64,000 nt of DNA, taken from Paenibacillus herberti. GTDB taxonomy: Bacteria; Bacillota; Bacilli; Paenibacillales; Paenibacillaceae. The translations under genes were made by a program, and so were the position numbers. The DNA is taken from NCBI RefSeq assembly GCF_002233675.1, contig NZ_NMUQ01000002.1:248001-312000 (forward strand). The letters run 5' to 3'. Shown piece after piece: positions 1-64,000 of the stretch (positions are counted from its first letter, which is position 1; each line of letters begins with the position of its first letter). Below the pieces are notes generated by a model. It ran no database searches and was not told the origin of the DNA. It saw only the letters and a list, made by a program, of their open reading frames with translations.

Positions 1-257
1 ATTTCCTCGCTGCCCCGCTCTTCAAGCTCGGCCTCCAACTCCACCGACTTGTCAAAATGATCCTCAATAGCGCGTTTGTTCCGACCGCTGACGATCATAA
101 TGCTCTCGATACCCGAGGCAACCGCCTCTTCTACAATATATTGGATGGCCGGCTTGTCGATTAGCGGCATCATTTCCTTCGGCTGCGCCTTAGTTGCAGG
201 AAGGAATCTGGTGCCAAGCCCGCCGGCAGGGATAATGGCTTTGCGAATATGGGTCAA
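1..257 (-). CDS. galU: UTP-glucose-1-phosphate uridylyltransferase, N-terminal part
   Basis: Makes UDP-glucose from UTP and glucose-1-phosphate in the cytoplasm, feeding glycolipid, wall and capsule synthesis. The visible 85 residues carry the nucleotidyltransferase signature [19 protein letters not shown] followed by [15 protein letters not shown], which is typical of bacterial GalU rather than glucose-1-phosphate thymidylyltransferase. The start is a TTG at 255-257, chosen because AAGGAG lies about ten bases upstream. The C-terminal part, with most sugar-binding residues, lies beyond the left edge, so catalytic completeness cannot be judged. The gene is transcribed leftward and diverges from dps. 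Confidence 0.9.
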
Positions 258-471
258 GATTGGACCACTCCTTAAGGATAAAAGTCAGTGGAAGCAGCCT
301 CATCGCCTATCCGGCGAGAGTCATCCCTATCATCCATGATGCATTCAGTTTACCAATTCTCGAGGGTATGCGCCACATAGGGTTATGCTGCGAGGACACT
401 TTAACAGATATATGGCTAAAGAGGGTAGGTCATGTTGATTACTGGATCGCTGCGAGCTGAATAGATTCCCC

Positions 472-503
472 TTGACAAAAATACTTATTTATAATAATTT
501 TAA
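472..503 (+). promoter_or_regulatory. dps promoter with PerR-like box
   Basis: A consensus -35 hexamer TTGACA (472-477) is followed by an AT-rich stretch. Bases 489-503 read TTATAATAATTTTAA, matching the Bacillus PerR box TTATAATNATTATAA at 14 of 15 positions. The box overlaps the expected -10 region, where a repressor would block RNA polymerase. mrgA, the B. subtilis dps homologue, is a classical PerR target, so peroxide-inducible control is a reasonable inference. Confidence 0.75.
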
Positions 504-548
504 TTTAATAAAGATAACAATCTAAAGCCAAAAAGGAGCTGTTCTTTC

Positions 549-1019
549 ATGACTCAAGTTAAAGGTAACGTTACCTCATCTGTAGAGGATCTTTCTGCTG
601 CCCTCAATCTGCAAGTAGCGAACTGGAATGTACTTTATGTCAAGCTGCAGCAGTTCCACTGGCTCGTCAAAGGTCCTCATTTCTTCACGCTGCACGAGAA
701 ATTCCAGGCGCTGTACGAGGAAGCCGCCCTGCGCGTGGACGAACTTGCCGAGCGGATTCTTGCCATCGGCGGCCGCCCGATCTCCACGATGCGCGACTAC
801 TTGACCGCATCTTCTCTTACCGAAGGAAGCGGCAGCGAATCCGCCATCGAGATGGTCCGCGCGATCACAGCCGATTATCGCGTCCTCGTGACGGAGCTGA
901 AACAAGCGATCACCGTAGCCGAAACAGCCGATGATGAAGTTACCGCCGATATGCTGCTGGCCATCAAGGAAGGGCTTGAAAAGCATATTTGGATGCTGGA
1001 TGCCTTTACAGCACAGTGA
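549..1019 (+). CDS. dps: Dps-family ferritin-like DNA-protecting protein
   Basis: A 156-residue Dps/MrgA protein expected to form a 12-mer that oxidises and stores iron using hydrogen peroxide and shields DNA in stress. The four-helix ferritin-like fold is visible from residue 14 to the end. The intersubunit ferroxidase ligands are recognisable in NVLYVKLQQFHWLVKGPHFFTL (two histidines) and in EKFQALYEEAALRVDELAERI (acidic ligands). Length matches the family. AAAAGGAG stands at a normal distance before the ATG. It is a monocistronic unit ending at the hairpin at 1051-1112, and the PerR-like box upstream predicts peroxide and metal control. Confidence 0.95.
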   Translation: MTQVKGNVTSSVEDLSAALNLQVANWNVLYVKLQQFHWLVKGPHFFTLHEKFQALYEEAALRVDELAERILAIGGRPISTMRDYLTASSLTEGSGSESAIEMVRAITADYRVLVTELKQAITVAETADDEVTADMLLAIKEGLEKHIWMLDAFTAQ

Positions 1020-1050
1020 GGGCAGCAACCCGCTCAGCAATATTCATCCC

Positions 1051-1112
1051 AAAAAGGCCGTTCCATGCTTTCCCGCTCACAGTCATAGCGGGAAAGCCGA
1101 ACGGCCTTTTTT
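1051..1112. terminator. Bidirectional intrinsic terminator
   Basis: AAAAAGGCCGTTC and GCTTTCCCGCT pair with AGCGGGAAAGC and AACGGCCTTTTTT to form a long two-part stem with runs of A and T on either side. It separates convergent dps (+) and the TetR gene (-). Confidence 0.9.
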
Positions 1113-1114
1113 CA

Positions 1115-1711
1115 TTATTGAAGAGTTCCGGTATAATGCAATGCGCTAAAAATATAAATCTCCATATCATCGATGAATTGCTTGATACCAAGCTCCGCCA
1201 GTTGGGAGGCGCCTTGGGCATCAACCATTCGCACATCCGACAGCAGCGTTCCGATAACAAATAAGTGGGTGGTGTCCAGGGAGGCGAATTGGAATATCCC
1301 CTCCTCCTTCCCCTTCTCCAGAATGAGTCTTAGGCGATTCCATACCTGTCCTCTATGCCGCTCAATCACATCGACGCGCGGCGACTGGAGAGCCAATTCC
1401 TGCTGTATGATCGCCCCGATCTCCCGATCCTTGAGCCGAAAGCTTGTCGCTCCCTGGATGATGTACCTAAGTTCTGTTGCCGGGTCCGTGGAAGAGGGCA
1501 TTTCATCGAGTCTGTGATCTGGAAAATAAGTGTCGAAGATCGCCTCGAACACACCTTCCTTCCCACCAAAGTGGTAGGAAACAAGCGCGACGTTAGCGTC
1601 CGCCTCCTCGCAAATTTGCCGCACGGTCGTTTTGTCGAAGCCCTGGCGTGCGAACAGCCCTTTGGCCGATCGCAGAATTCGGCTCCGCACATCATCCTTT
1701 TCCTCGCTCAA
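1115..1711 (-). CDS. TetR/AcrR-family transcriptional regulator
   Basis: A 198-residue TetR-family repressor. The N-terminal helix-turn-helix is clear at residues 9-58 (ILRSAKGLFARQGFDKTTV, then ICEEADANVALVSYHFGGK), and the C-terminal half is the variable ligand-binding and dimer domain. The start is TTG at 1709-1711 with AAAGGGA upstream; it lies 39 bases after the membrane-protein gene, so the two form an operon. By family custom it should repress that operon through the palindrome at 2951-2979 and release it on binding an unknown, probably hydrophobic, compound. The ligand cannot be predicted. Confidence 0.9.
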   Translation of the reverse strand: MSEEKDDVRSRILRSAKGLFARQGFDKTTVRQICEEADANVALVSYHFGGKEGVFEAIFDTYFPDHRLDEMPSSTDPATELRYIIQGATSFRLKDREIGAIIQQELALQSPRVDVIERHRGQVWNRLRLILEKGKEEGIFQFASLDTTHLFVIGTLLSDVRMVDAQGASQLAELGIKQFIDDMEIYIFSALHYTGTLQ

Positions 1712-1750
1712 AGCCTACATCCCTTTCCCATCTACCGTTCTTGTCTCTCT

Positions 1751-2920
1751 TCAGTTTAAGGGGCTTACTGCTCTTGGTGCAACCTGCTGCTGCCCTACAG
1801 ACGGGCTTTTCTTAAAGAAGACGGTCGCCAGACTAACCAGCAGCGCCAATCCCGATATGAGCACCAGCATGAGTACGTCGGCGCTGGCGGAAGGACCTCC
1901 GAATAGCAGGCTCATACCGCCCTCCACCCCGTACGTAGCCGGCATAAAGGTTCCAATGGTGTGGAAAAAGGAAGGAAGAAGCTCGCGCGGTGTAGTCGCC
2001 CCGGAACTGACCAACTGCAGCGACATAAACAGAATGTTCATGAACATGCCGGCCATGCCCAGCAAATGAATGAACATCTGGGACACCAGCATGAAGGTCA
2101 GCAGCATCAACAGCTCGAACAGCCATACCGCGCCGAAGCCGCTGTTCATCTGCCCGCCGAGCGCAACTAATAATCCCGCCCCGATCAACGAAACGACTAC
2201 GGCTGTGCACACCGTTACGATCATTTGTGCGCCGAAAAGCCGCCATTTGCCGATCGATGTACCAATAGCTAGTGAAGTCTGCTTAAAATTGAGCGCCATG
2301 ATCATCGCTCCGACCCAAGAGGCCAGGACGATCATCATCGGAACCATTTGGTTATTCATTCCTGAAACGACGTTCATGGACTGCACATCAGCGGCAACAC
2401 GATCTGACAGCTTACCGCCAGCAGCCTGGGCTGCATCGGCCGTCATTCCCTGCTGCTGGAGCACACTGCTAATGCCAGCGGCCGACGCCTGGCTGTTGGC
2501 TTGCGCTGTAATTTGTCCCGAAACGGCAGTCATGACACCTTTGACCATCGTAGAATTAGATTCATTGATCCAATACTGGATTTTCGCTCCCTCATCCGCT
2601 CCGGCCGCTTTCGCCGTAAAATCCGCTGGTACATGCACGACCATCTGCACCTCGCGCTCATTGAGCAGCCGTTTCGCTTCATCCACACTAGTTACAAGCG
2701 ACATTTGAAAAGGTAGCTCTTTGACGAGCTGCTGAGCCAGCTGATCTCCGATTTGGCGGTCGTCGCTGACGACGGCAATGCCGAACTGGTTGGTCCGGTC
2801 GTTAACTCCGCTGTAACCCGTCATCCATATGACGGAGAATATAATCTGTACAGCAAGTGCTACAGCTATACCCGCTTTCGTAGTCGGTCTTCCCAAAAAT
2901 GCCCTTAATGCCTGAGCCAT
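1751..2920 (-). CDS. YhgE/Pip-like ABC-2 family membrane protein (exporter permease type)
   Basis: A 389-residue integral membrane protein with one N-terminal membrane helix (about residues 13-35), a roughly 160-residue extracytoplasmic domain beginning NQFGIAVVSDDRQIGDQLA, and five to six membrane helices in the C-terminal half. This is the layout of ABC-2-type permeases of the YhgE/DUF3533 class. No ATPase gene is adjacent, so either it pairs with a distant ATPase or works without one. It is co-transcribed with the TetR regulator, an arrangement typical of inducible drug or lipid exporters. Substrate unknown. Confidence 0.8.
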   Translation of the reverse strand: MAQALRAFLGRPTTKAGIAVALAVQIIFSVIWMTGYSGVNDRTNQFGIAVVSDDRQIGDQLAQQLVKELPFQMSLVTSVDEAKRLLNEREVQMVVHVPADFTAKAAGADEGAKIQYWINESNSTMVKGVMTAVSGQITAQANSQASAAGISSVLQQQGMTADAAQAAGGKLSDRVAADVQSMNVVSGMNNQMVPMMIVLASWVGAMIMALNFKQTSLAIGTSIGKWRLFGAQMIVTVCTAVVVSLIGAGLLVALGGQMNSGFGAVWLFELLMLLTFMLVSQMFIHLLGMAGMFMNILFMSLQLVSSGATTPRELLPSFFHTIGTFMPATYGVEGGMSLLFGGPSASADVLMLVLISGLALLVSLATVFFKKSPSVGQQQVAPRAVSPLN

Positions 2921-2950
2921 GTTGATCTCTCCTTTTATTTTACAACTAAA

Positions 2951-2979
2951 TTAAACAAACGTTTTAAATGATTGTTTAA
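2951..2979. promoter_or_regulatory. Probable TetR operator upstream of the permease-TetR operon
   Basis: Perfect 8-bp inverted repeats TTAAACAA (2951-2958) and TTGTTTAA (2972-2979) flank a 13-bp centre. The palindrome sits 30-60 bases before the permease ATG, in the promoter region, and is the only strong dyad there. Assignment to the TetR protein encoded in the same operon is inference from position. Confidence 0.65.
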
Positions 2980-3113
2980 ATATACTCACAAAATGGCTGC
3001 CCGTCAACAGGCAATTAGCGGGCGGGGGAAAATGGCAGCGCTTGGAAACACTCTAAATTCCGATATACATTTAAGTATGGTAACTACTTAGGTACCTATA
3101 TAGGTAAATGAAA

Positions 3114-3155
3114 AACGTCCGAATAATCCTGCGCTGTGCAGGATCATCGGGACGT
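3114..3155. other. Isolated stem-loop
   Basis: ACGTCC (3115-3120) pairs with GGACGT (3150-3155), and inside it ATCCTGC pairs with GCAGGAT around a five-base loop. No T-tract follows on either strand, so it is unlikely to be a plain terminator. Confidence 0.5.
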
Positions 3156-3219
3156 GCTTCTCCTCTAGATTTGAATGGAATAGGGATTGAACTCGGCTTA
3201 CGTGGGCAACGCAACTTTT

Positions 3220-3397
3220 TTTGTACGATTTATCGTATAAAATTCGGTTTATAGCCGCCTCTTTTCAACACTTTGTGTGATAAAACATACAAAGCCCAGC
3301 TTTCTTCGCCTATGCCCAGCCATTTTGAATGATTTATCGTACAATATCCAAAATATCAGCACGGCCCGGATGCATGTTGAGTGAAAAATCATACAAA
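3220..3397. repeat. Four 22-bp dyads spaced exactly 52 bp apart
   Basis: Degenerate inverted repeats of form TTTGTACGAT-N2-ATCGTATAAA are centred at 3230.5, 3282.5, 3334.5 and 3386.5. Arm matching falls from 9/10 to 8/10, 7/10 and 6/10, but the right arm, near ATCGTACAAA, is kept in all four. The 30 bp between dyads shows no similarity. There is no coding frame (52 is not a multiple of three). The rest of the 2921-3614 gap holds only the operator, one stem-loop and the hexanucleotide array. Confidence 0.7.
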
Positions 3398-3491
3398 TTG
3401 TGCATGACCATATCAAACGAGACTGATTTGGTGGTACGACTTAGGCCTATCTAAGCCGCAGTTGCCCCGACAAGGCTGAGACAAGCGCAGA

Positions 3492-3606
3492 GCACTGGCA
3501 CTGGCACTGGCACTGGCACTGGTGCTGGCACTGGCACTGGCACTGGCACTGGCACTGGCACTGGCGCTGGTGCTGGCACTGGCACTGGCACTGGTGCTGG
3601 TGCTGG
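3492..3606. repeat. Hexanucleotide tandem array (GGCACT)n
   Basis: About 19 units of GGCACT with scattered variants GGTGCT and GGCGCT. The array starts less than ten bases beyond the stop codon of the YkuK-like gene on its downstream side. It has no stop codon in several frames, which produces spurious repetitive reading frames. Confidence 0.9.
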
Positions 3607-3614
3607 AGCTACCG

Positions 3615-4205
3615 CTACATCACAATTCTAGCCGGACGTTTCGTAAAGCGGTTGGCATAACTGGAAGCGACATACGCTTCCGGCTTGACGCGCGGCACGT
3701 AACAGCCAATCGTCTGAACCCGCGCCACCATCTCCTGCACATACAGCGCCGTCGGGCTGACGCAGGGTTCGGTCCCTGCATCGATATCGATAAAAGCGCA
3801 GAGCTCCGCCCCTTGATACACATAAGGCAGCAGCAGCTCCTCCATTTTTCTGATGACCGAGAGCTCCTCCAAATAAGCGGCCATCTCCTGGGAAAGCGAC
3901 GTCTCGAAGGCCAGCTTTTCGTGAATCGAATCCAGCTCTCGGCTCAGCACATAAGGGCGGTAGCAAGCCCACGCTCCGCGGCCGATCCGATGCAGCACCA
4001 GCCCGGTAATGAATTTTGTATGGTTGGGATGCACCTGGCAGTCGGTGCCGATCGCAAAGTGGTAGCTTGCTCTGGGGTCCTCCGATACAAAGCGCAACAG
4101 GCGCTCGACAACCTCATCCATCGACAAATGCTGCTCCTTGACGTTGTGGAATCTCAGCCGATTGGCCCGATCATGGGCCTCCGGCTTTCGTTTGTACTTC
4201 GTCAC
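3615..4205 (-). CDS. ykuK: YkuK-family RNase H-like protein (DUF458)
   Basis: A 196-residue homologue of B. subtilis YkuK, a predicted RNase H-fold protein of unknown role. Recognisable blocks are the core FAIGTDCQVHPNHTKFITG with the acidic D of IGTD, then VLHRIGRGAWACYRPYV, and a late acidic motif LCAFIDIDAGTEP, which together suit a two-metal nuclease-like active site. The start is GTG at 4203-4205 with a weak GAGGCGG upstream. The protein ends just before a GGCACT array. Biochemical activity of the family is a prediction, not established. Confidence 0.8.
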   Translation of the reverse strand: MTKYKRKPEAHDRANRLRFHNVKEQHLSMDEVVERLLRFVSEDPRASYHFAIGTDCQVHPNHTKFITGLVLHRIGRGAWACYRPYVLSRELDSIHEKLAFETSLSQEMAAYLEELSVIRKMEELLLPYVYQGAELCAFIDIDAGTEPCVSPTALYVQEMVARVQTIGCYVPRVKPEAYVASSYANRFTKRPARIVM

Positions 4206-4275
4206 CTTGCTCTCACCGCCTCGCTGCCTTTTATTTCCTTCTATCAGCTTATGCGGCGGCGGTTACGCCTATGAA

Positions 4276-4308
4276 CCAACCCCCGATCCACTGGGGACCG
4301 GGGGTTGG
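4276..4308. terminator. Stem-loop between FAH gene and ykuK
   Basis: CCAACCCCCG (4276-4285) pairs perfectly with CGGGGGTTGG (4299-4308). It lies 3' of the leftward FAH gene. The U-tract is weak, so termination may be partial. Confidence 0.55.
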
Positions 4309-4335
4309 CAAAGGAACCTATATGGAAAAAGAAAA

Positions 4336-4989
4336 CTAGGTACGCAGCTTAATCTGCAGCGAACCAGCCGGTTCGCCATTCCAGAGCGCGGTAAGACGCT
4401 CTCCATCGAGCAGCGCTGCTACGCCAGCTGGCGTGCCGGTGTAAATAACGTCGCCGCGGCGCAAGCCGTAACGCGACCCGATATGCTCTGCCAGTACATC
4501 CGGCGGGAAGATCATATCGGCAGCATTGCCAAGCTGGGCGACCTCCGTTCCTCGCAGCAAAGAGAAATCCGCTCCAGTCAGACCGGCGAGCCCAGGGAAT
4601 GGAAGCCAAGGACCGAGCGGCGATGAGCCAAGGAAACCTTTGGCGGCTAGCCATGGATGACCCTTCTCCTTGAGCCGGCTCTGCACATCGCGCAGCGTCA
4701 GATCAAGACCAAGCGCCATCGCATCAAACAGCTCGTCTGCCGCCAGTCCCGGCTCCCAGTCCCGCCCGGCGCGCAAGACGATCTCCAGCTCGAAGTGGAC
4801 CTCGCCTTCGCTGCCCGAAAGCTCCACTTCGCGGCCGTCCATCGGGACCAGAGCATGAGTCGGCTTGGTAAACACCATTGGAGACTTCGGCACCTCATTA
4901 CCAAGCTCCAGCGCATGCAGGCGGTAGTTGCGCCCGATGCAATAAATATTGCGGATCGATTCCAGGTTAAAGTCCGAATGAAGGCTCAT
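4336..4989 (-). CDS. Fumarylacetoacetate hydrolase family protein
   Basis: A 217-residue FAH-fold enzyme. Members hydrolyse, decarboxylate or isomerise 2-keto acids such as oxaloacetate, acylpyruvates and fumarylacetoacetate. The N-terminal [21 protein letters not shown] is the FAH opening (usually CVGxNYxxHAxE), followed by the metal-binding pair in [10 protein letters not shown] and the acidic DLTLRDVQ, then the late [11 protein letters not shown]. The ATG at 4987-4989 is preferred because longer versions would run into the ABC-F gene, whose stop lies only 11 bases upstream; AGGAG is present but rather far (about 15 bases). Probably acylpyruvase-like; the exact substrate is not decidable. 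Confidence 0.85.
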
Positions 4990-5000
4990 GATGGAAACAC

Positions 5001-7001
5001 TCAGCTCCTGTTTTTGGATTTTTGGGCTTCGATCCCCTCGACCAACTCGTTCAAATAAGTCCAACGTTCCAATAACTCTTCCAGGCGGCCCTCCAGCGTT
5101 TCCTGCTCCGCCATTAATTGTTGAAGCCGAACGGAATCGCTGCCCGAAGTGCCCATTTCCTCCTGCACACGGGCCAGCTTGTCCTCGGCCTCGGCAATCC
5201 AGCCGTCAATCGCCTCGTAGTCCTTCTGCTCCTGATAGGACATGCGCAGCCGTGCCTCGCGGCGCGGCGCTGCATCACCAGTGGAAGCTGCATCCACGTC
5301 GCCGGTGATGGCGGTAGTCGGTGAGTCGCTAGCTGCCAGCGATCTGCGGACCCCTGTTGCCCCAGCTCCTCCGCCGCCCGCTGGCTGGTTATCGGAGGCA
5401 CCTTTTTTAGCGAGGCCTTCCTCGTATTCCGTGTAGTTGCCCGTATGCTCCGTGATGAAACCCCCGCCCTCAAAGGCGTAAATGCGCTCCACCGTCCGGT
5501 CGAGAAAATACCGGTCATGGGAAACGACCAGCACGACGCCCGGGAAATCCTCTAAATATTCTTCCAGTACGCTCAGCGTGGCGATATCCAGGTCATTGGT
5601 CGGTTCGTCCAGCAAGAGTACATTCGGTGCACCGCTCAAAATGCGCAGCAGTTGCAGGCGGCGCTTCTCGCCGCCGGACAGCTTGGCAATCGGTGACCAC
5701 TGCATCGCTGGCGGGAACAGGAAACGCTCCAGCAGCTGGCCTGCCGAGATCGTCGTGCCATCGGCGGTACGTATTTGCTCCGCCTGCTCGCGGATGTACT
5801 CAATTACACGCATCGACTCATCCATCTCCTCATGCTCCTGGGAGAAGTAACCGAGCTTGACGGTAGGACCGAGTGATACTTCTCCGGCATCCGGCTGCAG
5901 CCTGCCCGCAATTAACTTGAGCAGCGTGGACTTGCCGCTGCCGTTGCGCCCGATAATGCCGACACGATCTTCGGGAACAGCGATATAGCTGAAATCCCGG
6001 ATCAACGTCCGCTCGCCGTACCCTTTGCCCACGTTTTCCAGCTCGATGATTTTGCGGCCAAGCCGTGACGAGGCCACGGACAGATCAAGCTTGCCAGCAC
6101 CCTTGTCCGGCCCAGCTTCCTTAAGCGTCTCGAAGCGCTCGATGCGCGCTTTTTGCTTTGTGGAGCGCGCCTTCGCGCCCCGGCGAATCCATGCCAGCTC
6201 GTTGCGAAGCAGATTTTTCCTTTTGGCCTCGCTTGATGACTCACGCTCCTCGCGCTCCAGCTTGAGCTCCAAGAAGCGGCTGTAATTCGCCGTATAGAAG
6301 AACGCCCGCCCTCCATCCAGCTCGATGACCCGGTTGCTGACCCGGTCCAAGAAATAGCGATCATGCGTCACCATAAGCAGTGCGCCGCGCCGCTTTTGCA
6401 GCATGCCTTCCAGCCAGGCGACCGACTCATTGTCGATATGGTTAGTAGGCTCGTCCAAAATAAGCACATCTGACGGCGACAACAGCGCCGCCGCCATCGC
6501 AACCCGCTTACGCTGTCCACCGGACAGCGTGGCCAGCTTGGCGTCATAGCTCGTAATGCCGAGCTTCGACAGCGCTGTGCGCGCGTCGTTCTCCAACTGC
6601 CATGCGTCCTGCTCATCCATCGCCGCATTCGCCTTCAGCAGCCGCTGCTGCAACACTTCGTCGGAGCTATTGCGTTCCAGTTCCTCTAGAGCGGCCGCAT
6701 ATTCACGCACCGCCCGCAGTTGCGGCGTGTCGCCGCCGAGCACATGCTCAAGCACCGTCTCCTCCGGATCGAACTCCGGATTTTGGAGCAGCATGCGTAC
6801 GCTAACGCGCGGCGGAATGACAACCTTGCCGGAATCAGCCGGATCGATTCCGGCTATTGCCTTGAGAAAAGTGGACTTGCCCGTTCCGTTCACGCCAATA
6901 ATACCGATTTTGTCTCCTTCGGCGATGCCAAAGCTGACGTCTTCGAACAGCTTTTTCTCCCCGTAGGTTTTAGTCAGATGCTCTACCGATAACAGATGCA
7001 T
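5001..7001 (-). CDS. ABC-F family ATPase, Uup/YfmR type
   Basis: A 666-residue soluble protein with two ABC ATPase domains. Walker A motifs are GVNGTGKST and GRNGSGKST, signatures LSGGQRKR and LSGGEKRR, and Walker B motifs [12 protein letters not shown] and [11 protein letters not shown]. There are no membrane helices, as expected for ABC-F translation factors that act at the ribosomal E site. A C-terminal extension rich in charged residues (from about residue 590) matches the coiled-coil of Uup/YfmR, which helps ribosomes at difficult sequences and binds nucleic acid. A Gly/Ala-rich linker ([11 protein letters not shown]) precedes it. Cotranscribed with the FAH gene. Confidence 0.92.
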
Positions 7002-7215
7002 ATCAGGCCCCGTCTTTCTTTGCTGGAATCTCGAACTCTCGTCCTCTAATCATACCACAGGCGAATGGGTCGTTCATGATTCGGGCTTATCTTACCTCAA
7101 GGTCGTGAGTGAAAAGCGTCGTTAAAGGGTCGACAATCGCAACGAAAGGCACAAAAAGTCAAGAACAGCTCCGAATGCACTTGTTACAATAAGAGTCATA
7201 AAGGAGGTTTGCAAC

Positions 7216-8139
7216 GTGTGGGCTCAACATGAACAGTGGGTAAACAAAGCCATCCAGTACATGGAACGCCATCTCAAAGAGGATATAGAATTTGCCGACG
7301 TAGCCAGGCATGCTTCGGTATCGCGTTTTCACCTACATCGCATATTCCAGCGCCATATCGGCATGAGCGCCGCCTCCTACTTGAGAGAGCGAAGGCTGGC
7401 CTGCGCAGCCACCGAGCTCCTGAATTCCAGCAAGCGCATTTTGGATATCGCTCTGGAATATCGTTTTGCAGGCCAGGATTATTTCACGAGATCCTTCAAA
7501 CGAGAGTACGGACTAACCCCGCGAGTTTACCGCAATGCTTTTCGCTCATTCAGACCCAAAAATAAGGAGGATAATTCAATGGAAAACTTCGCTAAAAAAC
7601 AGCTGCCCCCCGGATGGATGTTGACAGGAGTATACCCGCATCAATATGAGATCGGCATTGATCGTACTACAGTGCACCGGGGTAAAGCCTCCGGTTATAT
7701 CCAGGCTGGGGCTTCTGCCGACGCCTCGGGATTTGGCACGATGATGCAGACGTTCCGGGCTGAAAAGTATCGGGGAAAGCGGGTGCGGCTGAGCGCATTC
7801 GTCAAAACAGAGAACGTGGACCAATGGAGCGGCCTGTGGATGCGTATAGATGATAACAGCGAGAATCCGCTGAAATTCGATAACATGCAGGATCGTCCCC
7901 TAACAGGCACGACGGATTGGAATCCGTACCCTATCGTGCTGGACGTGCCAGAATCTGCTGAGGCTATAGCGTTTGGCCTTCTGCTTAGCGGTTCAGGTAA
8001 GGTTTGGGTGGACGGTCTTCGAATCGAAGAAGTAGACCTATCCGTTCCGCTTACAGCAGGCGACGAAACGCTTGCCGATGCCCTCCCAGACGAGCCGTTT
8101 AATCTGGACTTTGAGCTGGAACCAAGTAACGCCGTATAA
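7216..8139 (+). CDS. AraC-family regulator with C-terminal carbohydrate-binding-like domain
   Basis: A 307-residue protein. Residues 1-108 are an AraC/XylS double helix-turn-helix at the N-terminus (DIEFADVARHASVSRFHLHR and ILDIALEYRFAGQDYFTRSF, ending GLTPRVYR). The remainder is not the common GyrI-like effector domain but a beta-rich module (TVHRGKASGYIQAG, KYRGKRVRLSAFVKTENV, WSGLWMRIDD) resembling galactose-binding or carbohydrate-binding jelly rolls. GTG start with AAAGGAGG eight bases before it. Monocistronic, converging on fumC with a strong shared hairpin. Target genes unknown. Confidence 0.85.
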   Translation: MWAQHEQWVNKAIQYMERHLKEDIEFADVARHASVSRFHLHRIFQRHIGMSAASYLRERRLACAATELLNSSKRILDIALEYRFAGQDYFTRSFKREYGLTPRVYRNAFRSFRPKNKEDNSMENFAKKQLPPGWMLTGVYPHQYEIGIDRTTVHRGKASGYIQAGASADASGFGTMMQTFRAEKYRGKRVRLSAFVKTENVDQWSGLWMRIDDNSENPLKFDNMQDRPLTGTTDWNPYPIVLDVPESAEAIAFGLLLSGSGKVWVDGLRIEEVDLSVPLTAGDETLADALPDEPFNLDFELEPSNAV

Positions 8140-8150
8140 AATATCCCATA

Positions 8151-8188
8151 AAAAAAGCGGTACAGGCGTTTTCGCCTGTACCGCTTGT
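8151..8188. terminator. Strong terminator between AraC gene and fumC
   Basis: A perfect 14-bp stem, AAGCGGTACAGGCG with CGCCTGTACCGCTT, closes a TTTT loop. The long T-run lies on the leftward side (after fumC); on the right-going side the tail is poorer. Confidence 0.9.
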
Positions 8189-8229
8189 CTGTATCTATCT
8201 TATTTTTGCCACAGTCATTTCAGGCCGAA

Positions 8230-9618
8230 TTAACGTTTGCCCGTCATTTTCTCCGGACGTACATACTCGTCGAACTGCTCGGGAGTGAGCAGACCGCTCT
8301 TGATCGCGCTCTCCTTGAGCGTCGTGCCGTCCTTATGTGCCTGTTTGGCGATTTTGGCGGCATTTTCGTAACCGATATAAGGGTTCAACGCGGTTACGAG
8401 CATGAGCGACTGATCCAGATTGCGCTGCAGCGTCTCGCGGTTCGGCTCGATGCCGACAGCGCAATGCTCGTTGAACGAGAGCATCGAATCGGATAACAGC
8501 ACGACCGATTGCAGGAAGTTGTAGGCGATAACCGGTTTGTATACGTTGAGCTCGAAGTTACCTTGGCTGGCCGCGAAGCCGATCGTCGCGTCGTTGCCCA
8601 TAACCTGGCAGGCTACCATCGTAATCGCCTCGCACTGGGTTGGGTTAACTTTGCCCGGCATGATGGAGCTGCCCGGCTCGTTTTCTGGAATCGTAATCTC
8701 GCCGATGCCGCTGCGCGGGCCGCTTGCCAGCCAGCGGACGTCATTGGCGATTTTCATCAGATCAGCCGCCAGACCCTTAATCGCACCATGCACCCAAACG
8801 ATCTGGTCATGGGACGTCAAGGAGTGGAACTTATTGGAGGCGGTCACGAAGTTGTGGCCGGTTAGCTCTGCGACTTCTGCAGCAACCTGTACCGCGAAGT
8901 CCGGATGGGCGTTAATGCCCGTGCCGACGGCAGTACCGCCAAGAGCAAGCTCACGGATTGCGTCGGTGCTGCTCGTAAGCATCCAGGACGATTTCTCCAG
9001 CATGGCTTCCCAGCCGCTGATTTCTTGGCCGAGCGTGATCGGCGTAGCATCCTGCAAGTGGGTACGGCCGATTTTGACAATATCGTCGAACTTAACGCTC
9101 TTATCATGCAGCGTTGCCTTCAGCGTCTCCAAAGCAGGGAGCAAGCGAGTTTGTACAGCAATAACAGCTGCGATATGCATAGCAGCAGGGTAAGTATCAT
9201 TGGAGCTTTGGGAACGGTTGACGTCATCGTTCGGGTGGATGCGCACCGAAGAGCCGCCTTCCTCTAGCAGTTGGTTGGCGCGACGTGCGATGACTTCGTT
9301 GCAGTTCATATTCGTCTGCGTACCGCTGCCGGTTTGCCAGACGACCAACGGGAACTCATCGTCATGTTTGCCTGCAAGGATTTCGTCCGCCGCAAGGCCG
9401 ATCGCTTCGGCTTTCTCCGGCTCAAGTACGCCAAGCTTGGCGTTGGCCTGGGCTGACGCTTTTTTGACAATCGTCATCGCTTTCACGATTTCCAGAGGCA
9501 TTTTCTCCCAGCCGATCCGGAAGTTCTCGCGACTACGCTGCGTTTGCGCTCCCCACAGCTTGTCTGCCGGAACCTTGATTTCGCCCATCGTATCCTTTTC
9601 AATCCGATATTCCGTCAT
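8230..9618 (-). CDS. fumC: Class II fumarate hydratase
   Basis: Interconverts fumarate and L-malate in the TCA cycle; iron-independent homotetramer. All 462 residues match the class II family. Visible motifs are [14 protein letters not shown], the substrate-binding [33 protein letters not shown] with the catalytic His, and the fumarase/aspartase signature [13 protein letters not shown] containing the flexible-loop catalytic Ser. Aspartase is a less likely alternative because the sequence follows FumC in the loop and at the N-terminus ([27 protein letters not shown] has the FumC spacing). GGGAGGCGG precedes the ATG; stands alone before a terminator. Confidence 0.95.
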
Positions 9619-9855
9619 TCGTTTTCCGCCTCCCTGAACTCATTTAAACCGCTTTCTAAACTTGCCAAGTCATATGCTTTACCGCTATCCATTTTAACGG
9701 AAATGACGCCGCACCGCTACCTGCCTGGAACATCTGCAGCCAATCCAGTTCGGCAGCTCCTTGCAATGGCCTTGAAAGTTGGGGCGAGACCGTCCGAAGC
9801 AGCATCAATCGACGATCCAAGCCCCAGCCCCCAGCCTGTCCCATGCCAAAAAAGA

Positions 9856-10527
9856 TTAATTGCCTTTGGCGTCGCGGTATGCCTTCATATAAGCCTCCGC
9901 CTGGCGCTCGATATGGGTGAAGTCACCGGTTTTGACCGCTTCCTTCGTCAGATCTCCACCGATGCCGATGGCTATAGCCCCCGCCTTCACCCATTCCGAC
10001 AGATTGCCGAGCGACACGCCGCCGGTTGGCATCACATTCGCTTGCGGCAGTGGACCTTTGATCGCGGAAACGATGCTTGGTCCATACACGCTGCCCGGGA
10101 ACAGCTTCACGATGTCCACACCAAGCTCAAGCGCGCTCTGAATTTCCAGAATTGTCATCGTGCCCGGCATGACCGGGACCGCATAACGGTTGCACAGTTG
10201 AATCGTTGCCGGGTTAAGCGCAGGAGCAACGACGAATTCGGCTCCAGCCAAAATAGCGGCGCGTGCCGTCTCTGGGTCCAGCACTGTGCCGACGCCCACG
10301 ATTGCATATTGCTCTGAAGAAGGATCAGCCTTGCTCGAAAATTCCGCCGCAAGCTGCTCAATGGCACGCAACGCACCCGGTACCGTCATTGTAATCTCAA
10401 TCGCCTTAATGCCGCCTTTGATCGCATGGCGAGCCATGCGCGCTACTTCGTCCGCGGAGTCGGCGCGAAGAACCGCTACCACTCCCGCATCCACAACGGC
10501 TTGGGTCACTCTTAGTTTATTCAGCAT
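9856..10527 (-). CDS. eda: 2-dehydro-3-deoxy-phosphogluconate (KDPG) aldolase
   Basis: Cleaves KDPG to pyruvate and glyceraldehyde-3-phosphate (Entner-Doudoroff and uronate catabolism). The 223-residue TIM barrel shows the catalytic Glu in AIEITMTVPGALRAIE, GAEFVVAPALNPATI, and the Schiff-base Lys in DIVKLFPGSVYGPS, followed by MPTGGVSLGNLSEWVKAG. The ATG at 10525-10527 was chosen over an upstream in-frame start because AGGAGGAG lies nine bases before it. No kdgK or uxa genes adjoin, so which sugar acid feeds it is unclear. The 237 bases between it and fumC show nothing recognisable. Confidence 0.92.
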   Translation of the reverse strand: MLNKLRVTQAVVDAGVVAVLRADSADEVARMARHAIKGGIKAIEITMTVPGALRAIEQLAAEFSSKADPSSEQYAIVGVGTVLDPETARAAILAGAEFVVAPALNPATIQLCNRYAVPVMPGTMTILEIQSALELGVDIVKLFPGSVYGPSIVSAIKGPLPQANVMPTGGVSLGNLSEWVKAGAIAIGIGGDLTKEAVKTGDFTHIERQAEAYMKAYRDAKGN

Positions 10528-10711
10528 GTCTGCACTCCTCCTAGGATTACCGGCAAGAGACCGCATTTCAGTTATTCACATAGCTCTCAGCCGTTTGGAC
10601 CGTTTTCGGTCCTATTTATCAACCTAACAACGCGCAGCTGTCGCTAACAAGCGGTGCTGCAACCGGAAACATTGTCTCACCTGACGCTATCAGGGTCAAC
10701 CGTTTCGCGCT

Positions 10712-10917
10712 TGTGGATAAACCTGAATCCATACGAAAAAGTCCTCCCTTTTCGAGGAAGGACTTCTATAAGTTATCCACAGGGGGACAACCGAAATTTA
10801 AATCCTGTTTTCTCCACATCCTGCTCAGTCGTTGCGCCGTAAAGCATCCACTTATCCGCAGGGGCATGTGGATAATGTGGATATCTTTTGTGTATATGTG
10901 GATACAACTGTGGATAA
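10712..10917. promoter_or_regulatory. DnaA-box cluster
   Basis: Four perfect DnaA boxes TTATCCACA occur at 10712-10720 (-), 10773-10781 (+), 10867-10875 (-) and 10909-10917 (-). Four more have one mismatch: 10810-10818 (+), 10852-10860 (+), 10876-10884 (-) and 10897-10905 (-). Eight boxes in 206 bp is far above chance. No dnaA, dnaN, rpmH or gid genes and no obvious AT-rich unwinding element adjoin, so an origin-distal DnaA-binding cluster is likelier than oriC. Confidence 0.85.
10735..10766 (-). terminator. Terminator of the map-like gene
   Basis: AAGTCCT (10739-10745) pairs with AGGACTT (10759-10765); read leftward the stem is followed by TTTTTCGTAT. It lies within the DnaA-box cluster, 160 bases after the aminopeptidase stop. 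Confidence 0.7.
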
Positions 10918-10926
10918 ATGAAATAC

Positions 10927-11673
10927 CTACAAACAGGTCAAAATAATTGGGCCTTGCTCGGTTACGGCAATCGTATGCTCAAACTGCGCTGACCAGGAGC
11001 GGTCGCGCGTGCGCGCCGTCCAGCCATCGCGATCCAGCCAAATCTCTCCCCCACCCGTCGTGAGGATCGGCTCAACGGTCAGCACCATGCCAGCTTCCAG
11101 CCTCACGCCGCTGCCGGACAGACCAGAATTTCCGACCTCCGGGTTCTCATGAATGGCGCGGCCAATCCCATGCCCCGCAAAGCTTGTCACCACGGAATGA
11201 CCAGACTGCCTTGCCGACTGCATGACCGCTGCGCCGATGTCGCCGATCCGTCTTCCGATCCGGCATTCCGCAATACCGCGCAACATAGCCTGTTTGGCTC
11301 CCTCCAGCAGCCTTGCGGCGGTCGGCTGGGGACGCCCGATAGAGTAAGTCCAGGCGGAGTCCGCTTTCCACCCGTCTACATCCGCCACCATGTCGATCGT
11401 GACCATATCCCCTTCCTGCAGGGGAATCGTGTCCGGGAAACCATGGCAGACGACCTCGTTAACGGAGGCGCAGGTGGCGTAAGGATAACCTAAGTATCCT
11501 TTTTGTGCCGGCCAGGCTCCCCGCTCGGCCATCAAACGCTCCACAAAACGGTCGATCTCCTGCGTAGTAACGCCTGGAGCTATCCGTTTTGCAATAGCCT
11601 CATGGCATTCCGCTACAACCTGCCCCGCCCTGCGGATGCGTCTGATCTCTTCTTCCGATTTCCATTCTGCCAT
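10927..11673 (-). CDS. map: Type I methionine aminopeptidase
   Basis: Removes initiator Met from nascent proteins; a 248-residue pita-bread metalloenzyme. Metal ligands are visible in DMVTIDMVADVDGWKADSAWT (two Asp), SFAGHGIGRAIHENPEV (His), GMVLTVEPIL (Glu) and AQFEHTIAVTEQGP (Glu). The substrate-positioning His is in NEVVCHGFPD. It is not beside secY, adk and infA, so it is likely a second copy, like the extra Map of B. subtilis. GGAGGTGG precedes the ATG. Unusual neighbour: the DnaA-box cluster directly downstream. Confidence 0.92.
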   Translation of the reverse strand: MAEWKSEEEIRRIRRAGQVVAECHEAIAKRIAPGVTTQEIDRFVERLMAERGAWPAQKGYLGYPYATCASVNEVVCHGFPDTIPLQEGDMVTIDMVADVDGWKADSAWTYSIGRPQPTAARLLEGAKQAMLRGIAECRIGRRIGDIGAAVMQSARQSGHSVVTSFAGHGIGRAIHENPEVGNSGLSGSGVRLEAGMVLTVEPILTTGGGEIWLDRDGWTARTRDRSWSAQFEHTIAVTEQGPIILTCL

Positions 11674-11771
11674 GTTGCCACCTCCGCATCCCTTATAGAC
11701 TTAGTACATCTTATTCAGGGTCAACGCTGTCCATAACTAGGGATGCGAGAGAGCGCTTCAAATCAAAATCT

Positions 11772-11810
11772 AAAAAACCTTTCATCGGCCCTTAAGCCAA
11801 TGAAAGGTTT
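11772..11810 (-). terminator. Terminator of the 121-residue hypothetical gene
   Basis: AAACCTTTCAT (11775-11785) pairs with ATGAAAGGTTT (11800-11810); leftward the stem runs into TTTTTTAG. Confidence 0.85.
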
Positions 11811-11816
11811 CTGTGG

Positions 11817-12182
11817 TTAAAGAATAATATTGATTACAGTACCACCTAGTGACCGGGCAGGGATAACTGTGGAACCATAGAACGTACCCGATACGCCACC
11901 ATACACTTCTACTCTATAAGCAACCGTCGAAGGATTAGAAATATTCGGGAAAATAGCGATCCCGTTCTCGGCAAACCGTACCGATGTTAACGCAACATTG
12001 GTATTTACCAAAAATATCCTGGCTATGAAATTCGGTGTTCTAGAAAGTGTTCCATTTCGATTGATTAAAACGACCGTAAAATTGGGGAAAGCATTTGCAG
12101 AAGAATCGCCTCCTCCATTACCACCTGGATAACATTGAGGCCTTCTATCACATCCGCAATTTTTAACTTCCAGCTTTTTCAT
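11817..12182 (-). CDS. Hypothetical Cys/Gly-containing small protein
   Basis: 121 residues, no family recognised. The N-terminus is charged and cysteine-bearing (MKKLEVKNCGCDRRPQC, then PGGNGGGDSS). The rest is beta-prone and rich in Val, Ile, Asn and Thr, without a signal peptide or membrane helix. The composition is AT-richer than neighbours. An excellent AAGGAGGAG sequence precedes the ATG and a clean terminator follows, so it is a real monocistronic gene. Size, CxC motif and beta-rich body resemble small spore-surface proteins, but this is a guess. Confidence 0.65.
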   Translation of the reverse strand: MKKLEVKNCGCDRRPQCYPGGNGGGDSSANAFPNFTVVLINRNGTLSRTPNFIARIFLVNTNVALTSVRFAENGIAIFPNISNPSTVAYRVEVYGGVSGTFYGSTVIPARSLGGTVINIIL

Positions 12183-12281
12183 TGCAATACTCCTCCTTGT
12201 TTTTTTTGTATCCTATGCAAGGAGAAGTAGAATGGTATGGTCAACTCCCTATTAAGAAAAAATAGATTGCTATATTCCATC

Positions 12282-12322
12282 AAAAAAAGATCCGCTGCTT
12301 CCCTGACGGGAATACGGATCTG
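12282..12322 (-). terminator. Terminator of the 62-residue gene
   Basis: AGATCCG (12288-12294) pairs with CGGATCT (12315-12321), with an inner TTCCC/GGGAA stem; leftward it is followed by seven T residues. Confidence 0.85.
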
Positions 12323-12337
12323 TCGTTGTTATGGGGT

Positions 12338-12526
12338 CTAACTGACGGATGACTTCATTCTGCCCATCTCATGTTCTACCAGAGTGGTTAATTCGTCCTC
12401 ATAGCCGCCAGTAATGCGGTATTTGCGGATATAGTCTTTAACAAACTTGCGCGGATCCTTGGGCTGAAAAATTCTCGTGAGTTCCTTGAGGCTTTCCTTG
12501 ACTTCATTCTGGCTATGCTTGGCCAT
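12338..12526 (-). CDS. Small hypothetical protein, 62 residues
   Basis: Not recognised. Highly charged and predicted helical (KESLKELTRIFQPKDPRKFV, then YIRKYRITGGYEDELTTLVE), no membrane segment and no cysteines. A strong AGAGGAGGAG lies before the ATG, a TATAAT-like -10 lies upstream near 12660, and a terminator follows, which together argue that it is expressed. It could be a small regulator or a sporulation protein; nothing specific can be said. Confidence 0.6.
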   Translation of the reverse strand: MAKHSQNEVKESLKELTRIFQPKDPRKFVKDYIRKYRITGGYEDELTTLVEHEMGRMKSSVS

Positions 12527-12700
12527 GAAATCTCCTCCTCTTACAGTGGATGGTCGGTCCGAAACATCAGAATCGAGAACGCGTGCGGCTTCAAGGCCGC
12601 TTCCCTCTACGGTACAGGCACCCCATGGCAGAAGAGTGAATGTTTATATTTTTCACACTATTATAGCACTTCATGCACACAGTAGGAAAGAAAATTCCAA

Positions 12701-12892
12701 TTAATTACCTGTATTCCGGTCTTTTTTATCCGAATCAATTGAATCCGAATGCAGGTTTCCCTCGTCGGAATCCGGTTCAGAGAAATTCTGTTGCTGACGA
12801 GTGTATAAGCGAAGATAGGCGAATACGACAGCGATGGCCACGAGCACACCGAAGGCTACGGTCAATGCCGTTACCCATCCCTTAATCAACAT
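12701..12892 (-). CDS. Small single-span membrane protein
   Basis: 63 residues: a hydrophobic helix at about residues 6-28 (WVTALTVAFGVLVAIAVVFAYL) followed by a short basic stretch RLYTRQQQ and a polar acidic tail (DSDEGNLHSDSIDSDKKDRN). A G-rich Shine-Dalgarno-like sequence lies before the ATG. Family unknown. The topology suggests an outward N-terminus with a cytosolic tail, by the positive-inside rule. Confidence 0.5.
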   Translation of the reverse strand: MLIKGWVTALTVAFGVLVAIAVVFAYLRLYTRQQQNFSEPDSDEGNLHSDSIDSDKKDRNTGN

Positions 12893-13420
12893 GCCGCGCC
12901 CCCCGCTTCTCCAAAAAATGTCATCCAGAGAAGTATAGCTTATCCGCTCAGGCGCTTACAACCGCCCACTGACCCGGGCACCCTCCCTCTGAACTGTCTG
13001 GGCCTTATGGCGCTGAACACTTCCATTATTCTCCACTCTAAGGACTATCGACAAATATGGACATACATTGCAGGTCAATACCCGAAAAATAATCATTTGA
13101 AACAGGTTTGTTCTCCTAAGTAAATCGTCTGTGGCCCCCGCCGTAGCCAGGATAGCCTTGGGACATATGGCACAGAGCCCGCTGAACCCTATGTCTCCTC
13201 CTTTCTGCCGGCCAGCATCCGGGAAGGTTGAAAATGTCTTCCGACTCCCTGCGGGAGCCGTTTATCATGCCATCACCACGGCCTTGCGGCTCTCCCCATT
13301 CTATGTGCCTTATCGCACAAGTAATACGACTTAACCGACTCTTTTACGGTGAATGATACTCATTCAGACATAAAAACCGAATCGCGCCACTGCACGATCC
13401 GGTTCGCTATCCGGCTGATT
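12893..13420. other. Intergenic stretch with kinase terminator
   Basis: Apart from a terminator for the downstream kinase gene (AACCGAATCG at 13376-13385 pairing with CGATCCGGTT at 13395-13404, leftward tail TTTTTATG), no gene is supported. The 14-mer AAGTAATACGACTT at 13319 recurs in the 85-bp repeats at 49 kb. Confidence 0.6.
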
Positions 13421-16400
13421 CTATTCCTCGTAGCTTATGCCAGGGTTTTCAAGGCGAGGCAATCCGACATGACCGACCGTTCCTTTGCCGAGCTCGCTCT
13501 CATAATAGAGCTTGCCATGATGGTTCTCGACGATTTTGTAGGTCATAACAAGTCCGAGCCCCGTCCCCTTGGTTTTGGTGGAGAAAAACGGCTCTCCAAG
13601 CTTAGCCAGCTTTTCATGAGGGATTCCTCCCCCTTCATCAAAAACGCTCGTCCAGATCATACCGTCCTCGCCGGTCCGGACTTCGACCTGAATCGTCCCT
13701 CCTGAGCCCATTGCCTCGATGCTGTTTTTAATGAGGTTAATGAACACTTGTTTGAGCTGGTTGGCTACCCCCTGCACAAATATCTCTTCATCCGGCAAGC
13801 GCAGCACGAGCTGCACATTGTTCATAATCGCTTGCGCCTCGATGAGCATGATGACATCGCGCAGCACCGGACCGAGTGGCACCGGCAGGAAATCCACCGC
13901 CTGTGGCTTGGAGAGCACTAACAGCTCGCTGACGATCTGCTCAATCCGCTCTAACTCCATAGCCATAATCGAGATATAATTGCGGCGATTGTCCTCTTGC
14001 ATCAGCTTGGTGAAGCCCTTGAGCGAGGTGAGCGGATTACGGATCTCATGGGCAATTCCGGCGGCCAGCTGGCCAACAGCCCCCAGCATTTCGGACTTGC
14101 GCAGCAGTTCCTCCGTCGCTTTGCGTTCGGTGATGTTCTCGGAAATTTTCATGTAGTGGATGATTTCCCCACGCTTGACGATTGGCAGCAGCTTGGCCTG
14201 TTCCCAGTAGATCGAGCCGTCAAGACAACAGCCGGCCAGCTCGCCCTCCCAGATCTCGCCTTCCTCCAGACACTTCCATATTTCGTCGAACGAGACGCAG
14301 CTCGCTTGCCAATTATCCAGCTCGTTCAAGTGGCGGCCAAGAACCCCCTCTGATGTGTCGCCGGTCAGCTCCAAGAAAGGGCTGTTGGCATACACGATGT
14401 GCCCCTGCATATCCGAGATCACCATTAGGCTTGTACTCTGCTCAACGGCGTAGGAAAGGCGCAACAGTTCTTCATTCATCTCCTTCAACTCTGTAATATC
14501 CACGAGCGTGATGATGACGCCCTTGGTCAAATGCTCCACCGTACGGTATGGCATCATCCGCATTTTGTACCACTTGCCGCTACGACTCTTGATTTCCTTC
14601 TCCGTTGAACGCAGCGACTCAATTACGCGTCCAGCATCCTCAACAAAGTCATCGTAGTAGAATTGATGAGAAATATGATGGAACGGTCTGCCGATGTCTA
14701 CATCCAGCAGATTGATCTCCTTGGTGACGGTTGGCGTGAAGCGTCGGATACAAAACTGAGTGTCCAGAAAGATCGTCCCGATCTTCGTGCTCACAAGAAA
14801 ATGATCCATATCGTTGTTGAGCTCGGTCAGCTCCTGGATTTTGAACTGATAGTCGGAGTTGATCGTAACGAGTTCCTCGTTGACCGCCTGCAGCTTCTCG
14901 TTTGTGCTTTGCAGCTCCTCATTGGACGCAATCAGCTCTTCATTCGTGCTCTGCAGCTCCTCATTGGACACCTCAAGCTCCTCGATTGCTAACTGTAACT
15001 TGTCCTCGGTTAGACGCAGCTGCTGTTCCAGCCAGAGCATCTGCCGCTGAACGCTCTCGTCCAGGTCGATGAGCTTGCCGATTCCCTCAGCCTTCTCTTC
15101 CGATCTCTGAAAAACAACTAGGTAATAGTTGCTGAACGCCGTCAACGAACGGGAAAAAGGACGCACAATGACATGGACTAGCTCCTGACCGACCGGCGTA
15201 TGGATAACGAGATCCCGGAAGCGAATTTCCTCCTCTTGGTCTGAGCGTATTTGCTGGATCGCTGTCACGATGGAGATGGCCAGGCTGGGATCGACGATCC
15301 GGTGCAGGTTCCAGGAAGGCTTGCCCTCTACCGGTGACAGGAAGGACTGGATATTGCCGGTCACATGCTGTACATCGTAATGCTCATCTAGCAGCAGAGA
15401 GGGTAGCATATGCTCGTTGACATAGGTACTGTAAAATTGATTCTGCCGGCGATTCTCTCCAATGTCCGACACCGTCGACGGACGGCGGCGCTTGTTCTCT
15501 GCGCTTGCAGGCAGATTGCGGTTGCCTTCTATATTTAGAGAGGATAGAGCTGGAAGCTTCTGTGAGCTTTTATGATGAAAAATGTTCCACTTGCTGCTCG
15601 TCACCTCGAACAAATGGTCCATCCGACTGATCGTCTCGCTCGGTCCGAGGAACATATACCCCCCCGCGGAAAGCGCAAAATTAAATAGTGACAGCACCTT
15701 TTGCTGCGCAGCTGGTTGCAGGTAGATAAGCAAGTTTCGGCAAGCGATGAGATCAAGATTGCTGAACGGCGCGTCCTTGGTCAGATTATGCGGGGCAAAA
15801 ACAATGAGCCGACGCAGCTCTCGCGTAACCTGATAGCTGTCGCCCTGCTTCGTGAAAAAGCGAGAGAGCCGATCTGGGCTTATCGAGTTCTCGATTGATA
15901 GCGGATACACGCCGTGGTTGGCGTAGTCGATGGATTGCTTGTCCACATCGGTGGCGAATATTCGGACACGGATCCCATCCGTCAATCCTTCCGCCTCTAG
16001 CGCCTCCATTATGAGCATGCCGATGGAGTAAGCCTCCTCGCCCGTTGAGCAACCCGCCGACCAGATGCGCAGATCCTGGCAGTTACCCTCCGCTTTTTGA
16101 AGCAGCAGCTCCGGCAGCACCTTGTCCCGAATCACCTTGAATGCATCCGGATCGCGAAAGAAATGAGTGACATGGATAAGCAGATCCTGGCGGAGATCAT
16201 AAACCTCATCGGGCTTCTCAAGGATCAGCTTTTCGTACTCTTCAAGTGAGGAGCAGTCCGTTTCGCGCATTCGCTTTTCCATCCGCCGAATGAGACTGCT
16301 TTTTTTGTAAAAGCTGAAGTCGATGTTCGTTTTCTCGCGCACCTTTTCCAAAATCCGCGTTATGACCGACTCCGTGTCATCCCGGTCGTTACATGAGGAA

Positions 16401-17023
16401 ATCACATGCGTGACGCTCGGAGTGAGCGATTGCGGAAACTTTAGTTTATTGGCGATCTTTTCGGGTGAGAGGACAAAATCGACATTGCCCGTATCAATCG
16501 CGCTGCGCGGCATTCCGTCGAATTTGGCTGTTTCTCCATTTTGCGCAAAAACAATGCCCCCTGCCTGCTTGACCGTGGTGATGCCCCGCGTGCCATCCGT
16601 ACCAGTGCCAGACAGCACAACCGCAATCGACTGCGACGTCGCGTCCTCCGCTAGTGAGTAGAAGAAATGGTCGATCGGAAAATGGGCTTCGTCCGGATGA
16701 GGCTCGGCCAGCCAAAGATGCCCCTTCCTCAACGTAAACATTTGGCGGGGCGGAATCAGGTAGATCGTATTGGATTGTACCTCCATGCCATTACGTGCTA
16801 TATGAATACTCATCGGTGTATGTAAAGAGAGGATTTCGTTCATCTGATGATCGGGAGACAGATGCTGAATAACGACAAAAGCCAGTCCGGTATCCGGACT
16901 GGCATGCTGGAAGAAGCTTTTGAGTCCTTCCAGACCGCCGGCCGATGCTCCGATTCCAACGATTCGAACCGGAGTTCTTCCTTTCGCGATAACCGCTTCA
17001 TTGATCGGCTGTACACGTGACAT
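13421..17023 (-). CDS. CheB-CheR-PAS-histidine kinase fusion protein
   Basis: A 1200-residue single-chain signalling protein. Domains in order: CheB methylesterase (about 18-205; nucleophile in GIGASAGG, His in [10 protein letters not shown], Asp in [10 protein letters not shown]), CheR methyltransferase (about 225-490; SAM site [15 protein letters not shown]), a linker, a repetitive coiled-coil ([20 protein letters not shown]), two PAS domains, and a HisKA/HATPase core (H-box [17 protein letters not shown]-box [13 protein letters not shown] boxes DEGGGIP and GTGLGLV). No receiver domain or signal peptide is present. The ATG at 17021-17023 is selected because GAGGAGG lies eight bases before it. 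No partner response regulator is adjacent. Confidence 0.92.
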
Positions 17024-17219
17024 TGGCTGTCCCTCCTCATTCCCGTTCATGCGGCCGGCAAGACATTGCTTGAATCCTTTTGGCAACACTCGCAGAACCA
17101 TTATAATTCTCCCTTTAACGCAAATATCCTCCAATAAAGTAAACTTCCTCATATTTCGCTAAAAGAAGGTACTTTTCGTCTTTATTTGCGCTGGGATAGC
17201 GGGGGACAACCGAATGAAA

Positions 17220-17325
17220 GCTATGCTAGCTGGATTTCCTTGATGCAGTCTGGAGCTTCGGATGGCGAGAGGCAGCCGGGATGAAGCTATGCTAGCTGAA
17301 TCTCCTTGATGCAGTCGGGTGCCTC
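17220..17325. repeat. Partial tandem duplication of the SRAP gene 3' end
   Basis: The segment starting GCTATGCTAGCTG at 17220 recurs with a few changes at 17286, an offset of 66 bp. The second copy is the C-terminal coding end of the SRAP gene; the first is a decayed non-coding copy just downstream. Confidence 0.7.
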
Positions 17326-17988
17326 GTACTGCTCGTCATCCACCGCATTGCTCACTGGGTAGATACGCAGCTGGAAAGGCTCAAGCGGCTGAAGATGCCG
17401 TCTCAGGAACGAAAAATCGCGGATCGACGGATGCAGCCAATCCTCCATTCCCTCCTCGTCCATAACGACCGGCACTCGCTCCTGCCATTGCGACAGCGCT
17501 CCAGAAGCCGGCACCGTCACGATTGTCGCAGCTCGGGCCAACCGTCCCTCCGGCGTGCGCCATTCCTCATAAAGACCGGCCATCCCAAACAGGGGGCGGC
17601 CCTGAACTTGAATATGCATGGCACGGGGCTGACGGGGACGGTTTTCCTCGCGCCGTTGCCTTGGATTGTTATACACTTCCTGCTGCTCCCAGCCGTACAA
17701 GCCACTGCAAGGAATAATGCATCTTCCGCTTGCCAGCATCCGTTTGAAGAAAGGTTTTGACTCTAGCGTGCCTGCATCGGCGTTAACCGAGTCTTTGGCC
17801 CAGAATGGAAATAAGCCCCATCTGGCTTCATCCAGAATCCGAACACCTTGACGGTCGTTACGGACAACAGGAATGGACTGGATCGGAGCGATATTGTAAC
17901 GCTTGGCGTCAAGAGCGAAATGTTTTTCGATACGGAAATGCTGCTTCAGCTCGCTGATGTCGCTCGCGAGGGAAAATCGGGTACACAT
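17287..17988 (-). CDS. SRAP-domain protein (YedK/HMCES family), divergent active site
   Basis: SRAP proteins shield abasic sites in single-stranded DNA by a thiazolidine link to the N-terminal Cys. This 233-residue protein begins MCTRFSL, so Cys2 is in place, and has the family blocks YNIAPIQSIPVV, RWGLFPFWAKD and LFGMAGLYEEW. The ATG at 17986-17988 has GGAGG eight bases before it. Oddities: where relatives read FYEWK this one has LYGWEQ, losing the catalytic Glu, and where relatives read IHDRMPV it has WQERVPV, losing the catalytic His. It may bind DNA without normal crosslink formation or reversal. Monocistronic. Confidence 0.85.
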   Translation of the reverse strand: MCTRFSLASDISELKQHFRIEKHFALDAKRYNIAPIQSIPVVRNDRQGVRILDEARWGLFPFWAKDSVNADAGTLESKPFFKRMLASGRCIIPCSGLYGWEQQEVYNNPRQRREENRPRQPRAMHIQVQGRPLFGMAGLYEEWRTPEGRLARAATIVTVPASGALSQWQERVPVVMDEEGMEDWLHPSIRDFSFLRRHLQPLEPFQLRIYPVSNAVDDEQYEAPDCIKEIQLA

Positions 17989-18130
17989 AAGATTGACCTC
18001 CCGGATGGTATAGGCTCTCTGAGTCAAACAGCTCCGTGTTAGCGAAGCTGCTGATTCATTCCTGTAGCATCTACATCCGGTGGAATCTTATTCATTAATA
18101 TCCATTAATAGCTTGCCAATTAATATACGT

Positions 18131-18988
18131 TTAATATGGGACCTCGGGCGTGAACCGCTTGCGGAACCGGAGCGGCGGCATGCCAGCATGAGCGGCGAAT
18201 AGGCGGGTAAAATGCGGCAGCTGACGGAAACCGCATGCCTCCGCAACCTGCGCGATGGGCCAATCGGTGGACAGCAGCAGCAGCTTAGCCCGGTCCAGCC
18301 GGTAATACAGCAGATACTGCTGCGGCGTACAGCCGAATACCTCAACCATGCAGCGTGCTATATAAACCGCATGGAAGCCGAGCGCCTCAGCCAGCTCTGC
18401 ATTGCTCGCGGACTCGCGGAAATGCCGCTTCATATAGGCCGCAGCCTGCTCCGCAACGGAAACGGCAGCCGCGCCTTGCGCTCCTTCGCGTCCGCCAGCT
18501 TCAAGAATGCGCAGCAGCTCGGCGAAGCGCTGCTGGCGAAGCCAGAAGCCGTCCGGCCCAGAGTCAGCAGCAGCCTCGGTAAGCTGCTCGAATGCCTCTC
18601 CTGCAGCCGGGACATCAATTAATCGAGGCAGCCGAATCGTGTGTGTAAAATGGTCGCCAAGCAGCGTTGGTTCGCTGCCAGCCGCTGTCTCTTCCCAAGC
18701 TCCGGAGTTCTGGAATTGCACTAGATCGAACTCAACTGGCTCCAGGCAAGTTCCTCCACTCCAGCGCGCTCCGGCAGGCCGCAGCAGCAGTGCTTGACCT
18801 GCTTCTACCGTCCAGAGGCGTTCCTCTTCCCTAACCCGTAGCTGACCTTTGCGTATGTACAGCAGCTCGAATACCCCGAGATCGACCCGGCTGGGATGCT
18901 GCTCTCCAATTTCGTAAGCCCTCCGCCCCGCGTCCACCAAAAAAGGAAGCGGCGGACAACGGAAAGTCATGACGGGCATATCCTGCAT
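18131..18988 (-). CDS. AraC-family transcriptional regulator
   Basis: 285 residues: an N-terminal cupin-like sensing domain (LYIRKGQLRVREEERLWTV and GQALLLRPAGARWSGG are typical cupin strands) and a C-terminal double helix-turn-helix (ESASNAELAEALGFHAVYIA and WPIAQVAEACGFRQLPHFTR, ending GMPPLRFRK). The start at 18986-18988 has AGGAGAG upstream; longer in-frame versions lack ribosome-binding sites. Possible targets are carbohydrate genes, as in many Paenibacillus AraC regulators with cupin sensors, but none adjoins. Confidence 0.85.
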   Translation of the reverse strand: MQDMPVMTFRCPPLPFLVDAGRRAYEIGEQHPSRVDLGVFELLYIRKGQLRVREEERLWTVEAGQALLLRPAGARWSGGTCLEPVEFDLVQFQNSGAWEETAAGSEPTLLGDHFTHTIRLPRLIDVPAAGEAFEQLTEAAADSGPDGFWLRQQRFAELLRILEAGGREGAQGAAAVSVAEQAAAYMKRHFRESASNAELAEALGFHAVYIARCMVEVFGCTPQQYLLYYRLDRAKLLLLSTDWPIAQVAEACGFRQLPHFTRLFAAHAGMPPLRFRKRFTPEVPY

Positions 18989-19060
18989 GTTGCGTTCTCT
19001 CCTGCCTAAAGGGCTACAAACCCTGAAATATAAAGGGCTGCAAGAGCCCTGACATAAGCG

Positions 19061-19095
19061 AAAAGCCAGGCGCCGCACAGAGCGCGGACACCCGG
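19061..19095 (-). terminator. Terminator after the ACR3-like gene
   Basis: Read leftward, CCGGGTGTCCGC pairs with GCGGCGCCTGG (with G-U pairs) and is followed by CTTTTCG. It separates the transporter gene from the AraC gene. Confidence 0.5.
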
Positions 19096-19169
19096 CCTTC
19101 CGGACATTATTCTATTCTATCAAAATATCGATCTTGATTACAGGCCGGGTCGTAGGAACGCTAACGGGA

Positions 19170-20150
19170 TTAATGATGGGACCGTCCATGACCCTTGAAC
19201 AGGCGGGGCAGCACACGGATATATACCAGCTCACCTGCAAGCTCAACAATTGTCTGCATAACAATTGCCGCCGCAGCGATTACAGCCGCCTCTTCCGGAA
19301 GAGCGAAAGCAAGCGGCAGGACGACCAGCGAATTTCTTGTTCCTGCACTGAAGGCAAGCGCCCGGCTCGCTCCGGCTTCCAGCCGAAACAGGCGACTTGC
19401 CGCATAGGCCAGCGCAGGACTTAAAATCATGAAGGCGACATAAACCGGGATAACCGGTGCGATGGCGTCCAAGTGGTCCGCTGCCTTGCCAATCTGCGAA
19501 GCCATAATGACAAAGAGCGCTACAGCCATGAACGGAACAGGCAGCCAAGCGGCTGCATTCCATAGCTGCTCGCCGCTTCTGCGATATTTTGCCCAAAGCT
19601 GGGTGAACACGGCAAGCACAAGCGGCACCGCGATTAATACGAGAAACGCCTCCACAAAAGGACCTGCTTCCACAACTTGAGCCGCTTCGGCTCCTACTAA
19701 CATCCATAGGTATAGCGGAAGCAGGAGAAGCTGAGCGATAAAAAGCAGCGGCGTGGCAGCCAGCATGAGTTTCTCGTCGCCTTTGCCAAGCTGAGTGAAC
19801 ACGATGACATAATCGATGCATGGAGCGAGTAGCACCAGATAAACTCCAAGGAGCACAGGCGGATGCTCCGGCAGAAAGCGGGTCAACAGCCAAACGAGCA
19901 TTGGGACGGCCACGAAGTTGACGAGCAGCAGCGCCGCGACGAAACGTTTGTTGTCCATAATCCTCCTAAGTTGGAGGAAAGGAATTTGCGTAAACATGCC
20001 GTATAACATCAAGGCAAGCACAATGGAGATACTGTTTTCCAGAGTAGGGCCCTGCTCAGGCCACAAGAGGCCGACCCCCGCCCCAACTAGCAGCGCCGCG
20101 ACATAAAGCTGTATTTGATAATGCTCAAGCTTTTCCCGGGTAAAAAGCAT
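19170..20150 (-). CDS. ACR3/bile-acid-sodium-symporter-like transporter (arsenite efflux type)
   Basis: A 326-residue protein with about ten membrane helices and the BASS/ACR3 layout. Family marks are the helix LAPCIDYVIVFTQLGKGDEKL, with the membrane-embedded Cys that ACR3 arsenite exporters use, and SAGTRNSLVVLPLAFALP near the C-terminus. Arsenite extrusion driven by proton motive force is the likely role, though no arsR or arsC is adjacent, and pantothenate- or organic-anion-carrying relatives exist. Monocistronic. Confidence 0.8.
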   Translation of the reverse strand: MLFTREKLEHYQIQLYVAALLVGAGVGLLWPEQGPTLENSISIVLALMLYGMFTQIPFLQLRRIMDNKRFVAALLLVNFVAVPMLVWLLTRFLPEHPPVLLGVYLVLLAPCIDYVIVFTQLGKGDEKLMLAATPLLFIAQLLLLPLYLWMLVGAEAAQVVEAGPFVEAFLVLIAVPLVLAVFTQLWAKYRRSGEQLWNAAAWLPVPFMAVALFVIMASQIGKAADHLDAIAPVIPVYVAFMILSPALAYAASRLFRLEAGASRALAFSAGTRNSLVVLPLAFALPEEAAVIAAAAIVMQTIVELAGELVYIRVLPRLFKGHGRSHH

Positions 20151-20381
20151 ATCCGCCTAGCTCCTATCTATTCGCTGCTTCTCTCCGTTGTTCCGCCGCT
20201 TGCTTGAGAAGACACCAACTACATTAATTGTTCTATTCTATCCTATCAGACTGGCGACGCTGCCTCCACATTTCCCAGAGTTGTCACAACTTTCGTCCGA
20301 AAGAACGAAACCGACGCTTGTCCCATCCGTTAACGGTACAGGAGCATGCTGCTCATCACGATAACCGCCAAGGAGGTTCAC

Positions 20382-20675
20382 ATGCTAAAAACCGCCGTTG
20401 GACGCTTCCGCGTCATTAGCCTGCTGGAAGGTCTTTCGTTCCTGATTCTACTCTTCATCGCGATGCCGATTAAATATTTGGGAGGCTGGGATACACCTGT
20501 CGCCATTGTCGGCGCCGCGCATGGCGGGTTGTTCGTCCTCTACATGCTTGCCCTGCTCCTTGCCACGATTCAGGCCCGCTGGAACCTGAAGCGATTTATC
20601 ATCGGAGCCATCGTTTCCTTTGTGCCTTTCGGCACCTTCTGGTTCGATAAACAAATCCGCCAGGATGCGGCCTGA
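20382..20675 (+). CDS. DUF3817 small integral membrane protein
   Basis: 97 residues with three predicted membrane helices (VISLLEGLSFLILLFIAMPI, the AAHGGLFVLYMLALLLATI region, and IIGAIVSFVPFGTFWFD). This is the hallmark of DUF3817 (YdzA-like): LLEG, AHG in the middle, and PFGTFxFD at the end. AAGGAGG five bases before the ATG decides the start. Function of the family is unknown. Monocistronic. Confidence 0.8.
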   Translation: MLKTAVGRFRVISLLEGLSFLILLFIAMPIKYLGGWDTPVAIVGAAHGGLFVLYMLALLLATIQARWNLKRFIIGAIVSFVPFGTFWFDKQIRQDAA

Positions 20676-20949
20676 TCGATTTATCTCGATGATGATCGCT
20701 TAACGGTAATACCAGGTAATACTTTATTTCGAAAAGGATGCCTACGCGTGTGCCTGCTTTTTCAGAGCAGACAAACGAGTAGACATCCTTTTTATGCTCT
20801 TATCAGCGTTACCACTGAAGTTCCAGGTATAAAACGACTTTAACCACATGGAACCAAGTTGGCTGCCTGCTGGAAAGGAATCTCCTCGGCCAACTGGCAT
20901 GCCCTCCTCTGTAACAATTGGTGGGATTCTTTTATAGCTGATCTCCACC

Positions 20950-20979
20950 TTGCTTTGAACAAACTAGCTGGCATATACT
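20950..20979 (+). promoter_or_regulatory. Promoter of the leader-peptide/GTPase transcript
   Basis: TTGCTT (20950-20955) and TATACT (20974-20979) are separated by 18 bases. Predicted start near 20986 gives a leader of about 370 nt before the GTPase gene. The rest of the gap 20676-20949 shows no gene. Confidence 0.5.
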
Positions 20980-21015
20980 TGACCCAATTCACCAAACAGA
21001 GGAGGCCGATGTGCA

Positions 21016-21087
21016 ATGGAAACTACATTCGTGACTTACATGCTGATTGTCCCGACACCGGTCCCTAACGGAGCAAGCCGATTCTGA
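21016..21087 (+). CDS. Putative 23-residue leader peptide
   Basis: A short frame beginning METTFVTYML and ending VPTPVPNGASRF, preceded by AGAGGAGG about ten bases before its ATG and followed by two stem-loop terminators before the RsgA-type gene. A second overlapping frame (ATG at 21009) shares the same ribosome-binding site. Hydrophobic middle and Pro-rich end are reminiscent of ribosome-stalling leaders, but stalling is inference. Confidence 0.45.
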   Translation: METTFVTYMLIVPTPVPNGASRF

Positions 21088-21141
21088 TTCGCTGCATGTC
21101 TCTGCTTTAGTAAGCAGAGGCTGCCGCTTATCATTTCGGCA

Positions 21142-21175
21142 CCGCAGGAGACCATTCGTCTCCTGCGGTTTTTTT
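21142..21175 (+). terminator. Leader terminator 1 (attenuator candidate)
   Basis: Perfect 11-bp stem CCGCAGGAGAC/GTCTCCTGCGG with a five-base loop and seven T residues. A separate small hairpin CTCTGC/GCAGAG (21100-21119) lies between it and the leader peptide. Confidence 0.85.
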
Positions 21176-21252
21176 ATGCCCGCGGGATCAGGAACGCGGG
21201 CCCCACCGGCCCGCATGCCGTTTCGGCCCGCGGTCTCATGCCTTGCAGGCAA

Positions 21253-21278
21253 GCCCGCATGTTTAGCGCGGGTTTTTT
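21253..21278 (+). terminator. Leader terminator 2
   Basis: CCCGC (21254-21258) pairs with GCGGG (21268-21272) followed by six T residues; it sits 77 bases before the GTPase start. Confidence 0.6.
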
Positions 21279-21354
21279 GCCGTTTCTAAACAACTTAACC
21301 ATTGAAATTTCCTATCACTGAAAAGCCAATCTATTTTATAAGGGGGAATTTACC

Positions 21355-22499
21355 TTGACGTCAGAAGAAAAAACACCAATCTTAACTATGCTCGAAAGCT
21401 ACGGCTGGAACGAAAAATGGGAGGAAAGTTTGAAGGGAGCGCAAGCGAAAGCAGGAGGAACCGAAGGGCTGCAGCCTGCCCGGATTACCGCTCAGTTCTC
21501 GCATCTGTACCGACTGGTCTCCGCGTCGGGCGAGCATTTGGCCGAGGTGACCGGGCGTTATGCCTTTGATGCGGCGAACAAAATCGCTTACCCCGCAGTC
21601 GGCGACTGGGTGTTGGCTGCCGTACCAAAACAGGGCGACAGCTCCCGCGCTAGTATTCATGCGCTGCTCCAGCGGCGCTCGGCATTGATCCGCAGGGAAG
21701 CCGGTTCGGTTCCGGAGGGTCAGGTTATAGCAGCCAACATCGATACTTTGTTCCTCACGACGGCTATGAACCATGACTTCAACTTGAGAAGGATCGAGCG
21801 TTATATGGTAGCTGCTTGGGAAAGCGGCGCATCCCCCGTCGTGCTGCTGACGAAGGCCGACCTCGTCGAAAACCCCGAGGAGTTGGTACGCCAGGTTCAG
21901 GCTACTTCTCCCGGCGTGCCAGTACATGCGGTCAGTGCGCAGGAGAATGAAGGGCTCGACCAATTGCTGCCGTATTTGAAGCCCGGCACGACGATCGCTG
22001 TCGCTGGTTCTTCCGGCGTTGGCAAATCCACGCTGCTCAATTGGCTGGCTGGCAGCGAAGAGCAGCGCGTGCAGGGTGTGCGCGGCGGCGACGATCGCGG
22101 GCGCACACAACAACGCATCGCGAGCTGTTCCGCCTGCCGGATGGCGCGCTGCTCATAGACACGCCAGGCATGCGCGAGTTGCAACTTTGGGAGCAGGATG
22201 GCGGTTCGGACGCGCATGCGGATGCTTTTGCCGACATCGAGGAGTTGGTACAGCGATGCCAGTACCGCGACTGCACGCACGGCAAGCGCGAACATGGTTG
22301 CGCGATCAAGTCCGCACTGGCTCGCGGCGAGCTGGATGCCGGCCGCTATGAGAATTATCTCAAGACCGGGCGCGAGCTCGCCCGGATTGCCCGCAAGGAG
22401 CAGATTGCGGCGCGCAAAAACCTCACGCCGGCCCAGAACCGGCTGCGCAACAAGCAGGAGCGTCGCTCCGGCAAACACTCCTCGCAAAGCTGGGAGTGA
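21355..22499 (+). pseudogene. RsgA-type circularly permuted GTPase, frameshifted
   Basis: RsgA GTPases mature the 30S ribosomal subunit. The first frame gives an OB-fold, the G4 motif LLTKADLV and the P-loop GSSGVGKST in permuted order. Near 22099-22110 the reading frame breaks: the next frame continues with THRELFRLPDGALLIDTPGM (switch I and G3) and the zinc motif CQYRDCTHGKREHGC. Loss of one base, probably a C, in a short GC-rich run explains it. Together the parts equal a full 380-residue RsgA. TTG start with AAGGGGG. The frame break may be real inactivation, programmed frameshifting, or a sequencing error. Probably a second copy beside a canonical rsgA elsewhere. Confidence 0.8.
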
Positions 22500-22601
22500 G
22501 GCGGGACGCGCTTTCGGCGCAGACGGCTCAGTAGCACACGGAGCGAAGACGCCTCATCCCCCCTTCTAAGCTCAGCACGATTCGTTAGAAGGACAGACAT
22601 G

Positions 22602-22643
22602 AAAAAAGCGAGCCCTGCACAATCTGTGCTTGGCTCGCTTTTG
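22602..22643 (-). terminator. Terminator of the dgk-dck operon
   Basis: AAAGCGAGCC pairs with GGCTCGCTTT, with an inner TGCACA/TGTGC stem; leftward the stem ends in TTTTTTC. Confidence 0.9.
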
Positions 22644-22661
22644 TATTTAATAATAAGCAGT

Positions 22662-23303
22662 CTAGCTCTGGCCGATTACTTTTCCTACGCGGGTCAAGAT
22701 GTCGGTCGTCGAAGCGGGATCATTCACATCATATTCATCGATGTTGAGGCGCAACACCGGACATGCGCTGAACTCGCCAATCCACCGAGCGTACCGAGCA
22801 TGCATATGCTCCCAATACGAGACATCGGTTTGGATCTCCATCTCTCTGCCTCGCTCCGTAATCCTTCTAAGGATCGACGGAAGGCTTCCCTCGATGTAGA
22901 TAAGGACATCGGGATGCGGGAAATATGGCGTCATAACCATAGCCTCATACAGGCTGGTATACGTTTCATAATCGACCTTGGACATCGTCCCTTGGTCGGC
23001 GTGCATTTTGGCAAAGATGCCCGTATCCTCGTAGATCGAGCGATCCTGCACAAAACCTCCACCCAGCTCGAACATCTTCTTCTGTTCCTTGAAGCGCTCC
23101 GCCAGGAAATAGATTTGTAAATGGAAGCTCCATCTCTCGAAATCGTGATAAAACTTGTCCAAATAAGGGTTGTAGTCAACCTGCTCCAGCGACGTGCGGA
23201 AGCCCAAACGCTGTGCCAGTGCAGAGGTTAGAGTCGACTTGCCGACACCTACCGTTCCGGCGATTGTGATGACCGCATTGTCGGGAATGCCGAATGGGTT
23301 CAT
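22662..23303 (-). CDS. dck: Deoxyadenosine/deoxycytidine kinase
   Basis: Phosphorylates salvaged deoxycytidine and deoxyadenosine. The 213-residue protein closely follows B. subtilis Dck: P-loop AGTVGVGKSTL, LEQVDYNPYLDKFYHDFERW with the base-recognising acidic residue, FQDRS-type DRS motif in FVQDRSIYEDTGIF, and the lid ERGREMEIQTDVSYW. The ATG (23301-23303) overlaps the stop of dgk as ATGA, indicating translational coupling. The first internal GTG, immediately behind the ribosome-binding site, was rejected as start. Confidence 0.93.
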   Translation of the reverse strand: MNPFGIPDNAVITIAGTVGVGKSTLTSALAQRLGFRTSLEQVDYNPYLDKFYHDFERWSFHLQIYFLAERFKEQKKMFELGGGFVQDRSIYEDTGIFAKMHADQGTMSKVDYETYTSLYEAMVMTPYFPHPDVLIYIEGSLPSILRRITERGREMEIQTDVSYWEHMHARYARWIGEFSACPVLRLNIDEYDVNDPASTTDILTRVGKVIGQS

Positions 23304-23926
23304 TGTGATAAGCACTCCTTTACGCGGTGAACGATCTGCCCAAAATGCTCCGGATTGGCAACAAAATCGACCTCGTTCCCATTAATCGTGATAATCGTGG
23401 TAGACGGCTCACGTTCCGCCAGGGAAGTCATTGCCGCATCATAATCCTGAATTAGTTGCTGCAGGTAATCTGCGGATATGTCCTCCTCGAACGAACGGCC
23501 CCGCTTGGCGATCCTCTCCAGCAGAACCTCCAGATCGGCGCGGATGTACAAAATGAGATTCGGCTTGGGCAGATCATCCGTCAGCACATGGTAGATGTGG
23601 CGGTATTTGTCCCGCTTGATTCCTTTTAACGTGCGCTCGCTGAATATCAGGTTTTTGTAGATATGATAATCCGAGATGATCGACTGGCCTTGGGTGAGCT
23701 TTGGAATGACGGCATCCTCAAGCTGCTTGTATCGGTTGCACAGAAAGAACATCTCTAGTTGAAAGCTCCAGTCGTCCATGTCCTGATAGAACTTATCAAG
23801 AAAAGGATTCTCCTCCACAATTTCTTTGACCAACGGAAGCTGAAGCTCGTCCGCCAGCATGGAGGCTAGCGTCGTTTTGCCAGCCCCGATCGGGCCTTCG
23901 ACGGCAATGTATGGTGCGTGGTTCAT
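23300..23926 (-). CDS. dgk: Deoxyguanosine kinase
   Basis: Purine deoxynucleoside salvage kinase, 208 residues. It shows P-loop EGPIGAGKTTL, VEENPFLDKFYQDMDDWSFQ, the DYHIYKN variant of the DRS motif (SDYHIYKNLIF, as in B. subtilis Dgk) and the lid RIAKRGRSFEEDIS. The start at 23924-23926 is preferred because GAGGGGGA lies before it and homology begins there; a longer frame upstream has no homology. First gene of the dgk-dck pair, the same neighbour pair as in B. subtilis. Confidence 0.92.
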   Translation of the reverse strand: MNHAPYIAVEGPIGAGKTTLASMLADELQLPLVKEIVEENPFLDKFYQDMDDWSFQLEMFFLCNRYKQLEDAVIPKLTQGQSIISDYHIYKNLIFSERTLKGIKRDKYRHIYHVLTDDLPKPNLILYIRADLEVLLERIAKRGRSFEEDISADYLQQLIQDYDAAMTSLAEREPSTTIITINGNEVDFVANPEHFGQIVHRVKECLSQ

Positions 23927-24060
23927 CGTTGTTGCTATCCCCCTCAGATACGGTCCATGAGAAAAAATGACCTTCCCATTATAGCCGCTCCGGCGGCAAA
24001 GGAGAACGGGGAAATTCGACCGGTAAGCTCCCACCTGGCGTTCGCTTTGCGAAGCAGACA

Positions 24061-24107
24061 AAAAAGCCGTCCCTGAGCTATGTCCTGCATAGCTCAGGGA
24101 CGGCTTC
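24061..24107 (-). terminator. Terminator of the flavodoxin operon
   Basis: A perfect stem of about 19 bp (AAGCCGTCCCTGAGCTATG with its complement) around TCCTG; leftward it ends in six T residues. Confidence 0.92.
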
Positions 24108-24127
24108 GCGAATCAATCAACGTCGAT

Positions 24128-24580
24128 TCAAGCAACCGGAGCAGGCATCGCGGCCATTTGTCGGCCTAAAGCGCGCAGCTCTTCTTTTTCAACATCCGTA
24201 GGATTGAACTCCACCTTGAAGCCCGGCGCAATCACCGTCGCTCCGCGCTCCTTAAGCTTAGTCTCAACCTGATCCACCGCTCCGCAGTAAATATCATACG
24301 AAGTATCACCAGAGCCAAACGCAGCCGCAGCCCGCCCCTCCAGGTTCACTGCGTCCATTCCTTCATAGAAATCCAGGAATTCATCCGGCAGATCGCCTTC
24401 TCCCCATGTATAGGCTCCAATCAGAATGCCCTCATACTGCTCCAGCTCGGAAGCTTCGACATCCATAATGTCGCGAATGACCGCCTGCGCCCCCACCTCG
24501 CGTACGCCCTCGGCGATCGCATCCGCCATTTCTTCCGTGTTGCCGGTCATGCTGCAGCATACAATAATGATTTTATCCAT
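24128..24580 (-). CDS. Short-chain flavodoxin
   Basis: A 150-residue FMN electron carrier that can replace ferredoxin under iron limitation. FMN phosphate loop CSMTGNTEEMADAIAEG, isoalloxazine loops IGAYTWGEGDLPDEFLDFYE and FGSGDTSYDIYCGAVDQ are all present. AGGAG precedes the ATG. Second gene of an operon whose promoter overlaps a Fur-like box, consistent with iron-starvation induction. Acidic composition fits the family. Confidence 0.93.
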   Translation of the reverse strand: MDKIIIVCCSMTGNTEEMADAIAEGVREVGAQAVIRDIMDVEASELEQYEGILIGAYTWGEGDLPDEFLDFYEGMDAVNLEGRAAAAFGSGDTSYDIYCGAVDQVETKLKERGATVIAPGFKVEFNPTDVEKEELRALGRQMAAMPAPVA

Positions 24581-24610
24581 ATTTCTCTGCCACTCCTCTT
24601 CTCGGATGGT

Positions 24611-25429
24611 TCAACCTACCGGCACGCCGTCGATCTGACGGATACCCTCATACAATGTAGCCAAATACATCTGTTCACCGCGTACGTCCACATCCGTTAC
24701 CGGTCCGCAGGCATCAACGGAGCGCATAGCCAACCTGCCGCCAAACCAGCAAAGCCGATATAAACCACGGTCAGTACAAAGCAGTAATTGCTTGCCGCGC
24801 ACAACGACCGAGAACAGAAACAGTCCTTTATAACGGAATCGCTCAAAGCCTTTCTGCGGATTGCCAACTACAAGTTCACCGTGCTCACTCACGCCGATTA
24901 GCTGACCGTTATAGATCGCAAGACTGGTAACGCCAGTGCCCAGGTCGAACTCCATCCAAGCGGAGCTGAAGCGGTCGTAAAGCGCCAATCCCTTTTCACA
25001 GCCTAGGATGAGGTATTGCGGAACGTTCAGAATGTCGTAAACCTTGCGGTCCGGAAATGCTGCCATTCCCCAAGATGCGCCATGAGAGCACCACAACCCA
25101 TGCGACGTGCAAGCGTAGAGACAGCCGCCTTCGGCACGGAACTGGAAGCAAGGCAGCTCTAGCTCCTCCTGTTCCCACTGCTCTCCATCGTATGAAATGA
25201 GACCTTCGCTCGTACAGGCGTACAACGTTTCTCCGGCCATTACGAGCCGGTTGACGGTATGACCTTCCTGTTCCGGCGCACTAATTCTCACCCATTCGCC
25301 TTCCAAGCGGCGGCTGTAGATGCCGGATCCCATCGTTGCGGCATAAAGCGTTTCGCTGCCCGCCAGCACCGATGAGCAAGACAACGGCTCCCGAGCTTCC
25401 CTCGTGCTCGCCGCGTGTTCGGTCGACAT
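24611..25429 (-). CDS. Predicted seven-bladed beta-propeller protein
   Basis: 272 residues, no named family recognised. Seven repeats of about 35 residues are visible, each containing a strand like LYAATMGSGIYSR, LYACTSEGLISYD, LYACTSHGLWCSH, LILGCEKGLALYD, LIGVSEHGELVVG, LLLCTDRGLYRL and MYLATLYEGIRQI, as in YncE- or two-component-sensor-type propellers. No signal peptide. The ATG with GGGGGA upstream is chosen over a longer frame. First gene of a Fur-boxed operon with flavodoxin 30 bases downstream, so a role in iron-limited redox physiology is inferred; the ligand is unknown. Confidence 0.7.
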   Translation of the reverse strand: MSTEHAASTREAREPLSCSSVLAGSETLYAATMGSGIYSRRLEGEWVRISAPEQEGHTVNRLVMAGETLYACTSEGLISYDGEQWEQEELELPCFQFRAEGGCLYACTSHGLWCSHGASWGMAAFPDRKVYDILNVPQYLILGCEKGLALYDRFSSAWMEFDLGTGVTSLAIYNGQLIGVSEHGELVVGNPQKGFERFRYKGLFLFSVVVRGKQLLLCTDRGLYRLCWFGGRLAMRSVDACGPVTDVDVRGEQMYLATLYEGIRQIDGVPVG

Positions 25430-25613
25430 TGCTGCTTCCCCCTTCTTACTCGTTCCTGCAGATTGCTGCTGATATGGCACGCATACGGCAACACAGCGTT
25501 CCCGGCTGTAGGATGTTGCGTGAAAAGTTTATTGGAATATTGCTAATGTTATTAGTGTTATAAGTACTGTCGAAGAGCATCGAATAGATGAATCCGCGTC
25601 GCTCAACCTAGTG

Positions 25614-25669
25614 TGATAATGATTCTCAATTTCAAGTATTATGATAAACATTCTCAATTGAGATGTCAA
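25614..25669 (-). promoter_or_regulatory. Promoter with tandem Fur-like boxes
   Basis: Read leftward: -35 TTGACA (25664-25669), 17-base spacer, -10 TATCAT (25641-25646). TGATAAACATTCTCA (25642-25656) covers the -10 and TGATAATGATTCTCA (25614-25628) lies just past the start. They match the Fur 7-1-7 consensus TGATAATNATTATCA at 13 and 14 of 15 positions. The predicted untranslated leader to the propeller gene is about 200 nt. Confidence 0.75.
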
Positions 25670-25720
25670 TGCTATCCTTTATATCGCAAACACCGTAGAA
25701 ATTAACTGAATTTCATCAAT

Positions 25721-25772
25721 AGGATCCGCTGCGCGAACCGATCCTTTTTCCGGCCGCTGCGGGCCGGGTTTT
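25721..25772 (+). terminator. Two tandem right-going terminators without an assigned gene
   Basis: AGGATC (25721-25726)/GATCCT (25740-25745) plus TTTTT, then CCGGCC/GGCCGG (25750-25767) plus TTTTT. T-tracts fit only rightward transcription, yet no rightward gene lies upstream for 3 kb, hinting at a short RNA started near the Fur boxes. Confidence 0.55.
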
Positions 25773-25803
25773 TCAGTGGGATCCCATAGATGAAGGAATT
25801 AAG

Positions 25804-26352
25804 TTACCGACGCAGCTCCAGCGAGACCGCCACTCCACCATCACGAAATTCGACCGAGCGAATGCCAACCAGCGGCGGCAAAAGATCGCCTACGGGAATC
25901 GTCATCGGTTCCAGCAGCGAGTCCGGCAGATCGAGCCCCCTCAGCTTAAGTCCCGCGGGGGTAGCAATCAGATTCGGGGCTCGCCATTCCAACTGATATT
26001 TTGCCTGTAGGCCGAAATCCAATAGATCCCGGTAGCGCCCATTAATATCAGCCGTGAGCAAGCCGCCCTGCAGGCCAAACTTCGCTCCATCTACCCGGAA
26101 TTCCGGCGTCACTTGGGGCTTATCGGAGAGCTCGGAGCGAGCCAGATTATTGATGTCCTCACCGCTAAGAAACAGCTCCGCTTTGCCGGAGCGGATCATC
26201 CCTTGAACCTTGCCGACCAGATCAAGTGGAGCGTGATCGAGCGTAAGCTCCTGCTGCGGCCGGACATACCAGATCGCTCCGGCTGTGGCCAAGCCTGCCA
26301 GAATAACGAGTGTGAGCAGCAGGCCGAACAATCTTTTCACGAATTTTCCCAT
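25804..26352 (-). CDS. Membrane-anchored extracytoplasmic protein, YpmS-like
   Basis: 182 residues: short basic N-terminus MGKFVKRL, one membrane helix (residues 9-30), then a beta-rich extracytoplasmic domain (AELFLSGEDINNLARSEL, LQGGLLTADINGRYRDLLD) lacking cysteines. The layout, size and position next to ilvA resemble B. subtilis YpmS (DUF2140), found near ilvA there too, but sequence identity could not be tested. The start has AAGGGAGAG upstream; longer frames run into the ilvA promoter region. Confidence 0.6.
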   Translation of the reverse strand: MGKFVKRLFGLLLTLVILAGLATAGAIWYVRPQQELTLDHAPLDLVGKVQGMIRSGKAELFLSGEDINNLARSELSDKPQVTPEFRVDGAKFGLQGGLLTADINGRYRDLLDFGLQAKYQLEWRAPNLIATPAGLKLRGLDLPDSLLEPMTIPVGDLLPPLVGIRSVEFRDGGVAVSLELRR

Positions 26353-26452
26353 GTCAGCTCTCCCTTTTTCTATATAAATGACAGCATCTTCTACAGGAAC
26401 GTCCGTCCACCAGCACGCTGGGCACGAACTGCTCCGCTGCTCCGCCTCGCCA

Positions 26453-26481
26453 TTGACAAAGCCCGATGCGGGGGGTATAAC
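26453..26481 (+). promoter_or_regulatory. ilvA promoter
   Basis: Near-consensus sigma-A promoter: TTGACA (26453-26458), 17-base spacer ending in a run of G, TATAAC (26476-26481). It lies about 45 bases before the ilvA ATG, too close for a T-box leader. Confidence 0.8.
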
Positions 26482-26524
26482 AAAACACATCATCTCATGT
26501 ACCGGAAAGGAAGAGAAGAAGCGA

Positions 26525-27835
26525 ATGAACTCCAGCACCCCTTCCCCACAAGACCCAATTCACGTGCCTGCCCAAAGCCATGAGCCTATTGTCAGGATTC
26601 CGCTGGAGGAGATCATGCATGCGCAAATGACGCTTAATGAGGTCATTACCCGCACCCCGCTCCAGCATAATCGCGTGCTTTCGGGCCGTTATAACTGTAA
26701 TGTTCTGCTCAAGCGGGAGGATCTTCAGGTGGTCCGCTCCTTTAAGATTCGCGGCGCTTATCACCGTATCCGCACCTTGCCTCCAGAAGAGCTTGTCAAA
26801 GGGGTTGTCTGTGCCAGCGCCGGCAACCATGCCCAAGGTGTGGCCTACTCCTGTCAGACGCTCGGCATTCGCGGAAAGATTTTCATGCCTAGCACGACGC
26901 CACGTCAAAAGGTGACGCAGGTGGAGTTTTTTGGCGGCAGCCAGGTGGACATTGTACTCATTGGCGACACGTATGACGATGCCTACGCGGAAGCAGTCAA
27001 ACAATGCGAGCGCTCTGGCGCCGCCTTCATCCATCCGTTCGACGACCCGGCCATCATCGCTGGAAACGGCACAGTTGGCAAAGAAATCATGGATGCAACC
27101 GACACCTTACCAGACTACGTGTTCGTTACTGTCGGTGGAGGTGGTCTGGCCGCAGGCGTCGCTTCCTATATTAAAGCTGTTTCGCCGCGTACCCGCATTA
27201 TCGGCGTAGAGCCAGAGGGAGCTGCCTCGCTGGAAATGTCGCTGCGCGCCGGAAAAGTGACGCCGCTTGATACGATCGACAAGTTCGTCGACGGCGCAGC
27301 AGTCAAACGCATTGGCGATTTGACCTTTGCCATCTGCCGCGAACTGCTCGACGATGTTGTGCTTGTGCCGGAAGGCAAAGCATGTACAACACTGCTGAGC
27401 CTGTACAACGAAAATGCAATCGTTGCCGAGCCGGCCGGTGCGCTTGCGGTGGCCGCCCTGGATTTGTATCGCGAAGAGATAGAGGGCAAAACAGTCGTTT
27501 GCATCATCAGCGGAGGCAACAACGATGTCGATCGGATGCAGGAAATGAAAGAGCGCTCCCTCATTTATGAGGGGTTGAAGCATTATTTTACCGTCAACTT
27601 CCCTCAGCGTACGGGCGCGCTTCGTGAGTTTTTGGACGAGGTGCTCGGTCCGAACGACGACATCGTTCGGTTCGAGTACACCAAAACGCATAACAAGGAG
27701 AACGGTCCCGCACTCGTCGGCATCGAGCTGAAGTACCGCGAGGACTACAGCGGCTTGATCGGCCGCATGAAGGCCAGAGGTTATCAGTTCGTCGAGCTGA
27801 ACAAGGACCCAGTGTTGTTTGATCTGTTGATTTGA
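26525..27835 (+). CDS. ilvA: Threonine ammonia-lyase (deaminase), biosynthetic
   Basis: PLP enzyme converting threonine to 2-oxobutanoate, first step to isoleucine. 436 residues, the length of the Bacillus-type enzyme with one ACT-like regulatory domain. PLP Lys is in RSFKIRGAY, the Gly-rich phosphate loop is VTVGGGGLAAG, and SAGNHAQG and SGGNNDVDRM are typical. The C-terminal regulatory part (HYFTVNFPQRTGALREFLDE and the GLIGRMKARGY end) should sense isoleucine. Start chosen at the ATG with GGAAAGGAAG upstream. Solitary; followed by a long repeat array. Confidence 0.94.
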   Translation: MNSSTPSPQDPIHVPAQSHEPIVRIPLEEIMHAQMTLNEVITRTPLQHNRVLSGRYNCNVLLKREDLQVVRSFKIRGAYHRIRTLPPEELVKGVVCASAGNHAQGVAYSCQTLGIRGKIFMPSTTPRQKVTQVEFFGGSQVDIVLIGDTYDDAYAEAVKQCERSGAAFIHPFDDPAIIAGNGTVGKEIMDATDTLPDYVFVTVGGGGLAAGVASYIKAVSPRTRIIGVEPEGAASLEMSLRAGKVTPLDTIDKFVDGAAVKRIGDLTFAICRELLDDVVLVPEGKACTTLLSLYNENAIVAEPAGALAVAALDLYREEIEGKTVVCIISGGNNDVDRMQEMKERSLIYEGLKHYFTVNFPQRTGALREFLDEVLGPNDDIVRFEYTKTHNKENGPALVGIELKYREDYSGLIGRMKARGYQFVELNKDPVLFDLLI

Positions 27836-27864
27836 TGGATTTGAAGGGTTAGTGCGGATTGCCG

Positions 27865-28331
27865 CGCTCGTACGCGAGTGATCTGGCGAGCTTGTATGCG
27901 AGTGATCTAGTATGCGAGTGATCTGGCGAGCTTGTACGCGAGTGTTCTAGCGAGCTCGTACGCGAGTGATCTGGCGAGCTTGTACGCGAGTGATCTTGTA
28001 TGCGAGTGATCTAGCGAGCTCGTACGCGAGTGATCTGGCGAGCTTGTACGCGAGTGATCTAGCGAGCTCGTACGCGAGTGATCTGGCGAGCTTGTACGCG
28101 AGTGATCTAGCGAGCTCGTACGCGAGTGATCTTGTATGCGAGTGATCTAGTCAGCTTGTATGTGAGTGATCTAGTCAGCTTGTATGTGAGTGATCTAGTC
28201 AGCTTGTATGTGAGTGATCTAGTCAGCTTGTACGCGAGTGATCTGGCGAGCTCGTACGCGAGTGATCTAGCGAGCTCGTACGCGAGTGATCTATTCAGCT
28301 TGTATGTGAGTGATCTAGTCAGCTTGTACGC
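27865..28331. repeat. 24-bp tandem array, about 20 units
   Basis: Unit about GATCTAGCGAGC-TCGTACGCGAGT with variants (GG for AG, CTTG for CTCG, ATGTGAGT for ACGCGAGT); some units are shortened. Each contains CTCG-TACG-CGAG, a small hairpin. Because 24 is a multiple of three, both strands show open repetitive frames, judged non-coding for lack of ribosome-binding sites. The first copies begin 30 bases after the ilvA stop. Confidence 0.9.
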
Positions 28332-28361
28332 CAAATAAAGAGGCTCGTTGCTCAAAGCTTA

Positions 28362-28394
28362 ATGCCCGCTCTCCGAACCCTCGGAAGCGGGCAT
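28362..28394. terminator. Stem-loop after the 24-bp array
   Basis: ATGCCCGCT pairs with AGCGGGCAT, with inner TCCGA/TCGGA. T-tracts are weak on both sides; it is the first hairpin after ilvA and may end its transcript. Confidence 0.5.
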
Positions 28395-28419
28395 CTCTAT
28401 TTCCGGGACGGGGCAAGAC

Positions 28420-29320
28420 TCAAGTAACTTCGACTTCTTCCTTGGCTCGTCAGGGCCACTTTTGACGCGCTCAAGTAGCTTTGACTACTTGCTTTGGCTC
28501 GGCGGAGCCGCTTTCGGCGCGCTCAAGTAGCTTTGACTACTTGATTGGCTCATCGAGGCCGCTTTAGGCGCGCTCAAGTAGCTTTGACTACTTGATTGGC
28601 TCATCGAGGCCGCTTTAGGCGCGCTCAAGTAACTTTGACTACTTGATGAGCTCGATGGAGCCGCTTTAGGCGCGCTCAAGTAGCTTTGACTACTTGATTG
28701 GCTCGGCGGAGCCGCTTTCCGCGCGCTCAAGTAGCTTTGACTACTTGATTGGCTCATCGAGGCCGCTTTAGGCGCGCTCAAGTAACTTTGACTACTTGAT
28801 GAGCTCGATGGAGCCGCTTTCGGCGCGCTCAAGTAGCTTTGACTACTTGATTGGCTCGGCGGAGCCGCTTTCGACGCGCTCAAGTAGCTTTGACTACTTG
28901 ATTGGCTCGTCAGGACCGATTACGACGCGCTCAAGTAGCTTTGACTACTTGATTGGCTCATCGAGGCCGCTTTAAGCGCGCTCAAGTAACTTTGACTACT
29001 TGATGAGCTCGATGGAGCCGCTTTAGGCGCGCTCAAGTAACTTTGACTACTTGATGAGCTCGATGGAGCCGCTTTCGACGCGCTCAAGTAGCTTTGACTA
29101 CTTGATTGGCTCGGCGGAGCCGCTTTCAGCGCTCTCAAGTAGCTTTGACTACTTGATGAGCTCGATGGAGCCGCTTTCGGCGCGCTCAAGTAGCTTTGAC
29201 TACTTGATTGGCTCGATGGAGCCGCTTTCGGCGCGCTCAAGTAGCTCTGACTACTTGATTGGCCCGTCGGAGCCACTTTTGACTCGCTCAAGTAGCTTTG
29301 ACTACTCGGTCTGATTATCA
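28420..29320. repeat. 51-bp tandem array of hairpin units, 18 copies
   Basis: Copies start at 28420, 28470, 28522 and then every 51 bp to 29287. Each holds the near-perfect inverted repeat CAAGTAGCTTTGACTACTTG (7-bp arms) followed by a variable 31-bp part in a few types. On the minus strand the units read as a 17-residue repeat QSSSQSYLSAPKAAPPS, broken by one nonsense codon near 28917 (AAA to TAA) and a one-base insertion near 28490. Two related units lie at 50570-50669. Confidence 0.92.
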
Positions 29321-29336
29321 GCAACGCTTCTCCCAA

Positions 29337-30017
29337 TCAATTTCTATCCAACATACTCTGATTATAAATGTATCTACAAACTCGAGAGCCATTGGATATC
29401 GCTTTTATTTTCCCAACCAACGATAATTTCCTTAGGTATTTGATTGCTGTCTTTTCATGGATACCTACTTCTTTCGCTACTTTGTAAGGATAAATCGCAG
29501 TACTTTGTTGCCTAATGTAGTTGAGCAAATTAGATTCAATTTTAGACACATTTGCTTTTTCTTGATTCGTTGCCAAATAGGGCTGTAATAAGTTTTTCAT
29601 CATGGATCGAATCAGTTGAGGCTCGTGGTTGAGTGTATCGTAGGGAATGGAGATGTTACGGTAACCAAGTGTTTGCAAATAAAGCTCTCTCATAAGTTCC
29701 CGGCTATATTTTGTACGATCCGTCTGCTGCACATGGGGGCCATAGCCTTTCACATCAATGTTAAATCGGTGGATGCCGGCCAACCATACAAAGTCCAAGT
29801 AACAAGGAGCCCCTCTCCAGTCGACTATCTCGTACTCGGGATGAAGATTGTCAAAGTTGCCGAACAGGGGCCACCAAACCTCACGTAGAAAAAGGATCTC
29901 ACCATGGGAATGCCCTCTTCTGAGCCGGTCCCTCCTTTCCCCTTTGCGAGCTTTAAGATGTTGGTTAAGCCATTTTTCATGAGCTTGATCGAATCCGCTG
30001 AAATCAATAGCTTTCAT
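29337..30017 (-). CDS. PD-(D/E)XK nuclease-like protein with C-terminal winged helix
   Basis: 226 residues. The middle resembles DUF559/Vsr-type endonuclease folds: Glu40 in HSHGEILFL, Asp75 in CYLDFVWLAG and the D-x-K pair at 88-90 in FNIDVKGYG, then YSRELMRELYLQTLGYRNISIPYD, typical of the last strand and helix of that fold. Residues 165-215 form a winged helix (YPYKVAKEVGIHEKTAIKYL). No methyltransferase is adjacent. The ATG has AAGGAG nine bases before it. The gene is clearly AT-richer than its neighbours and lies between repeat arrays, suggesting acquisition. Role unknown: DNA repair, regulation or defence are possible. Confidence 0.7.
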   Translation of the reverse strand: MKAIDFSGFDQAHEKWLNQHLKARKGERRDRLRRGHSHGEILFLREVWWPLFGNFDNLHPEYEIVDWRGAPCYLDFVWLAGIHRFNIDVKGYGPHVQQTDRTKYSRELMRELYLQTLGYRNISIPYDTLNHEPQLIRSMMKNLLQPYLATNQEKANVSKIESNLLNYIRQQSTAIYPYKVAKEVGIHEKTAIKYLRKLSLVGKIKAISNGSRVCRYIYNQSMLDRN

Positions 30018-30045
30018 AGTCCACCACTCCTTCTCACTCACTGAT

Positions 30046-30165
30046 TTAGGAACAAAAAAAGTCCTGTCTCCGAACATTGATCGTTGTCTGCAAGTAGACC
30101 TCCTCCTAAGAGAAAGAAATCTTGCACACAAGATCAATGGGAAACAGGACGTTCTTCGTCACTGT
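30046..30165 (-). promoter_or_regulatory. Attenuator-like leader of the nuclease gene
   Basis: A long stem pairs GTCCTGT (30061-30067) with ACAGGAC (30144-30150), CATTGATC with GATCAATG (30132-30139), TTGT with ACAA and TGCAAG with CTTGCA (30121-30126). Read leftward it ends in seven T residues (30054-30060), i.e. an intrinsic terminator 5' of the nuclease. In its loop lies AGGAGGAGG (30099-30107) followed at five bases by a TTG that opens a 15-codon frame ending at 30046, across the descending arm. Confidence 0.6.
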
Positions 30166-30228
30166 GATATTGCAATAGCTACACTTAGATTTTAGTTTGA
30201 CTGTCGGAAGTCCGCAAGAGCTTAAATG

Positions 30229-30390
30229 TGTTCATAGTGTTCATAGTGTTCATAGTGTTCATAGTGTTCATAGTGTTCATAGTGTTCATAGTGTTCATAG
30301 TGTTCATAGTGTTCATAGTGTTCATAGTGTTCATAGTGTTCATAGCGTTCATAGTGTTCATAGTGTTCATAGTGTTCAATGTGTTCATAG
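30229..30390. repeat. 9-bp tandem array (TGTTCATAG)n, about 18 units
   Basis: Nearly perfect units; one reads CGTTCATAG and the spacing breaks once near 30379. It lies just past the ppsR stop. Period nine gives open frames on both strands (VHS and MNT repeats), considered non-coding. Confidence 0.92.
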
Positions 30391-30404
30391 TGCTCAAGCA
30401 CTCA

Positions 30405-31223
30405 TCACGCCCGGATCACATGTTTGCGAGCATCGAGAATAATACCGGCCGTCTCCTCAATAGCGCGGTCCGTCACATCCACGATCAGGCAGCCAAGCTG
30501 GCGAAAAAGAGTCCGCGCATGCTCCAGCTCCTCCGCCACACGCTCCAGGCTAGCGTAGCTAACACCGGAGGGCAAGCCCATACTTTTCAGCCGCTCAATG
30601 CGGATGCTGATTAGCTTTTCCGGGTCCATCGTCAGTCCGACGAAACGACCGCGCGGTACGCGGAACAGCTCTTCGGGCGGTTTCACCTCAGGCACGAGCG
30701 GATAGTTTGCTACTTTGTAGCCTTTGTGAGCGAGATAGATGCCAAGTGGAGTTTTGGATGTACGGGAAACGCCGAGTAAAATCAGATCCGCATCGCCCCA
30801 GCCGACAATATGCTGCCCGTCGTCCGACTTGACCGTGAACTCAACGGCTTCGACCCGGTTGAAGTAATCCTCATCCATCCGATGCAGCAATCCGGCCTGC
30901 TGTTTGGGTGCTGAGTTGAACGTCCGCACGAAGCCTTCCATGACAGGCCCCATAACATCGACCGCAGAGACACCTAGACGGACCGATTCCTGTCTGATCA
31001 TCTCGCGCAGCTCCGGAAGCACCAGTGTATATACCACGAAACTGCCGATTGCAGCGGCATGCTCCATCAACTGGCGGATCTCATCTTCAGATTTGACGTT
31101 CGCCCAACGCTCCAACTGAACGGATTGCGCCTCGAACTGCTTAAGAGTTGCCCGGACGACCGTCTCCGCTGTCTCTCCCGCAGAATCAGAGCAGACTAAA
31201 ATCCTCTTCATCTCTTCGTTCAA
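30405..31223 (-). CDS. yqfL: PPDK/PEP-synthase regulatory protein (kinase-phosphorylase, DUF299)
   Basis: Bifunctional enzyme that switches pyruvate phosphate dikinase (or PEP synthase) off by ADP-dependent phosphorylation of the Thr next to the catalytic His, and on by Pi-dependent dephosphorylation. 272 residues; visible are CSDSAGETAETVVRA, the P-loop-like GVSRTSKTPLGIYLAHKG and DVTDRAIEETAGIIL. TTG start after GGGGGCGGG. Last gene of the gluconeogenic block; its probable substrate is encoded two genes upstream. In B. subtilis the homologue yqfL is cotranscribed with ccpN, as here. Confidence 0.93.
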   Translation of the reverse strand: MNEEMKRILVCSDSAGETAETVVRATLKQFEAQSVQLERWANVKSEDEIRQLMEHAAAIGSFVVYTLVLPELREMIRQESVRLGVSAVDVMGPVMEGFVRTFNSAPKQQAGLLHRMDEDYFNRVEAVEFTVKSDDGQHIVGWGDADLILLGVSRTSKTPLGIYLAHKGYKVANYPLVPEVKPPEELFRVPRGRFVGLTMDPEKLISIRIERLKSMGLPSGVSYASLERVAEELEHARTLFRQLGCLIVDVTDRAIEETAGIILDARKHVIRA

Positions 31224-31269
31224 GTTTTATCCCGCCCCCTAGCCGTCTCGCTCTCGCCTGGACCTATGT

Positions 31270-31950
31270 TTAATTCCTAGCGGAAGCCTCATAAAAAAGC
31301 CGCATTACCGTCGTTTTCGTAATACGCCCGACGGCTTCTAGCCCTGCATCCGGTCCGCCCTGACGAGGCTGGACAATCGGCACCCCATCGATCTCGCGGG
31401 CAATCATGATCGCCATTGCGTCGCGCACCGTATGCTGGGGCGTGATCGTCGCCAGATTAGACAGGCGAGTCATCACCAGTCCAAGCGGCATAGACGAAGC
31501 CTGCGGATTGCCAATCGCAACCTTGAGCAAGTCCTTGCGCGAAACAATACCCGCCAAACGTCCCTCGGCATCGACAACAGTAAGGCTGCCTACATTTTCC
31601 AGAAACAATGCCACAACAGCATCACTGACCGTCGCAGTCTCACGGAGTACAACCGGAACCTCCATAATTTCGCGCACTGGCAGCATAGCTGCATCGGCAG
31701 CTCCGTCCGGGCCCGATTCGCTCCCGCCGTCCTTACCTAGAAAATAGCCGACTTTAGGCTTGGCATCCAAGTAACCGAGCATGACGAGCAGGCCGAGGTC
31801 GGAGCGGATCGTTGGACGCGTCACCCCGAGCAGCTCAGCGATCTGCTCTCCCGTAATCGGAGCACGCCTGCGGACCGTTTCCACGATCTTTTTTTGCCGC
31901 GTTGTTAGTTTGATCGCCGTTCCCTCCGCTCGCTTCATCTTCTCCACCAT
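31270..31950 (-). CDS. ccpN: CcpN-type repressor of gluconeogenic genes (HTH plus CBS pair)
   Basis: 226 residues: N-terminal winged helix (KLTTRQKKIVETVRRRAPIT, GEQIAELLGVTRPTIRSDLG), LDAKPKVGYFLG hinge, and two CBS domains (VVLFLENVGSLTVVDAEG-like first repeat and ARDAMAIMIAREIDGVPIV-like second). B. subtilis CcpN represses gapB, pckA and the sRNA SR1 during glycolytic growth, sensing ATP and ADP. The start is uncertain: the ATG at 31948-31950 is used, but one four codons later is as good. Only 22 bases after the PPDK stop. Confidence 0.9.
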   Translation of the reverse strand: MVEKMKRAEGTAIKLTTRQKKIVETVRRRAPITGEQIAELLGVTRPTIRSDLGLLVMLGYLDAKPKVGYFLGKDGGSESGPDGAADAAMLPVREIMEVPVVLRETATVSDAVVALFLENVGSLTVVDAEGRLAGIVSRKDLLKVAIGNPQASSMPLGLVMTRLSNLATITPQHTVRDAMAIMIAREIDGVPIVQPRQGGPDAGLEAVGRITKTTVMRLFYEASARN

Positions 31951-31972
31951 TGTACCCGATGCCGAAGGATTT

Positions 31973-34750
31973 TTACACCGGCACGGCTTCTTTGCGACCA
32001 GGCAGTGGATCAGCCTCAAGAACGGCTTGCGCCGCTGCAATGCGGGCCATCGGAATGCGATAAGGGGAGCAACTGACATAGTCGAGTCCGATCGCATGGC
32101 AAAAGAAAATCGATTCACGGTCGCCGCCATGCTCGCCGCAAATGCCGGTTTTAAGATCCGGTCGCACCGCGCGGCCGTTCTCCGCCGCCATCTGGATCAG
32201 TTGCCCAACACCGTCCGTGTCCAGCACCTGGAATGGGTTGCTCGGCAGTAGTTTGCGCTCCACATAACGGGCAAGGAACTTGCCCTCGGCGTCATCGCGA
32301 CTGTAGCCGTAAGTCATTTGCGTTAAATCATTGGTACCAAAGGAGAAAAAGTCCGCATGCACCGCGATCTGCCCCGCCGTCAGCGCCGCTCTCGGCACCT
32401 CGATCATCGTGCCGATGCGGATCGGCCGCGCCTCGCGCTGCTCCGCCGATAGCAGGCGGCGAGCGGTCTCCTCGACCTCCGCCCGCAGCAGTCCCAGCTC
32501 CGCGGCGGCGCCAACGAGCGGGATCATAATTTCCGCACGCACATCCACGCCCCGCTCCGCGCAGGCTGCCACTGCGCGGCATACTGCCTCCGCCTGCATC
32601 CGGTAAATTTCCGGATGCATAATGCCAAGGCGGCAGCCGCGCTGGCCGAGCATCGGATTCGTTTCGCGAAGCGCCTCCGAGCGCCGCAGCAGCCTTTGCA
32701 AGTGCAGCCGCTCCGCTTTTTCCGTTGTCGCATCCAGCTTGCGTTGCAGCTCCTCCCGTCCCGGAAGGAACTCATGCAGCGGCGGGTCCAGTAGCCGGAT
32801 CGTAACCGGTAAGCCGTCCATGGCCTCAAAAATGCCCTCGAAATCCTGCTGCTGCATCGGCAACAGCTCAGCCAGAGCATTCTCACGCTCAAGTTCTGTT
32901 TCAGCGGCGATCATCTGTTGCATGACTACCAGTCGTTCCGGCGCAAAAAACATATGCTCCGTGCGGCATAGCCCAATCCCCTGAGCGCCGAGTGAACGAG
33001 CGGTCCGGGCATCCTCCGGCGTATCTGCATTGGCATATACCGCCAGCCTGCGAATTTCGTCGGCCCAGCGCAGCACCTTAAGCAACTCCTCCGATGCAAC
33101 CGGCTCGCGAAGCGGCATCTGGCCTAGAATGACCCGGCCCGTGCTGCCATCCAGCGTCAGCCAGTCGCCTTCACGGATGAATGTGCTTGTGCCTTTGCCA
33201 GAAGCTGCAGCTGCACCTGCACCTGCACCTGCACCTGCACCTGCACCTGCACCTGTTCCTACACTTAAACTCGCAGCCACGCCTGTGCCTATTCCCCCAC
33301 GCACCGACATGCAGCGTGCATCCACATCAACTTCCAGCGCCTCGCAGCCGCAGATGGCCGGCTTGCCCATGCCACGCGCCACTACTGCGGCATGGCTCGT
33401 CATTCCGCCGCGACTCGTCAAAATGCCCTCCGCGGCGAGCACGCCGTGAATGTCATCCGGCGTCGTTTCCGGCCGGATTAGAATAACCGGCCGGCCCTCA
33501 CGGCTCCAGCTCTCAGCGGTATCCGCATCGAAAACAGCCATGCCGATTGCCGCCCCTGGCGAGGCCGGCAGCCCGCTTGCGAGCGGCTGCGCCCCGGCCG
33601 ACTCGTCGATGCCTCGGTGCAGCAGCTGCTCTAGATGAGGCAGCTCCACCCGCCGAACCGCTTCCTCACGGCTGATCCTGCCTTCGCGGACAAGATCAAC
33701 CGCAATGCGCAGAGCAGCTTGAGCATTGCGCTTGCCGCCGCGCGTTTGCAGCAAAAACAGCTTGTTATGCTCCACCGTAAACTCGATATCCTGCATATCG
33801 CCATAGCGCATCTCCAGCTTCGAGCACCATGTCTCCAGCTCGTCATATACTTCCGGCATAATGTTTTGCAGTTCTGCGATCGGGCGCGGAGTTCGCACTC
33901 CCGCAACCACGTCCTCTCCCTGCGCATTTACGAGGAACTCTCCGTAAAGACCCGGCTCTCCAGTAGAAGGATTACGCGTAAATACAACCCCTGTGCCGCA
34001 ATCGTCTCCTTTATTACCAAAAGCCATCTGCTGAATCGTCACGGCCGTTCCCTGCAAATCAGAAATTCGGTTGATCCCACGATAAATTCGAGCTCGCTGA
34101 TTGTTCCACGAACGGAATACCGCTTCCACAGCGAGCCTCAGCTGCTCCAATACATCTTGCGGGAACGGACGACCGGCAGCAGCAGCAACCGAATTCTTGT
34201 ACTGCTGGACCAGTTCTTGCCACGCAGCGCCACTCAATTGCTGATCCTCTGTGCAGCCGTGGTTGTGCTTGAGCTTTTCCAGCAACCGCTCGAACCGCCA
34301 GGAATCCAGTCCCAGCACAACTTCCCCGAACATCTGGATAAGGCGACGATAACAGTCGTAAGCAAAGCGCTCGTCTCCGGTCTGGGCCGCCAACGCTTCC
34401 ACCGTTTCATCGTTCAGGCCAAGGTTGAGGATCGTATCCATCATGCCCGGCATGGAGGCCACCGCCCCGGAGCGCACCGAAACGAGCAAGGGATCTACGC
34501 GGTCTCCTAGCCGCTGGCCCGTCTTCTCCTCCAGTCTGCTAAGCGCCTCTTGAATACTCGCCCACAGCTCTTCGGAAAAAACTTCGCCATCACGGAAATA
34601 GTCCATACAAGCCTCCGTCGTAACGGTAAAACCGGGGGGCACAGGAACACCGGCCGCTGTCATCTCTGCCAGATTAGCCCCTTTGCCTCCTAGCAGGTTT
34701 TTCATGCCGAAATGGCCTTCCTCGAAAAAATAAACCTTCCGCTCCGCCAT
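31973..34750 (-). CDS. ppdK: Pyruvate phosphate dikinase
   Basis: Interconverts pyruvate + ATP + Pi and PEP + AMP + PPi, bypassing pyruvate kinase. 925 residues in standard order: ATP-grasp domain (GGKGANLAEM, GTGVVFTRNPSTGE), swivelling phospho-His domain (LTSRGGMTSHAAVVARGMGKP, with the regulatory Thr two residues before the catalytic His), and PEP/pyruvate TIM barrel ending GICGEHGGD with its catalytic Cys. Between swivelling motif and barrel an extra low-complexity stretch of about 35 residues (VGTGAGAGAGAGAGAGA) comes from a hexanucleotide expansion at 33215-33255. The ATG is three bases after the SR1P-like gene's stop. Confidence 0.95.
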   Translation of the reverse strand: MAERKVYFFEEGHFGMKNLLGGKGANLAEMTAAGVPVPPGFTVTTEACMDYFRDGEVFSEELWASIQEALSRLEEKTGQRLGDRVDPLLVSVRSGAVASMPGMMDTILNLGLNDETVEALAAQTGDERFAYDCYRRLIQMFGEVVLGLDSWRFERLLEKLKHNHGCTEDQQLSGAAWQELVQQYKNSVAAAAGRPFPQDVLEQLRLAVEAVFRSWNNQRARIYRGINRISDLQGTAVTIQQMAFGNKGDDCGTGVVFTRNPSTGEPGLYGEFLVNAQGEDVVAGVRTPRPIAELQNIMPEVYDELETWCSKLEMRYGDMQDIEFTVEHNKLFLLQTRGGKRNAQAALRIAVDLVREGRISREEAVRRVELPHLEQLLHRGIDESAGAQPLASGLPASPGAAIGMAVFDADTAESWSREGRPVILIRPETTPDDIHGVLAAEGILTSRGGMTSHAAVVARGMGKPAICGCEALEVDVDARCMSVRGGIGTGVAASLSVGTGAGAGAGAGAGAGAAAASGKGTSTFIREGDWLTLDGSTGRVILGQMPLREPVASEELLKVLRWADEIRRLAVYANADTPEDARTARSLGAQGIGLCRTEHMFFAPERLVVMQQMIAAETELERENALAELLPMQQQDFEGIFEAMDGLPVTIRLLDPPLHEFLPGREELQRKLDATTEKAERLHLQRLLRRSEALRETNPMLGQRGCRLGIMHPEIYRMQAEAVCRAVAACAERGVDVRAEIMIPLVGAAAELGLLRAEVEETARRLLSAEQREARPIRIGTMIEVPRAALTAGQIAVHADFFSFGTNDLTQMTYGYSRDDAEGKFLARYVERKLLPSNPFQVLDTDGVGQLIQMAAENGRAVRPDLKTGICGEHGGDRESIFFCHAIGLDYVSCSPYRIPMARIAAAQAVLEADPLPGRKEAVPV

Positions 34751-34753
34751 CCT

Positions 34754-34960
34754 CTATTCCTCCCCAGCCGATGCCACTACCGCTGCCATAACCGCTGCCG
34801 CTTCCGGCTGCAGCTCTCGACAGTTCAACGACTCGCAAAGACTATAAAAACGCCTGACTCTGTTCGTAGGAAGCGTATACATAATCTCATTGCAATTCCG
34901 GCACAGCACCAGACCGTATTCCAACTTGCTGCCCACCACAGCCGCTTGTTCCGCTTTCAT
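34754..34960 (-). CDS. SR1P-like small zinc-ribbon-type peptide
   Basis: 68 residues. The core YGLVLCRNCNEIMYTL, then RVRRFYSLC, aligns with B. subtilis SR1P (TIVCQDCNE, KVTTLYGTC), the peptide encoded by sRNA SR1 that binds glyceraldehyde-3-phosphate dehydrogenase GapA and stimulates RNase J1. Here it lacks the last Cys-rich tail and has an Ala-rich C-terminus (AAAVMAAVVASA). AAGGGGA precedes the ATG, and it is embedded in the gapB-ppdK operon. Since SR1 is a CcpN target in B. subtilis, finding its peptide family inside a CcpN-encoding operon is coherent. Confidence 0.65.
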   Translation of the reverse strand: MKAEQAAVVGSKLEYGLVLCRNCNEIMYTLPTNRVRRFYSLCESLNCRELQPEAAAVMAAVVASAGEE

Positions 34961-35038
34961 GTGCTCATCCCCTTTTGAGAATTAATGGTATAGGCCTTCC
35001 ATCCCGCTAACAGTCCAACGCGTTAAACATTCATCCTG

Positions 35039-36085
35039 TTAAAATAAAACCTGTTCCTGAACATCAGCCCACCGGACTTCCTTTCCGCAGCGGCTGGAAA
35101 TCAGGTCAGCTAAATCGATGACGCGGCAGGCGTAGCCCCACTCGTTGTCATACCAGGCGCTGAGCTGGATGGAGCTGCCGCGGACGAGCAGACTGAGCCC
35201 GTCAACAACGGCGGACTTGTCGCAGCCGATATAATCGGCCGAAACGAGCGGCAGCTCGCTGTAGCCGACATATGCCCCTATGGGACCAGTTGTCGCTTCC
35301 TGAAATGCCGCTCGAACAGCTTCAGCGCCAACTGGCTCGCCAAGCTCAAGTTGCAGCTGCAGCAGAGATACATCCGCTACCGGGACGCGTACCGCCGTGC
35401 CTTGAATGAGCGGCGCAAGCTCCGGAAGCACCTCTTTAAGTGCTTTGGACATGCCCGTGACGGCCGGTACGATTGAGGAAGTGCAAGCCCGGGCCCTTCT
35501 CAAGTCGCGATGCGGATTGTCCATATGATTCTGATCGTTGGTAAAAGCATGGATCGAAGTCGCCCAGCCTCCCCGCACGCCAAAGGCCTGATGAAGCACC
35601 TTCAGCACCGGTGCCAGGCAGTTCGTCGTACAGGATGCAGCTGAAATTAGGCGATGCAGCTCCGGGTCAAATGCGGATTCGTTCACGCCCATGACGGCGG
35701 TCAGATCCGCCTCCCCGGGAGAGGTCAGCAGCACTCGCGCCGCTCCTGCCGTCAGATGCCCCTCCATACCGGCACGCTTTGTGAATGCTCCGGTGGCGTC
35801 AATGACGAGGTCAATGTCAAGCCGTTTCCACGGCAGTCGGGCTGGGTCTCTTTCGGAGACGAGCTCGATTCTGCGTGACCTTACGATCAAGCTGCTATCA
35901 GACGGTTCAATACCGCCTTCCCACCGTCCATGCACCGTGTCGTATTTCAGCAGATGGGCAAGCGTTTCGGCCGGGCAGGTCGTATTGATGGCAACTAGCT
36001 CAAGTCCAGATGATGAAGGCAGATCGAGCAGTCGCCGTATGCACAGCCTTCCGATTCGTCCCGTTCCGCTAATCGCAACCCGCAT
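35039..36085 (-). CDS. gapB: Gluconeogenic glyceraldehyde-3-phosphate dehydrogenase
   Basis: 348 residues. Rossmann start MRVAISGTGRIGRLCIRRLL, catalytic ASCTTNCLAPV with Cys, His in TSIHAFTNDQNHMDNPH, and SAWYDNEWGYACRV at the end. After strand two it reads LVAINTTCPAETLAHLLKYD, lacking the Asp that binds NAD ribose in glycolytic GapA, so NADP preference and gluconeogenic direction are expected, as for GapB. AAAGGAG precedes the ATG. Located between glpX and the SR1P-like/ppdK genes. Confidence 0.93.
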   Translation of the reverse strand: MRVAISGTGRIGRLCIRRLLDLPSSSGLELVAINTTCPAETLAHLLKYDTVHGRWEGGIEPSDSSLIVRSRRIELVSERDPARLPWKRLDIDLVIDATGAFTKRAGMEGHLTAGAARVLLTSPGEADLTAVMGVNESAFDPELHRLISAASCTTNCLAPVLKVLHQAFGVRGGWATSIHAFTNDQNHMDNPHRDLRRARACTSSIVPAVTGMSKALKEVLPELAPLIQGTAVRVPVADVSLLQLQLELGEPVGAEAVRAAFQEATTGPIGAYVGYSELPLVSADYIGCDKSAVVDGLSLLVRGSSIQLSAWYDNEWGYACRVIDLADLISSRCGKEVRWADVQEQVLF

Positions 36086-36184
36086 GATGCATTCTCCTTT
36101 AACTCTAAAATATAATACTCATAAATTATTTATGACGCCTAATAAGATATGCGTTCCCGATAGCAATATGCTTGAACGCCGGCG

Positions 36185-37165
36185 TCAGCCGATTGCCTGT
36201 TCTCCCCGCTCAACTGCCTTCAGCGACAAATCATGGCGCGTATGAATATACCTTACGGTGCGCGTAGCTGCCCGCATGACGACCGAATGGGTATGCGCCA
36301 TACGGCCCGGCAAATACCTAACGCCTTCTAGGAAGTCACCCTTCGTGACACCTGTAGCGGCAAAAATAACATCTCCATTACCAGCCATATCCTTCGTACC
36401 GAGAACTCGGGACGGGTTGGAGATTCCCATTAGAATACAGCGCCTTAGCTGTTCGTCATTTTCCGGCAACAGCCGGCCTTGGATCTCGCCGCCCAGGCAT
36501 TTGATCGCCGCAGCCGCCAGCACACCTTCCGGCGCTCCGCCCGAACCAACATAAAGGTCTACGCCTGTCTCGGGATAACAAGGGGCCATCGCTCCTGTGA
36601 CATCCCCATCAGTCAGCAGCCGAATGCGGACGCCGAGCTCTCGCAGCTCGCTCATTAACGCGGCATGGCGCGGCCGATCGAGCAGGAGCACGGTCAGCTC
36701 CGACAACGGCTTGTCGAGCTCACGCGCTGCTTTGCGTACTGTGGCGGATAACGGATCAAGCAGGTTTAGCCTTCCAGCCAGCTCCGGACCAACAGCGAGC
36801 TTTTCCATATACATGTCCGGAGCATGAAGCAGTTGGCCTTTGGGTGCTAATGCCAGTACGGAAATTGCATTGTTCAACCCCCGCGCAGCCAGCTCCGTGC
36901 CTTCCAGCGGATCAACGGCTACATCCACCTCCGGGCCGATCCCGGTACCAAGCTTCTCGCCGATGTACAACATCGGAGCCTCGTCCATCTCACCTTCTCC
37001 GATGACTACTTTGCCGCGAATCGAGATCGATCCGAACATTCTCCTCATCGCTTCCGTAGCAGCATCATCCGCTTGCATCTTGCTGCCTCGTCCGACCCAA
37101 GGCGCGGACGCCAGCGCCGCAAGCTCGGTTACACGGACAACCTCAAGTGCCAATTCCCGTTCCAT
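36185..37165 (-). CDS. glpX: Class II fructose-1,6-bisphosphatase
   Basis: Hydrolyses fructose-1,6-bisphosphate to fructose-6-phosphate, the committed gluconeogenic step. 326 residues; metal and phosphate motifs are DDAATEAMRRMF, IGEGEMDEAPMLYIGE, VAVDPLEGTELAARG, and later DLYVGSGGAPEGVLAAAA. First gene of the block glpX-gapB-SR1P-ppdK-ccpN-ppsR, all leftward with gaps of 3 to 99 bases. AAGGGGTGAGG before the ATG. Confidence 0.94.
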   Translation of the reverse strand: MERELALEVVRVTELAALASAPWVGRGSKMQADDAATEAMRRMFGSISIRGKVVIGEGEMDEAPMLYIGEKLGTGIGPEVDVAVDPLEGTELAARGLNNAISVLALAPKGQLLHAPDMYMEKLAVGPELAGRLNLLDPLSATVRKAARELDKPLSELTVLLLDRPRHAALMSELRELGVRIRLLTDGDVTGAMAPCYPETGVDLYVGSGGAPEGVLAAAAIKCLGGEIQGRLLPENDEQLRRCILMGISNPSRVLGTKDMAGNGDVIFAATGVTKGDFLEGVRYLPGRMAHTHSVVMRAATRTVRYIHTRHDLSLKAVERGEQAIG

Positions 37166-37213
37166 GCCCTCACCCCTTCCGCCTCTACTTGCTTAAGTTT
37201 CAATCTCAGAAAT

Positions 37214-37242
37214 AATGTAACACAATTAAATATGAGTCACAA
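37214..37242 (-). promoter_or_regulatory. Promoter of the gluconeogenesis block
   Basis: Read leftward: TTGTGA (37237-37242), 17 bases, TACATT (37214-37219). The spacer contains CTCATATT, faintly like the B. subtilis CcpN site, but not a convincing match. Confidence 0.55.
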
Positions 37243-37333
37243 TAGGCGAATAATCATCTATTTAGGATGCATAAATGAGCAGGACGTCCCAAAAGCCCCA
37301 CTCTAAATCTAAAAATCATTAAGCTGCATCAGC

Positions 37334-37379
37334 AAAACGGGAGGAGACTGAGCATGGCTCAGTCTCCTCCCGTTTTTTT
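37334..37379. terminator. Very stable hairpin upstream of glpX
   Basis: A 17-bp perfect stem (ACGGGAGGAGACTGAGC with its complement) around ATG, flanked by AAAA and TTTTTTT, so it can stop transcription in both directions. It insulates the glpX promoter from the aldo-keto reductase gene. Confidence 0.9.
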
Positions 37380-37450
37380 CTGTGAATGCTAATATCAAAT
37401 CTCTTTTAATGCCAACTAATCTCATCGCACACCAGTTCGACCATTCATGC

Positions 37451-37597
37451 TCTAACGGAACTCAGAGAGCTTATTCCCCATCAAACACGGGTTCAAGCCA
37501 GCTAACGAAACTGAGAAGCGTTATTGAGGTCAGAAATGATGATATTCCCAAGAAAATGCCGAAATAGCGTCTCTCAGTTTCGTTACGCATGGAGATG
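37451..37597. repeat. Dispersed repeat copies around GTAACGAAACTGAGA
   Basis: Related segments at 37452 (CTAACGGAACTCAGAGAGC), 37501 (CTAACGAAACTGAGAAGCG) and, inverted, 37571-37590 (CTCAGTTTCGTTACGCAT). The same element recurs at 50485 (CTAATGAAACTGAGAGAGC) and, inverted, at 51121. Nothing else is seen in the remaining gap 37598-37733. Confidence 0.7.
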
Positions 37598-37733
37598 CAT
37601 TTGAGGTGCATTGAAGGTGCATTGGAGATGCAAAAGTCCCCCGCATTGCTTCCCACTTTCGCTACGTAAGGCCAGTCAGGAATTCCTGGTCGGCCTTAAA
37701 AATTTGTGAGAGCCCCCGATCAAAAGAGAGAGC

Positions 37734-38708
37734 TTACCAAGCGTAAGCGCTAGGGGCTTCGCCGCCCGGTCCAGGGAAAATTTCGTCGATGCGCTTCAGC
37801 GCGCTCTCGTCCAGCTTAATCTCCACAGCGCGCAGCGAGCGCTCGAATTGCTCCAGCGTGCGAACGCCGATGATCGGCGCGGTTACAGCAGGCTGATGCA
37901 GCAGCCATGCTAAGGAGACCAGATCCTCCGTCTCGCCAAGTTCATCGCAGAGCTTCCCGTACTGCTCCAGTTGCTCCCAGTGTTTCTCCCAGCGCTGATC
38001 GCCACTGCGACTGCCAGCATCGCCGCGACGGATATTGCCAGAGAGCGAACCTCCGTCAAGCGGACTCCACGGAATGACCCCGATACCATGCGCCTGCGCC
38101 GAAGGCAGCACCTCCAGCTCAGGCAGGCGGGTCAGCAAATTATATTTATGCTGCTCCGACACGAGGCCGAGTAGACCGCGCGCTTTGGCCTCGCCCTGGG
38201 CTACAGCCAGATCCCAGCCGGCAAAGTTGCTGGCGCCGACATAACCGATCTTGCCCTGCATTTGCAGATGGCTGAAAGAATTCCATAACTCGTCCCATCC
38301 GACGCTGCGATCCACATGATGCATCTGATACAGCTCAATATGGTCGGTCTGCAGGCGACGCAGCGAGTCCTCTAGATGACGGCGGATTTTGTAAGACGAT
38401 AAGCCGGGCTGATGATTAGGCCCATCCACGTTATTATGCATATCTCCATAAACCTTGGTGGCGAGTACAGTGCGCTCCCGACGGTTTTCACCTTGAGCAA
38501 ACCAGCGCCCAATGATCTCCTCGGTCAGACCGGCATTCTCCCTCCAACCGTAAATGTTGGCCGTATCAAAAAAGGTAATGCCGGCGTCGAGCGCCGCATC
38601 CATAATGGCAAAAGCTTCTTTTTCCTCCGTGCTGACTCCGAAATTCATCGTGCCAAGGCAAAGGCGGCTAACCTGCAATCCTGAGCGTCCAAGCTTTGTG
38701 TACTCCAT
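37734..38708 (-). CDS. Aldo/keto reductase
   Basis: 324-residue NADPH-dependent oxidoreductase with TIM barrel. Catalytic tetrad: Asp and Tyr in FFDTANIYGW, Lys in VLATKVYGD, His in LYQMHHVDR. Nucleotide site in the C-terminal IIGVRTLEQFERSLRAVE. The N-terminus MEYTKLGRSGLQVSRLCLGTMNFG is typical of the YajO/potassium-channel-beta-like AKR branch. Substrate unknown. AAGGAG lies twelve bases before the ATG. Monocistronic. Confidence 0.92.
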   Translation of the reverse strand: MEYTKLGRSGLQVSRLCLGTMNFGVSTEEKEAFAIMDAALDAGITFFDTANIYGWRENAGLTEEIIGRWFAQGENRRERTVLATKVYGDMHNNVDGPNHQPGLSSYKIRRHLEDSLRRLQTDHIELYQMHHVDRSVGWDELWNSFSHLQMQGKIGYVGASNFAGWDLAVAQGEAKARGLLGLVSEQHKYNLLTRLPELEVLPSAQAHGIGVIPWSPLDGGSLSGNIRRGDAGSRSGDQRWEKHWEQLEQYGKLCDELGETEDLVSLAWLLHQPAVTAPIIGVRTLEQFERSLRAVEIKLDESALKRIDEIFPGPGGEAPSAYAW

Positions 38709-38920
38709 AATCGATTCAATCTCCTTCCGCAGCTAGAGGATGAATAACGATTCAAGTATACCTCTGACTTCTGAACGTTGACAAAAAAAACTCCTTTAGA
38801 AATCGATAATCTCCCGCTAATAGAGGAAGTCTAAACTATTAGGCAACGAAGGAACTGCCGGCAAGCCAGCATAACAGCTGTACTAGCCATAGGCAGAGCC
38901 GACTTAAGGAGGTTACATCG

Positions 38921-40213
38921 TTGAAGCTTCTCACCCGATCCATCGAGCAAGCCTCGCCAGTCCTTCCTGCTCCCGTCTCTTCGCCGGATGGCGGCAGCCT
39001 TGAACTTGGGCGCCAGCCAAAGCTGATGATTCTGTACGCTTCCTACGGGGAAGGCCATCTTCAAGCAGCCAAGGCCATTCGTGATTCCCTCGTTCAACGC
39101 GGCATCCACCGCACGGTGCTCGTCGATCTGATGGCGGAGGCGCATCCTTTACTGAATGAGCTTACTCGCAAAATCTACCGCACCAGCTACACGATCCTGC
39201 CAGGCGTTTACGGCTGGGTATACGATCTGACCCGTCCCATGAAATCGAATACGCTTTTTGCGGCTTGGCTGCATTCCTTTGGCCGTTCCAAGCTGCGGAA
39301 GCTGCTCCAGCAGGAACAGCCAGATGTGCTGCTCCATACGTTCCCGATATTTGCTGGCCCCGCTTCCCGGGGACTTTTCCGGCCACCGTTAACCGGTGCG
39401 GTCGTTACGGACTACGATTTGCACCGACGCTGGGTACATCCCGGCATTGACCGATATTATGTCGCTACCGACGATATGCAGGCAGAGATGAGGGACGCAG
39501 GTATCGCACCAGAACGGATCTGTGTGACCGGCATCCCCGTCCGGCAAGGTTTTGAAAAATGCCATCAACATAGCGATCGCGAGCAGTTACTCCGATATGA
39601 CCTTGATCCCACCCTGCCGCTCGTGCTCATCATGGGCGGCGGCTCCGGGATTATGAACGGCATCACCGCTGCCTGCTCGCTGCTGCTGCAGCAGCCAGAT
39701 CTGCAAATCGCCCTCGTATGCGGCCGTAACGAAGCATTCGCCAGCGAAACCCGGCGCCATTTCCATACCCATCCGGCAGGGGATCGGCTTCATGTATTCG
39801 GCTACGTAGACGCCCTGCATGAGCTCATGCAGCTGGCCTCCTGCCTGGTGACAAAGCCCGGTGGACTGACTCTGGCGGAAGGACTAGCCGCGGGCGTGCC
39901 GCTCGTTCTGTATCGTCCCATGCCCGGCCAGGAGCGGCGGAACGCAGATTTCTTAATTCAAAAAGACGTCGCAGCTGCCGCCGGCACTCCTGCCGAGTTG
40001 GCGGACGAGATCTTGAAACTCTTCGCTGATCCAGAACGTTTAAGAGAAAGATCGCATCGACAGATGGAACTTGGCAAAGCAGACGGAGCCATCCGGATCG
40101 CCGATGATTTGCTACAGCGGTTGTTCGGGTATACGGATAGTGAATACCATTTTTCTCCTAGCTTCGATCAAGGAGGACATATGGATGAACTTTATCCCGA
40201 AGCGCTCCGGTAA
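38921..40213 (+). CDS. Processive diacylglycerol glycosyltransferase-like enzyme (UgtP/MGDG synthase family)
   Basis: 430 residues. N-terminal MGDG-synthase domain with the signature YASYGEGHLQAAKAIRDSL, C-terminal GT-B nucleotide-sugar domain (MGGGSGIMNGITAA, then KPGGLTLAEGLAAGVPLVLY and PGQERRNADFL, as in MurG and UgtP). Expected to transfer glucose or galactose from a UDP-sugar to diacylglycerol at the membrane surface, making glycolipids or the lipoteichoic acid anchor. TTG start with AAGGAGG eight bases before. The 3' end overlaps the next gene by 29 bases. Confidence 0.88.
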   Translation: MKLLTRSIEQASPVLPAPVSSPDGGSLELGRQPKLMILYASYGEGHLQAAKAIRDSLVQRGIHRTVLVDLMAEAHPLLNELTRKIYRTSYTILPGVYGWVYDLTRPMKSNTLFAAWLHSFGRSKLRKLLQQEQPDVLLHTFPIFAGPASRGLFRPPLTGAVVTDYDLHRRWVHPGIDRYYVATDDMQAEMRDAGIAPERICVTGIPVRQGFEKCHQHSDREQLLRYDLDPTLPLVLIMGGGSGIMNGITAACSLLLQQPDLQIALVCGRNEAFASETRRHFHTHPAGDRLHVFGYVDALHELMQLASCLVTKPGGLTLAEGLAAGVPLVLYRPMPGQERRNADFLIQKDVAAAAGTPAELADEILKLFADPERLRERSHRQMELGKADGAIRIADDLLQRLFGYTDSEYHFSPSFDQGGHMDELYPEALR

Positions 40214-41384
40214 CTCTCAAATCCCACTGTTTGCCATCATCTTGCTGCTCGTTGAATTTGTTCGAGGAGCGGCGCTCGTCAGCTTTTTGCCGTTATACGG
40301 CACCAATACACTTGGGCTGACGCTAGACGTAGTAGGTGCCGCGATTACGGCGCATTATTTGACCGATACTGTACTTAAGATGGGCATTGGTTATTTGCTC
40401 GATCGATTCTCGATCCGTCTCGTCGTTCTTGTAGGGTTGTTAGCTTCTCTGGCCGGGATCCTGCTGCTTCCTCTAGCGCATACTCCGTGGGTATTCATCT
40501 CAGCGGCGGCGCTATACGGCGTCGGAATTTCGCCGATCTGGATCGTCTGCCTCACAGGAGTAAAAGAAGATAAACGCGCGACCCAGATGGGCACTCTGTA
40601 TACGATCTGGTTGGGCGGCCTCGGTGCAGGGCCGATCGTCTGCAATATCGTGCTCGATTACAGCAACCGCGCCGCTTATCTCATGTTGCTTGTCAGCATA
40701 CTAGCTGCTTTGGCGCTAGCCTTGTTCATCAGCGGCCGGAACAACACGGCCGACGTTCAGCATGTCCCGCTGCGGGAGCAGCTTCCCGTACTCAAGGAGC
40801 GAATCCATGCATTGCGCCTGCTTTTGCCAGGCATGGTACTGCAAACTGCTGTAGCCGGCATGCTCGTCACCGTATTGCCTACCTTCGTTACGGATAAACT
40901 CGCGCTGTCCGGTGCGCAGTACTCGCTGCTGTTGGCCGCAGGCGGAGTGCTGACGCTCAGCGGCCTCATGCCGTTCGGCAAGCTGTCCGACAAGCTCAGT
41001 CATCATCGCCGCTGGTTCCTTGTCACAGGCTTTTTTGCCGTAGCAGCAACGCTTTATGCGCTGGCCTCCACGGACAGCTTTGCCGTATGCATTGCGCTTG
41101 CTGCGCTGCTCGGCTTTTCCTATGCCGCCGTACTGCCAGCGTGGAATGCGCTGCTGGCAGCGTTTGTCCCACCTAGCCAAAAAGGGCTGGGATGGGGTAT
41201 GCTGAGCACGGTAGAAGGTATCGGCGCGATGATCGGCCCCGTTGTCGGTGGTGTTATCGCTACCTGGCGGGGAGAGCCCTTTGTCGTCTGGCTCAGCGCC
41301 TTGCTATTCGGCATCATCGGGCTGTGTTACTGCTTCCTTCCTTTGGCGGAAGCGTCAAGCAGTCGGACTAAATTATCGAGATAG
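40185..41384 (+). CDS. MFS transporter, possibly LtaA-like glycolipid flippase
   Basis: 399 residues with 12 predicted membrane helices in two halves; MFS motif A-like GYLLDRFSIRLVV and GKLSDKLSHHRRW are in the expected loops. The ATG has AAGGAGG eight bases before it and starts inside the glycosyltransferase gene. Staphylococcal ltaA, the MFS protein that flips diglucosyl-diacylglycerol, sits next to the glycolipid synthase ypfP in the same way; by analogy this protein may move the product outward. Drug efflux remains an alternative. Confidence 0.8.
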   Translation: MNFIPKRSGNSQIPLFAIILLLVEFVRGAALVSFLPLYGTNTLGLTLDVVGAAITAHYLTDTVLKMGIGYLLDRFSIRLVVLVGLLASLAGILLLPLAHTPWVFISAAALYGVGISPIWIVCLTGVKEDKRATQMGTLYTIWLGGLGAGPIVCNIVLDYSNRAAYLMLLVSILAALALALFISGRNNTADVQHVPLREQLPVLKERIHALRLLLPGMVLQTAVAGMLVTVLPTFVTDKLALSGAQYSLLLAAGGVLTLSGLMPFGKLSDKLSHHRRWFLVTGFFAVAATLYALASTDSFAVCIALAALLGFSYAAVLPAWNALLAAFVPPSQKGLGWGMLSTVEGIGAMIGPVVGGVIATWRGEPFVVWLSALLFGIIGLCYCFLPLAEASSSRTKLSR

Positions 41385-41401
41385 GTTGTGAGCTTGCTCT
41401 C

Positions 41402-42001
41402 ATGAATACTCTTCATGAATGGATGAGTGAAATCAAGTCAATGGATCTGCAGCAGTTGGAGCAGATGCTTCAGAAATTTTCCAATTATGGGCCACTGCCC
41501 GGCATTCTGTTGCCTTTTTCGGAAGCGTTTCTGCCCTTCCTGCCGCTGTTTTTATTCATCGCGGCTAACGCCAACATTTATGGACTCGGATTCGGCTTTC
41601 TTTTTTCCTGGATCGGCGTTTGCGCGGGCTCCCTCTGCATGTTCGGACTGGCTCGTACTTTCGGATCGGGTCTTGGCATGTGGCTGGAGCGGCGCTTCCC
41701 ACGGGCCGGCAAATTTTTGGATTGGCTGGAGCGCCGGGGCTTTACACCCGTGTTCTTGCTCAGCTGTTTCCCTTTTTCACCATCCGTACTCGTAAATCTC
41801 GCTTCCGGACTTAGCTCGCTCCCCTTCCGTACGTACCTAATGGCCTTACTGCTTGGTAAAGCAGTCATGATCTTCATCATCTCGCTGCTCAGCTTCAATA
41901 TCGGTGAACTCGCCCCTTGGCGCATCGCTCTAGCCGCTGTTGTCGTTGTGCTGATGTGGCTCGGCGGTAAAAAGCTTGAGACGCGCTACTTAGCCAAATA
42001 A
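41402..42001 (+). CDS. TVP38/TMEM64 (VTT-domain) membrane protein
   Basis: 199 residues, five to six hydrophobic segments. VTT marks are PFSEAFLPFLPLFLFIAANA (re-entrant, Glu- and Pro-containing), FARTFGSG-like GLARTFGSGLGMWLERRFP, and FTPVFLLSCFPFSPSVLVNLASGLS, matching DedA/TMEM64 proteins that act as lipid scramblases or undecaprenyl-phosphate flippases. Third gene of the glycosyltransferase-MFS operon, starting 17 bases after the MFS stop. A lipid-handling role fits the operon. Confidence 0.85.
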   Translation: MNTLHEWMSEIKSMDLQQLEQMLQKFSNYGPLPGILLPFSEAFLPFLPLFLFIAANANIYGLGFGFLFSWIGVCAGSLCMFGLARTFGSGLGMWLERRFPRAGKFLDWLERRGFTPVFLLSCFPFSPSVLVNLASGLSSLPFRTYLMALLLGKAVMIFIISLLSFNIGELAPWRIALAAVVVVLMWLGGKKLETRYLAK

Positions 42002-42010
42002 CGCCCTTCT

Positions 42011-42063
42011 AATGCTTCCTCAGCAGTCTTGTCATCGGACAAGCCGCTGGCGAGGCATTTTTC
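42011..42063 (+). terminator. Terminator of the glycolipid operon
   Basis: AATGC...CTTGTC pairs with GACAAG...GCATT (with internal mismatches) around ATCG, followed by TTTTTC. Confidence 0.75.
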
Positions 42064-42182
42064 AATTCTTTTCGCCGCTCCAATCGCGTTGCCGATTATT
42101 GCCTTATCTATGGGTTCATAGTACCGCCTGACCTGCGGCACACTGTTAAGGTAGTCGAAACAAGGGAATAGGAGGAGATCTC

Positions 42183-42479
42183 ATGAGCGACAACCCAACT
42201 CACAATGAAATGGAACCCGTCTCGGGGGAGCATGTCGAGGTGGACGGCGTTTATACGAACCAGTGGGGACGCGAGGAAAAATTGCAGCGCGGCGATGTTT
42301 TTCCTGCTGATCCGATGTGGGGCTCGACGGAATGGAAGCTGACCGAGCTGGAATTCAGCAACCATCATGCCGGGCATACCGATCCCCGGAGGATTCCGCA
42401 TGATAGCGCGAACGATCCTGAGAACCATCTTCAGCACCCCCGCCGCCATACTCACAAAGAGCATCGGGGAGACAAATAG
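42183..42479 (+). CDS. Small hydrophilic hypothetical protein
   Basis: 98 residues, rich in His, Glu, Asp, Arg; no membrane segment or Cys. The middle (DGVYTNQWGREEKLQRGDVFPADPMWG) vaguely recalls YjzC-type proteins (VYxx...GExFP), the end is His-rich (HPRRHTHKEHRGD), perhaps binding metal. AGGAGGAG precedes the ATG and a strong terminator follows. Function unknown. Confidence 0.6.
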   Translation: MSDNPTHNEMEPVSGEHVEVDGVYTNQWGREEKLQRGDVFPADPMWGSTEWKLTELEFSNHHAGHTDPRRIPHDSANDPENHLQHPRRHTHKEHRGDK

Positions 42480-42492
42480 GTTTTTCAGCAGC

Positions 42493-42535
42493 AAAAAGGT
42501 GTACCCCGCTTCAAGCGCAGGGTACACCTTTTTTC
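42493..42535. terminator. Bidirectional terminator
   Basis: AAAAAGGTGTACCC with GGGTACACCTTTTTT; separates the small hydrophilic gene from the convergent ArAE gene. Confidence 0.9.
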
Positions 42536-42599
42536 GTTTGGGATGGTGATGAAGGCCTCGCCAATTCAGCATTCACTGGACGGGGCGAATAGCCCTGAA

Positions 42600-43667
42600 C
42601 TAGTCCTTACTCTTCATCGGGAAAATCTGCCACTTGCGGCTAGCATCCTCTGCTTCGCGATTTTGCACTTGCTCGATAAGCTTCTCAAGCCGGCGTAGAT
42701 GGTATCCGTATTCGAACAACGCCGAAGCGACAAATACGAGCCTGCGATGCTCATCTGGATTTTCTTTCAAATAGTCCGTCAACTGGCGCGCCAAGCTTGT
42801 GCCTGTAATGGCATCGTCCTGGATGAACGAGCCGGGCTTGATTTTGTCGTCCAGCTTGAGCAACAGAAACTCGTGATACTTGGTCAGCTCTTCGATCTGC
42901 GAGTCTAGACGATTTGCCCACGCCTCTGCACCCGGCGAAGAGAAATAATGCTCCTCGATTACCTCGAGCAAGTCAGCACCCTTGTTCACAGCGCGGATAA
43001 GCTGCTTGGCCAGCAGCAGTTGTCTGGCACGTTCTGCACGGCGCGCGGCGCGGAAGCTGCGTTCCTCTTCCAACACCTTGAAGCGCTCCTCCAGCCTGCC
43101 AATTATGCCGTGCAGTTTGTCTTTTTCCTGTTTGTACACCTGCTCCTTCATCTCGTCCGAGATAGAGGTACGAAGCAGCAGCGACAGCTGCGTGTAGCTT
43201 TCCAGAACCAGATCATGGAACTGCTTGCGCGGACTTGGAGGGAAAATCAGTACATTAACCGCGAAAGCTGCGCCCATACCGGTCAGCACCTGCAGAAAGC
43301 GTTCAACGGCAAACATCCAGCCCGTGGAATTCGCCTCCATCACCGCTACGACGGTAACGAGGGTCAATCCAACCGTTGCTTCCATTTTCAGCTTGATGCT
43401 GATCAAAATGACTGCGATACACACAATGCCGACCGTAATCGGCGAGCTGCCGATCAATTGCACCGCGCCTAGCGCGATGGCCGCTCCCAGCAGATTCGTC
43501 TGGAATTGCTCACTTATCTGCTGCCAAGAGCGGAAGATGGACGGCTGCAGCGTAAAGATGGCCGATACCGCGGGCAGGAGCGGATTGGCAAAGCCGATCA
43601 GCCCGCTAAGATAGATGGCCAGTGCCACGGCCATGCCTGTTTTCAGTACGCGGGCGCCAATGGTCAT
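42600..43667 (-). CDS. Aromatic acid exporter family protein (ArAE, DUF939)
   Basis: 355 residues: six membrane helices in the first 160 (MAVALAIYLSGLIGFANPLLPAVSAIFTL, MGAAFAVNVLIFP), with the FUSC/ArAE motif NPLLPAVSAIFTLQPS, and a long cytosolic helical C-terminal domain (KLHGIIGRLEERFKVLEEER onward) as in YqjA/YgaE-type proteins. By family name it may export aromatic acids, but substrates of the Bacillus branch are unproven. AAGGAGG before the ATG. Monocistronic. Confidence 0.88.
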   Translation of the reverse strand: MTIGARVLKTGMAVALAIYLSGLIGFANPLLPAVSAIFTLQPSIFRSWQQISEQFQTNLLGAAIALGAVQLIGSSPITVGIVCIAVILISIKLKMEATVGLTLVTVVAVMEANSTGWMFAVERFLQVLTGMGAAFAVNVLIFPPSPRKQFHDLVLESYTQLSLLLRTSISDEMKEQVYKQEKDKLHGIIGRLEERFKVLEEERSFRAARRAERARQLLLAKQLIRAVNKGADLLEVIEEHYFSSPGAEAWANRLDSQIEELTKYHEFLLLKLDDKIKPGSFIQDDAITGTSLARQLTDYLKENPDEHRRLVFVASALFEYGYHLRRLEKLIEQVQNREAEDASRKWQIFPMKSKD

Positions 43668-43797
43668 GTTGCGGGTCCTCCTTTTTCTCGGGGAACGGTG
43701 CTTGGGTTCAAGTTCAACAAGCCGTCATACCGTTTACTTACCCCGACCGTCCCCACTCTATACCTTTTGCAGGACCAGCCATGTTCAAGGGCCGTGC

Positions 43798-45615
43798 TCA
43801 GCCGATCGACGCATTCTCTCCAGACGCTCCCTTGAAGTCGCTTCTAGCGCTATGATTACGATAAGGAAGCTGGATTTCGAAAGTTGTTCCCGTTCCGAGC
43901 TTGCTTTCCACCCGAATTCGGCCCTTGTGATTGTCCACAATTTTATAGGATACCATAAGTCCGAGTCCAGTGCCCTTGTCTTTGGTCGTATAGAAGGGCT
44001 GACCTATCTTGGCCAGCTGTTCCTCCTCGATGCCCGGCCCCATATCCGTTACGGAGATCAGCACTTCTTCCCCCTCGCGGCGCAGAACAATCTCGATCTC
44101 GCCGCCATCCTGCATGACCTCAATGCCATTTTTCAGTACATTAATGAACACTTGCTTGATCTGCGAATCCACTCCATAGATCCAAAGCGGCTCCTCTCCG
44201 TAGTCCACCTTGACCACAATGCCGTAAAGCGCCGCCTGCGACTCCAGCAACAGTACCGTATCCAGCATCATGCAACGTGCGTCGGCAATATCCATCTCGT
44301 ACACCTGAGGCTTTGAAAGCATCAACAACTCGCTGACGATCGTTTCGACCCGGTTGAGCTCGGACTTCATAATGTCATAATAACCGGAAGCCGATGTTCG
44401 GCCGCTCGCAATCAGTTGAAGGAAGCCTTTGAGCGAGGTCAGCGGGTTGCGGATCTCATGGGCGATGCCAGCAGCAAGCTGGCCTGCTACGTACAGTTTC
44501 TCGGAATTGATGAGCAGTTCCTCATTCTTTTTGCGCTCACTAATGTCCCGGATGATGACGACGACAGACTTGCCGGCAAAGGTCGATTCGGAAAGAATCA
44601 GCTCCGTGTTGATCAGCTTCCCCGTTCGCGTCACCCAGTCCAGCTCAATCGCAGGCCCGTCCTCACAACCGGTTTTTTTAATCGATTTATAGGCTTGATG
44701 ACGCTGGAGGTGAAGATTCAATCTCTCCTTGTGGTCTGGGTGAAGGAATTCAAAGATGGAGCGGCCGACCATATGGGATTCTTCCGTAATCTCGAACATT
44801 CGCAGACCCGAACGATTGACGAACTCCCAGGAGGTACCGCTGATGACGGCGATCATGTCGATGGAGTTTTCCACGAGCAGGCGGTAGCGTTCATTGATCA
44901 GGCCATATCGGCGGTCGGCAATCCACGTGACGATACTGAAGGAGATAATGATAATGATGGCCGAACCCATTAGCAGCCCCATCAACAGCATGTAATCGTC
45001 AAGCCGGTAATCTTCCATGCTCAGCGATGAATAAAATTGAGTACCAGCAATCATCAATAGATGCATCGCCAGAGCTCCTACCGCGATCAGCAGACAGCTT
45101 AGCAGTCTGAAGCGATCTGCATGTTTTTGGTAAAGGAAAAAGGCCGCGAATGAAGGTCCAAGAAAACAAAGGAACGCGGAGCCGGCATAAAACGGATCGA
45201 GCTGAAGATGATTAGCCGAATGGCTAAGCATGCATAAGAAATGAAGCATAACAGCCCCGCTAGTCAGCAGCAATGCAGCCGACAGCTGCCGAATCATAGA
45301 AGGATTCTCCCGCCTTCCGATCAGTAGCGTTAAGGCAAAATAAGTAGATCCTCCCGATAGAAACAGCGGGACGATCATTTGGGTGCCGGTTACAATAACG
45401 GCAACATCATGATAAGCAAGCATGCTCACGGAATGCATGGACCAAGCGCCTACCGCAAATACCGTTGAAGCTCCCATCAACCAATAAACCCGGTGCGACC
45501 GGGACTTTTTAAAACGAGCGATCATGCTGAACATCACATAGGAGGCGAGCGCAGCGATAATAAGCGCAAGCACAAGATATAAGGCATGGTCAATGGTTCG
45601 AAATGGGATCATCAT
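43798..45615 (-). CDS. MHYT-PAS sensor histidine kinase
   Basis: 605 residues: seven membrane helices carrying MHYT-type repeats (GAWSMHSVSMLAYH, GAVMLHFLCMLSHS, GALAMHLLMIAG), thought to bind metal and sense gases or redox; a PAS domain (about 255-370); and a HisKA/HATPase core (H-box [17 protein letters not shown]-box FINVLKNGIEVM, GTGLGLM). The H-box is almost identical to that of the kinase at 13.4 kb and similar to sporulation kinases that feed Spo0F. No response regulator adjoins. GGAGG precedes two consecutive ATGs; the second is equally possible. Confidence 0.9.
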   Translation of the reverse strand: MMIPFRTIDHALYLVLALIIAALASYVMFSMIARFKKSRSHRVYWLMGASTVFAVGAWSMHSVSMLAYHDVAVIVTGTQMIVPLFLSGGSTYFALTLLIGRRENPSMIRQLSAALLLTSGAVMLHFLCMLSHSANHLQLDPFYAGSAFLCFLGPSFAAFFLYQKHADRFRLLSCLLIAVGALAMHLLMIAGTQFYSSLSMEDYRLDDYMLLMGLLMGSAIIIIISFSIVTWIADRRYGLINERYRLLVENSIDMIAVISGTSWEFVNRSGLRMFEITEESHMVGRSIFEFLHPDHKERLNLHLQRHQAYKSIKKTGCEDGPAIELDWVTRTGKLINTELILSESTFAGKSVVVIIRDISERKKNEELLINSEKLYVAGQLAAGIAHEIRNPLTSLKGFLQLIASGRTSASGYYDIMKSELNRVETIVSELLMLSKPQVYEMDIADARCMMLDTVLLLESQAALYGIVVKVDYGEEPLWIYGVDSQIKQVFINVLKNGIEVMQDGGEIEIVLRREGEEVLISVTDMGPGIEEEQLAKIGQPFYTTKDKGTGLGLMVSYKIVDNHKGRIRVESKLGTGTTFEIQLPYRNHSARSDFKGASGENASIG

Positions 45616-45893
45616 GAGGCCTCCGAATCTCTCTTGCTGTGGTGGCTATTCCCCGTACCCTTTACGGGCTTTCCACAAATTCGACGGCAGGAAGAAAAAT
45701 CCTTTGAGTTACTTTTCATTAAAATGAATTTTTATGCATCGTGGAGCATGCTGCCTAGAGTTGATTGCTGATAGACGGCAAGCGCCATGGAACGCCATCC
45801 AAGCTTTGTCGCAGACTCCGCACAGCCTAAGGTACAATGGAGACGGTAGGTGTTGAACAAGCATCGTTTCATATCGGAGGCGAAAATAACCTA

Positions 45894-46562
45894 GTGGAGA
45901 TGTTCGATGTATACGACGAGAATTGGCAACCGGCAGGCATCGCATCCCGAGAGGATACTCACCGGCTAGGGCTGCGGCATCGTGCTTTTCATTGCTGGCT
46001 CATAAACTGCAGCTCCGGTCAGCCAAACGTCCGGTTCCAAAAACGCCAAATAGGCAAGGATACTTATCCCGACTACCTGGATATTACTGCCGCTGGCCAT
46101 CTGACTGCAGGTGAAGAGGTCTATGACGCCATGCGCGAGATTGAGGAGGAGCTAGGCATCTCTGCTATTTTCGATGAGCTTATCCCTCTAGGGTGGCATG
46201 AGAAAAGAGCAACTGGCATTGCCGGCGGTAAGCCGTTTATCGATCATGAGCGGAGCGATGTATTCGCCTTACACTGCGATCTTCCTCTGCTCCAGCATCG
46301 ACTTCAGCGGGAAGAAGTTTCGGGAATTTATGAAGCTCCTCTGGAGGACCTGATCCGGCTGTTCGAAGACAAAGTGGACATCATTGAAGCGAGCGGAGCC
46401 GAATGGGGGAACGATGCTTCTGGTTTCAAGGCAAGCGGGACAATCGCTGGAACTACTACAGGGCTTGTACCCGTTCGGCTCAAAATACAGGCCAAAGACT
46501 TCATCCCCAGAGAGCAGGACTATTACGCCGAGTTATTTCGTCGACTGCTTGAGCTCGCTTAG
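45894..46562 (+). CDS. Nudix hydrolase (isopentenyl-diphosphate-isomerase-like subgroup)
   Basis: 222 residues. Complete Nudix box GHLTAGEEVYDAMREIEEELGI (Gx5Ex7REUxEExGU), preceded by DVYDENWQPAGIASREDTHR and LRHRAFHCWLINC, the usual start of YfcD/IDI-like Nudix enzymes. The substrate is some nucleoside or prenyl diphosphate, undetermined. GTG at 45894 is chosen because GGAGGCG lies eleven bases before; ATG two codons later is the alternative. Confidence 0.85.
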   Translation: MEMFDVYDENWQPAGIASREDTHRLGLRHRAFHCWLINCSSGQPNVRFQKRQIGKDTYPDYLDITAAGHLTAGEEVYDAMREIEEELGISAIFDELIPLGWHEKRATGIAGGKPFIDHERSDVFALHCDLPLLQHRLQREEVSGIYEAPLEDLIRLFEDKVDIIEASGAEWGNDASGFKASGTIAGTTTGLVPVRLKIQAKDFIPREQDYYAELFRRLLELA

Positions 46563-46600
46563 GCGAGCTATCAGTCGGAGCTATGCGCCGGCTGACAAAT

Positions 46601-46653
46601 ACAAAGCGACTCATCCGTCTCCAGCTTCATAGGAGACGGATGAGCCGCTTTGT
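46601..46653. terminator. Long hairpin after the Nudix gene
   Basis: ACAAAGCG and CTCATCCGTCTCC pair with GGAGACGGATGAG and CGCTTTGT around a nine-base loop, about 21 pairs with one mismatch. The T-tract is short. It separates convergent genes. Confidence 0.8.
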
Positions 46654-46695
46654 CGGCGGGCTGCGGCGGGCGAAGCTCCTCCGCCTGCGCAGCTG

Positions 46696-47637
46696 CTATT
46701 TGCGTCGCCTGCTGCTGGCGACGAAGCTAGGCTTTGCGGCAGCGCTGCGGCGCTTGCCGCCGCTAGCCTTGCGCGCGGTGCCCGGTGCAGCCTTGCGCAC
46801 AGCGCCTGGCGGGCTTTTGCGGGAGGCCGAGCTATACACCACCTCGCTCTCCGGAGTCGGCGGCGTAAATCCTTTGACCTTGTTGACGGGGCCAGCTTTC
46901 GGCCCCCTGGTCCTACCTCCCATGCCAGGCATTCCTGGCATCCCCTGCTGCATGCCTGGCATAAACCCTGGTCCCGGCATCCCTTGCTGCATACCTGGCA
47001 TAAAACCCGGCCCCGGCATTCCCTGCTGCATGCCTGGCATAAACCCTGGCCCCGGCATCCCCTGCTGCATGCCTGGCATAAACCCTGGTCCCGGCATTCC
47101 TTGCTGCATCCCAGACATCATCCCCGGGAAGCCTGGAGGAGCCGACTGGAATCCTTGTTGAGGCGGCATCCCTCCGCCCATGGCTCTTTCCCAGTTGGAA
47201 TACCAGTTGTCGATCATGCCATGAATGTTGTAAAAATAAGTCGAGCGCGGCGCCAAGTCCAAATCCTGAAGGATCGGCTCATTAAATAAGACCGATCCGA
47301 CATCATGGATGCAAGCATGCAGACGCTCCAAGTAGCGACCCATCTCATCCGAAGTCGCAAAGGACTGAGGCTGAAAGCGAAGCCTCATTTCGGCATTTCT
47401 ATCGTAACAAGGGCTCATTCGAATGCCCTGCGGCACCTCGGTCCACGGCTGAACCAGTCTCATGTCATAACCCTGCGACTGATACCAGCTCAAAACCTTG
47501 CGGATGTACTGGCGGTGAAAGCTCAAAAAACGGTCTCCCCAGCCGATGGGGGGAGGGTTATTATTGGTCACATGATTGACATGATGCCATCTTTGATGCT
47601 CTTCAAGCAGATCACTCGGAAAATTAGGGATAATCAT
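46696..47637 (-). CDS. Tyrosinase-like protein with collagen-like repeats and basic tail
   Basis: 313 residues. Residues 1-160 resemble the tyrosinase/hemocyanin copper domain: EEHQRWHHVNH, then WGDRFLSFHRQYIRKV (CuA type), LHACIHDVGSV, and YFYNIHGMIDNWYSNWE (CuB type, with HG where HH is usual). Residues 165-240 are four 13-residue repeats GMQQGMPGPGFMP plus ends. The C-terminus is Lys/Arg/Ser/Ala-rich (KASGGKRRSAAAK). Start at the ATG after GGGAGG. Likely a spore-coat or extracellular oxidase; whether copper is bound with the altered CuB site is uncertain. Confidence 0.7.
   Translation of the reverse strand: MIIPNFPSDLLEEHQRWHHVNHVTNNNPPPIGWGDRFLSFHRQYIRKVLSWYQSQGYDMRLVQPWTEVPQGIRMSPCYDRNAEMRLRFQPQSFATSDEMGRYLERLHACIHDVGSVLFNEPILQDLDLAPRSTYFYNIHGMIDNWYSNWERAMGGGMPPQQGFQSAPPGFPGMMSGMQQGMPGPGFMPGMQQGMPGPGFMPGMQQGMPGPGFMPGMQQGMPGPGFMPGMQQGMPGMPGMGGRTRGPKAGPVNKVKGFTPPTPESEVVYSSASRKSPPGAVRKAAPGTARKASGGKRRSAAAKPSFVASSRRRK
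46930..47115. repeat. 39-bp coding repeats
   Basis: Four to five near-identical 39-bp units encode the GMQQGMPGPGFMP repeats of the tyrosinase-like protein; the high nucleotide identity between units indicates recent expansion. Confidence 0.85.
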
Positions 47638-47813
47638 AGGATGGCCTCCCAAAGGAATCCTTCTGGCATACTGACATTTGTCATAGGATATGCCGGATCG
47701 TAGAGGCATGTGCCTGAAAGGAGCCTTTCAAGCGAGAGGAGCATAAGAGGAGAATGTGATGCTGATAAATGAGAACTTTAGGCTGCTTCTAACCGAACAA
47801 CAATAATCCCGCA

Positions 47814-48317
47814 TTAACCTCGATCATCATAATAAAAATGCTCCGCTAGGAGCTTGCCGCCCGTAAGCTCCAGAATTCCGTAGGAATACCGGGGCTGCCG
47901 CCGCTTCTGCAAGGGCGAACCTGGATTGAACAGCAATGAAGTCCCATGCTGCTTCCGATAAGGCGTATGGGAATGGCCAAACAGGATTAAGTTCACCTCT
48001 TCCCCTTCAAAGCTGGATAACGCCTTCTGCTCCGTCCATCGGCCCCAGCCTATGTCGCCATGTACAATACCGATCCTGTAACCGCCAAGCTCCAGCAGTT
48101 TGCGCCGACCAAAACGGCGAACCATGTCAGCCCCGTCATTGTTGCCGGCAACACCATCTATCGGTGCGATGGCCTCTAGCAGCTCCACCGCTCGGGGCTG
48201 CGTCCAATCTCCTGCATGGAGGATCAGCTCAACTCCCTGCAGTCCCCTGACTAGTTCATCTGGCAATTTAATCGCCGAGCCATTCAAATGCGTATCCGAT
48301 ACGAGCCCGATCCTCAT
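47814..48317 (-). CDS. YfcE/YsnB-type metallophosphoesterase
   Basis: 167 residues of the calcineurin-like phosphoesterase family, MJ0936/YfcE branch. All metal motifs are visible: VSDTHLN, LHAGDWTQ, AGNNDGADMV, IVHGDIGW and LFGHSHTPY. Acts on phosphodiesters in vitro; physiological substrate unknown. AGGGGGATG context with GGGGAG before the ATG. In many Bacilli it follows rph and the ITPase gene, but not here. Confidence 0.92.
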   Translation of the reverse strand: MRIGLVSDTHLNGSAIKLPDELVRGLQGVELILHAGDWTQPRAVELLEAIAPIDGVAGNNDGADMVRRFGRRKLLELGGYRIGIVHGDIGWGRWTEQKALSSFEGEEVNLILFGHSHTPYRKQHGTSLLFNPGSPLQKRRQPRYSYGILELTGGKLLAEHFYYDDRG

Positions 48318-48518
48318 CCCCCTACTCCCCTTCCGTCTCCGTCAGCACCAAAAAGCCTCAAGCATCTTGATCCAAGCTTATCATAACGTACTTATCCGTG
48401 ATACGTTTTGAGCAAGCGGGACCAATTCGTATGAGGCCGCAAGCTTTGTTACAATAGAGAAACGGCCTGCTGACCCGCAAGTCTACCATAGACCCACGTA
48501 GTGACATTTAAAAACCAC

Positions 48519-48554
48519 AAAAAGGCGGTCTGGTTTCCCAAATGACCCGCCTTA
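48519..48554 (-). terminator. Terminator of the 37-residue membrane peptide gene
   Basis: AAGGCGGGTC pairs with GACCGCCTT (one bulge); leftward tail TTTTTGTGG. The remaining gap 48318-48518 shows no gene. Confidence 0.7.
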
Positions 48555-48599
48555 TAGCTGTATAGGTTTTAGAGGAGCAAACTTGCCTCAATATTGAAT

Positions 48600-48713
48600 T
48601 CACTTCAGTTGCGTGAGCAGCCAGGCTACGCAAGCGGCCCAGAATGGCAGTGCAAGCATCAGGCCGTTGAGCACTCCGGTCCATAAATGGCCCTCTCTCC
48701 GGATCATGCGCAT
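48600..48713 (-). CDS. Very small membrane peptide, 37 residues
   Basis: A short frame reading MRMIRREGHLWTGVLN and then a hydrophobic helix GLMLALPFWAACVAWLLT before QLK. GAGGGGGAG lies directly before the first ATG and six bases before the second (48705-48707), which is the likelier start. A terminator follows. Basic N-terminus plus one helix suggests a membrane peptide; function unknown. Confidence 0.5.
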   Translation of the reverse strand: MRMIRREGHLWTGVLNGLMLALPFWAACVAWLLTQLK

Positions 48714-48920
48714 CTCCCCCTCAGTTATAGCTTCATACGCTCCAGTATGCCCGCTGAGATGTCGGCTAGACACTCCGACGAAGCTTTAGATAGATGACAA
48801 TACCCGATGAAGCGCTTCCACAAACGTTTAAAGCTAGTCACGCTGCTTGCTGGTGTGGTTTCTTGTTGCACGACTAAAGCTGCCTTATATGGATTAAACT
48901 ATGCAAAGGAGGAAAAGAAT

Positions 48921-49181
48921 ATGATCTGCCGAAATGGATGCGCCGCCTGCTGCATCTCCGCCTCCATCTCCACGCCGATTCCGGGCATGCCCCAGGGCAA
49001 GCCTGCTGGTCAGCCTTGCGTTCAGTTGCTGCCGGACCTGCGCTGCGCGATCTTCGGTCAGCCCGAGCGTCCACTCGTTTGCGGCATGCTCCAAGCCGAA
49101 CCGGAAATGTGCGGAGACAGCCGCGAAGATGCGATGGACTATTTAACTCGGTTGGAGCTGGCTACAAGTCCTGGCAAGTAA
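48921..49181 (+). CDS. YkgJ-family cysteine-cluster protein
   Basis: 86 residues with the YkgJ metal-binding pattern: ICRNGCAACCISASIS, then LRCAIFGQPERPLVCGML, and EMCGDSREDAMDYL. These cysteines chelate zinc or an iron-sulfur cluster in this family, whose function is unknown. AAAGGAGG eight bases before the ATG fixes the start. The last codons run into the first copy of an 85-bp tandem repeat, so the natural C-terminus may have been rewritten. Confidence 0.8.
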   Translation: MICRNGCAACCISASISTPIPGMPQGKPAGQPCVQLLPDLRCAIFGQPERPLVCGMLQAEPEMCGDSREDAMDYLTRLELATSPGK

Positions 49182-49427
49182 TACGACTTCGCCGCCCTCG
49201 GGGCGGTGTGCGTATACGCAGGAAATACGAGAAGGCATAGGTTATACATTCTAGTATGGCAAGTAATACGACTTCGCCGCCCTCGGGGCGGTGTGCGTAT
49301 ACGCAGGAAATACGAGAAGGCATAGGTTATACATTCTAGTATGGCAAGTAATACGACTTCGCCGCCCTCGGGGCGGTGTGCGTATACGCAGGAAATACGA
49401 GAAGGCATAGGTTATACATTCTAGTAT
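49173..49427. repeat. Three identical 85-bp tandem repeats
   Basis: Copies start at 49173, 49258 and 49343 and appear identical. Each contains a GC hairpin (CCGCC/GGCGG) and the palindrome GCGTATACGC. 85 is not a multiple of three, so it is not a coding repeat. AAGTAATACGACTT inside it also occurs once at 13319. Confidence 0.95.
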
Positions 49428-49454
49428 GAAGAGTAATACACCTTTACCGGAAAA

Positions 49455-49498
49455 TAAAAAAAACGCCGCTCCCGGTACAGGCCGAAAGCAACGTTTTT
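49455..49498 (-). terminator. Terminator of tRNA-Thr
   Basis: Read leftward, AACG-TTGCTTTCGG pairs with CCGGGAGC-GGCGTT and is followed by TTTTTTT, 33 bases after the tRNA CCA end. Confidence 0.8.
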
Positions 49499-49530
49499 GC
49501 GAAGGGAATGAAACCTGGTAAAGTAATAAA

Positions 49531-49606
<76 letters not shown>

Positions 49607-49881
49607 AAATCCTTATACCAGCGCGCTTTTGAGCTTGTCCGAAGGACAATGTCAGCGGCGACTTTTATAAGGATACGCATTTTCGCGAATATTGTCAAGC
49701 GATTGTCGAATCGAACATAACGCAAAAAGTGTGACAGATTTATATCCTGGTTTGCTTGCTTGAAGGAAGGGTAAATAGAGCTAACAGCATCGCTTGCATC
49801 GGCTTTCGGAGACTCCCAAAAAGGGAGGCTGTTCGAATAGCCTCACACAACGTAGCAGCAATAGATTGGAGGCGGAATTAA

Positions 49882-50316
49882 ATGCCCTATTCAAAAATTC
49901 TTGTCGGTTATGACGGCTCAGAGCAATCTGTCAGAGCACTACGTTCAGCCATGGAGCTAGCCTCTACTTTCAAGTCAATGCTTGAGGTTGTCCATGTATA
50001 CAATGCCACTCAGGTATTTATAGGAGAAACGATTGCCGCTTCGCCACCAATTGGTACGGAATCACTGAGGCTTGAAGCGGAAACCGTCGCAGCTGAGGCT
50101 CGCACAATCATCGCTTCGGTTACGGATACTCCGATTGAAGTTATGATTGCAGAAGGTGATCCAGGCAATAAGATTGTCGACCTGGCCAAAGAACGCGGAG
50201 CAGATCTCGTGGTCGTAGGCAGTCATGGTAGGGGCGGCTTCAAGGAATTGTTCACCGGAAGCGTTAGCCGTCATGTCACTCAGCATGTCCATTCCCCTGT
50301 CCTCGTGGTAAAGTAA
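49882..50316 (+). CDS. Universal stress protein (UspA family)
   Basis: 144-residue ATP-binding Usp domain. Start KILVGYDGSEQSVRAL with the adenine-binding Asp, and the nucleotide motif VVGSHGRGGFKELFTGSVSRHV (G-x2-G-x9-G-S) near the C-terminus, followed by PVLVVK. GGAGGCGG precedes the ATG. Monocistronic with a very strong terminator. Role in stress survival by family. Confidence 0.93.
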   Translation: MPYSKILVGYDGSEQSVRALRSAMELASTFKSMLEVVHVYNATQVFIGETIAASPPIGTESLRLEAETVAAEARTIIASVTDTPIEVMIAEGDPGNKIVDLAKERGADLVVVGSHGRGGFKELFTGSVSRHVTQHVHSPVLVVK

Positions 50317-50349
50317 GTCGACTAGCTGGAGCCATTGTATGACCAGGCT

Positions 50350-50414
50350 AAAAAGAAGTGGGGCCGTCCCAAGAGTCATCGTTAGCTGACTCTTGGGACG
50401 GCCCCGTCTTTTTG
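50350..50414 (+). terminator. Terminator of the usp gene
   Basis: A 19-bp stem (GGGGCCGTCCCAAGAGTCA with its complement), loop TCGTTAGC, tail GTCTTTTT; the flanking AAAAGA extends it. Confidence 0.9.
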
Positions 50415-50569
50415 TGAAAGTTCCTATCGCTTCGCTTCAACATTCGGGAAGCTCGGAGCAGCCAGCTTGTCCATGCACATCCTAATGAAACTGAGAGAGC
50501 TTATTCCCTTAAGCCCCCTAATTGAACTGGAGAGTACCCTGAGAAATCAGGTACACCCTGGGCCGCTTT

Positions 50570-50669
50570 CTGCCCAAGCAAGTAACTTCGACTACTTGCT
50601 TTGCTTGGCGGGGTCGTTTTCTGCCCAAGCAAGTAACTTCGACTACTTGCTTTGCTTGGTGGGGCTTTT
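50570..50669. repeat. Second locus of the 51-bp hairpin repeat, two units
   Basis: Units start at 50570 and 50621, exactly 51 bp apart, each with CAAGTAACTTCGACTACTTG. The minus-strand frame reads PPSKASSRSYLLGQKTT, similar to the QSSSQSYLSAPKAAPPS repeat of the 28.4-29.3 kb array. A copy of the AACGAAACTGAGA element lies just before (50485). Confidence 0.85.
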
Positions 50670-50729
50670 GCCCCTAGCGCCGGAAGAAGGTTCATTACCC
50701 CAGAAATCTGGCGCGTTACCGCAGCATTG

Positions 50730-51165
50730 TGGGGACTACTACACCGGTTCTGGTTGCGAAGCCAAACACGTCTGGGATACGGTGCGCTCAGCACTACATC
50801 GACGTCTCACGCTTGGACAACAAACACCTGTTATTTGAACGCACGATGGACCCTCCGTTTGTGAGAAAGGCGTTTGGGGAGCTAGCGGAGGAGCTTACCT
50901 TTGTGCATGAACGAATCCCTCCGAAAATGCCCAACTTGAATGCCTGTATCGAGTCGTTCCATGCTGGTTATTGAGTAAGAAACGCTTTGCTACGTTTGAA
51001 GAAGCGTTTCATGCCGTGGATTCTTTCATGAATTTCTACAACCACCGTAACATACACCACAGCTTAAGCAAGCGATCCCCAGCCGAGTTCATGCAATGGA
51101 TTGCAGCTGAAATAAGGCTTCTGAGTTTCGTTACGCATGTGGGGGAACGTAGCGTTAAGTGCAGT
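50730..51165 (+). pseudogene. Remnant of an IS3-type DDE transposase (OrfB)
   Basis: The first fragment ends HERIPPKMPNLNACIESFHAGY, then a stop. The next frame continues with KKRFATFEEAFHAVDSFMNF and YNHRNIHHSLSKRSPAEF, the C-terminal end of rve-type transposases (usual order: NAxIESFHS, E, FYNxxRxHxSL, PxEF). The N-terminal half and one of the acidic residues are missing and the frame is broken, so it is dead. No clean terminal inverted repeats are seen; dispersed repeats flank it on both sides (50485 and 51121). Confidence 0.75.
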
Positions 51166-51262
51166 AAAGTTTTCCATTGAGAGAATGGAGATATCGTACT
51201 GGTGTTTAGTTGGTGGGCGCAGGCGCGAGAGGTCGAGTTAGTTGGTTGGATTTTTATCTAAA

Positions 51263-52666
51263 TTACTCCAACTCCGCCGCCACGGGCATAATCAGTGTAA
51301 ACACGCTGCCCTCTCCCTTGCAGCTTTCCAGCTCCAACCGCCCGCCCAGCAGCTGTGCAAGCTGCGAGCTGATCGACAGGCCGAGGCCTGTCCCACCGTA
51401 TTTGCGCGTTACGGCCCCGTCTTCCTGCTGGAAAGCCTCAAAGATCAGATTGTGTTTCTCTTTCTCGATTCCAATCCCTGTATCGCTAACAGCAAAGCGA
51501 ACCCACTCTTTCCCGTCGCTTTCCTTCTCTTTTTGTACCTGTAGCCTTATCCCGCCTTGCTCTGTGAACTTAAACGCATTCATGAGCAGATTGCGCAAAA
51601 TTTGCTGTACTCGCATGGAGTCCGTCTGCATCAAGGAAGGCGCGTCCGGCTCCATCTCCACAACAAAGTTGATTTCGTTGCGATCCGCCAGAGGCTGGAA
51701 TTGCAACTGCAGCGAGTGGATTAGCTCTAACGTAGAGACCAGCTCTATGTGGATATTCATTTTGCCCGCCTCGACCTTGGACAGGTCCAAAATATCATCG
51801 ATAATATGCAGTAACTCCTTGCCGGACGCTCCGATCATCGCCGCATGGCGCAGATCCTCCTCGCTGCTTCGCTTGTCTTCATTCTCTTCGATAAGCTGAG
51901 ACAGCAGCAATATACTGTTAAGGGGCGTTTTCAGCTCATGCGACATATTGGCCAAAAATTCAGATTTATAACGGGAAGACAGCACCAGCCTCCGAGCCTG
52001 CTCCTCCAACTCGCGCTTCGTTTCTCGCAGCTCCTTTGTTTGCCGCCGTAAAATATGGTTCATACCCTTGAGCTCACGCATCCGATCCTGATCTTTGCTA
52101 AAATCCCGCACCATATAGACAAAAAAACAGCTCAGTAACAGCGTCAATGGAAAGGTTTGAGGGACAATTACGTTCCAATAGGCTCCAGCAGGCAGAAGAT
52201 CGGATAAATAAATGAGAAAGGTGTGTAGGCTCGTTATTAAAACGATGGCTACAATTCCTTTTTGCGTAAAGCTCCATCCGCAGCGTTTGTACCAGGCAGT
52301 GAGCAATGCAGCTGCGATGGCTAAAATAATCATATTTTCGAGACCCGCCAACGAAGCCTGGCTAATACCGAACAATAGTCTGCCACAGCCGATGCCCGCA
52401 CCAATGACGGCGACTGTCCAAGGTGAGCGGAATAAAAGCACGGCCAGGATAAGAGGTACGATGCGAAGGTCGAACCGAATTTCCTGGGGCATCTCAAGGG
52501 CGAACAGCATACTCAAGAAGCCGGACACGATAAAGATACAGGCGGCTAAAGCCTGCTGCGCCCAAGGACGAATGCGATGGAAGAGCATCTTGTACCCCAG
52601 ATTGAATAAATACGCTATCGTAATCAGTAGGCTAATGTTCAGGAAAAAAATTTTAGAAAAAGCCAC
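51263..52666 (-). CDS. Membrane sensor histidine kinase (5TM, LytS-like sensor)
   Basis: 467 residues: five to six membrane helices in the first 190 (IVPLILAVLLFRSPWTVAVIGAGIGCGR suits the 5TMR-LYT sensor), a coiled-coil linker (RRQTKELRETKRELEEQARR), and a HisKA/HATPase core of the hybrid-kinase type (H-box MSHELKTPLNSILLLSQL, N-box LRNLLMNAFKFT, GGTGLGLSIS). GTG start with AGGAGG six bases before. No response regulator adjacent. Direct repeats lie upstream. Confidence 0.9.
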   Translation of the reverse strand: MAFSKIFFLNISLLITIAYLFNLGYKMLFHRIRPWAQQALAACIFIVSGFLSMLFALEMPQEIRFDLRIVPLILAVLLFRSPWTVAVIGAGIGCGRLLFGISQASLAGLENMIILAIAAALLTAWYKRCGWSFTQKGIVAIVLITSLHTFLIYLSDLLPAGAYWNVIVPQTFPLTLLLSCFFVYMVRDFSKDQDRMRELKGMNHILRRQTKELRETKRELEEQARRLVLSSRYKSEFLANMSHELKTPLNSILLLSQLIEENEDKRSSEEDLRHAAMIGASGKELLHIIDDILDLSKVEAGKMNIHIELVSTLELIHSLQLQFQPLADRNEINFVVEMEPDAPSLMQTDSMRVQQILRNLLMNAFKFTEQGGIRLQVQKEKESDGKEWVRFAVSDTGIGIEKEKHNLIFEAFQQEDGAVTRKYGGTGLGLSISSQLAQLLGGRLELESCKGEGSVFTLIMPVAAELE

Positions 52667-52694
52667 TCGTGGCCTCCTATGAAACCTTTTTTAC

Positions 52695-52726
52695 CGCTAT
52701 TCTACATGATTTTTCGCTATTCTACA
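52695..52726. promoter_or_regulatory. Direct repeats upstream of the 5TM kinase
   Basis: CGCTATTCTACA occurs at 52695-52706 and 52715-52726, 20 bp apart, about two helical turns. The kinase starts at 52666. A TGTCGAA heptamer, the Spo0A-box core, lies at 52810-52816. Which regulator binds is unknown. Confidence 0.5.
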
Positions 52727-52947
52727 CCTGCTGTCTCAAGCTAGGTCAGCTTGTTCAGACTTTTGAATTACCCTTCCCTCGATCTCTATCTCTATTTTCA
52801 TGCGTTTATTGTCGAATAATTAGGTCGACAGAATCATTCACTAATGGTATAAGTTGAAAAAAGTCCCGATTCTTTCATATTCTTTTAATCCGTTTAATGT
52901 AAAATGAAGGGAAGCAACTTATTTTAATTAAGGGGGTACCTTATCAA

Positions 52948-53166
52948 ATGATGAAGTCCATAACTTTTAAGGACCGATCTGTCCCCATCTTCTACCCCCC
53001 GGGACAAGAGGAAGCGGTTCGGCTGCTGCCGGATAAGCTGAGAGAATATGAGCTTGACTTCGATTTCCGCAAGCGCTGGAAGAGAATCACTTCGGTTCAT
53101 ATATCCCGCGATGTCGCGATTTTCCAATATAACGATGGAACGAAACTTTATTTGGAGGTCTGCTGA
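52948..53166 (+). CDS. Small hypothetical protein, 72 residues
   Basis: Basic and mixed alpha/beta (VRLLPDKLREYELDFDFRKR, then DVAIFQYNDGTKLYLEV). No motif recognised, no membrane segment. AAGGGGG lies before two consecutive ATGs and a strong terminator follows, supporting expression as a single gene. Confidence 0.6.
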   Translation: MMKSITFKDRSVPIFYPPGQEEAVRLLPDKLREYELDFDFRKRWKRITSVHISRDVAIFQYNDGTKLYLEVC

Positions 53167-53225
53167 CGGTCAGGATGCCTAACGGCGCGCTTTGTGATAT
53201 TCCCGGTGGAAATGCGAAAAACAAC

Positions 53226-53266
53226 AAAAGCTGTCCCCGCCCGTTTTGGCGGAGGACAGCTTTTTG
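53226..53266. terminator. Bidirectional terminator
   Basis: AAAAGCTGTCC pairs with GGACAGCTTTT, with an inner CGCC/GGCG; serves the 72-residue gene and the convergent aldo-keto reductase. Confidence 0.9.
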
Positions 53267-53288
53267 CGGTTGTTCGGCGATGCCAAAA

Positions 53289-54287
53289 CTACTCGGCTCT
53301 AGCCACGATATCATCGATAACCTGTAACTCTTTCTCGCTGAAGTCCAGGTTATCCAGGGCACGGATATTGTCCTCGATCTGCTCAACGCGACTTGCGCCA
53401 ATCAGCGCCGAGGTGACGCGCCCACGGCGCAGCGTCCAGGCGAGTGCCATACTGGCCAGCGACTGACCGCGTTGCTGCGCCAGCTCGTTCAGCTCCTGGA
53501 TTTTAGCCAAGCGGGCCTCGGTGATATGCTCCTTATTCAGGAACACGCTTGGGCCCCCAGCACGAGAATCGGCCGGGATGCCGCCCAGATAACGATCTGA
53601 CAGCATTCCACCAGCAAGCGGGGAGAAGACGATAGAGCCGATGCCTTCCTCGTCCAGTACTTCCTGCAGGCCATCTTCGATCCAACGATTGAACATGGAG
53701 TAGGATGGCTGATGGATAAGGCATGGTGTGCCCAACTGCTTCAGAATAGACGAGGCTTCCCGCGTCCCCTCCGCGCTATAGTTGGAGAGGCCCACATACA
53801 AGGCTTTGCCGGAGCGGACCGCATGATCCAGCGCTGACATCGTTTCTTCAAGCGGTGTATCCGGGTCTGGACGATGATGATAGAAAATGTCGACATAATC
53901 GACTCCCATCCTCTTCAGACTCTGGTCCAAGCTCGAAAGAACAGACTTGCGAGAGCCCCATTCTCCGTACGGACCGGGCCACATATAGTAGCCGGCTTTG
54001 GTGGACAGAATAAGCTCATCCCGGTAAGGAGCCAGATCCTGTTTCAGGATACGTCCGAAGTTCTCTTCCGCGGAGCCGGGCGGCGGTCCGTAGTTGTTGG
54101 CGAGGTCAAAATGGGTAATGCCAAGATCGAACGCCCGGCGCACCATGGCCCGGCTATTTTCATAGCGGTCATTACCGCCGAAGTTATGCCACAACCCAAG
54201 AGAAATGGCAGGCAGCTTGAGGCCGCTGCGGCCCGTGCGGTTGTACTTCATCGTCTCATAACGTCCAGAAGCTGGTGTATAGGTCAT
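53289..54287 (-). CDS. Aldo/keto reductase, YghZ (glyceraldehyde-3-phosphate reductase) type
   Basis: 332 residues. The opening MKYNRTGRSGLKLPAISLGLWHNFG and the catalytic set (Asp/Tyr in HFDLANNYGPPPGSAEENFG, Lys in LSTKAGYYMWPGPYG, His in IFYHHRPDPDTPLEET) are characteristic of YghZ/AKR14, which reduces methylglyoxal and L-glyceraldehyde-3-phosphate with NADPH. GGGAGG before the selected ATG; a longer frame upstream has no homology. Monocistronic. Confidence 0.9.
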   Translation of the reverse strand: MTYTPASGRYETMKYNRTGRSGLKLPAISLGLWHNFGGNDRYENSRAMVRRAFDLGITHFDLANNYGPPPGSAEENFGRILKQDLAPYRDELILSTKAGYYMWPGPYGEWGSRKSVLSSLDQSLKRMGVDYVDIFYHHRPDPDTPLEETMSALDHAVRSGKALYVGLSNYSAEGTREASSILKQLGTPCLIHQPSYSMFNRWIEDGLQEVLDEEGIGSIVFSPLAGGMLSDRYLGGIPADSRAGGPSVFLNKEHITEARLAKIQELNELAQQRGQSLASMALAWTLRRGRVTSALIGASRVEQIEDNIRALDNLDFSEKELQVIDDIVARAE

Positions 54288-54448
54288 GCTGAATTCCTCC
54301 CTTAAAAGGTTGGTCGATACATAGAAGCTGACAAATGGTAGCGTTAACATGATTACGGGGACAAGTATAACCGATAGCGGCTTCTCCGCCAATCCTGTGG
54401 CCCGCCCGTGCTACTACTACTTTGGCACAGGCGGTAGATCAATGAATT

Positions 54449-55906
54449 TTAACCTGGTAAAGGATGGCCCGGTCGAATCGGAAGGACTGCTTCTTCGGCC
54501 ATTTTCACAAAAAAGTCAGGCTCCTCGCGTGCAAGTTGCAGCCAAGCGGCGACGCAGGCCGGATCAAAATGTCGATTCGACTGCGCGGAGATGAACTCGA
54601 TCGCTGCCTGATGAGTCATCGCTTGGCGGTAGGCCCGCTGCGATGTCAGGGCATCGTAAACATCTGCCACGGCAGTAATTCTCGCCAGCAGCGGGATTTG
54701 CTCCCCTTTCATCTGATCCGGGTATCCACAGCCATCCCACCGTTCATGATGGGATCTAATGATGGACAGCTCTTCTCTCATAAAGCCGAGGTTGCGGCAT
54801 AACTCGTACCCTCGAATGGGATGAAGCTCCACGATACTCCGCTCCTCTGCGGTAAGGGCGCCAGGCTTTTTCAAAATCAATTCCGGCACATAGAGCTTGC
54901 CTACATCATGGATAATAGCTCCCTGCCCGACAGCAAGCAGCTCAGCAGGAGCTAGTCCCATCCTCTCCCCTAGCTTGAGTGCATAGAGGGCGACACGATA
55001 ATTATGTCCGGCTGTATAGTCATCCTTTTGTTCCGTGGCCAGAATGAGTTCTTGCACGCTCGGGGAGATGCATTTCTGCAGCCATTCCTGTGGACTTGAA
55101 CGAAACAGAGCTCTGAGTGCACCGGTAAGCGATGCGCCGCTACCGGCCAGCTGCCTCATCAGCCCTCCCATAACAGTCAGGAGCGAAAACAGCAGCAAAA
55201 TATGATACATCCACCAGCTAAGCTTCCACGGCTCCCCGCTAACCATGACGATCTGACCTGCGGCCAACCAGCTGCAGCCGTACATAATCGCCAGTTGAAG
55301 AGGCATGCCTGCTGTCTTGTAGTCCTTCCAATAGTTCGCGGTGGCATGGGCTAACATGGAAAGTACGAGCAAAGTCAAAATCGGTCTTACTCCCTGCAAG
55401 CCTAGCGGCCACTCGTGAAGCATGTGAGGATAGATCAGAGATAGACCCAAAAAGGTGGCTAAGCCCACCGTATAAATCGGTACCAGCCAGCGCTGCATCT
55501 CTCCCATTCGAACGGCCAGCCCTCTTGCAGACGGCAAGGAAGACACCCAGATCCACACCGAAGCGGTGAGGACGCCGAGTTGAGAGGACACACCCTGGAT
55601 GCCGCTATGATTCGTAATAAAACCGGGCGTTGCCAAACCATGCAGCATAAGAAGGCCCGTCATGGAAATAAAGGCGAGGGAAAGAAAGGATATTCCCAAA
55701 TTCCTCAGCCTTATGCCCGCGTAGCCCAATGCAGAGGCCAGCACTAAAGCCAAAAAAGCGACGGTGCTGACCATATAGAAGTGCATAACGGGCGATTGCA
55801 GGTACGGATTAAGCCCTTCAGTCATACGCATCGACTGAAAAAGCCCAAGCGGCAGAAGAAGGATAAGGAATAGGACCGACAAAGCTCGGGCGGCAGGACG
55901 GCGCAT
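54449..55906 (-). CDS. Membrane HD-GYP domain protein (cyclic-di-GMP phosphodiesterase type)
   Basis: 485 residues: about eight membrane helices in the first 275, then an HD-GYP domain (about 290-470). Metal and signature residues: GHNYRVALYA, IIHDVGKLYVPELILKKPGALTAEE, HPIRGYELC, SHHERWDGCGYP with the GYP triplet, ARITAVADVYDALTS. Expected to degrade cyclic di-GMP in response to a membrane signal. ATG at 55904-55906 with GAGGTGA is chosen over an earlier GTG. Monocistronic. Confidence 0.9.
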   Translation of the reverse strand: MRRPAARALSVLFLILLLPLGLFQSMRMTEGLNPYLQSPVMHFYMVSTVAFLALVLASALGYAGIRLRNLGISFLSLAFISMTGLLMLHGLATPGFITNHSGIQGVSSQLGVLTASVWIWVSSLPSARGLAVRMGEMQRWLVPIYTVGLATFLGLSLIYPHMLHEWPLGLQGVRPILTLLVLSMLAHATANYWKDYKTAGMPLQLAIMYGCSWLAAGQIVMVSGEPWKLSWWMYHILLLFSLLTVMGGLMRQLAGSGASLTGALRALFRSSPQEWLQKCISPSVQELILATEQKDDYTAGHNYRVALYALKLGERMGLAPAELLAVGQGAIIHDVGKLYVPELILKKPGALTAEERSIVELHPIRGYELCRNLGFMREELSIIRSHHERWDGCGYPDQMKGEQIPLLARITAVADVYDALTSQRAYRQAMTHQAAIEFISAQSNRHFDPACVAAWLQLAREEPDFFVKMAEEAVLPIRPGHPLPG

Positions 55907-56082
55907 AGGACGGAAGTTCACCTCGGAAGCCCACACAGGGCTATTGGAGTACGGCCATACAGGACTTCTAGATGCCTATACAAATCCGGCACACTGCTTT
56001 AATATGGAAAAAGGCTTTAAAGCTAGCATACCTCATTCTGCAAACTTTTCAAGTCAAGGATGAACCCAGGAGATGATGGAAA

Positions 56083-56970
56083 ATGTCTTCCCAATATCAA
56101 GCAAAAGTGTTCAAAGAAACCTACGGGATGGTGGAGCTGGTTGAAGCTTCAACTCGCTCCAGCGTCTTGTTATGCCCCGAACGGGGCGGTATTGCGCTTC
56201 AGTGCCGGTTGAACGGCTACGAGCTGTTTTATCTCGATGAGAGCACCTTCCTCGATCCGACGGCCAATATCCGTGGAGGAAATCCGGTCCTTTTCCCAAT
56301 CAGCGGTCCAGTGGAAAATGGCGAGTACGAGTGGGAAGGCGGACGCTATCGGATGAGTCAACATGGCGTCGCACGTACCGAAGCTTGGGAGATCGTCGAC
56401 ACCGCGGAGAAGGATTCCGCCTCTGTCACTTTGCGGCTGCGCAGCAATGAGCGCACGCTGAAGGCGTTCCCGTTCCAGTTCGAGCTGTTGTTCACCTACA
56501 CGCTGAAGGACGGACAGCTGACGATCGATCAGGAGTATCGCAATCTTGCGGACCGGGAGATGCCGATGTATCCAGGCTTCCACCCGTACTTCGCTACTTC
56601 GCACAAGAATATCGCCTACGGCACCGATGCTTCACGGATGCTGGACTATAACGACCATGCTGAAAAGCCTTTCGAGGGCAGTATCGATCTCGATAGCATG
56701 AAAGAATCCGCTGCTTTGCTAAATGCTCGCAAGCCGGAGATTTCTTTCCCGCTGGACAGCGGAATCACGGTCACCTTGGCCTATAGCGAAGCTTTCAAAT
56801 ACATTGTGTTATGGAGTGTGGAGGGCAAGCCATTTCTCTGCGTAGAGCCGTGGATGGCACTGGGCGGCGAACTGAATCGCCGTGAGGAGCTTGTCATCGT
56901 TCCAGCGGGCGAGATGGTCCCAGCGCAGCTATCGATCCGGGCTTCACATGAACGGCGAGTTCAAGACTAA
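56083..56970 (+). CDS. Aldose 1-epimerase family protein
   Basis: 295 residues of the galactose-mutarotase-like beta-sandwich. Visible: NIRGGNPVLFPISGPVENG, the catalytic His of SQHGVARTEAWEI, His in MYPGFHPYFATS, and the late CVEPWMALGGELNR with the usual catalytic Glu. It interconverts anomers of hexoses or hexose-6-phosphates; substrate not determinable. AGGAG ten bases before the ATG. Confidence 0.88.
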   Translation: MSSQYQAKVFKETYGMVELVEASTRSSVLLCPERGGIALQCRLNGYELFYLDESTFLDPTANIRGGNPVLFPISGPVENGEYEWEGGRYRMSQHGVARTEAWEIVDTAEKDSASVTLRLRSNERTLKAFPFQFELLFTYTLKDGQLTIDQEYRNLADREMPMYPGFHPYFATSHKNIAYGTDASRMLDYNDHAEKPFEGSIDLDSMKESAALLNARKPEISFPLDSGITVTLAYSEAFKYIVLWSVEGKPFLCVEPWMALGGELNRREELVIVPAGEMVPAQLSIRASHERRVQD

Positions 56971-56974
56971 ATAG

Positions 56975-57040
56975 AACAGGTTATTCCTTCTAGGGGATCC
57001 GCTACGGATTTGCAGGAAGAGAATAGCCTGTTTTCTTTTT
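56975..57040 (+). terminator. Terminator of the epimerase gene
   Basis: AACAGGTTATTC pairs with GAATAGCCTGTT around a large loop, tail TTCTTTTTC. Confidence 0.75.
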
Positions 57041-57606
57041 CAGCCCAGGAGCAGCGCCTTCTCAAATAGACAGAATCCATTCGGGGTTGTCCCCTTGAAC
57101 TCATAACCACTAGAGCGGTAAAACTCGCCAAGCTTCGGGTTGCTGGCAATGCAGTCCAGGCGAATTGCAGCCTTCCCAGGGAAGGCTGCTCCTTCCTGAG
57201 CCCATTGCAGCATCGCCCGGCCCAGCCCCGTACCGGAATAGGAACGGCTCACGGCCAGTCGGTGAAGATACACATACGGCTCATGCCCGTCTTCTCCCCA
57301 TAACTCTCGGTCCCAGCTGCCTGGCTTTTGCATGAGGATGACCATCCCTGCCGCACGTCCCCACTCCCGCCCTGGACCTCCCTCGATATCCCGGAAAAGG
57401 ATCGCTTCTCCTCGCTCAGCCGCGCTCTCCAGGCCATGATTATCATCGCCCGTCAATAGGCCGCCCCACTGGGCTGAGCCTTGACTATTCAGCCAGCGGG
57501 CGATTTCGAGCAACAGCTCCATCGCTTCCTCTGTCTTGCCTGGCTCGATCCGCTCCGCTGCGAATCCATGTCCAACCCCACTATTCGAAATGATCCATTG
57601 TGCCAA
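57040..57606 (-). CDS. GNAT-family N-acetyltransferase
   Basis: 188 residues. Acetyl-CoA pyrophosphate loop in LAVSRSYSGTGLGRAMLQWA (R/Q-x-x-G-x-G/A), strand four VYLHRLAV, and the C-terminal LDCIASNPKLGEFYRSSGYEF. Substrate unknown; small-molecule or toxin acetylation are typical. TTG start at 57604-57606 with AAGGAGG seven bases before. Its stop overlaps the epimerase terminator. Confidence 0.88.
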   Translation of the reverse strand: MAQWIISNSGVGHGFAAERIEPGKTEEAMELLLEIARWLNSQGSAQWGGLLTGDDNHGLESAAERGEAILFRDIEGGPGREWGRAAGMVILMQKPGSWDRELWGEDGHEPYVYLHRLAVSRSYSGTGLGRAMLQWAQEGAAFPGKAAIRLDCIASNPKLGEFYRSSGYEFKGTTPNGFCLFEKALLLG

Positions 57607-57699
57607 AGTTCATTCCTCCTTATCGTACTGTCGCTCATGATGGCTTCCCAACGCCGCAGCCAGCTTGTCCATCCGTTCGTCCATCGAGGATGTATTTCG

Positions 57700-57723
57700 G
57701 TTGGAAAAAGTCCCTATGGGTAA
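57700..57723 (+). promoter_or_regulatory. Possible sigma-B promoter of the SDR gene
   Basis: GTTGGA (57700-57705), 12 bases, GGGTAA (57718-57723), compared with the sigma-B consensus GTTTAA-N12-14-GGGTAT. B. subtilis homologues of this SDR group are general-stress genes. Confidence 0.45.
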
Positions 57724-57773
57724 CTATATAGAACTAACAGTTTACTTTAACTATAACTCTTGGGAGGTACCCC

Positions 57774-58646
57774 ATGTCCAGTTCCAATCAGGAAACCGTC
57801 AAAACGTTCCCACCGCAGCATCAGAACCAGCAGCCCGGAATGGAGTCGGAGATGACTCCGCTTCCCGTATATGATACGCCAGAATATAAAGGCTCAGGTA
57901 AGCTGAATGGCAAAAAGGCGCTCATCACCGGGGGTGATAGCGGCATAGGCAGAGCTGTTGCAATCGCCTTTGCCAAGGAAGGCGCCGATGTGGCCATTGT
58001 TTTTCTGAACGAGCAGAGCGACGCCGAGCAGACGAAGCAAGCTGTTGAGGCGGCAGGCCGCACCTGCCTGCTCATCCCAGGCGATGTAGGCGACGAGAAG
58101 TTCGCCGCTCAGGCTGTGCAGAGTACGGTCGACAGCTTAGGCGGACTAGATGTGCTGATCAACAATGCAGCCGAGCAGCATCCGCAGCAGAAGTTTGAGG
58201 ATATTACCGCCGAACAGTTGGAAAAGACGTTCCGCACGAACATTTTCGCCATGTTCCACCTGGTAAAAGCCGCGCTTCCGCATCTGAAAAACGGCAGCTC
58301 CATTATTAACACCGCATCGATCACTGCCTATAAAGGCCACCCGCTGCTGATTGACTATTCCTCCACCAAGGGAGCGATCGTCAGCTTTACACGCGCCCTG
58401 TCTAATCATCTGGTTGAACGCGGCATCCGTGTGAACGGCGTTGCTCCCGGCCCGATCTGGACACCGTTGATCCCGTCAACGTTTGACGAGAAGCAAGTGT
58501 CGGAATTCGGCGGTGACACCCCGATGAAGCGGGCCGGCCAGCCGCATGAGCTTGCTCCGGCCTACGTTTATTTGGCAAGCAATGACTCCTCCTACATGTC
58601 GGGACAAGTACTCCATATTAACGGTGGACAGGTTGTTAATGGCTAG
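57774..58646 (+). CDS. Short-chain dehydrogenase/reductase, general-stress type
   Basis: 290 residues. An N-terminal Pro/Gln-rich extension (about 40 residues) precedes a classical SDR: TGGDSGIGRAVAIAFAKEGA for NAD(P), LINNAAEQHPQQKFEDI, catalytic Ser in INTASITAYKGHP, and YSSTKGAIVSFTRAL with Tyr and Lys, then VNGVAPGPIWTPL. This layout is that of YhdF/YdaD-like stress SDRs of Bacillus. Substrate unknown. GGGAGG before the ATG. Confidence 0.92.
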   Translation: MSSSNQETVKTFPPQHQNQQPGMESEMTPLPVYDTPEYKGSGKLNGKKALITGGDSGIGRAVAIAFAKEGADVAIVFLNEQSDAEQTKQAVEAAGRTCLLIPGDVGDEKFAAQAVQSTVDSLGGLDVLINNAAEQHPQQKFEDITAEQLEKTFRTNIFAMFHLVKAALPHLKNGSSIINTASITAYKGHPLLIDYSSTKGAIVSFTRALSNHLVERGIRVNGVAPGPIWTPLIPSTFDEKQVSEFGGDTPMKRAGQPHELAPAYVYLASNDSSYMSGQVLHINGGQVVNG

Positions 58647-58726
58647 CTTTAACTTCTATGTGGCCTGACTGCTTGGCTTGATCTGGATAGCGTTTTGGCA
58701 CCAGTCGGTGTTGTTGTAACATGCAA

Positions 58727-58771
58727 AATAAGCTCCGCAAGCCCCCTTCCCGGGGAAGCTGCGGAGCTTTT
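58727..58771. terminator. Bidirectional terminator
   Basis: AGCTCCGCA pairs with TGCGGAGCT, flanked by AAAATA and TTTTG; between the SDR and the convergent flavoprotein gene. Confidence 0.85.
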
Positions 58772-58795
58772 GATGTTTAGAGCCCGCTTCTGCCG

Positions 58796-59704
58796 CTACA
58801 TCCCGCCAAAGTCGATCTCGGCCAAGTCGCCGCCGATGCCGAAGGCGGCCCGATTGCCGCTGGCCGCAGCCGCGACCACCTGCGACGGCGACATGCCCGA
58901 GGTATCGCCAGCCGCGTATACACCGGGGACGGTCGTGCGGCCGTAGCCGTCGACCATGACCGCGCCTACTGCGTCATGCGCGCAGCCAAGCTGCGCCCCT
59001 AGCGGCGTGCCGAGCATCGCCTCCGGCGTCACAAATCCGCCGCTCCGCGCGATGCGCGTGCCGTCCTCGAACAGGACGGCTTTGAGCTGCCCATCGCTGC
59101 CTTCCATAGCAGTGATGCGGGATCGCACAATTTTGACGCCATGCGCCTCCAGCGCCTGTTGTTGCTGTCCGCTCAATTGGCCCTGGCCATGCGTGCATAC
59201 AAGCAAATCCCGCGACCAGCCGAGCAGCAGCTTCGCTTGGTGAAACAGATTATTGCTCGTGGACACTGCGACGAGCGGAGTGTCCCGCAGCTCCCATCCG
59301 TCGCAGTAAGGGCAATTAAACAAGGAGCTGCCATACAGCTCTTTCAGGCCTGGAATATCCGGCAGCTGCTCCTTCAGCCCTGCTGCCAGCAGCAGCGTTC
59401 GGGCTTCCGCTGTGCCGCCGGCTTCCGTGCGCAGCCGAAAACGGCCTGGAAAACTTTCCACCGTCATCACTCGCCCTTGGCGTAACCGGACGGTAGAATA
59501 GCCCGATGCCTCCTCCCGCGCCATGCGCCGGAATTCGTTCGGCGCTATGCCGTCTCGCGTCAGGTAACCATGCCCTGCTTTCGTCACCGCGTTACGCGGT
59601 TTATGGTCATCTATGAGCAGCACGGACCTGCGGGCGCGTCCCAGCACCAGCGCGGCGCTGAGTCCGGCAGGGCCTCCTCCTATTATGGCGCAATCTACAA
59701 TCAT
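58796..59704 (-). CDS. Thioredoxin-reductase-like FAD/NAD(P) oxidoreductase
   Basis: 302 residues. FAD site DCAIIGGGPAGLSAALVLGRA, redox disulfide FNCPYCDGWELRD (CxxC as in thioredoxin reductase), and FAD end GVYAAGDTSGMSPSQVVAAAASG. The normal NADPH site GxGxxA is altered (VAVSTSNNLFHQAKLLL), as in flavoproteins like GliT and HlmI that reduce disulfides or accept other partners. GGAGG before the ATG. Partner protein unknown. Confidence 0.87.
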   Translation of the reverse strand: MIVDCAIIGGGPAGLSAALVLGRARRSVLLIDDHKPRNAVTKAGHGYLTRDGIAPNEFRRMAREEASGYSTVRLRQGRVMTVESFPGRFRLRTEAGGTAEARTLLLAAGLKEQLPDIPGLKELYGSSLFNCPYCDGWELRDTPLVAVSTSNNLFHQAKLLLGWSRDLLVCTHGQGQLSGQQQQALEAHGVKIVRSRITAMEGSDGQLKAVLFEDGTRIARSGGFVTPEAMLGTPLGAQLGCAHDAVGAVMVDGYGRTTVPGVYAAGDTSGMSPSQVVAAAASGNRAAFGIGGDLAEIDFGGM

Positions 59705-59800
59705 GCGCAGTCCTCCTCAAGCTGTCTTTGTCCTCCGCTACTTACTTTATTAACGAAGGGACAGTTCTAGAAGAAGTTAGAGTCAGCATTTCCAACTAAA

Positions 59801-59836
59801 AAAATCCGGAGCACCCTCATCGGATGCTCCGGATTT
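59801..59836 (-). terminator. Terminator of the VanY-like gene
   Basis: AAAATCCGGAGCA pairs with TGCTCCGGATTTT; leftward tail TTTTTTTAG. Confidence 0.92.
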
Positions 59837-59863
59837 TCTCCCTATACTTTGCGTACCTGCTGA

Positions 59864-60817
59864 TTAATTCTTGCTGCCGGATACCGGTACAGCAGCTCCA
59901 TAATGTTCTTCCAGCGTGTCGCCGCTGGTTTCCAGCTTGCGAGCCAACTCCACGCCTACGTAACGAATATGCCATGGCTCATACTTATAACCAGTAATAT
60001 CCTGTTTGCCCTCTGGATAGCGGATAATATAACCGTAGTCAGCCGCGTATTTAGCGAGCCAATCCGCCTCCGGCGTGTCGCCGAAGCAGCTCTCAGCCGC
60101 GCATTTGCCATCGACGCCAGACACGTCCATCGATAGACCGGTTTGATGCTCGCTATGTCCTGGACGAGCACTGTATTTGCTTGCAGCCTCAACGCCGTCT
60201 TTTTTGACATAATTCGTGAACAGCGTCTTCTGCCGGGCTTCAGAACGATAACCCGAAACTCCAGCGAGCTTGATGTCATCCTTCTTAGCCCCAGCCACGA
60301 GCTTCTCCAGCGCTTCGGCAGCATCCTTGCGCAGCTTGCGCTTATCGACCTTTTCCGAGAAGATGAACGGAACATCCGGATAAACGAGATCGTCCGGTAC
60401 ATAACCTTCAGGCAAGCGGAACTGCTTGTTTACAAGCGCCGTGGCCGCCTCGGCGTTAGCTGTTACCTGCACAGCGGGCTCGCCAGTAGAGCCTCCGCCC
60501 TTTCCTCCCTGCTGGCTTCCGCCAGAGCTCGCCTGTCCTTGCCCATTTTTGACGGTACTCGGTTTCGGCGATTTAGTCGGGCTTGGCGAGGTGCCCTTGT
60601 CATGGGGCTGAGTCGTAGCAGCGGTCTGCCCGTCGTCGCTTGGAGTCGCCGAGGGCTCGATACTCGGCGCTGGCGTTGCCCACGGCTCCATGCTCGGACC
60701 TGGCGTGGCCGTCCCAGTTGACGGCGAGGGCGCATTGCCTCCTTGGGCTGAACAGGCAACTCCGGTCAGCATAAGAGCAATCAGCATTGCTGCTGCTATC
60801 TTAGGTTTGTTTCTCAT
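59864..60817 (-). CDS. D-alanyl-D-alanine carboxypeptidase, VanY-type lipoprotein
   Basis: 317 residues. Lipoprotein signal peptide MRNKPKIAAAMLIALMLTG-VAC with lipobox LTGVAC, a Ser/Pro/Thr/Gly-rich linker of about 100 residues, and a peptidase M15B domain: SGYRSEARQ, GHSEHQTGLSMDV (His and Asp ligands), EPWHIRYVG (Glu and His). It trims the terminal D-Ala from peptidoglycan outside the membrane. AAGGAG precedes the ATG. No van genes nearby, so it is probably housekeeping rather than resistance. Confidence 0.92.
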   Translation of the reverse strand: MRNKPKIAAAMLIALMLTGVACSAQGGNAPSPSTGTATPGPSMEPWATPAPSIEPSATPSDDGQTAATTQPHDKGTSPSPTKSPKPSTVKNGQGQASSGGSQQGGKGGGSTGEPAVQVTANAEAATALVNKQFRLPEGYVPDDLVYPDVPFIFSEKVDKRKLRKDAAEALEKLVAGAKKDDIKLAGVSGYRSEARQKTLFTNYVKKDGVEAASKYSARPGHSEHQTGLSMDVSGVDGKCAAESCFGDTPEADWLAKYAADYGYIIRYPEGKQDITGYKYEPWHIRYVGVELARKLETSGDTLEEHYGAAVPVSGSKN

Positions 60818-61123
60818 GATGGCAAAGCTCCTTATTAATGAATAATAAAGTCCGAATAACAAACTGGACTCCCAGAAATCACAATGGAATGAGTTTTATA
60901 TACCGATAATGGTTATACCACATAGACGAGATTTCGCGAAGAAGGTTTCACTTCCGCTTTACCCTCATCCTACCAGACCGATACGGAGCATGCGAACCTG
61001 CTCCTCAGCAAATATCATCACGTATAGATTTTAATGAATCAGTCCAACTCATGTTGAACTACCGGGCAGGGAAGTTTATGCTTAGATTTGGTAAAGCTAA
61101 TGAAGGAAAGGAGCACGAGTTCC
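60818..61123. other. Intergenic, divergent promoters
   Basis: 306 bases between divergent vanY-like and hydrolase genes. AT-rich patches are present, but no promoter is convincing enough to place and no gene is seen. Confidence 0.5.
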
Positions 61124-61969
61124 ATGCAAGAACAGGCGGTTCGGACATCACCCTTTGAGCTCAGGCTCAGCGATGGGGGAATCATCCGGGGCGAAGTCCG
61201 CATTACGGACAGCGGCGCCCGCAAGCCGGCTGTGCTGATCGCGCACGGCTTCAAAGGATTCAAGGATTGGGGCTTCCTCCCTTACGCAGCTGAGCGGCTG
61301 GCCCAAGCCGGTTTCTACGTTGTAACCTTTAACTTTTCACGAAATGGGGTAAGTGAGGGGCAAGAGTTCGACGAGCTGAACAAATTCGGACTCAATACAT
61401 ACTCCCGGGAGCAAGCAGACCTGGAGCTCGTCGTTGCCGCACTGATCCGCAGGGAGCTGCCCCATCATGACAAAGCAGACGCGAAACGGCTGGCTATCTG
61501 CGGCCACAGCCGCGGCGGCGGCAACGCCCTTCTGTTTGCGGCCGAGCATCCACTGATCCGCGCTGCCGTATCCTGGAACGGAATTGCTGTGGCAAATCTG
61601 TTCGAAGCCGGCTTTGAGGCACAGGCCCGGCGCGACGGAGTCGCCTATGTGCCGAATGCGCGGACAGGCCAGCAAATGCCGATTCGCAAGGAATTTTTCG
61701 AGGATATCGACGCGAATGCGGAGCGTTTTGACATTCCCGCACGCCTAGCTTCGCTAAACATCCCGGTGCTGCTTATCCAAGGAGATCAGGACATCCCTAA
61801 GCTGCTGGAGGCATTTCAGACGCTGAAAGAGGCAGCTCCCGAGCAGCAGTCGCTGCTGCTTGAGGGAACAGGCCATACGTTTGGAACGGTTCATCCGTTC
61901 TCCGGGACAACGGATTCGTTGGAAGCCGCGTTGGACACAACGATCGAATTCCTACAGCAAAAGCTGTAG
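61124..61969 (+). CDS. Alpha/beta hydrolase (dienelactone-hydrolase/acyl-peptidase-like)
   Basis: 281 residues of the YqhI/S9-like serine hydrolase group. Oxyanion region LIAHGFKGFKDWGFLPYAAE, nucleophile ICGHSRGGGNAL, acid in LLIQGDQDIPKL and His in EGTGHTFGTVHPF. No signal peptide, so cytosolic. AAAGGAG ten bases before the selected ATG. Substrate unknown, probably a small ester or peptide. Confidence 0.87.
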   Translation: MQEQAVRTSPFELRLSDGGIIRGEVRITDSGARKPAVLIAHGFKGFKDWGFLPYAAERLAQAGFYVVTFNFSRNGVSEGQEFDELNKFGLNTYSREQADLELVVAALIRRELPHHDKADAKRLAICGHSRGGGNALLFAAEHPLIRAAVSWNGIAVANLFEAGFEAQARRDGVAYVPNARTGQQMPIRKEFFEDIDANAERFDIPARLASLNIPVLLIQGDQDIPKLLEAFQTLKEAAPEQQSLLLEGTGHTFGTVHPFSGTTDSLEAALDTTIEFLQQKL

Positions 61970-62114
61970 AGTTGTCACTTAGAACGACGGAATGCACCAG
62001 TTTTTTGCAGATTTCATGTTCCATTAAGGTAACCCCGAGACGGATTTGATATGATTCGGGGAGAAAATCACCGGGACAAGTTCCCGTTCACACACGAAGG
62101 GAGTCAACCGTTCC

Positions 62115-63401
62115 ATGGCAGATAAGGACAAGAATCCGCTAGACCCGAACAAAGACAAACATCTCACTCCAGAGGATACTGCTACCCGTGAAGGCGCAGA
62201 TTTCGCCGGAACAAGCGGCAGCGAGCACAGCGAGGAGACTCTACAAGCCGAGGAGCTGCAGGAGGAACGCCGTTCTGAGGAAGCACAGCATCAGGCCGAG
62301 CATGACGCCGAGGTGTTTACGGCAGACCCTGAGCGTGCTACGGGTACATTGCCGCAAACGCCAATCGTTCCAGTTAACGGTTCATCCGATGTCTTTGAGG
62401 ATGACAACAGCGGAAATAACGGCGACAGAGCTCCCAAGCGCTCCGGTGCAACGATCGGCTGGATGGTAGCCTCGCTCGTTCTGGCCGTAGCGCTGATCGT
62501 CGCTCTCGTAAGCATTTTCTCAAGCAAGGGCGGCGAGACTGTTGCCACAGTTAACGGTGAGAAAATCACCCAAGACGAGTTGTATGAGATGCTTGCTCCG
62601 ACATACGGCAAGTCCGCTCTCGACACTCTCATCACGATGAAGCTGGTCGCTCAAGAAGCCGACAACAAAAGCATCACCGTGACCAAAGAGGAAGAAGACA
62701 AAGAACTCGCCGATGTGAAGAAAAACTTCCCTTCAGATGCTGAGTTCGACGCTGCGCTTGCTCAATCCGGCATGACTCTAGAAGACTTGAAGAAACAGAT
62801 GCTCATGCAAGTGCAAATGCGTAAGATGCTCGCTGATAAATTGAAAGTTACGGACGAGGACATCAAGAAATATTACGACGCGAACAAAGAAAGCTTCGCA
62901 ACGCCAGAACAGATCAAGGCATCCCATATCCTCGTTGATACGAAGGAAGAAGCTGACGCTATTGTAAAAGAGCTCAATAACGGCGGCGACTTCGCTGCAA
63001 TCGCGAAGGAAAAGTCTAAGGACACAGGCAGCGCGACTAACGGTGGTGATCTCGGCTACTTCGGCAAAGGTCAGATGGTACCGGAATTCGATGAAGCAGC
63101 CTTCAAATTGGAAATCGGTAAGATGAGTGCTCCAGTTAAGTCGGAATTCGGCTTCCATATCATTAAGCTCGTTGACCGCAAAGCAGCAGGAACTCCAACT
63201 TTGGAGGAAAAAAAGGCAGAGATCAAAACGACGCTTGAGAACGAGCAACTGGGCACGCTCTCCCAAACGCTCGTTACAGATCTGCGCACCAAGGCATCCA
63301 TTTCCAACAAGCTGGATCCAACTCAAGATACCAAAGGCGGCGCAGAAAATGCGGCCAAAGAGAACACGCCTGCGGAAAATACAGCAACTAACACTCCATA
63401 A
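62115..63401 (+). CDS. Membrane-anchored PrsA/SurA-like peptidyl-prolyl isomerase
   Basis: 428 residues. Instead of a lipoprotein signal there is a 115-residue acidic cytoplasmic N-terminus (EETLQAEELQEERRSEEAQH), one membrane helix (WMVASLVLAVALIVALVSIF), then a SurA-N-like domain (VATVNGEKITQDELYEML), a parvulin domain (IKASHILVDTKEEADAIVKE through GDLGYFGKGQMVPEF and SEFGFHIIKLVDR) and a flexible Asn/Thr/Glu tail. It should fold secreted proteins outside the membrane. AAGGGAG before the ATG; clear terminator after. Confidence 0.9.
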   Translation: MADKDKNPLDPNKDKHLTPEDTATREGADFAGTSGSEHSEETLQAEELQEERRSEEAQHQAEHDAEVFTADPERATGTLPQTPIVPVNGSSDVFEDDNSGNNGDRAPKRSGATIGWMVASLVLAVALIVALVSIFSSKGGETVATVNGEKITQDELYEMLAPTYGKSALDTLITMKLVAQEADNKSITVTKEEEDKELADVKKNFPSDAEFDAALAQSGMTLEDLKKQMLMQVQMRKMLADKLKVTDEDIKKYYDANKESFATPEQIKASHILVDTKEEADAIVKELNNGGDFAAIAKEKSKDTGSATNGGDLGYFGKGQMVPEFDEAAFKLEIGKMSAPVKSEFGFHIIKLVDRKAAGTPTLEEKKAEIKTTLENEQLGTLSQTLVTDLRTKASISNKLDPTQDTKGGAENAAKENTPAENTATNTP

Positions 63402-63436
63402 ACGGCTTCCCTCTTGGAAGCGGGTAAGTGCATAGA

Positions 63437-63475
63437 ACAAAGAGACCGGAAGCCCATGCTTCCGGTCTTTTTGTT
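63437..63475 (+). terminator. Terminator of the PrsA-like gene
   Basis: AGACCGGAAGC pairs with GCTTCCGGTCT around CCAT, tail TTTTTG. Confidence 0.9.
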
Positions 63476-63547
63476 CTATACGATATGAACTTGGATTGCG
63501 AGCTTTATCGTTCCCACTCCGACTAGTCGGAAGCGGATGCTGTCCCC

Positions 63548-64000
63548 TTATCCATCTCCTACTCGCTCGTCTCCCCTCCCGTCCTTACGCGTCACAAGCC
63601 GTTGCGACGTGTAAATTCCGGTATGCCCAGAGCATAGATAGGAGATAACGCTGACGACAAAAAGATATACGGCTGCATCTGCGCCGAATAGCTCCAATCC
63701 GAGAATGAAGCAGGCGAGCGGCGTATTCGCCGACGCGCTAAACAGTCCGACCAACCCTAGGCCGGCCAGCAGCGGGGCCGGCAACGATAAAATCATTGCC
63801 ATGGCATGCCCCAGCGTTGAGCCGATGACGAACAGCGGAGTCACTTCCCCGCCCTGGAATCCGGCTCCAAGTGTGAGCGCCGTGAAAGCCAGCTTCCATA
63901 ACCAAGCGAGCGGATCTACCGAGCCTGCGGACTGAAAGGAAGCCTCCATCAGTGGCAGGCTGAGCCCGAGGTAGTCCCGTGACCCCACAGCCGCCGTAAG
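63548..64000 (-). CDS. ClC-family chloride/fluoride channel or antiporter, C-terminal part
   Basis: The visible 150 residues are the end of a ClC protein, open through the right window edge, so the N-terminal half is missing. Four membrane helices; GAGFQGGEVTPLFVIGSTLGHA corresponds to the ion-binding GxFxP loop in the branch with GGEVTP, and ANTPLACFILGLELFG with VVSVISYLCSGHTGIY are usual for this voltage-gated-chloride-channel-like group of Firmicutes. Whether it is a channel or antiporter cannot be told from this part. Confidence 0.85.
   Translation of the reverse strand, partial: LTAAVGSRDYLGLSLPLMEASFQSAGSVDPLAWLWKLAFTALTLGAGFQGGEVTPLFVIGSTLGHAMAMILSLPAPLLAGLGLVGLFSASANTPLACFILGLELFGADAAVYLFVVSVISYLCSGHTGIYTSQRLVTRKDGRGDERVGDG

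Follow-up and report, generated by a model that had tools for sequence, protein, structure and literature searches.

The DnaA-box cluster described here lies between map, which encodes an M24 methionine aminopeptidase, and eda, which encodes a KDPG/KHG aldolase, within a window of 64,000 nucleotides (the whole stretch of DNA that was analysed, G000:C7:248001-312000) from a genome of 5.41 Mb assembled in 17 contigs. The placement between these two genes, as given in the preliminary description, is confirmed by their Pfam matches (Table 1). Both genes are carried on the minus strand, which puts the cluster downstream of map and upstream of eda, and the stop codon of map is separated from the first box by 9 bp. 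The cluster consists of nine DnaA boxes between positions 10712 and 10917, four of which are perfect copies of TTATCCACA and five of which are one mismatch away from TTATNCACA. An earlier count of eight boxes in 206 bp follows from matching against TTATCCACA, from which ATATACACA differs at two positions, and becomes nine when TTATNCACA is used. The four perfect boxes lie at 10712, 10773, 10867 and 10909. In 402 first-order Markov simulations of the 64 kb the maximum for any 206 bp was four boxes, reached in two of the 402 runs, against the nine that are present in the real sequence. The single-strand fold of the cluster region is stronger than that of shuffled sequences (z -3.99), for which the inverted boxes together with the terminator would be a sufficient account. 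A structured RNA at the cluster was dropped as a candidate since positions 9700-12000 gave zero Rfam matches at gathering score, and a phage origin was dropped because 10567-10930 has no match in phage records by blastn at a distant setting.

Table 1. Features of the map-eda interval, in window coordinates
Feature	Position	Strand	Remarks
eda, KDPG/KHG aldolase	9856-10566	-	Pfam PF01081; conserved start is the ATG at 10527 (MLNKL)
Outlying box TTATTCACA	10572-10580	+	within the eda leader
eda promoter-like TTGACC-17-GACAAT	10671-10699	-	TTGAC and GACAAT invariant in 7/7 map-eda genomes
Box TTATCCACA	10712-10720	-	perfect; 12 bp upstream of the eda -35
Intrinsic terminator-like hairpin and T run	10742-10760	-	3' of map, inside the cluster
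Inverted box TTATCCACA	10773-10781	+	perfect
Inverted box TTCTCCACA	10810-10818	+	one mismatch from TTATNCACA
Inverted box TTATCCGCA	10852-10860	+	one mismatch from TTATNCACA
Array box 5 TTATCCACA	10867-10875	-	perfect; abuts box 4, 9-bp step
Array box 4 ATATCCACA	10876-10884	-	one mismatch from TTATNCACA; 13-bp step from box 3
Array box 3 ATATACACA	10889-10897	-	one mismatch from TTATNCACA; one-base overlap with box 2, 8-bp step
Array box 2 GTATCCACA	10897-10905	-	one mismatch from TTATNCACA; opens the first box pair
Array box 1 TTATCCACA	10909-10917	-	perfect; head-to-tail array
map, M24 methionine aminopeptidase	10927-11673	-	Pfam PF00557

An orthologue of map, judged as such from flanking genes and identity, is present in all eight genomes of the genus including the one studied here (71-100% identity), the closest named relatives of this map being those of Paenibacillus pasadenensis (identities of 90 and 82% in two records) and P. 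humicus (77%). In each of the eight the matched map frame is followed by five to nine boxes within about 222 bp; the frame is ten codons longer in G004 and G001, where the first box, which is degenerate, falls within its last codons. Three genomes (G003, G006 and G004) have a single perfect TTATNCACA each within the cluster. When the seven genomes that have both map and eda at the locus are aligned, the boxes and the eda promoter appear as islands amid diverged sequence. With box columns defined on G000 and non-box columns taken as those between map and the eda -35, 51 of the 80 box columns are invariant against 11 of the 147 non-box columns, for which the Fisher test gives p of about 2e-19, a value that serves as a guide only since neither columns nor genomes are independent; in the 5' portion of the eda coding sequence 114 of 180 columns are invariant. 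Taken singly, the four more distant genomes are 70-78% identical in the box columns and 31-37% identical in the non-box columns. The cluster is thus real and conserved within the genus, and is a known kind of site.

At the core of the conserved arrangement are two head-to-tail box pairs with steps of 8-9, 13-14 and 9, which are recognisable in all eight genomes, with one of the four paired boxes degenerate in G004 (array box 4) and likewise in G001 (array box 3). In the seven aligned genomes array box 1 reads TTATCC(A/C)C throughout, the GGATAA half of the box at 10852-10860 (on the other strand) is invariant, and the context of the inverted box at 10773-10781, read on the other strand as TCCCC-N-TGTGGATAA, is found in all seven with one base off in G004. 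The inverted box at 10810-10818 is in the same place only in G000, G007 and G005. The outlying box occurs in G000 alone among the eight genomes and so is unlikely to belong to the conserved site.

The most diverged of the genus genomes, G002, separates the array from eda. Here map still lies between a CheR/PAS gene and fumC, and eda is absent from the 18 kb of the locus; a gene for a YdjM-type membrane protein converges on map, and the array is located between both 3' ends, where its last box falls within the terminal part of the ydjM-like frame. Neither neighbouring gene therefore starts at the cluster, and the inverted box and the array come in a different order from that of the other seven genomes. 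The persistence of the array here, where the locus lacks eda, means that it does not need an adjoining eda.

The cluster is found on the same contig as dnaA at a distance of 628 kb, which maps its position relative to oriC and bears out the earlier remark that it lies away from replication genes in so far as dnaA is concerned. In the four other genomes where map and dnaA share a contig, map is about 620 (G007), 589 (G001), 683 (G006) and 602 kb (G002) from dnaA, as calculated from coordinates and with G001 and G006 taken as circular. In all five it is on the upstream side of dnaA, at approximately 10-12% of the contig; conserved gene order alone would give such similar distances, which are therefore not independent evidence. 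The rnpA-dnaA-dnaN-recF locus of G000 has the standard layout of an origin with boxes flanking dnaA on both sides, and its dnaA-dnaN region carries a DnaA-trio (TAGx3) and an AT-rich stretch before dnaN. The whole genome contains 64 perfect copies of TTATCCACA, whereas the reversed pattern occurs 14 times. When the surroundings of all 64 are scored per 250 bp (two for TTATNCACA and one for a one-mismatch box), a scan which is blind to clusters without any perfect TTATCCACA, the map cluster ranks as the highest region with a score of 13. Of the two halves of oriC, the one upstream of dnaA scores 12 and the dnaA-dnaN half 6, so that summed they exceed the map cluster; they are followed by leuA (10), tadA (10), atpC (8), a polysaccharide-deacetylase gene (8), nrdI (7) and sda (6), with the next best at 4. 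The recovery of oriC and of the sda region indicates that the scan picks out plausible DnaA sites.

Beyond the genus the picture is different, and the conservation expected among relatives extends to all eight genomes of the genus and to none of the 11 map loci or 23 eda loci outside it. The relatives belong to what we take to be the family Paenibacillaceae and the order Paenibacillales, and the loci compared are the best protein matches of genome searches as opposed to a random sample. The 11 map loci of other genera (L004-L014, ten labelled Paenibacillus and one Priestia) are 49-66% identical, two near 50% possibly being paralogues, and none has a box score above 3; L001-L003 are taken to be the same contigs as those of G005, G004 and G003 and are counted once. 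The remaining 66 of the 80 map matches (L015-L080) come from other bacteria, have a best box score of 4 and were not used for conclusions. A match to eda is found in 67 of 78 family genomes, and among the best 30 of the 67 (seven in the genus and 23 outside) the 23 loci of other genera show, over 800 bp upstream of eda, at most two one-mismatch boxes, no perfect box and no cluster. In five of these 23 (L195, L197, L203, L205 and L206) map adjoins eda, and four of the five then have fumC. To judge from these loci, map and eda probably adjoined each other before the cluster arose between them in this genus; a gain is the simplest reading, with loss in the other genera as the alternative. Nor does the cluster accompany map-type genes in general, a possibility that was rejected because 22 loci of the genus with weaker M24 matches (30 given minus the eight orthologues) also score at most 3 and have no cluster, as do the 11 map loci of other genera.

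It is considered somewhat probable that the site is a chromosomal DnaA-box cluster which binds DnaA and acts mainly at the level of the DNA, as a reservoir that competes with oriC. Binding of DnaA is predicted from the match of the boxes and their conservation, and titration with its effect on the timing of initiation is likewise putative. The likeliest function is one at the DNA level because the cluster is kept without eda, lies at a 3' end and outscores every other single cluster found in the genome. In such a scheme the cluster would bind free DnaA in competition with oriC; lying to the left of oriC by approximately 10-12% of the chromosome, it would be replicated soon after initiation, and two copies of the cluster in place of one would make the local sink twice as large and so help to delay re-initiation.

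Among known systems a titration site like those of B. subtilis is the most likely kind for the map cluster. The DnaA-box clusters (DBCs) of B. subtilis outside oriC (Okumura et al. 2012) are described as numerous near-consensus boxes packed into a short segment remote from oriC, with several such sites per genome, and the present genome agrees in each respect (PMC5295017, PMC13220808, PMC4447404). Two marks of a DBC, boxes that are clustered outside oriC above chance and a site that is kept in relatives, are both observed here, the latter in all eight genomes of the genus. The B. subtilis clusters occupy other places; map, eda and tadA are not among the names given for the top 20 of 269 regions bound in vitro (Table 1 of PMC4447404), which include ywcI, gcp/ydiF, trmE/jag, ywlC, sda and yydA. 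Of these, the gcp/ydiF site is downstream of both its neighbours, like the array of G002 (PMC4447404). B. subtilis lacking six such clusters is reported to initiate early, an effect that becomes strong only with the loss of the whole set and is partially relieved when one is restored (PMC5295017, PMC13220808), which implies that a single deletion in the present genome may show little. A statement in PMC5295017 also holds that the B. subtilis clusters play no significant role, which it contrasts with E. coli. No DnaA-box cluster of this kind from Paenibacillus was met in the open-licence literature that was searched. The control of DnaA in B. subtilis-like bacteria, without Hda, datA and DARS, is described as unsettled (PMC13220808), and the probable gain of a cluster at the level of a genus with later conservation of its boxes offers a natural before-and-after pair for asking whether chromosomal DnaA sinks set the timing of initiation.

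The main rival to titration is that DnaA functions here as a transcription factor, with the boxes activating or repressing the promoter of eda and perhaps of fumC and thereby coupling carbon metabolism to the level of DnaA. An effect on map had been suggested as well; regulation of map as the main role is judged unlikely since the cluster is downstream of this gene. For eda the suggestion is more tenable, as the promoter-like elements TTGAC and GACAAT are invariant in seven out of seven genomes and in each of them a box ends 4-14 bp upstream of the -35 in varying orientation (gaps counted by hand). There is also precedent in B. subtilis, where DnaA activates sda directly and appears to repress ywlC and others, according to PMC4447404, in which the sda region is among the strongest DnaA sites. 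The promoters of the sda type resemble the present site in having box clusters next to them, and G000 itself has boxes upstream of its own sda. However, the map-side array is located far upstream of the eda promoter, approximately 140-175 bp from the -35 in the seven genomes, and in G000 it is beyond the map terminator as seen from that promoter. Although a box does lie near the promoter, as would be expected of a DnaA-regulated gene, the cluster does not follow eda: G002 keeps the array with no eda at the locus, and eda lacks an upstream cluster at all 23 loci of other genera. Control of eda is therefore possible in view of the box near the -35, but it is not the whole explanation, and as an alternative to titration it is regarded as unlikely. 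Titration by the cluster and control of eda by DnaA may both be true.

Far less likely is an element resembling datA or DARS, in which the array would assemble DnaA and alter its nucleotide state beyond merely holding it. The ordered pairs with a repeat distance of 21-23 bp and the conserved inverted partners appear more ordered than would be required of a simple sink. In E. coli, datA is a box cluster away from oriC which lowers DnaA activity, and is in this respect comparable to the titration that is supposed here; it works with IHF and promotes ATP hydrolysis, which are features described for datA (PMC5295017). DARS1 and DARS2 are conserved non-coding DnaA sites at kept distances from oriC (PMC5010248, PMC4585315), a likeness to the map cluster by description, and the reactivation of DnaA is a feature of DARS. 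B. subtilis, however, is described as having neither datA and DARS loci nor homologues of IHF and Hda, and is not known to have a regulator of the nucleotide state of DnaA (PMC13220808). A functionless accumulation of boxes, by chance or as a relic, is more improbable still: clusters do differ between genera, but the box columns are conserved above their surroundings and the nine boxes exceed the simulated maximum of four. A cryptic or second origin of replication, to which a box number rivalling that of oriC might point, is rejected with hardly any probability left to it, since the DnaA-trio and the AT-rich unwinding element that accompany the boxes of an oriC are not found at the cluster (the TAG-trio is absent from eight out of eight cluster regions and A+T in 40 bp reaches at most 72.5% as against 80% at dnaA-dnaN, a difference that is modest on its own) and since the rnpA-dnaA-dnaN-recF locus already provides the standard layout.

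Compared with the reservoir that competes with oriC, a broader proposal is rather doubtful. It holds that the order runs layered DnaA sinks, an old one at tadA and others gained within lineages at map, atpC and leuA, and that in this genus the map array, taken as two box pairs about two helical turns apart, now ranks with the strongest DnaA sites of the chromosome and might be an assembly platform that changes the activity of DnaA in addition to serving as a passive sink.

The other clusters of the genome differ in how widely they are distributed. The cluster upstream of tadA (L180:1298-1549, at about 1021.4-1021.7 kb of G000:C7; L146:1552-1730 in G002) was found at every tadA locus examined in the order, which amounts to 54 genomes, each with a score of at least 6. 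These comprise 30 of 30 family loci and 30 of 30 order-level loci (the best 30 of 76 and the best 30 of 119 matching genomes, with 300 bp scored in both sets and seven genomes shared), together with G002, in which tadA was recognised by eye; 50 of the genomes are of the same family, in 11 genera, and four are from two other families. As a control, 22 of 23 atpC loci of other genera score at most 4 by the same scoring. Where a single contig carries both tadA and dnaA, as in five of the genus genomes, the tadA cluster is situated downstream of dnaA at a distance of 114-146 kb. It is possibly an old DnaA-box cluster of this order, and its order-wide presence makes it a comparison site for the map cluster; the main text of PMC4447404 does not name tadA/yaaJ, and to judge by titles no paper on a cluster at tadA came up in the open-licence literature.

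A cluster downstream of atpC (L113:1803-2003; L127-L131) occurs in five of the eight genus genomes, with G003, G006 and G002 being the exceptions, and outside the genus in one of 23 loci (L250). The cluster at the 3' end of a second leuA (L112:2801-2970; L135-L140) is found in all six genomes that have this leuA, and in G001 and G004 only a paralogue of the cluster-bearing gene was found. Five boxes lie about 500 bp upstream of nrdI (L187:1406-1520), at the 3' end of the preceding gene, and the frame that follows nrdI resembles, by eye, the large chain of ribonucleotide reductase; these boxes may hint at control of nucleotide supply by DnaA. A further five boxes precede the polysaccharide deacetylase gene (L181:1418-1600), and four are located upstream of the conserved part of sda (L185:1505-1603), a gene assigned by Pfam.
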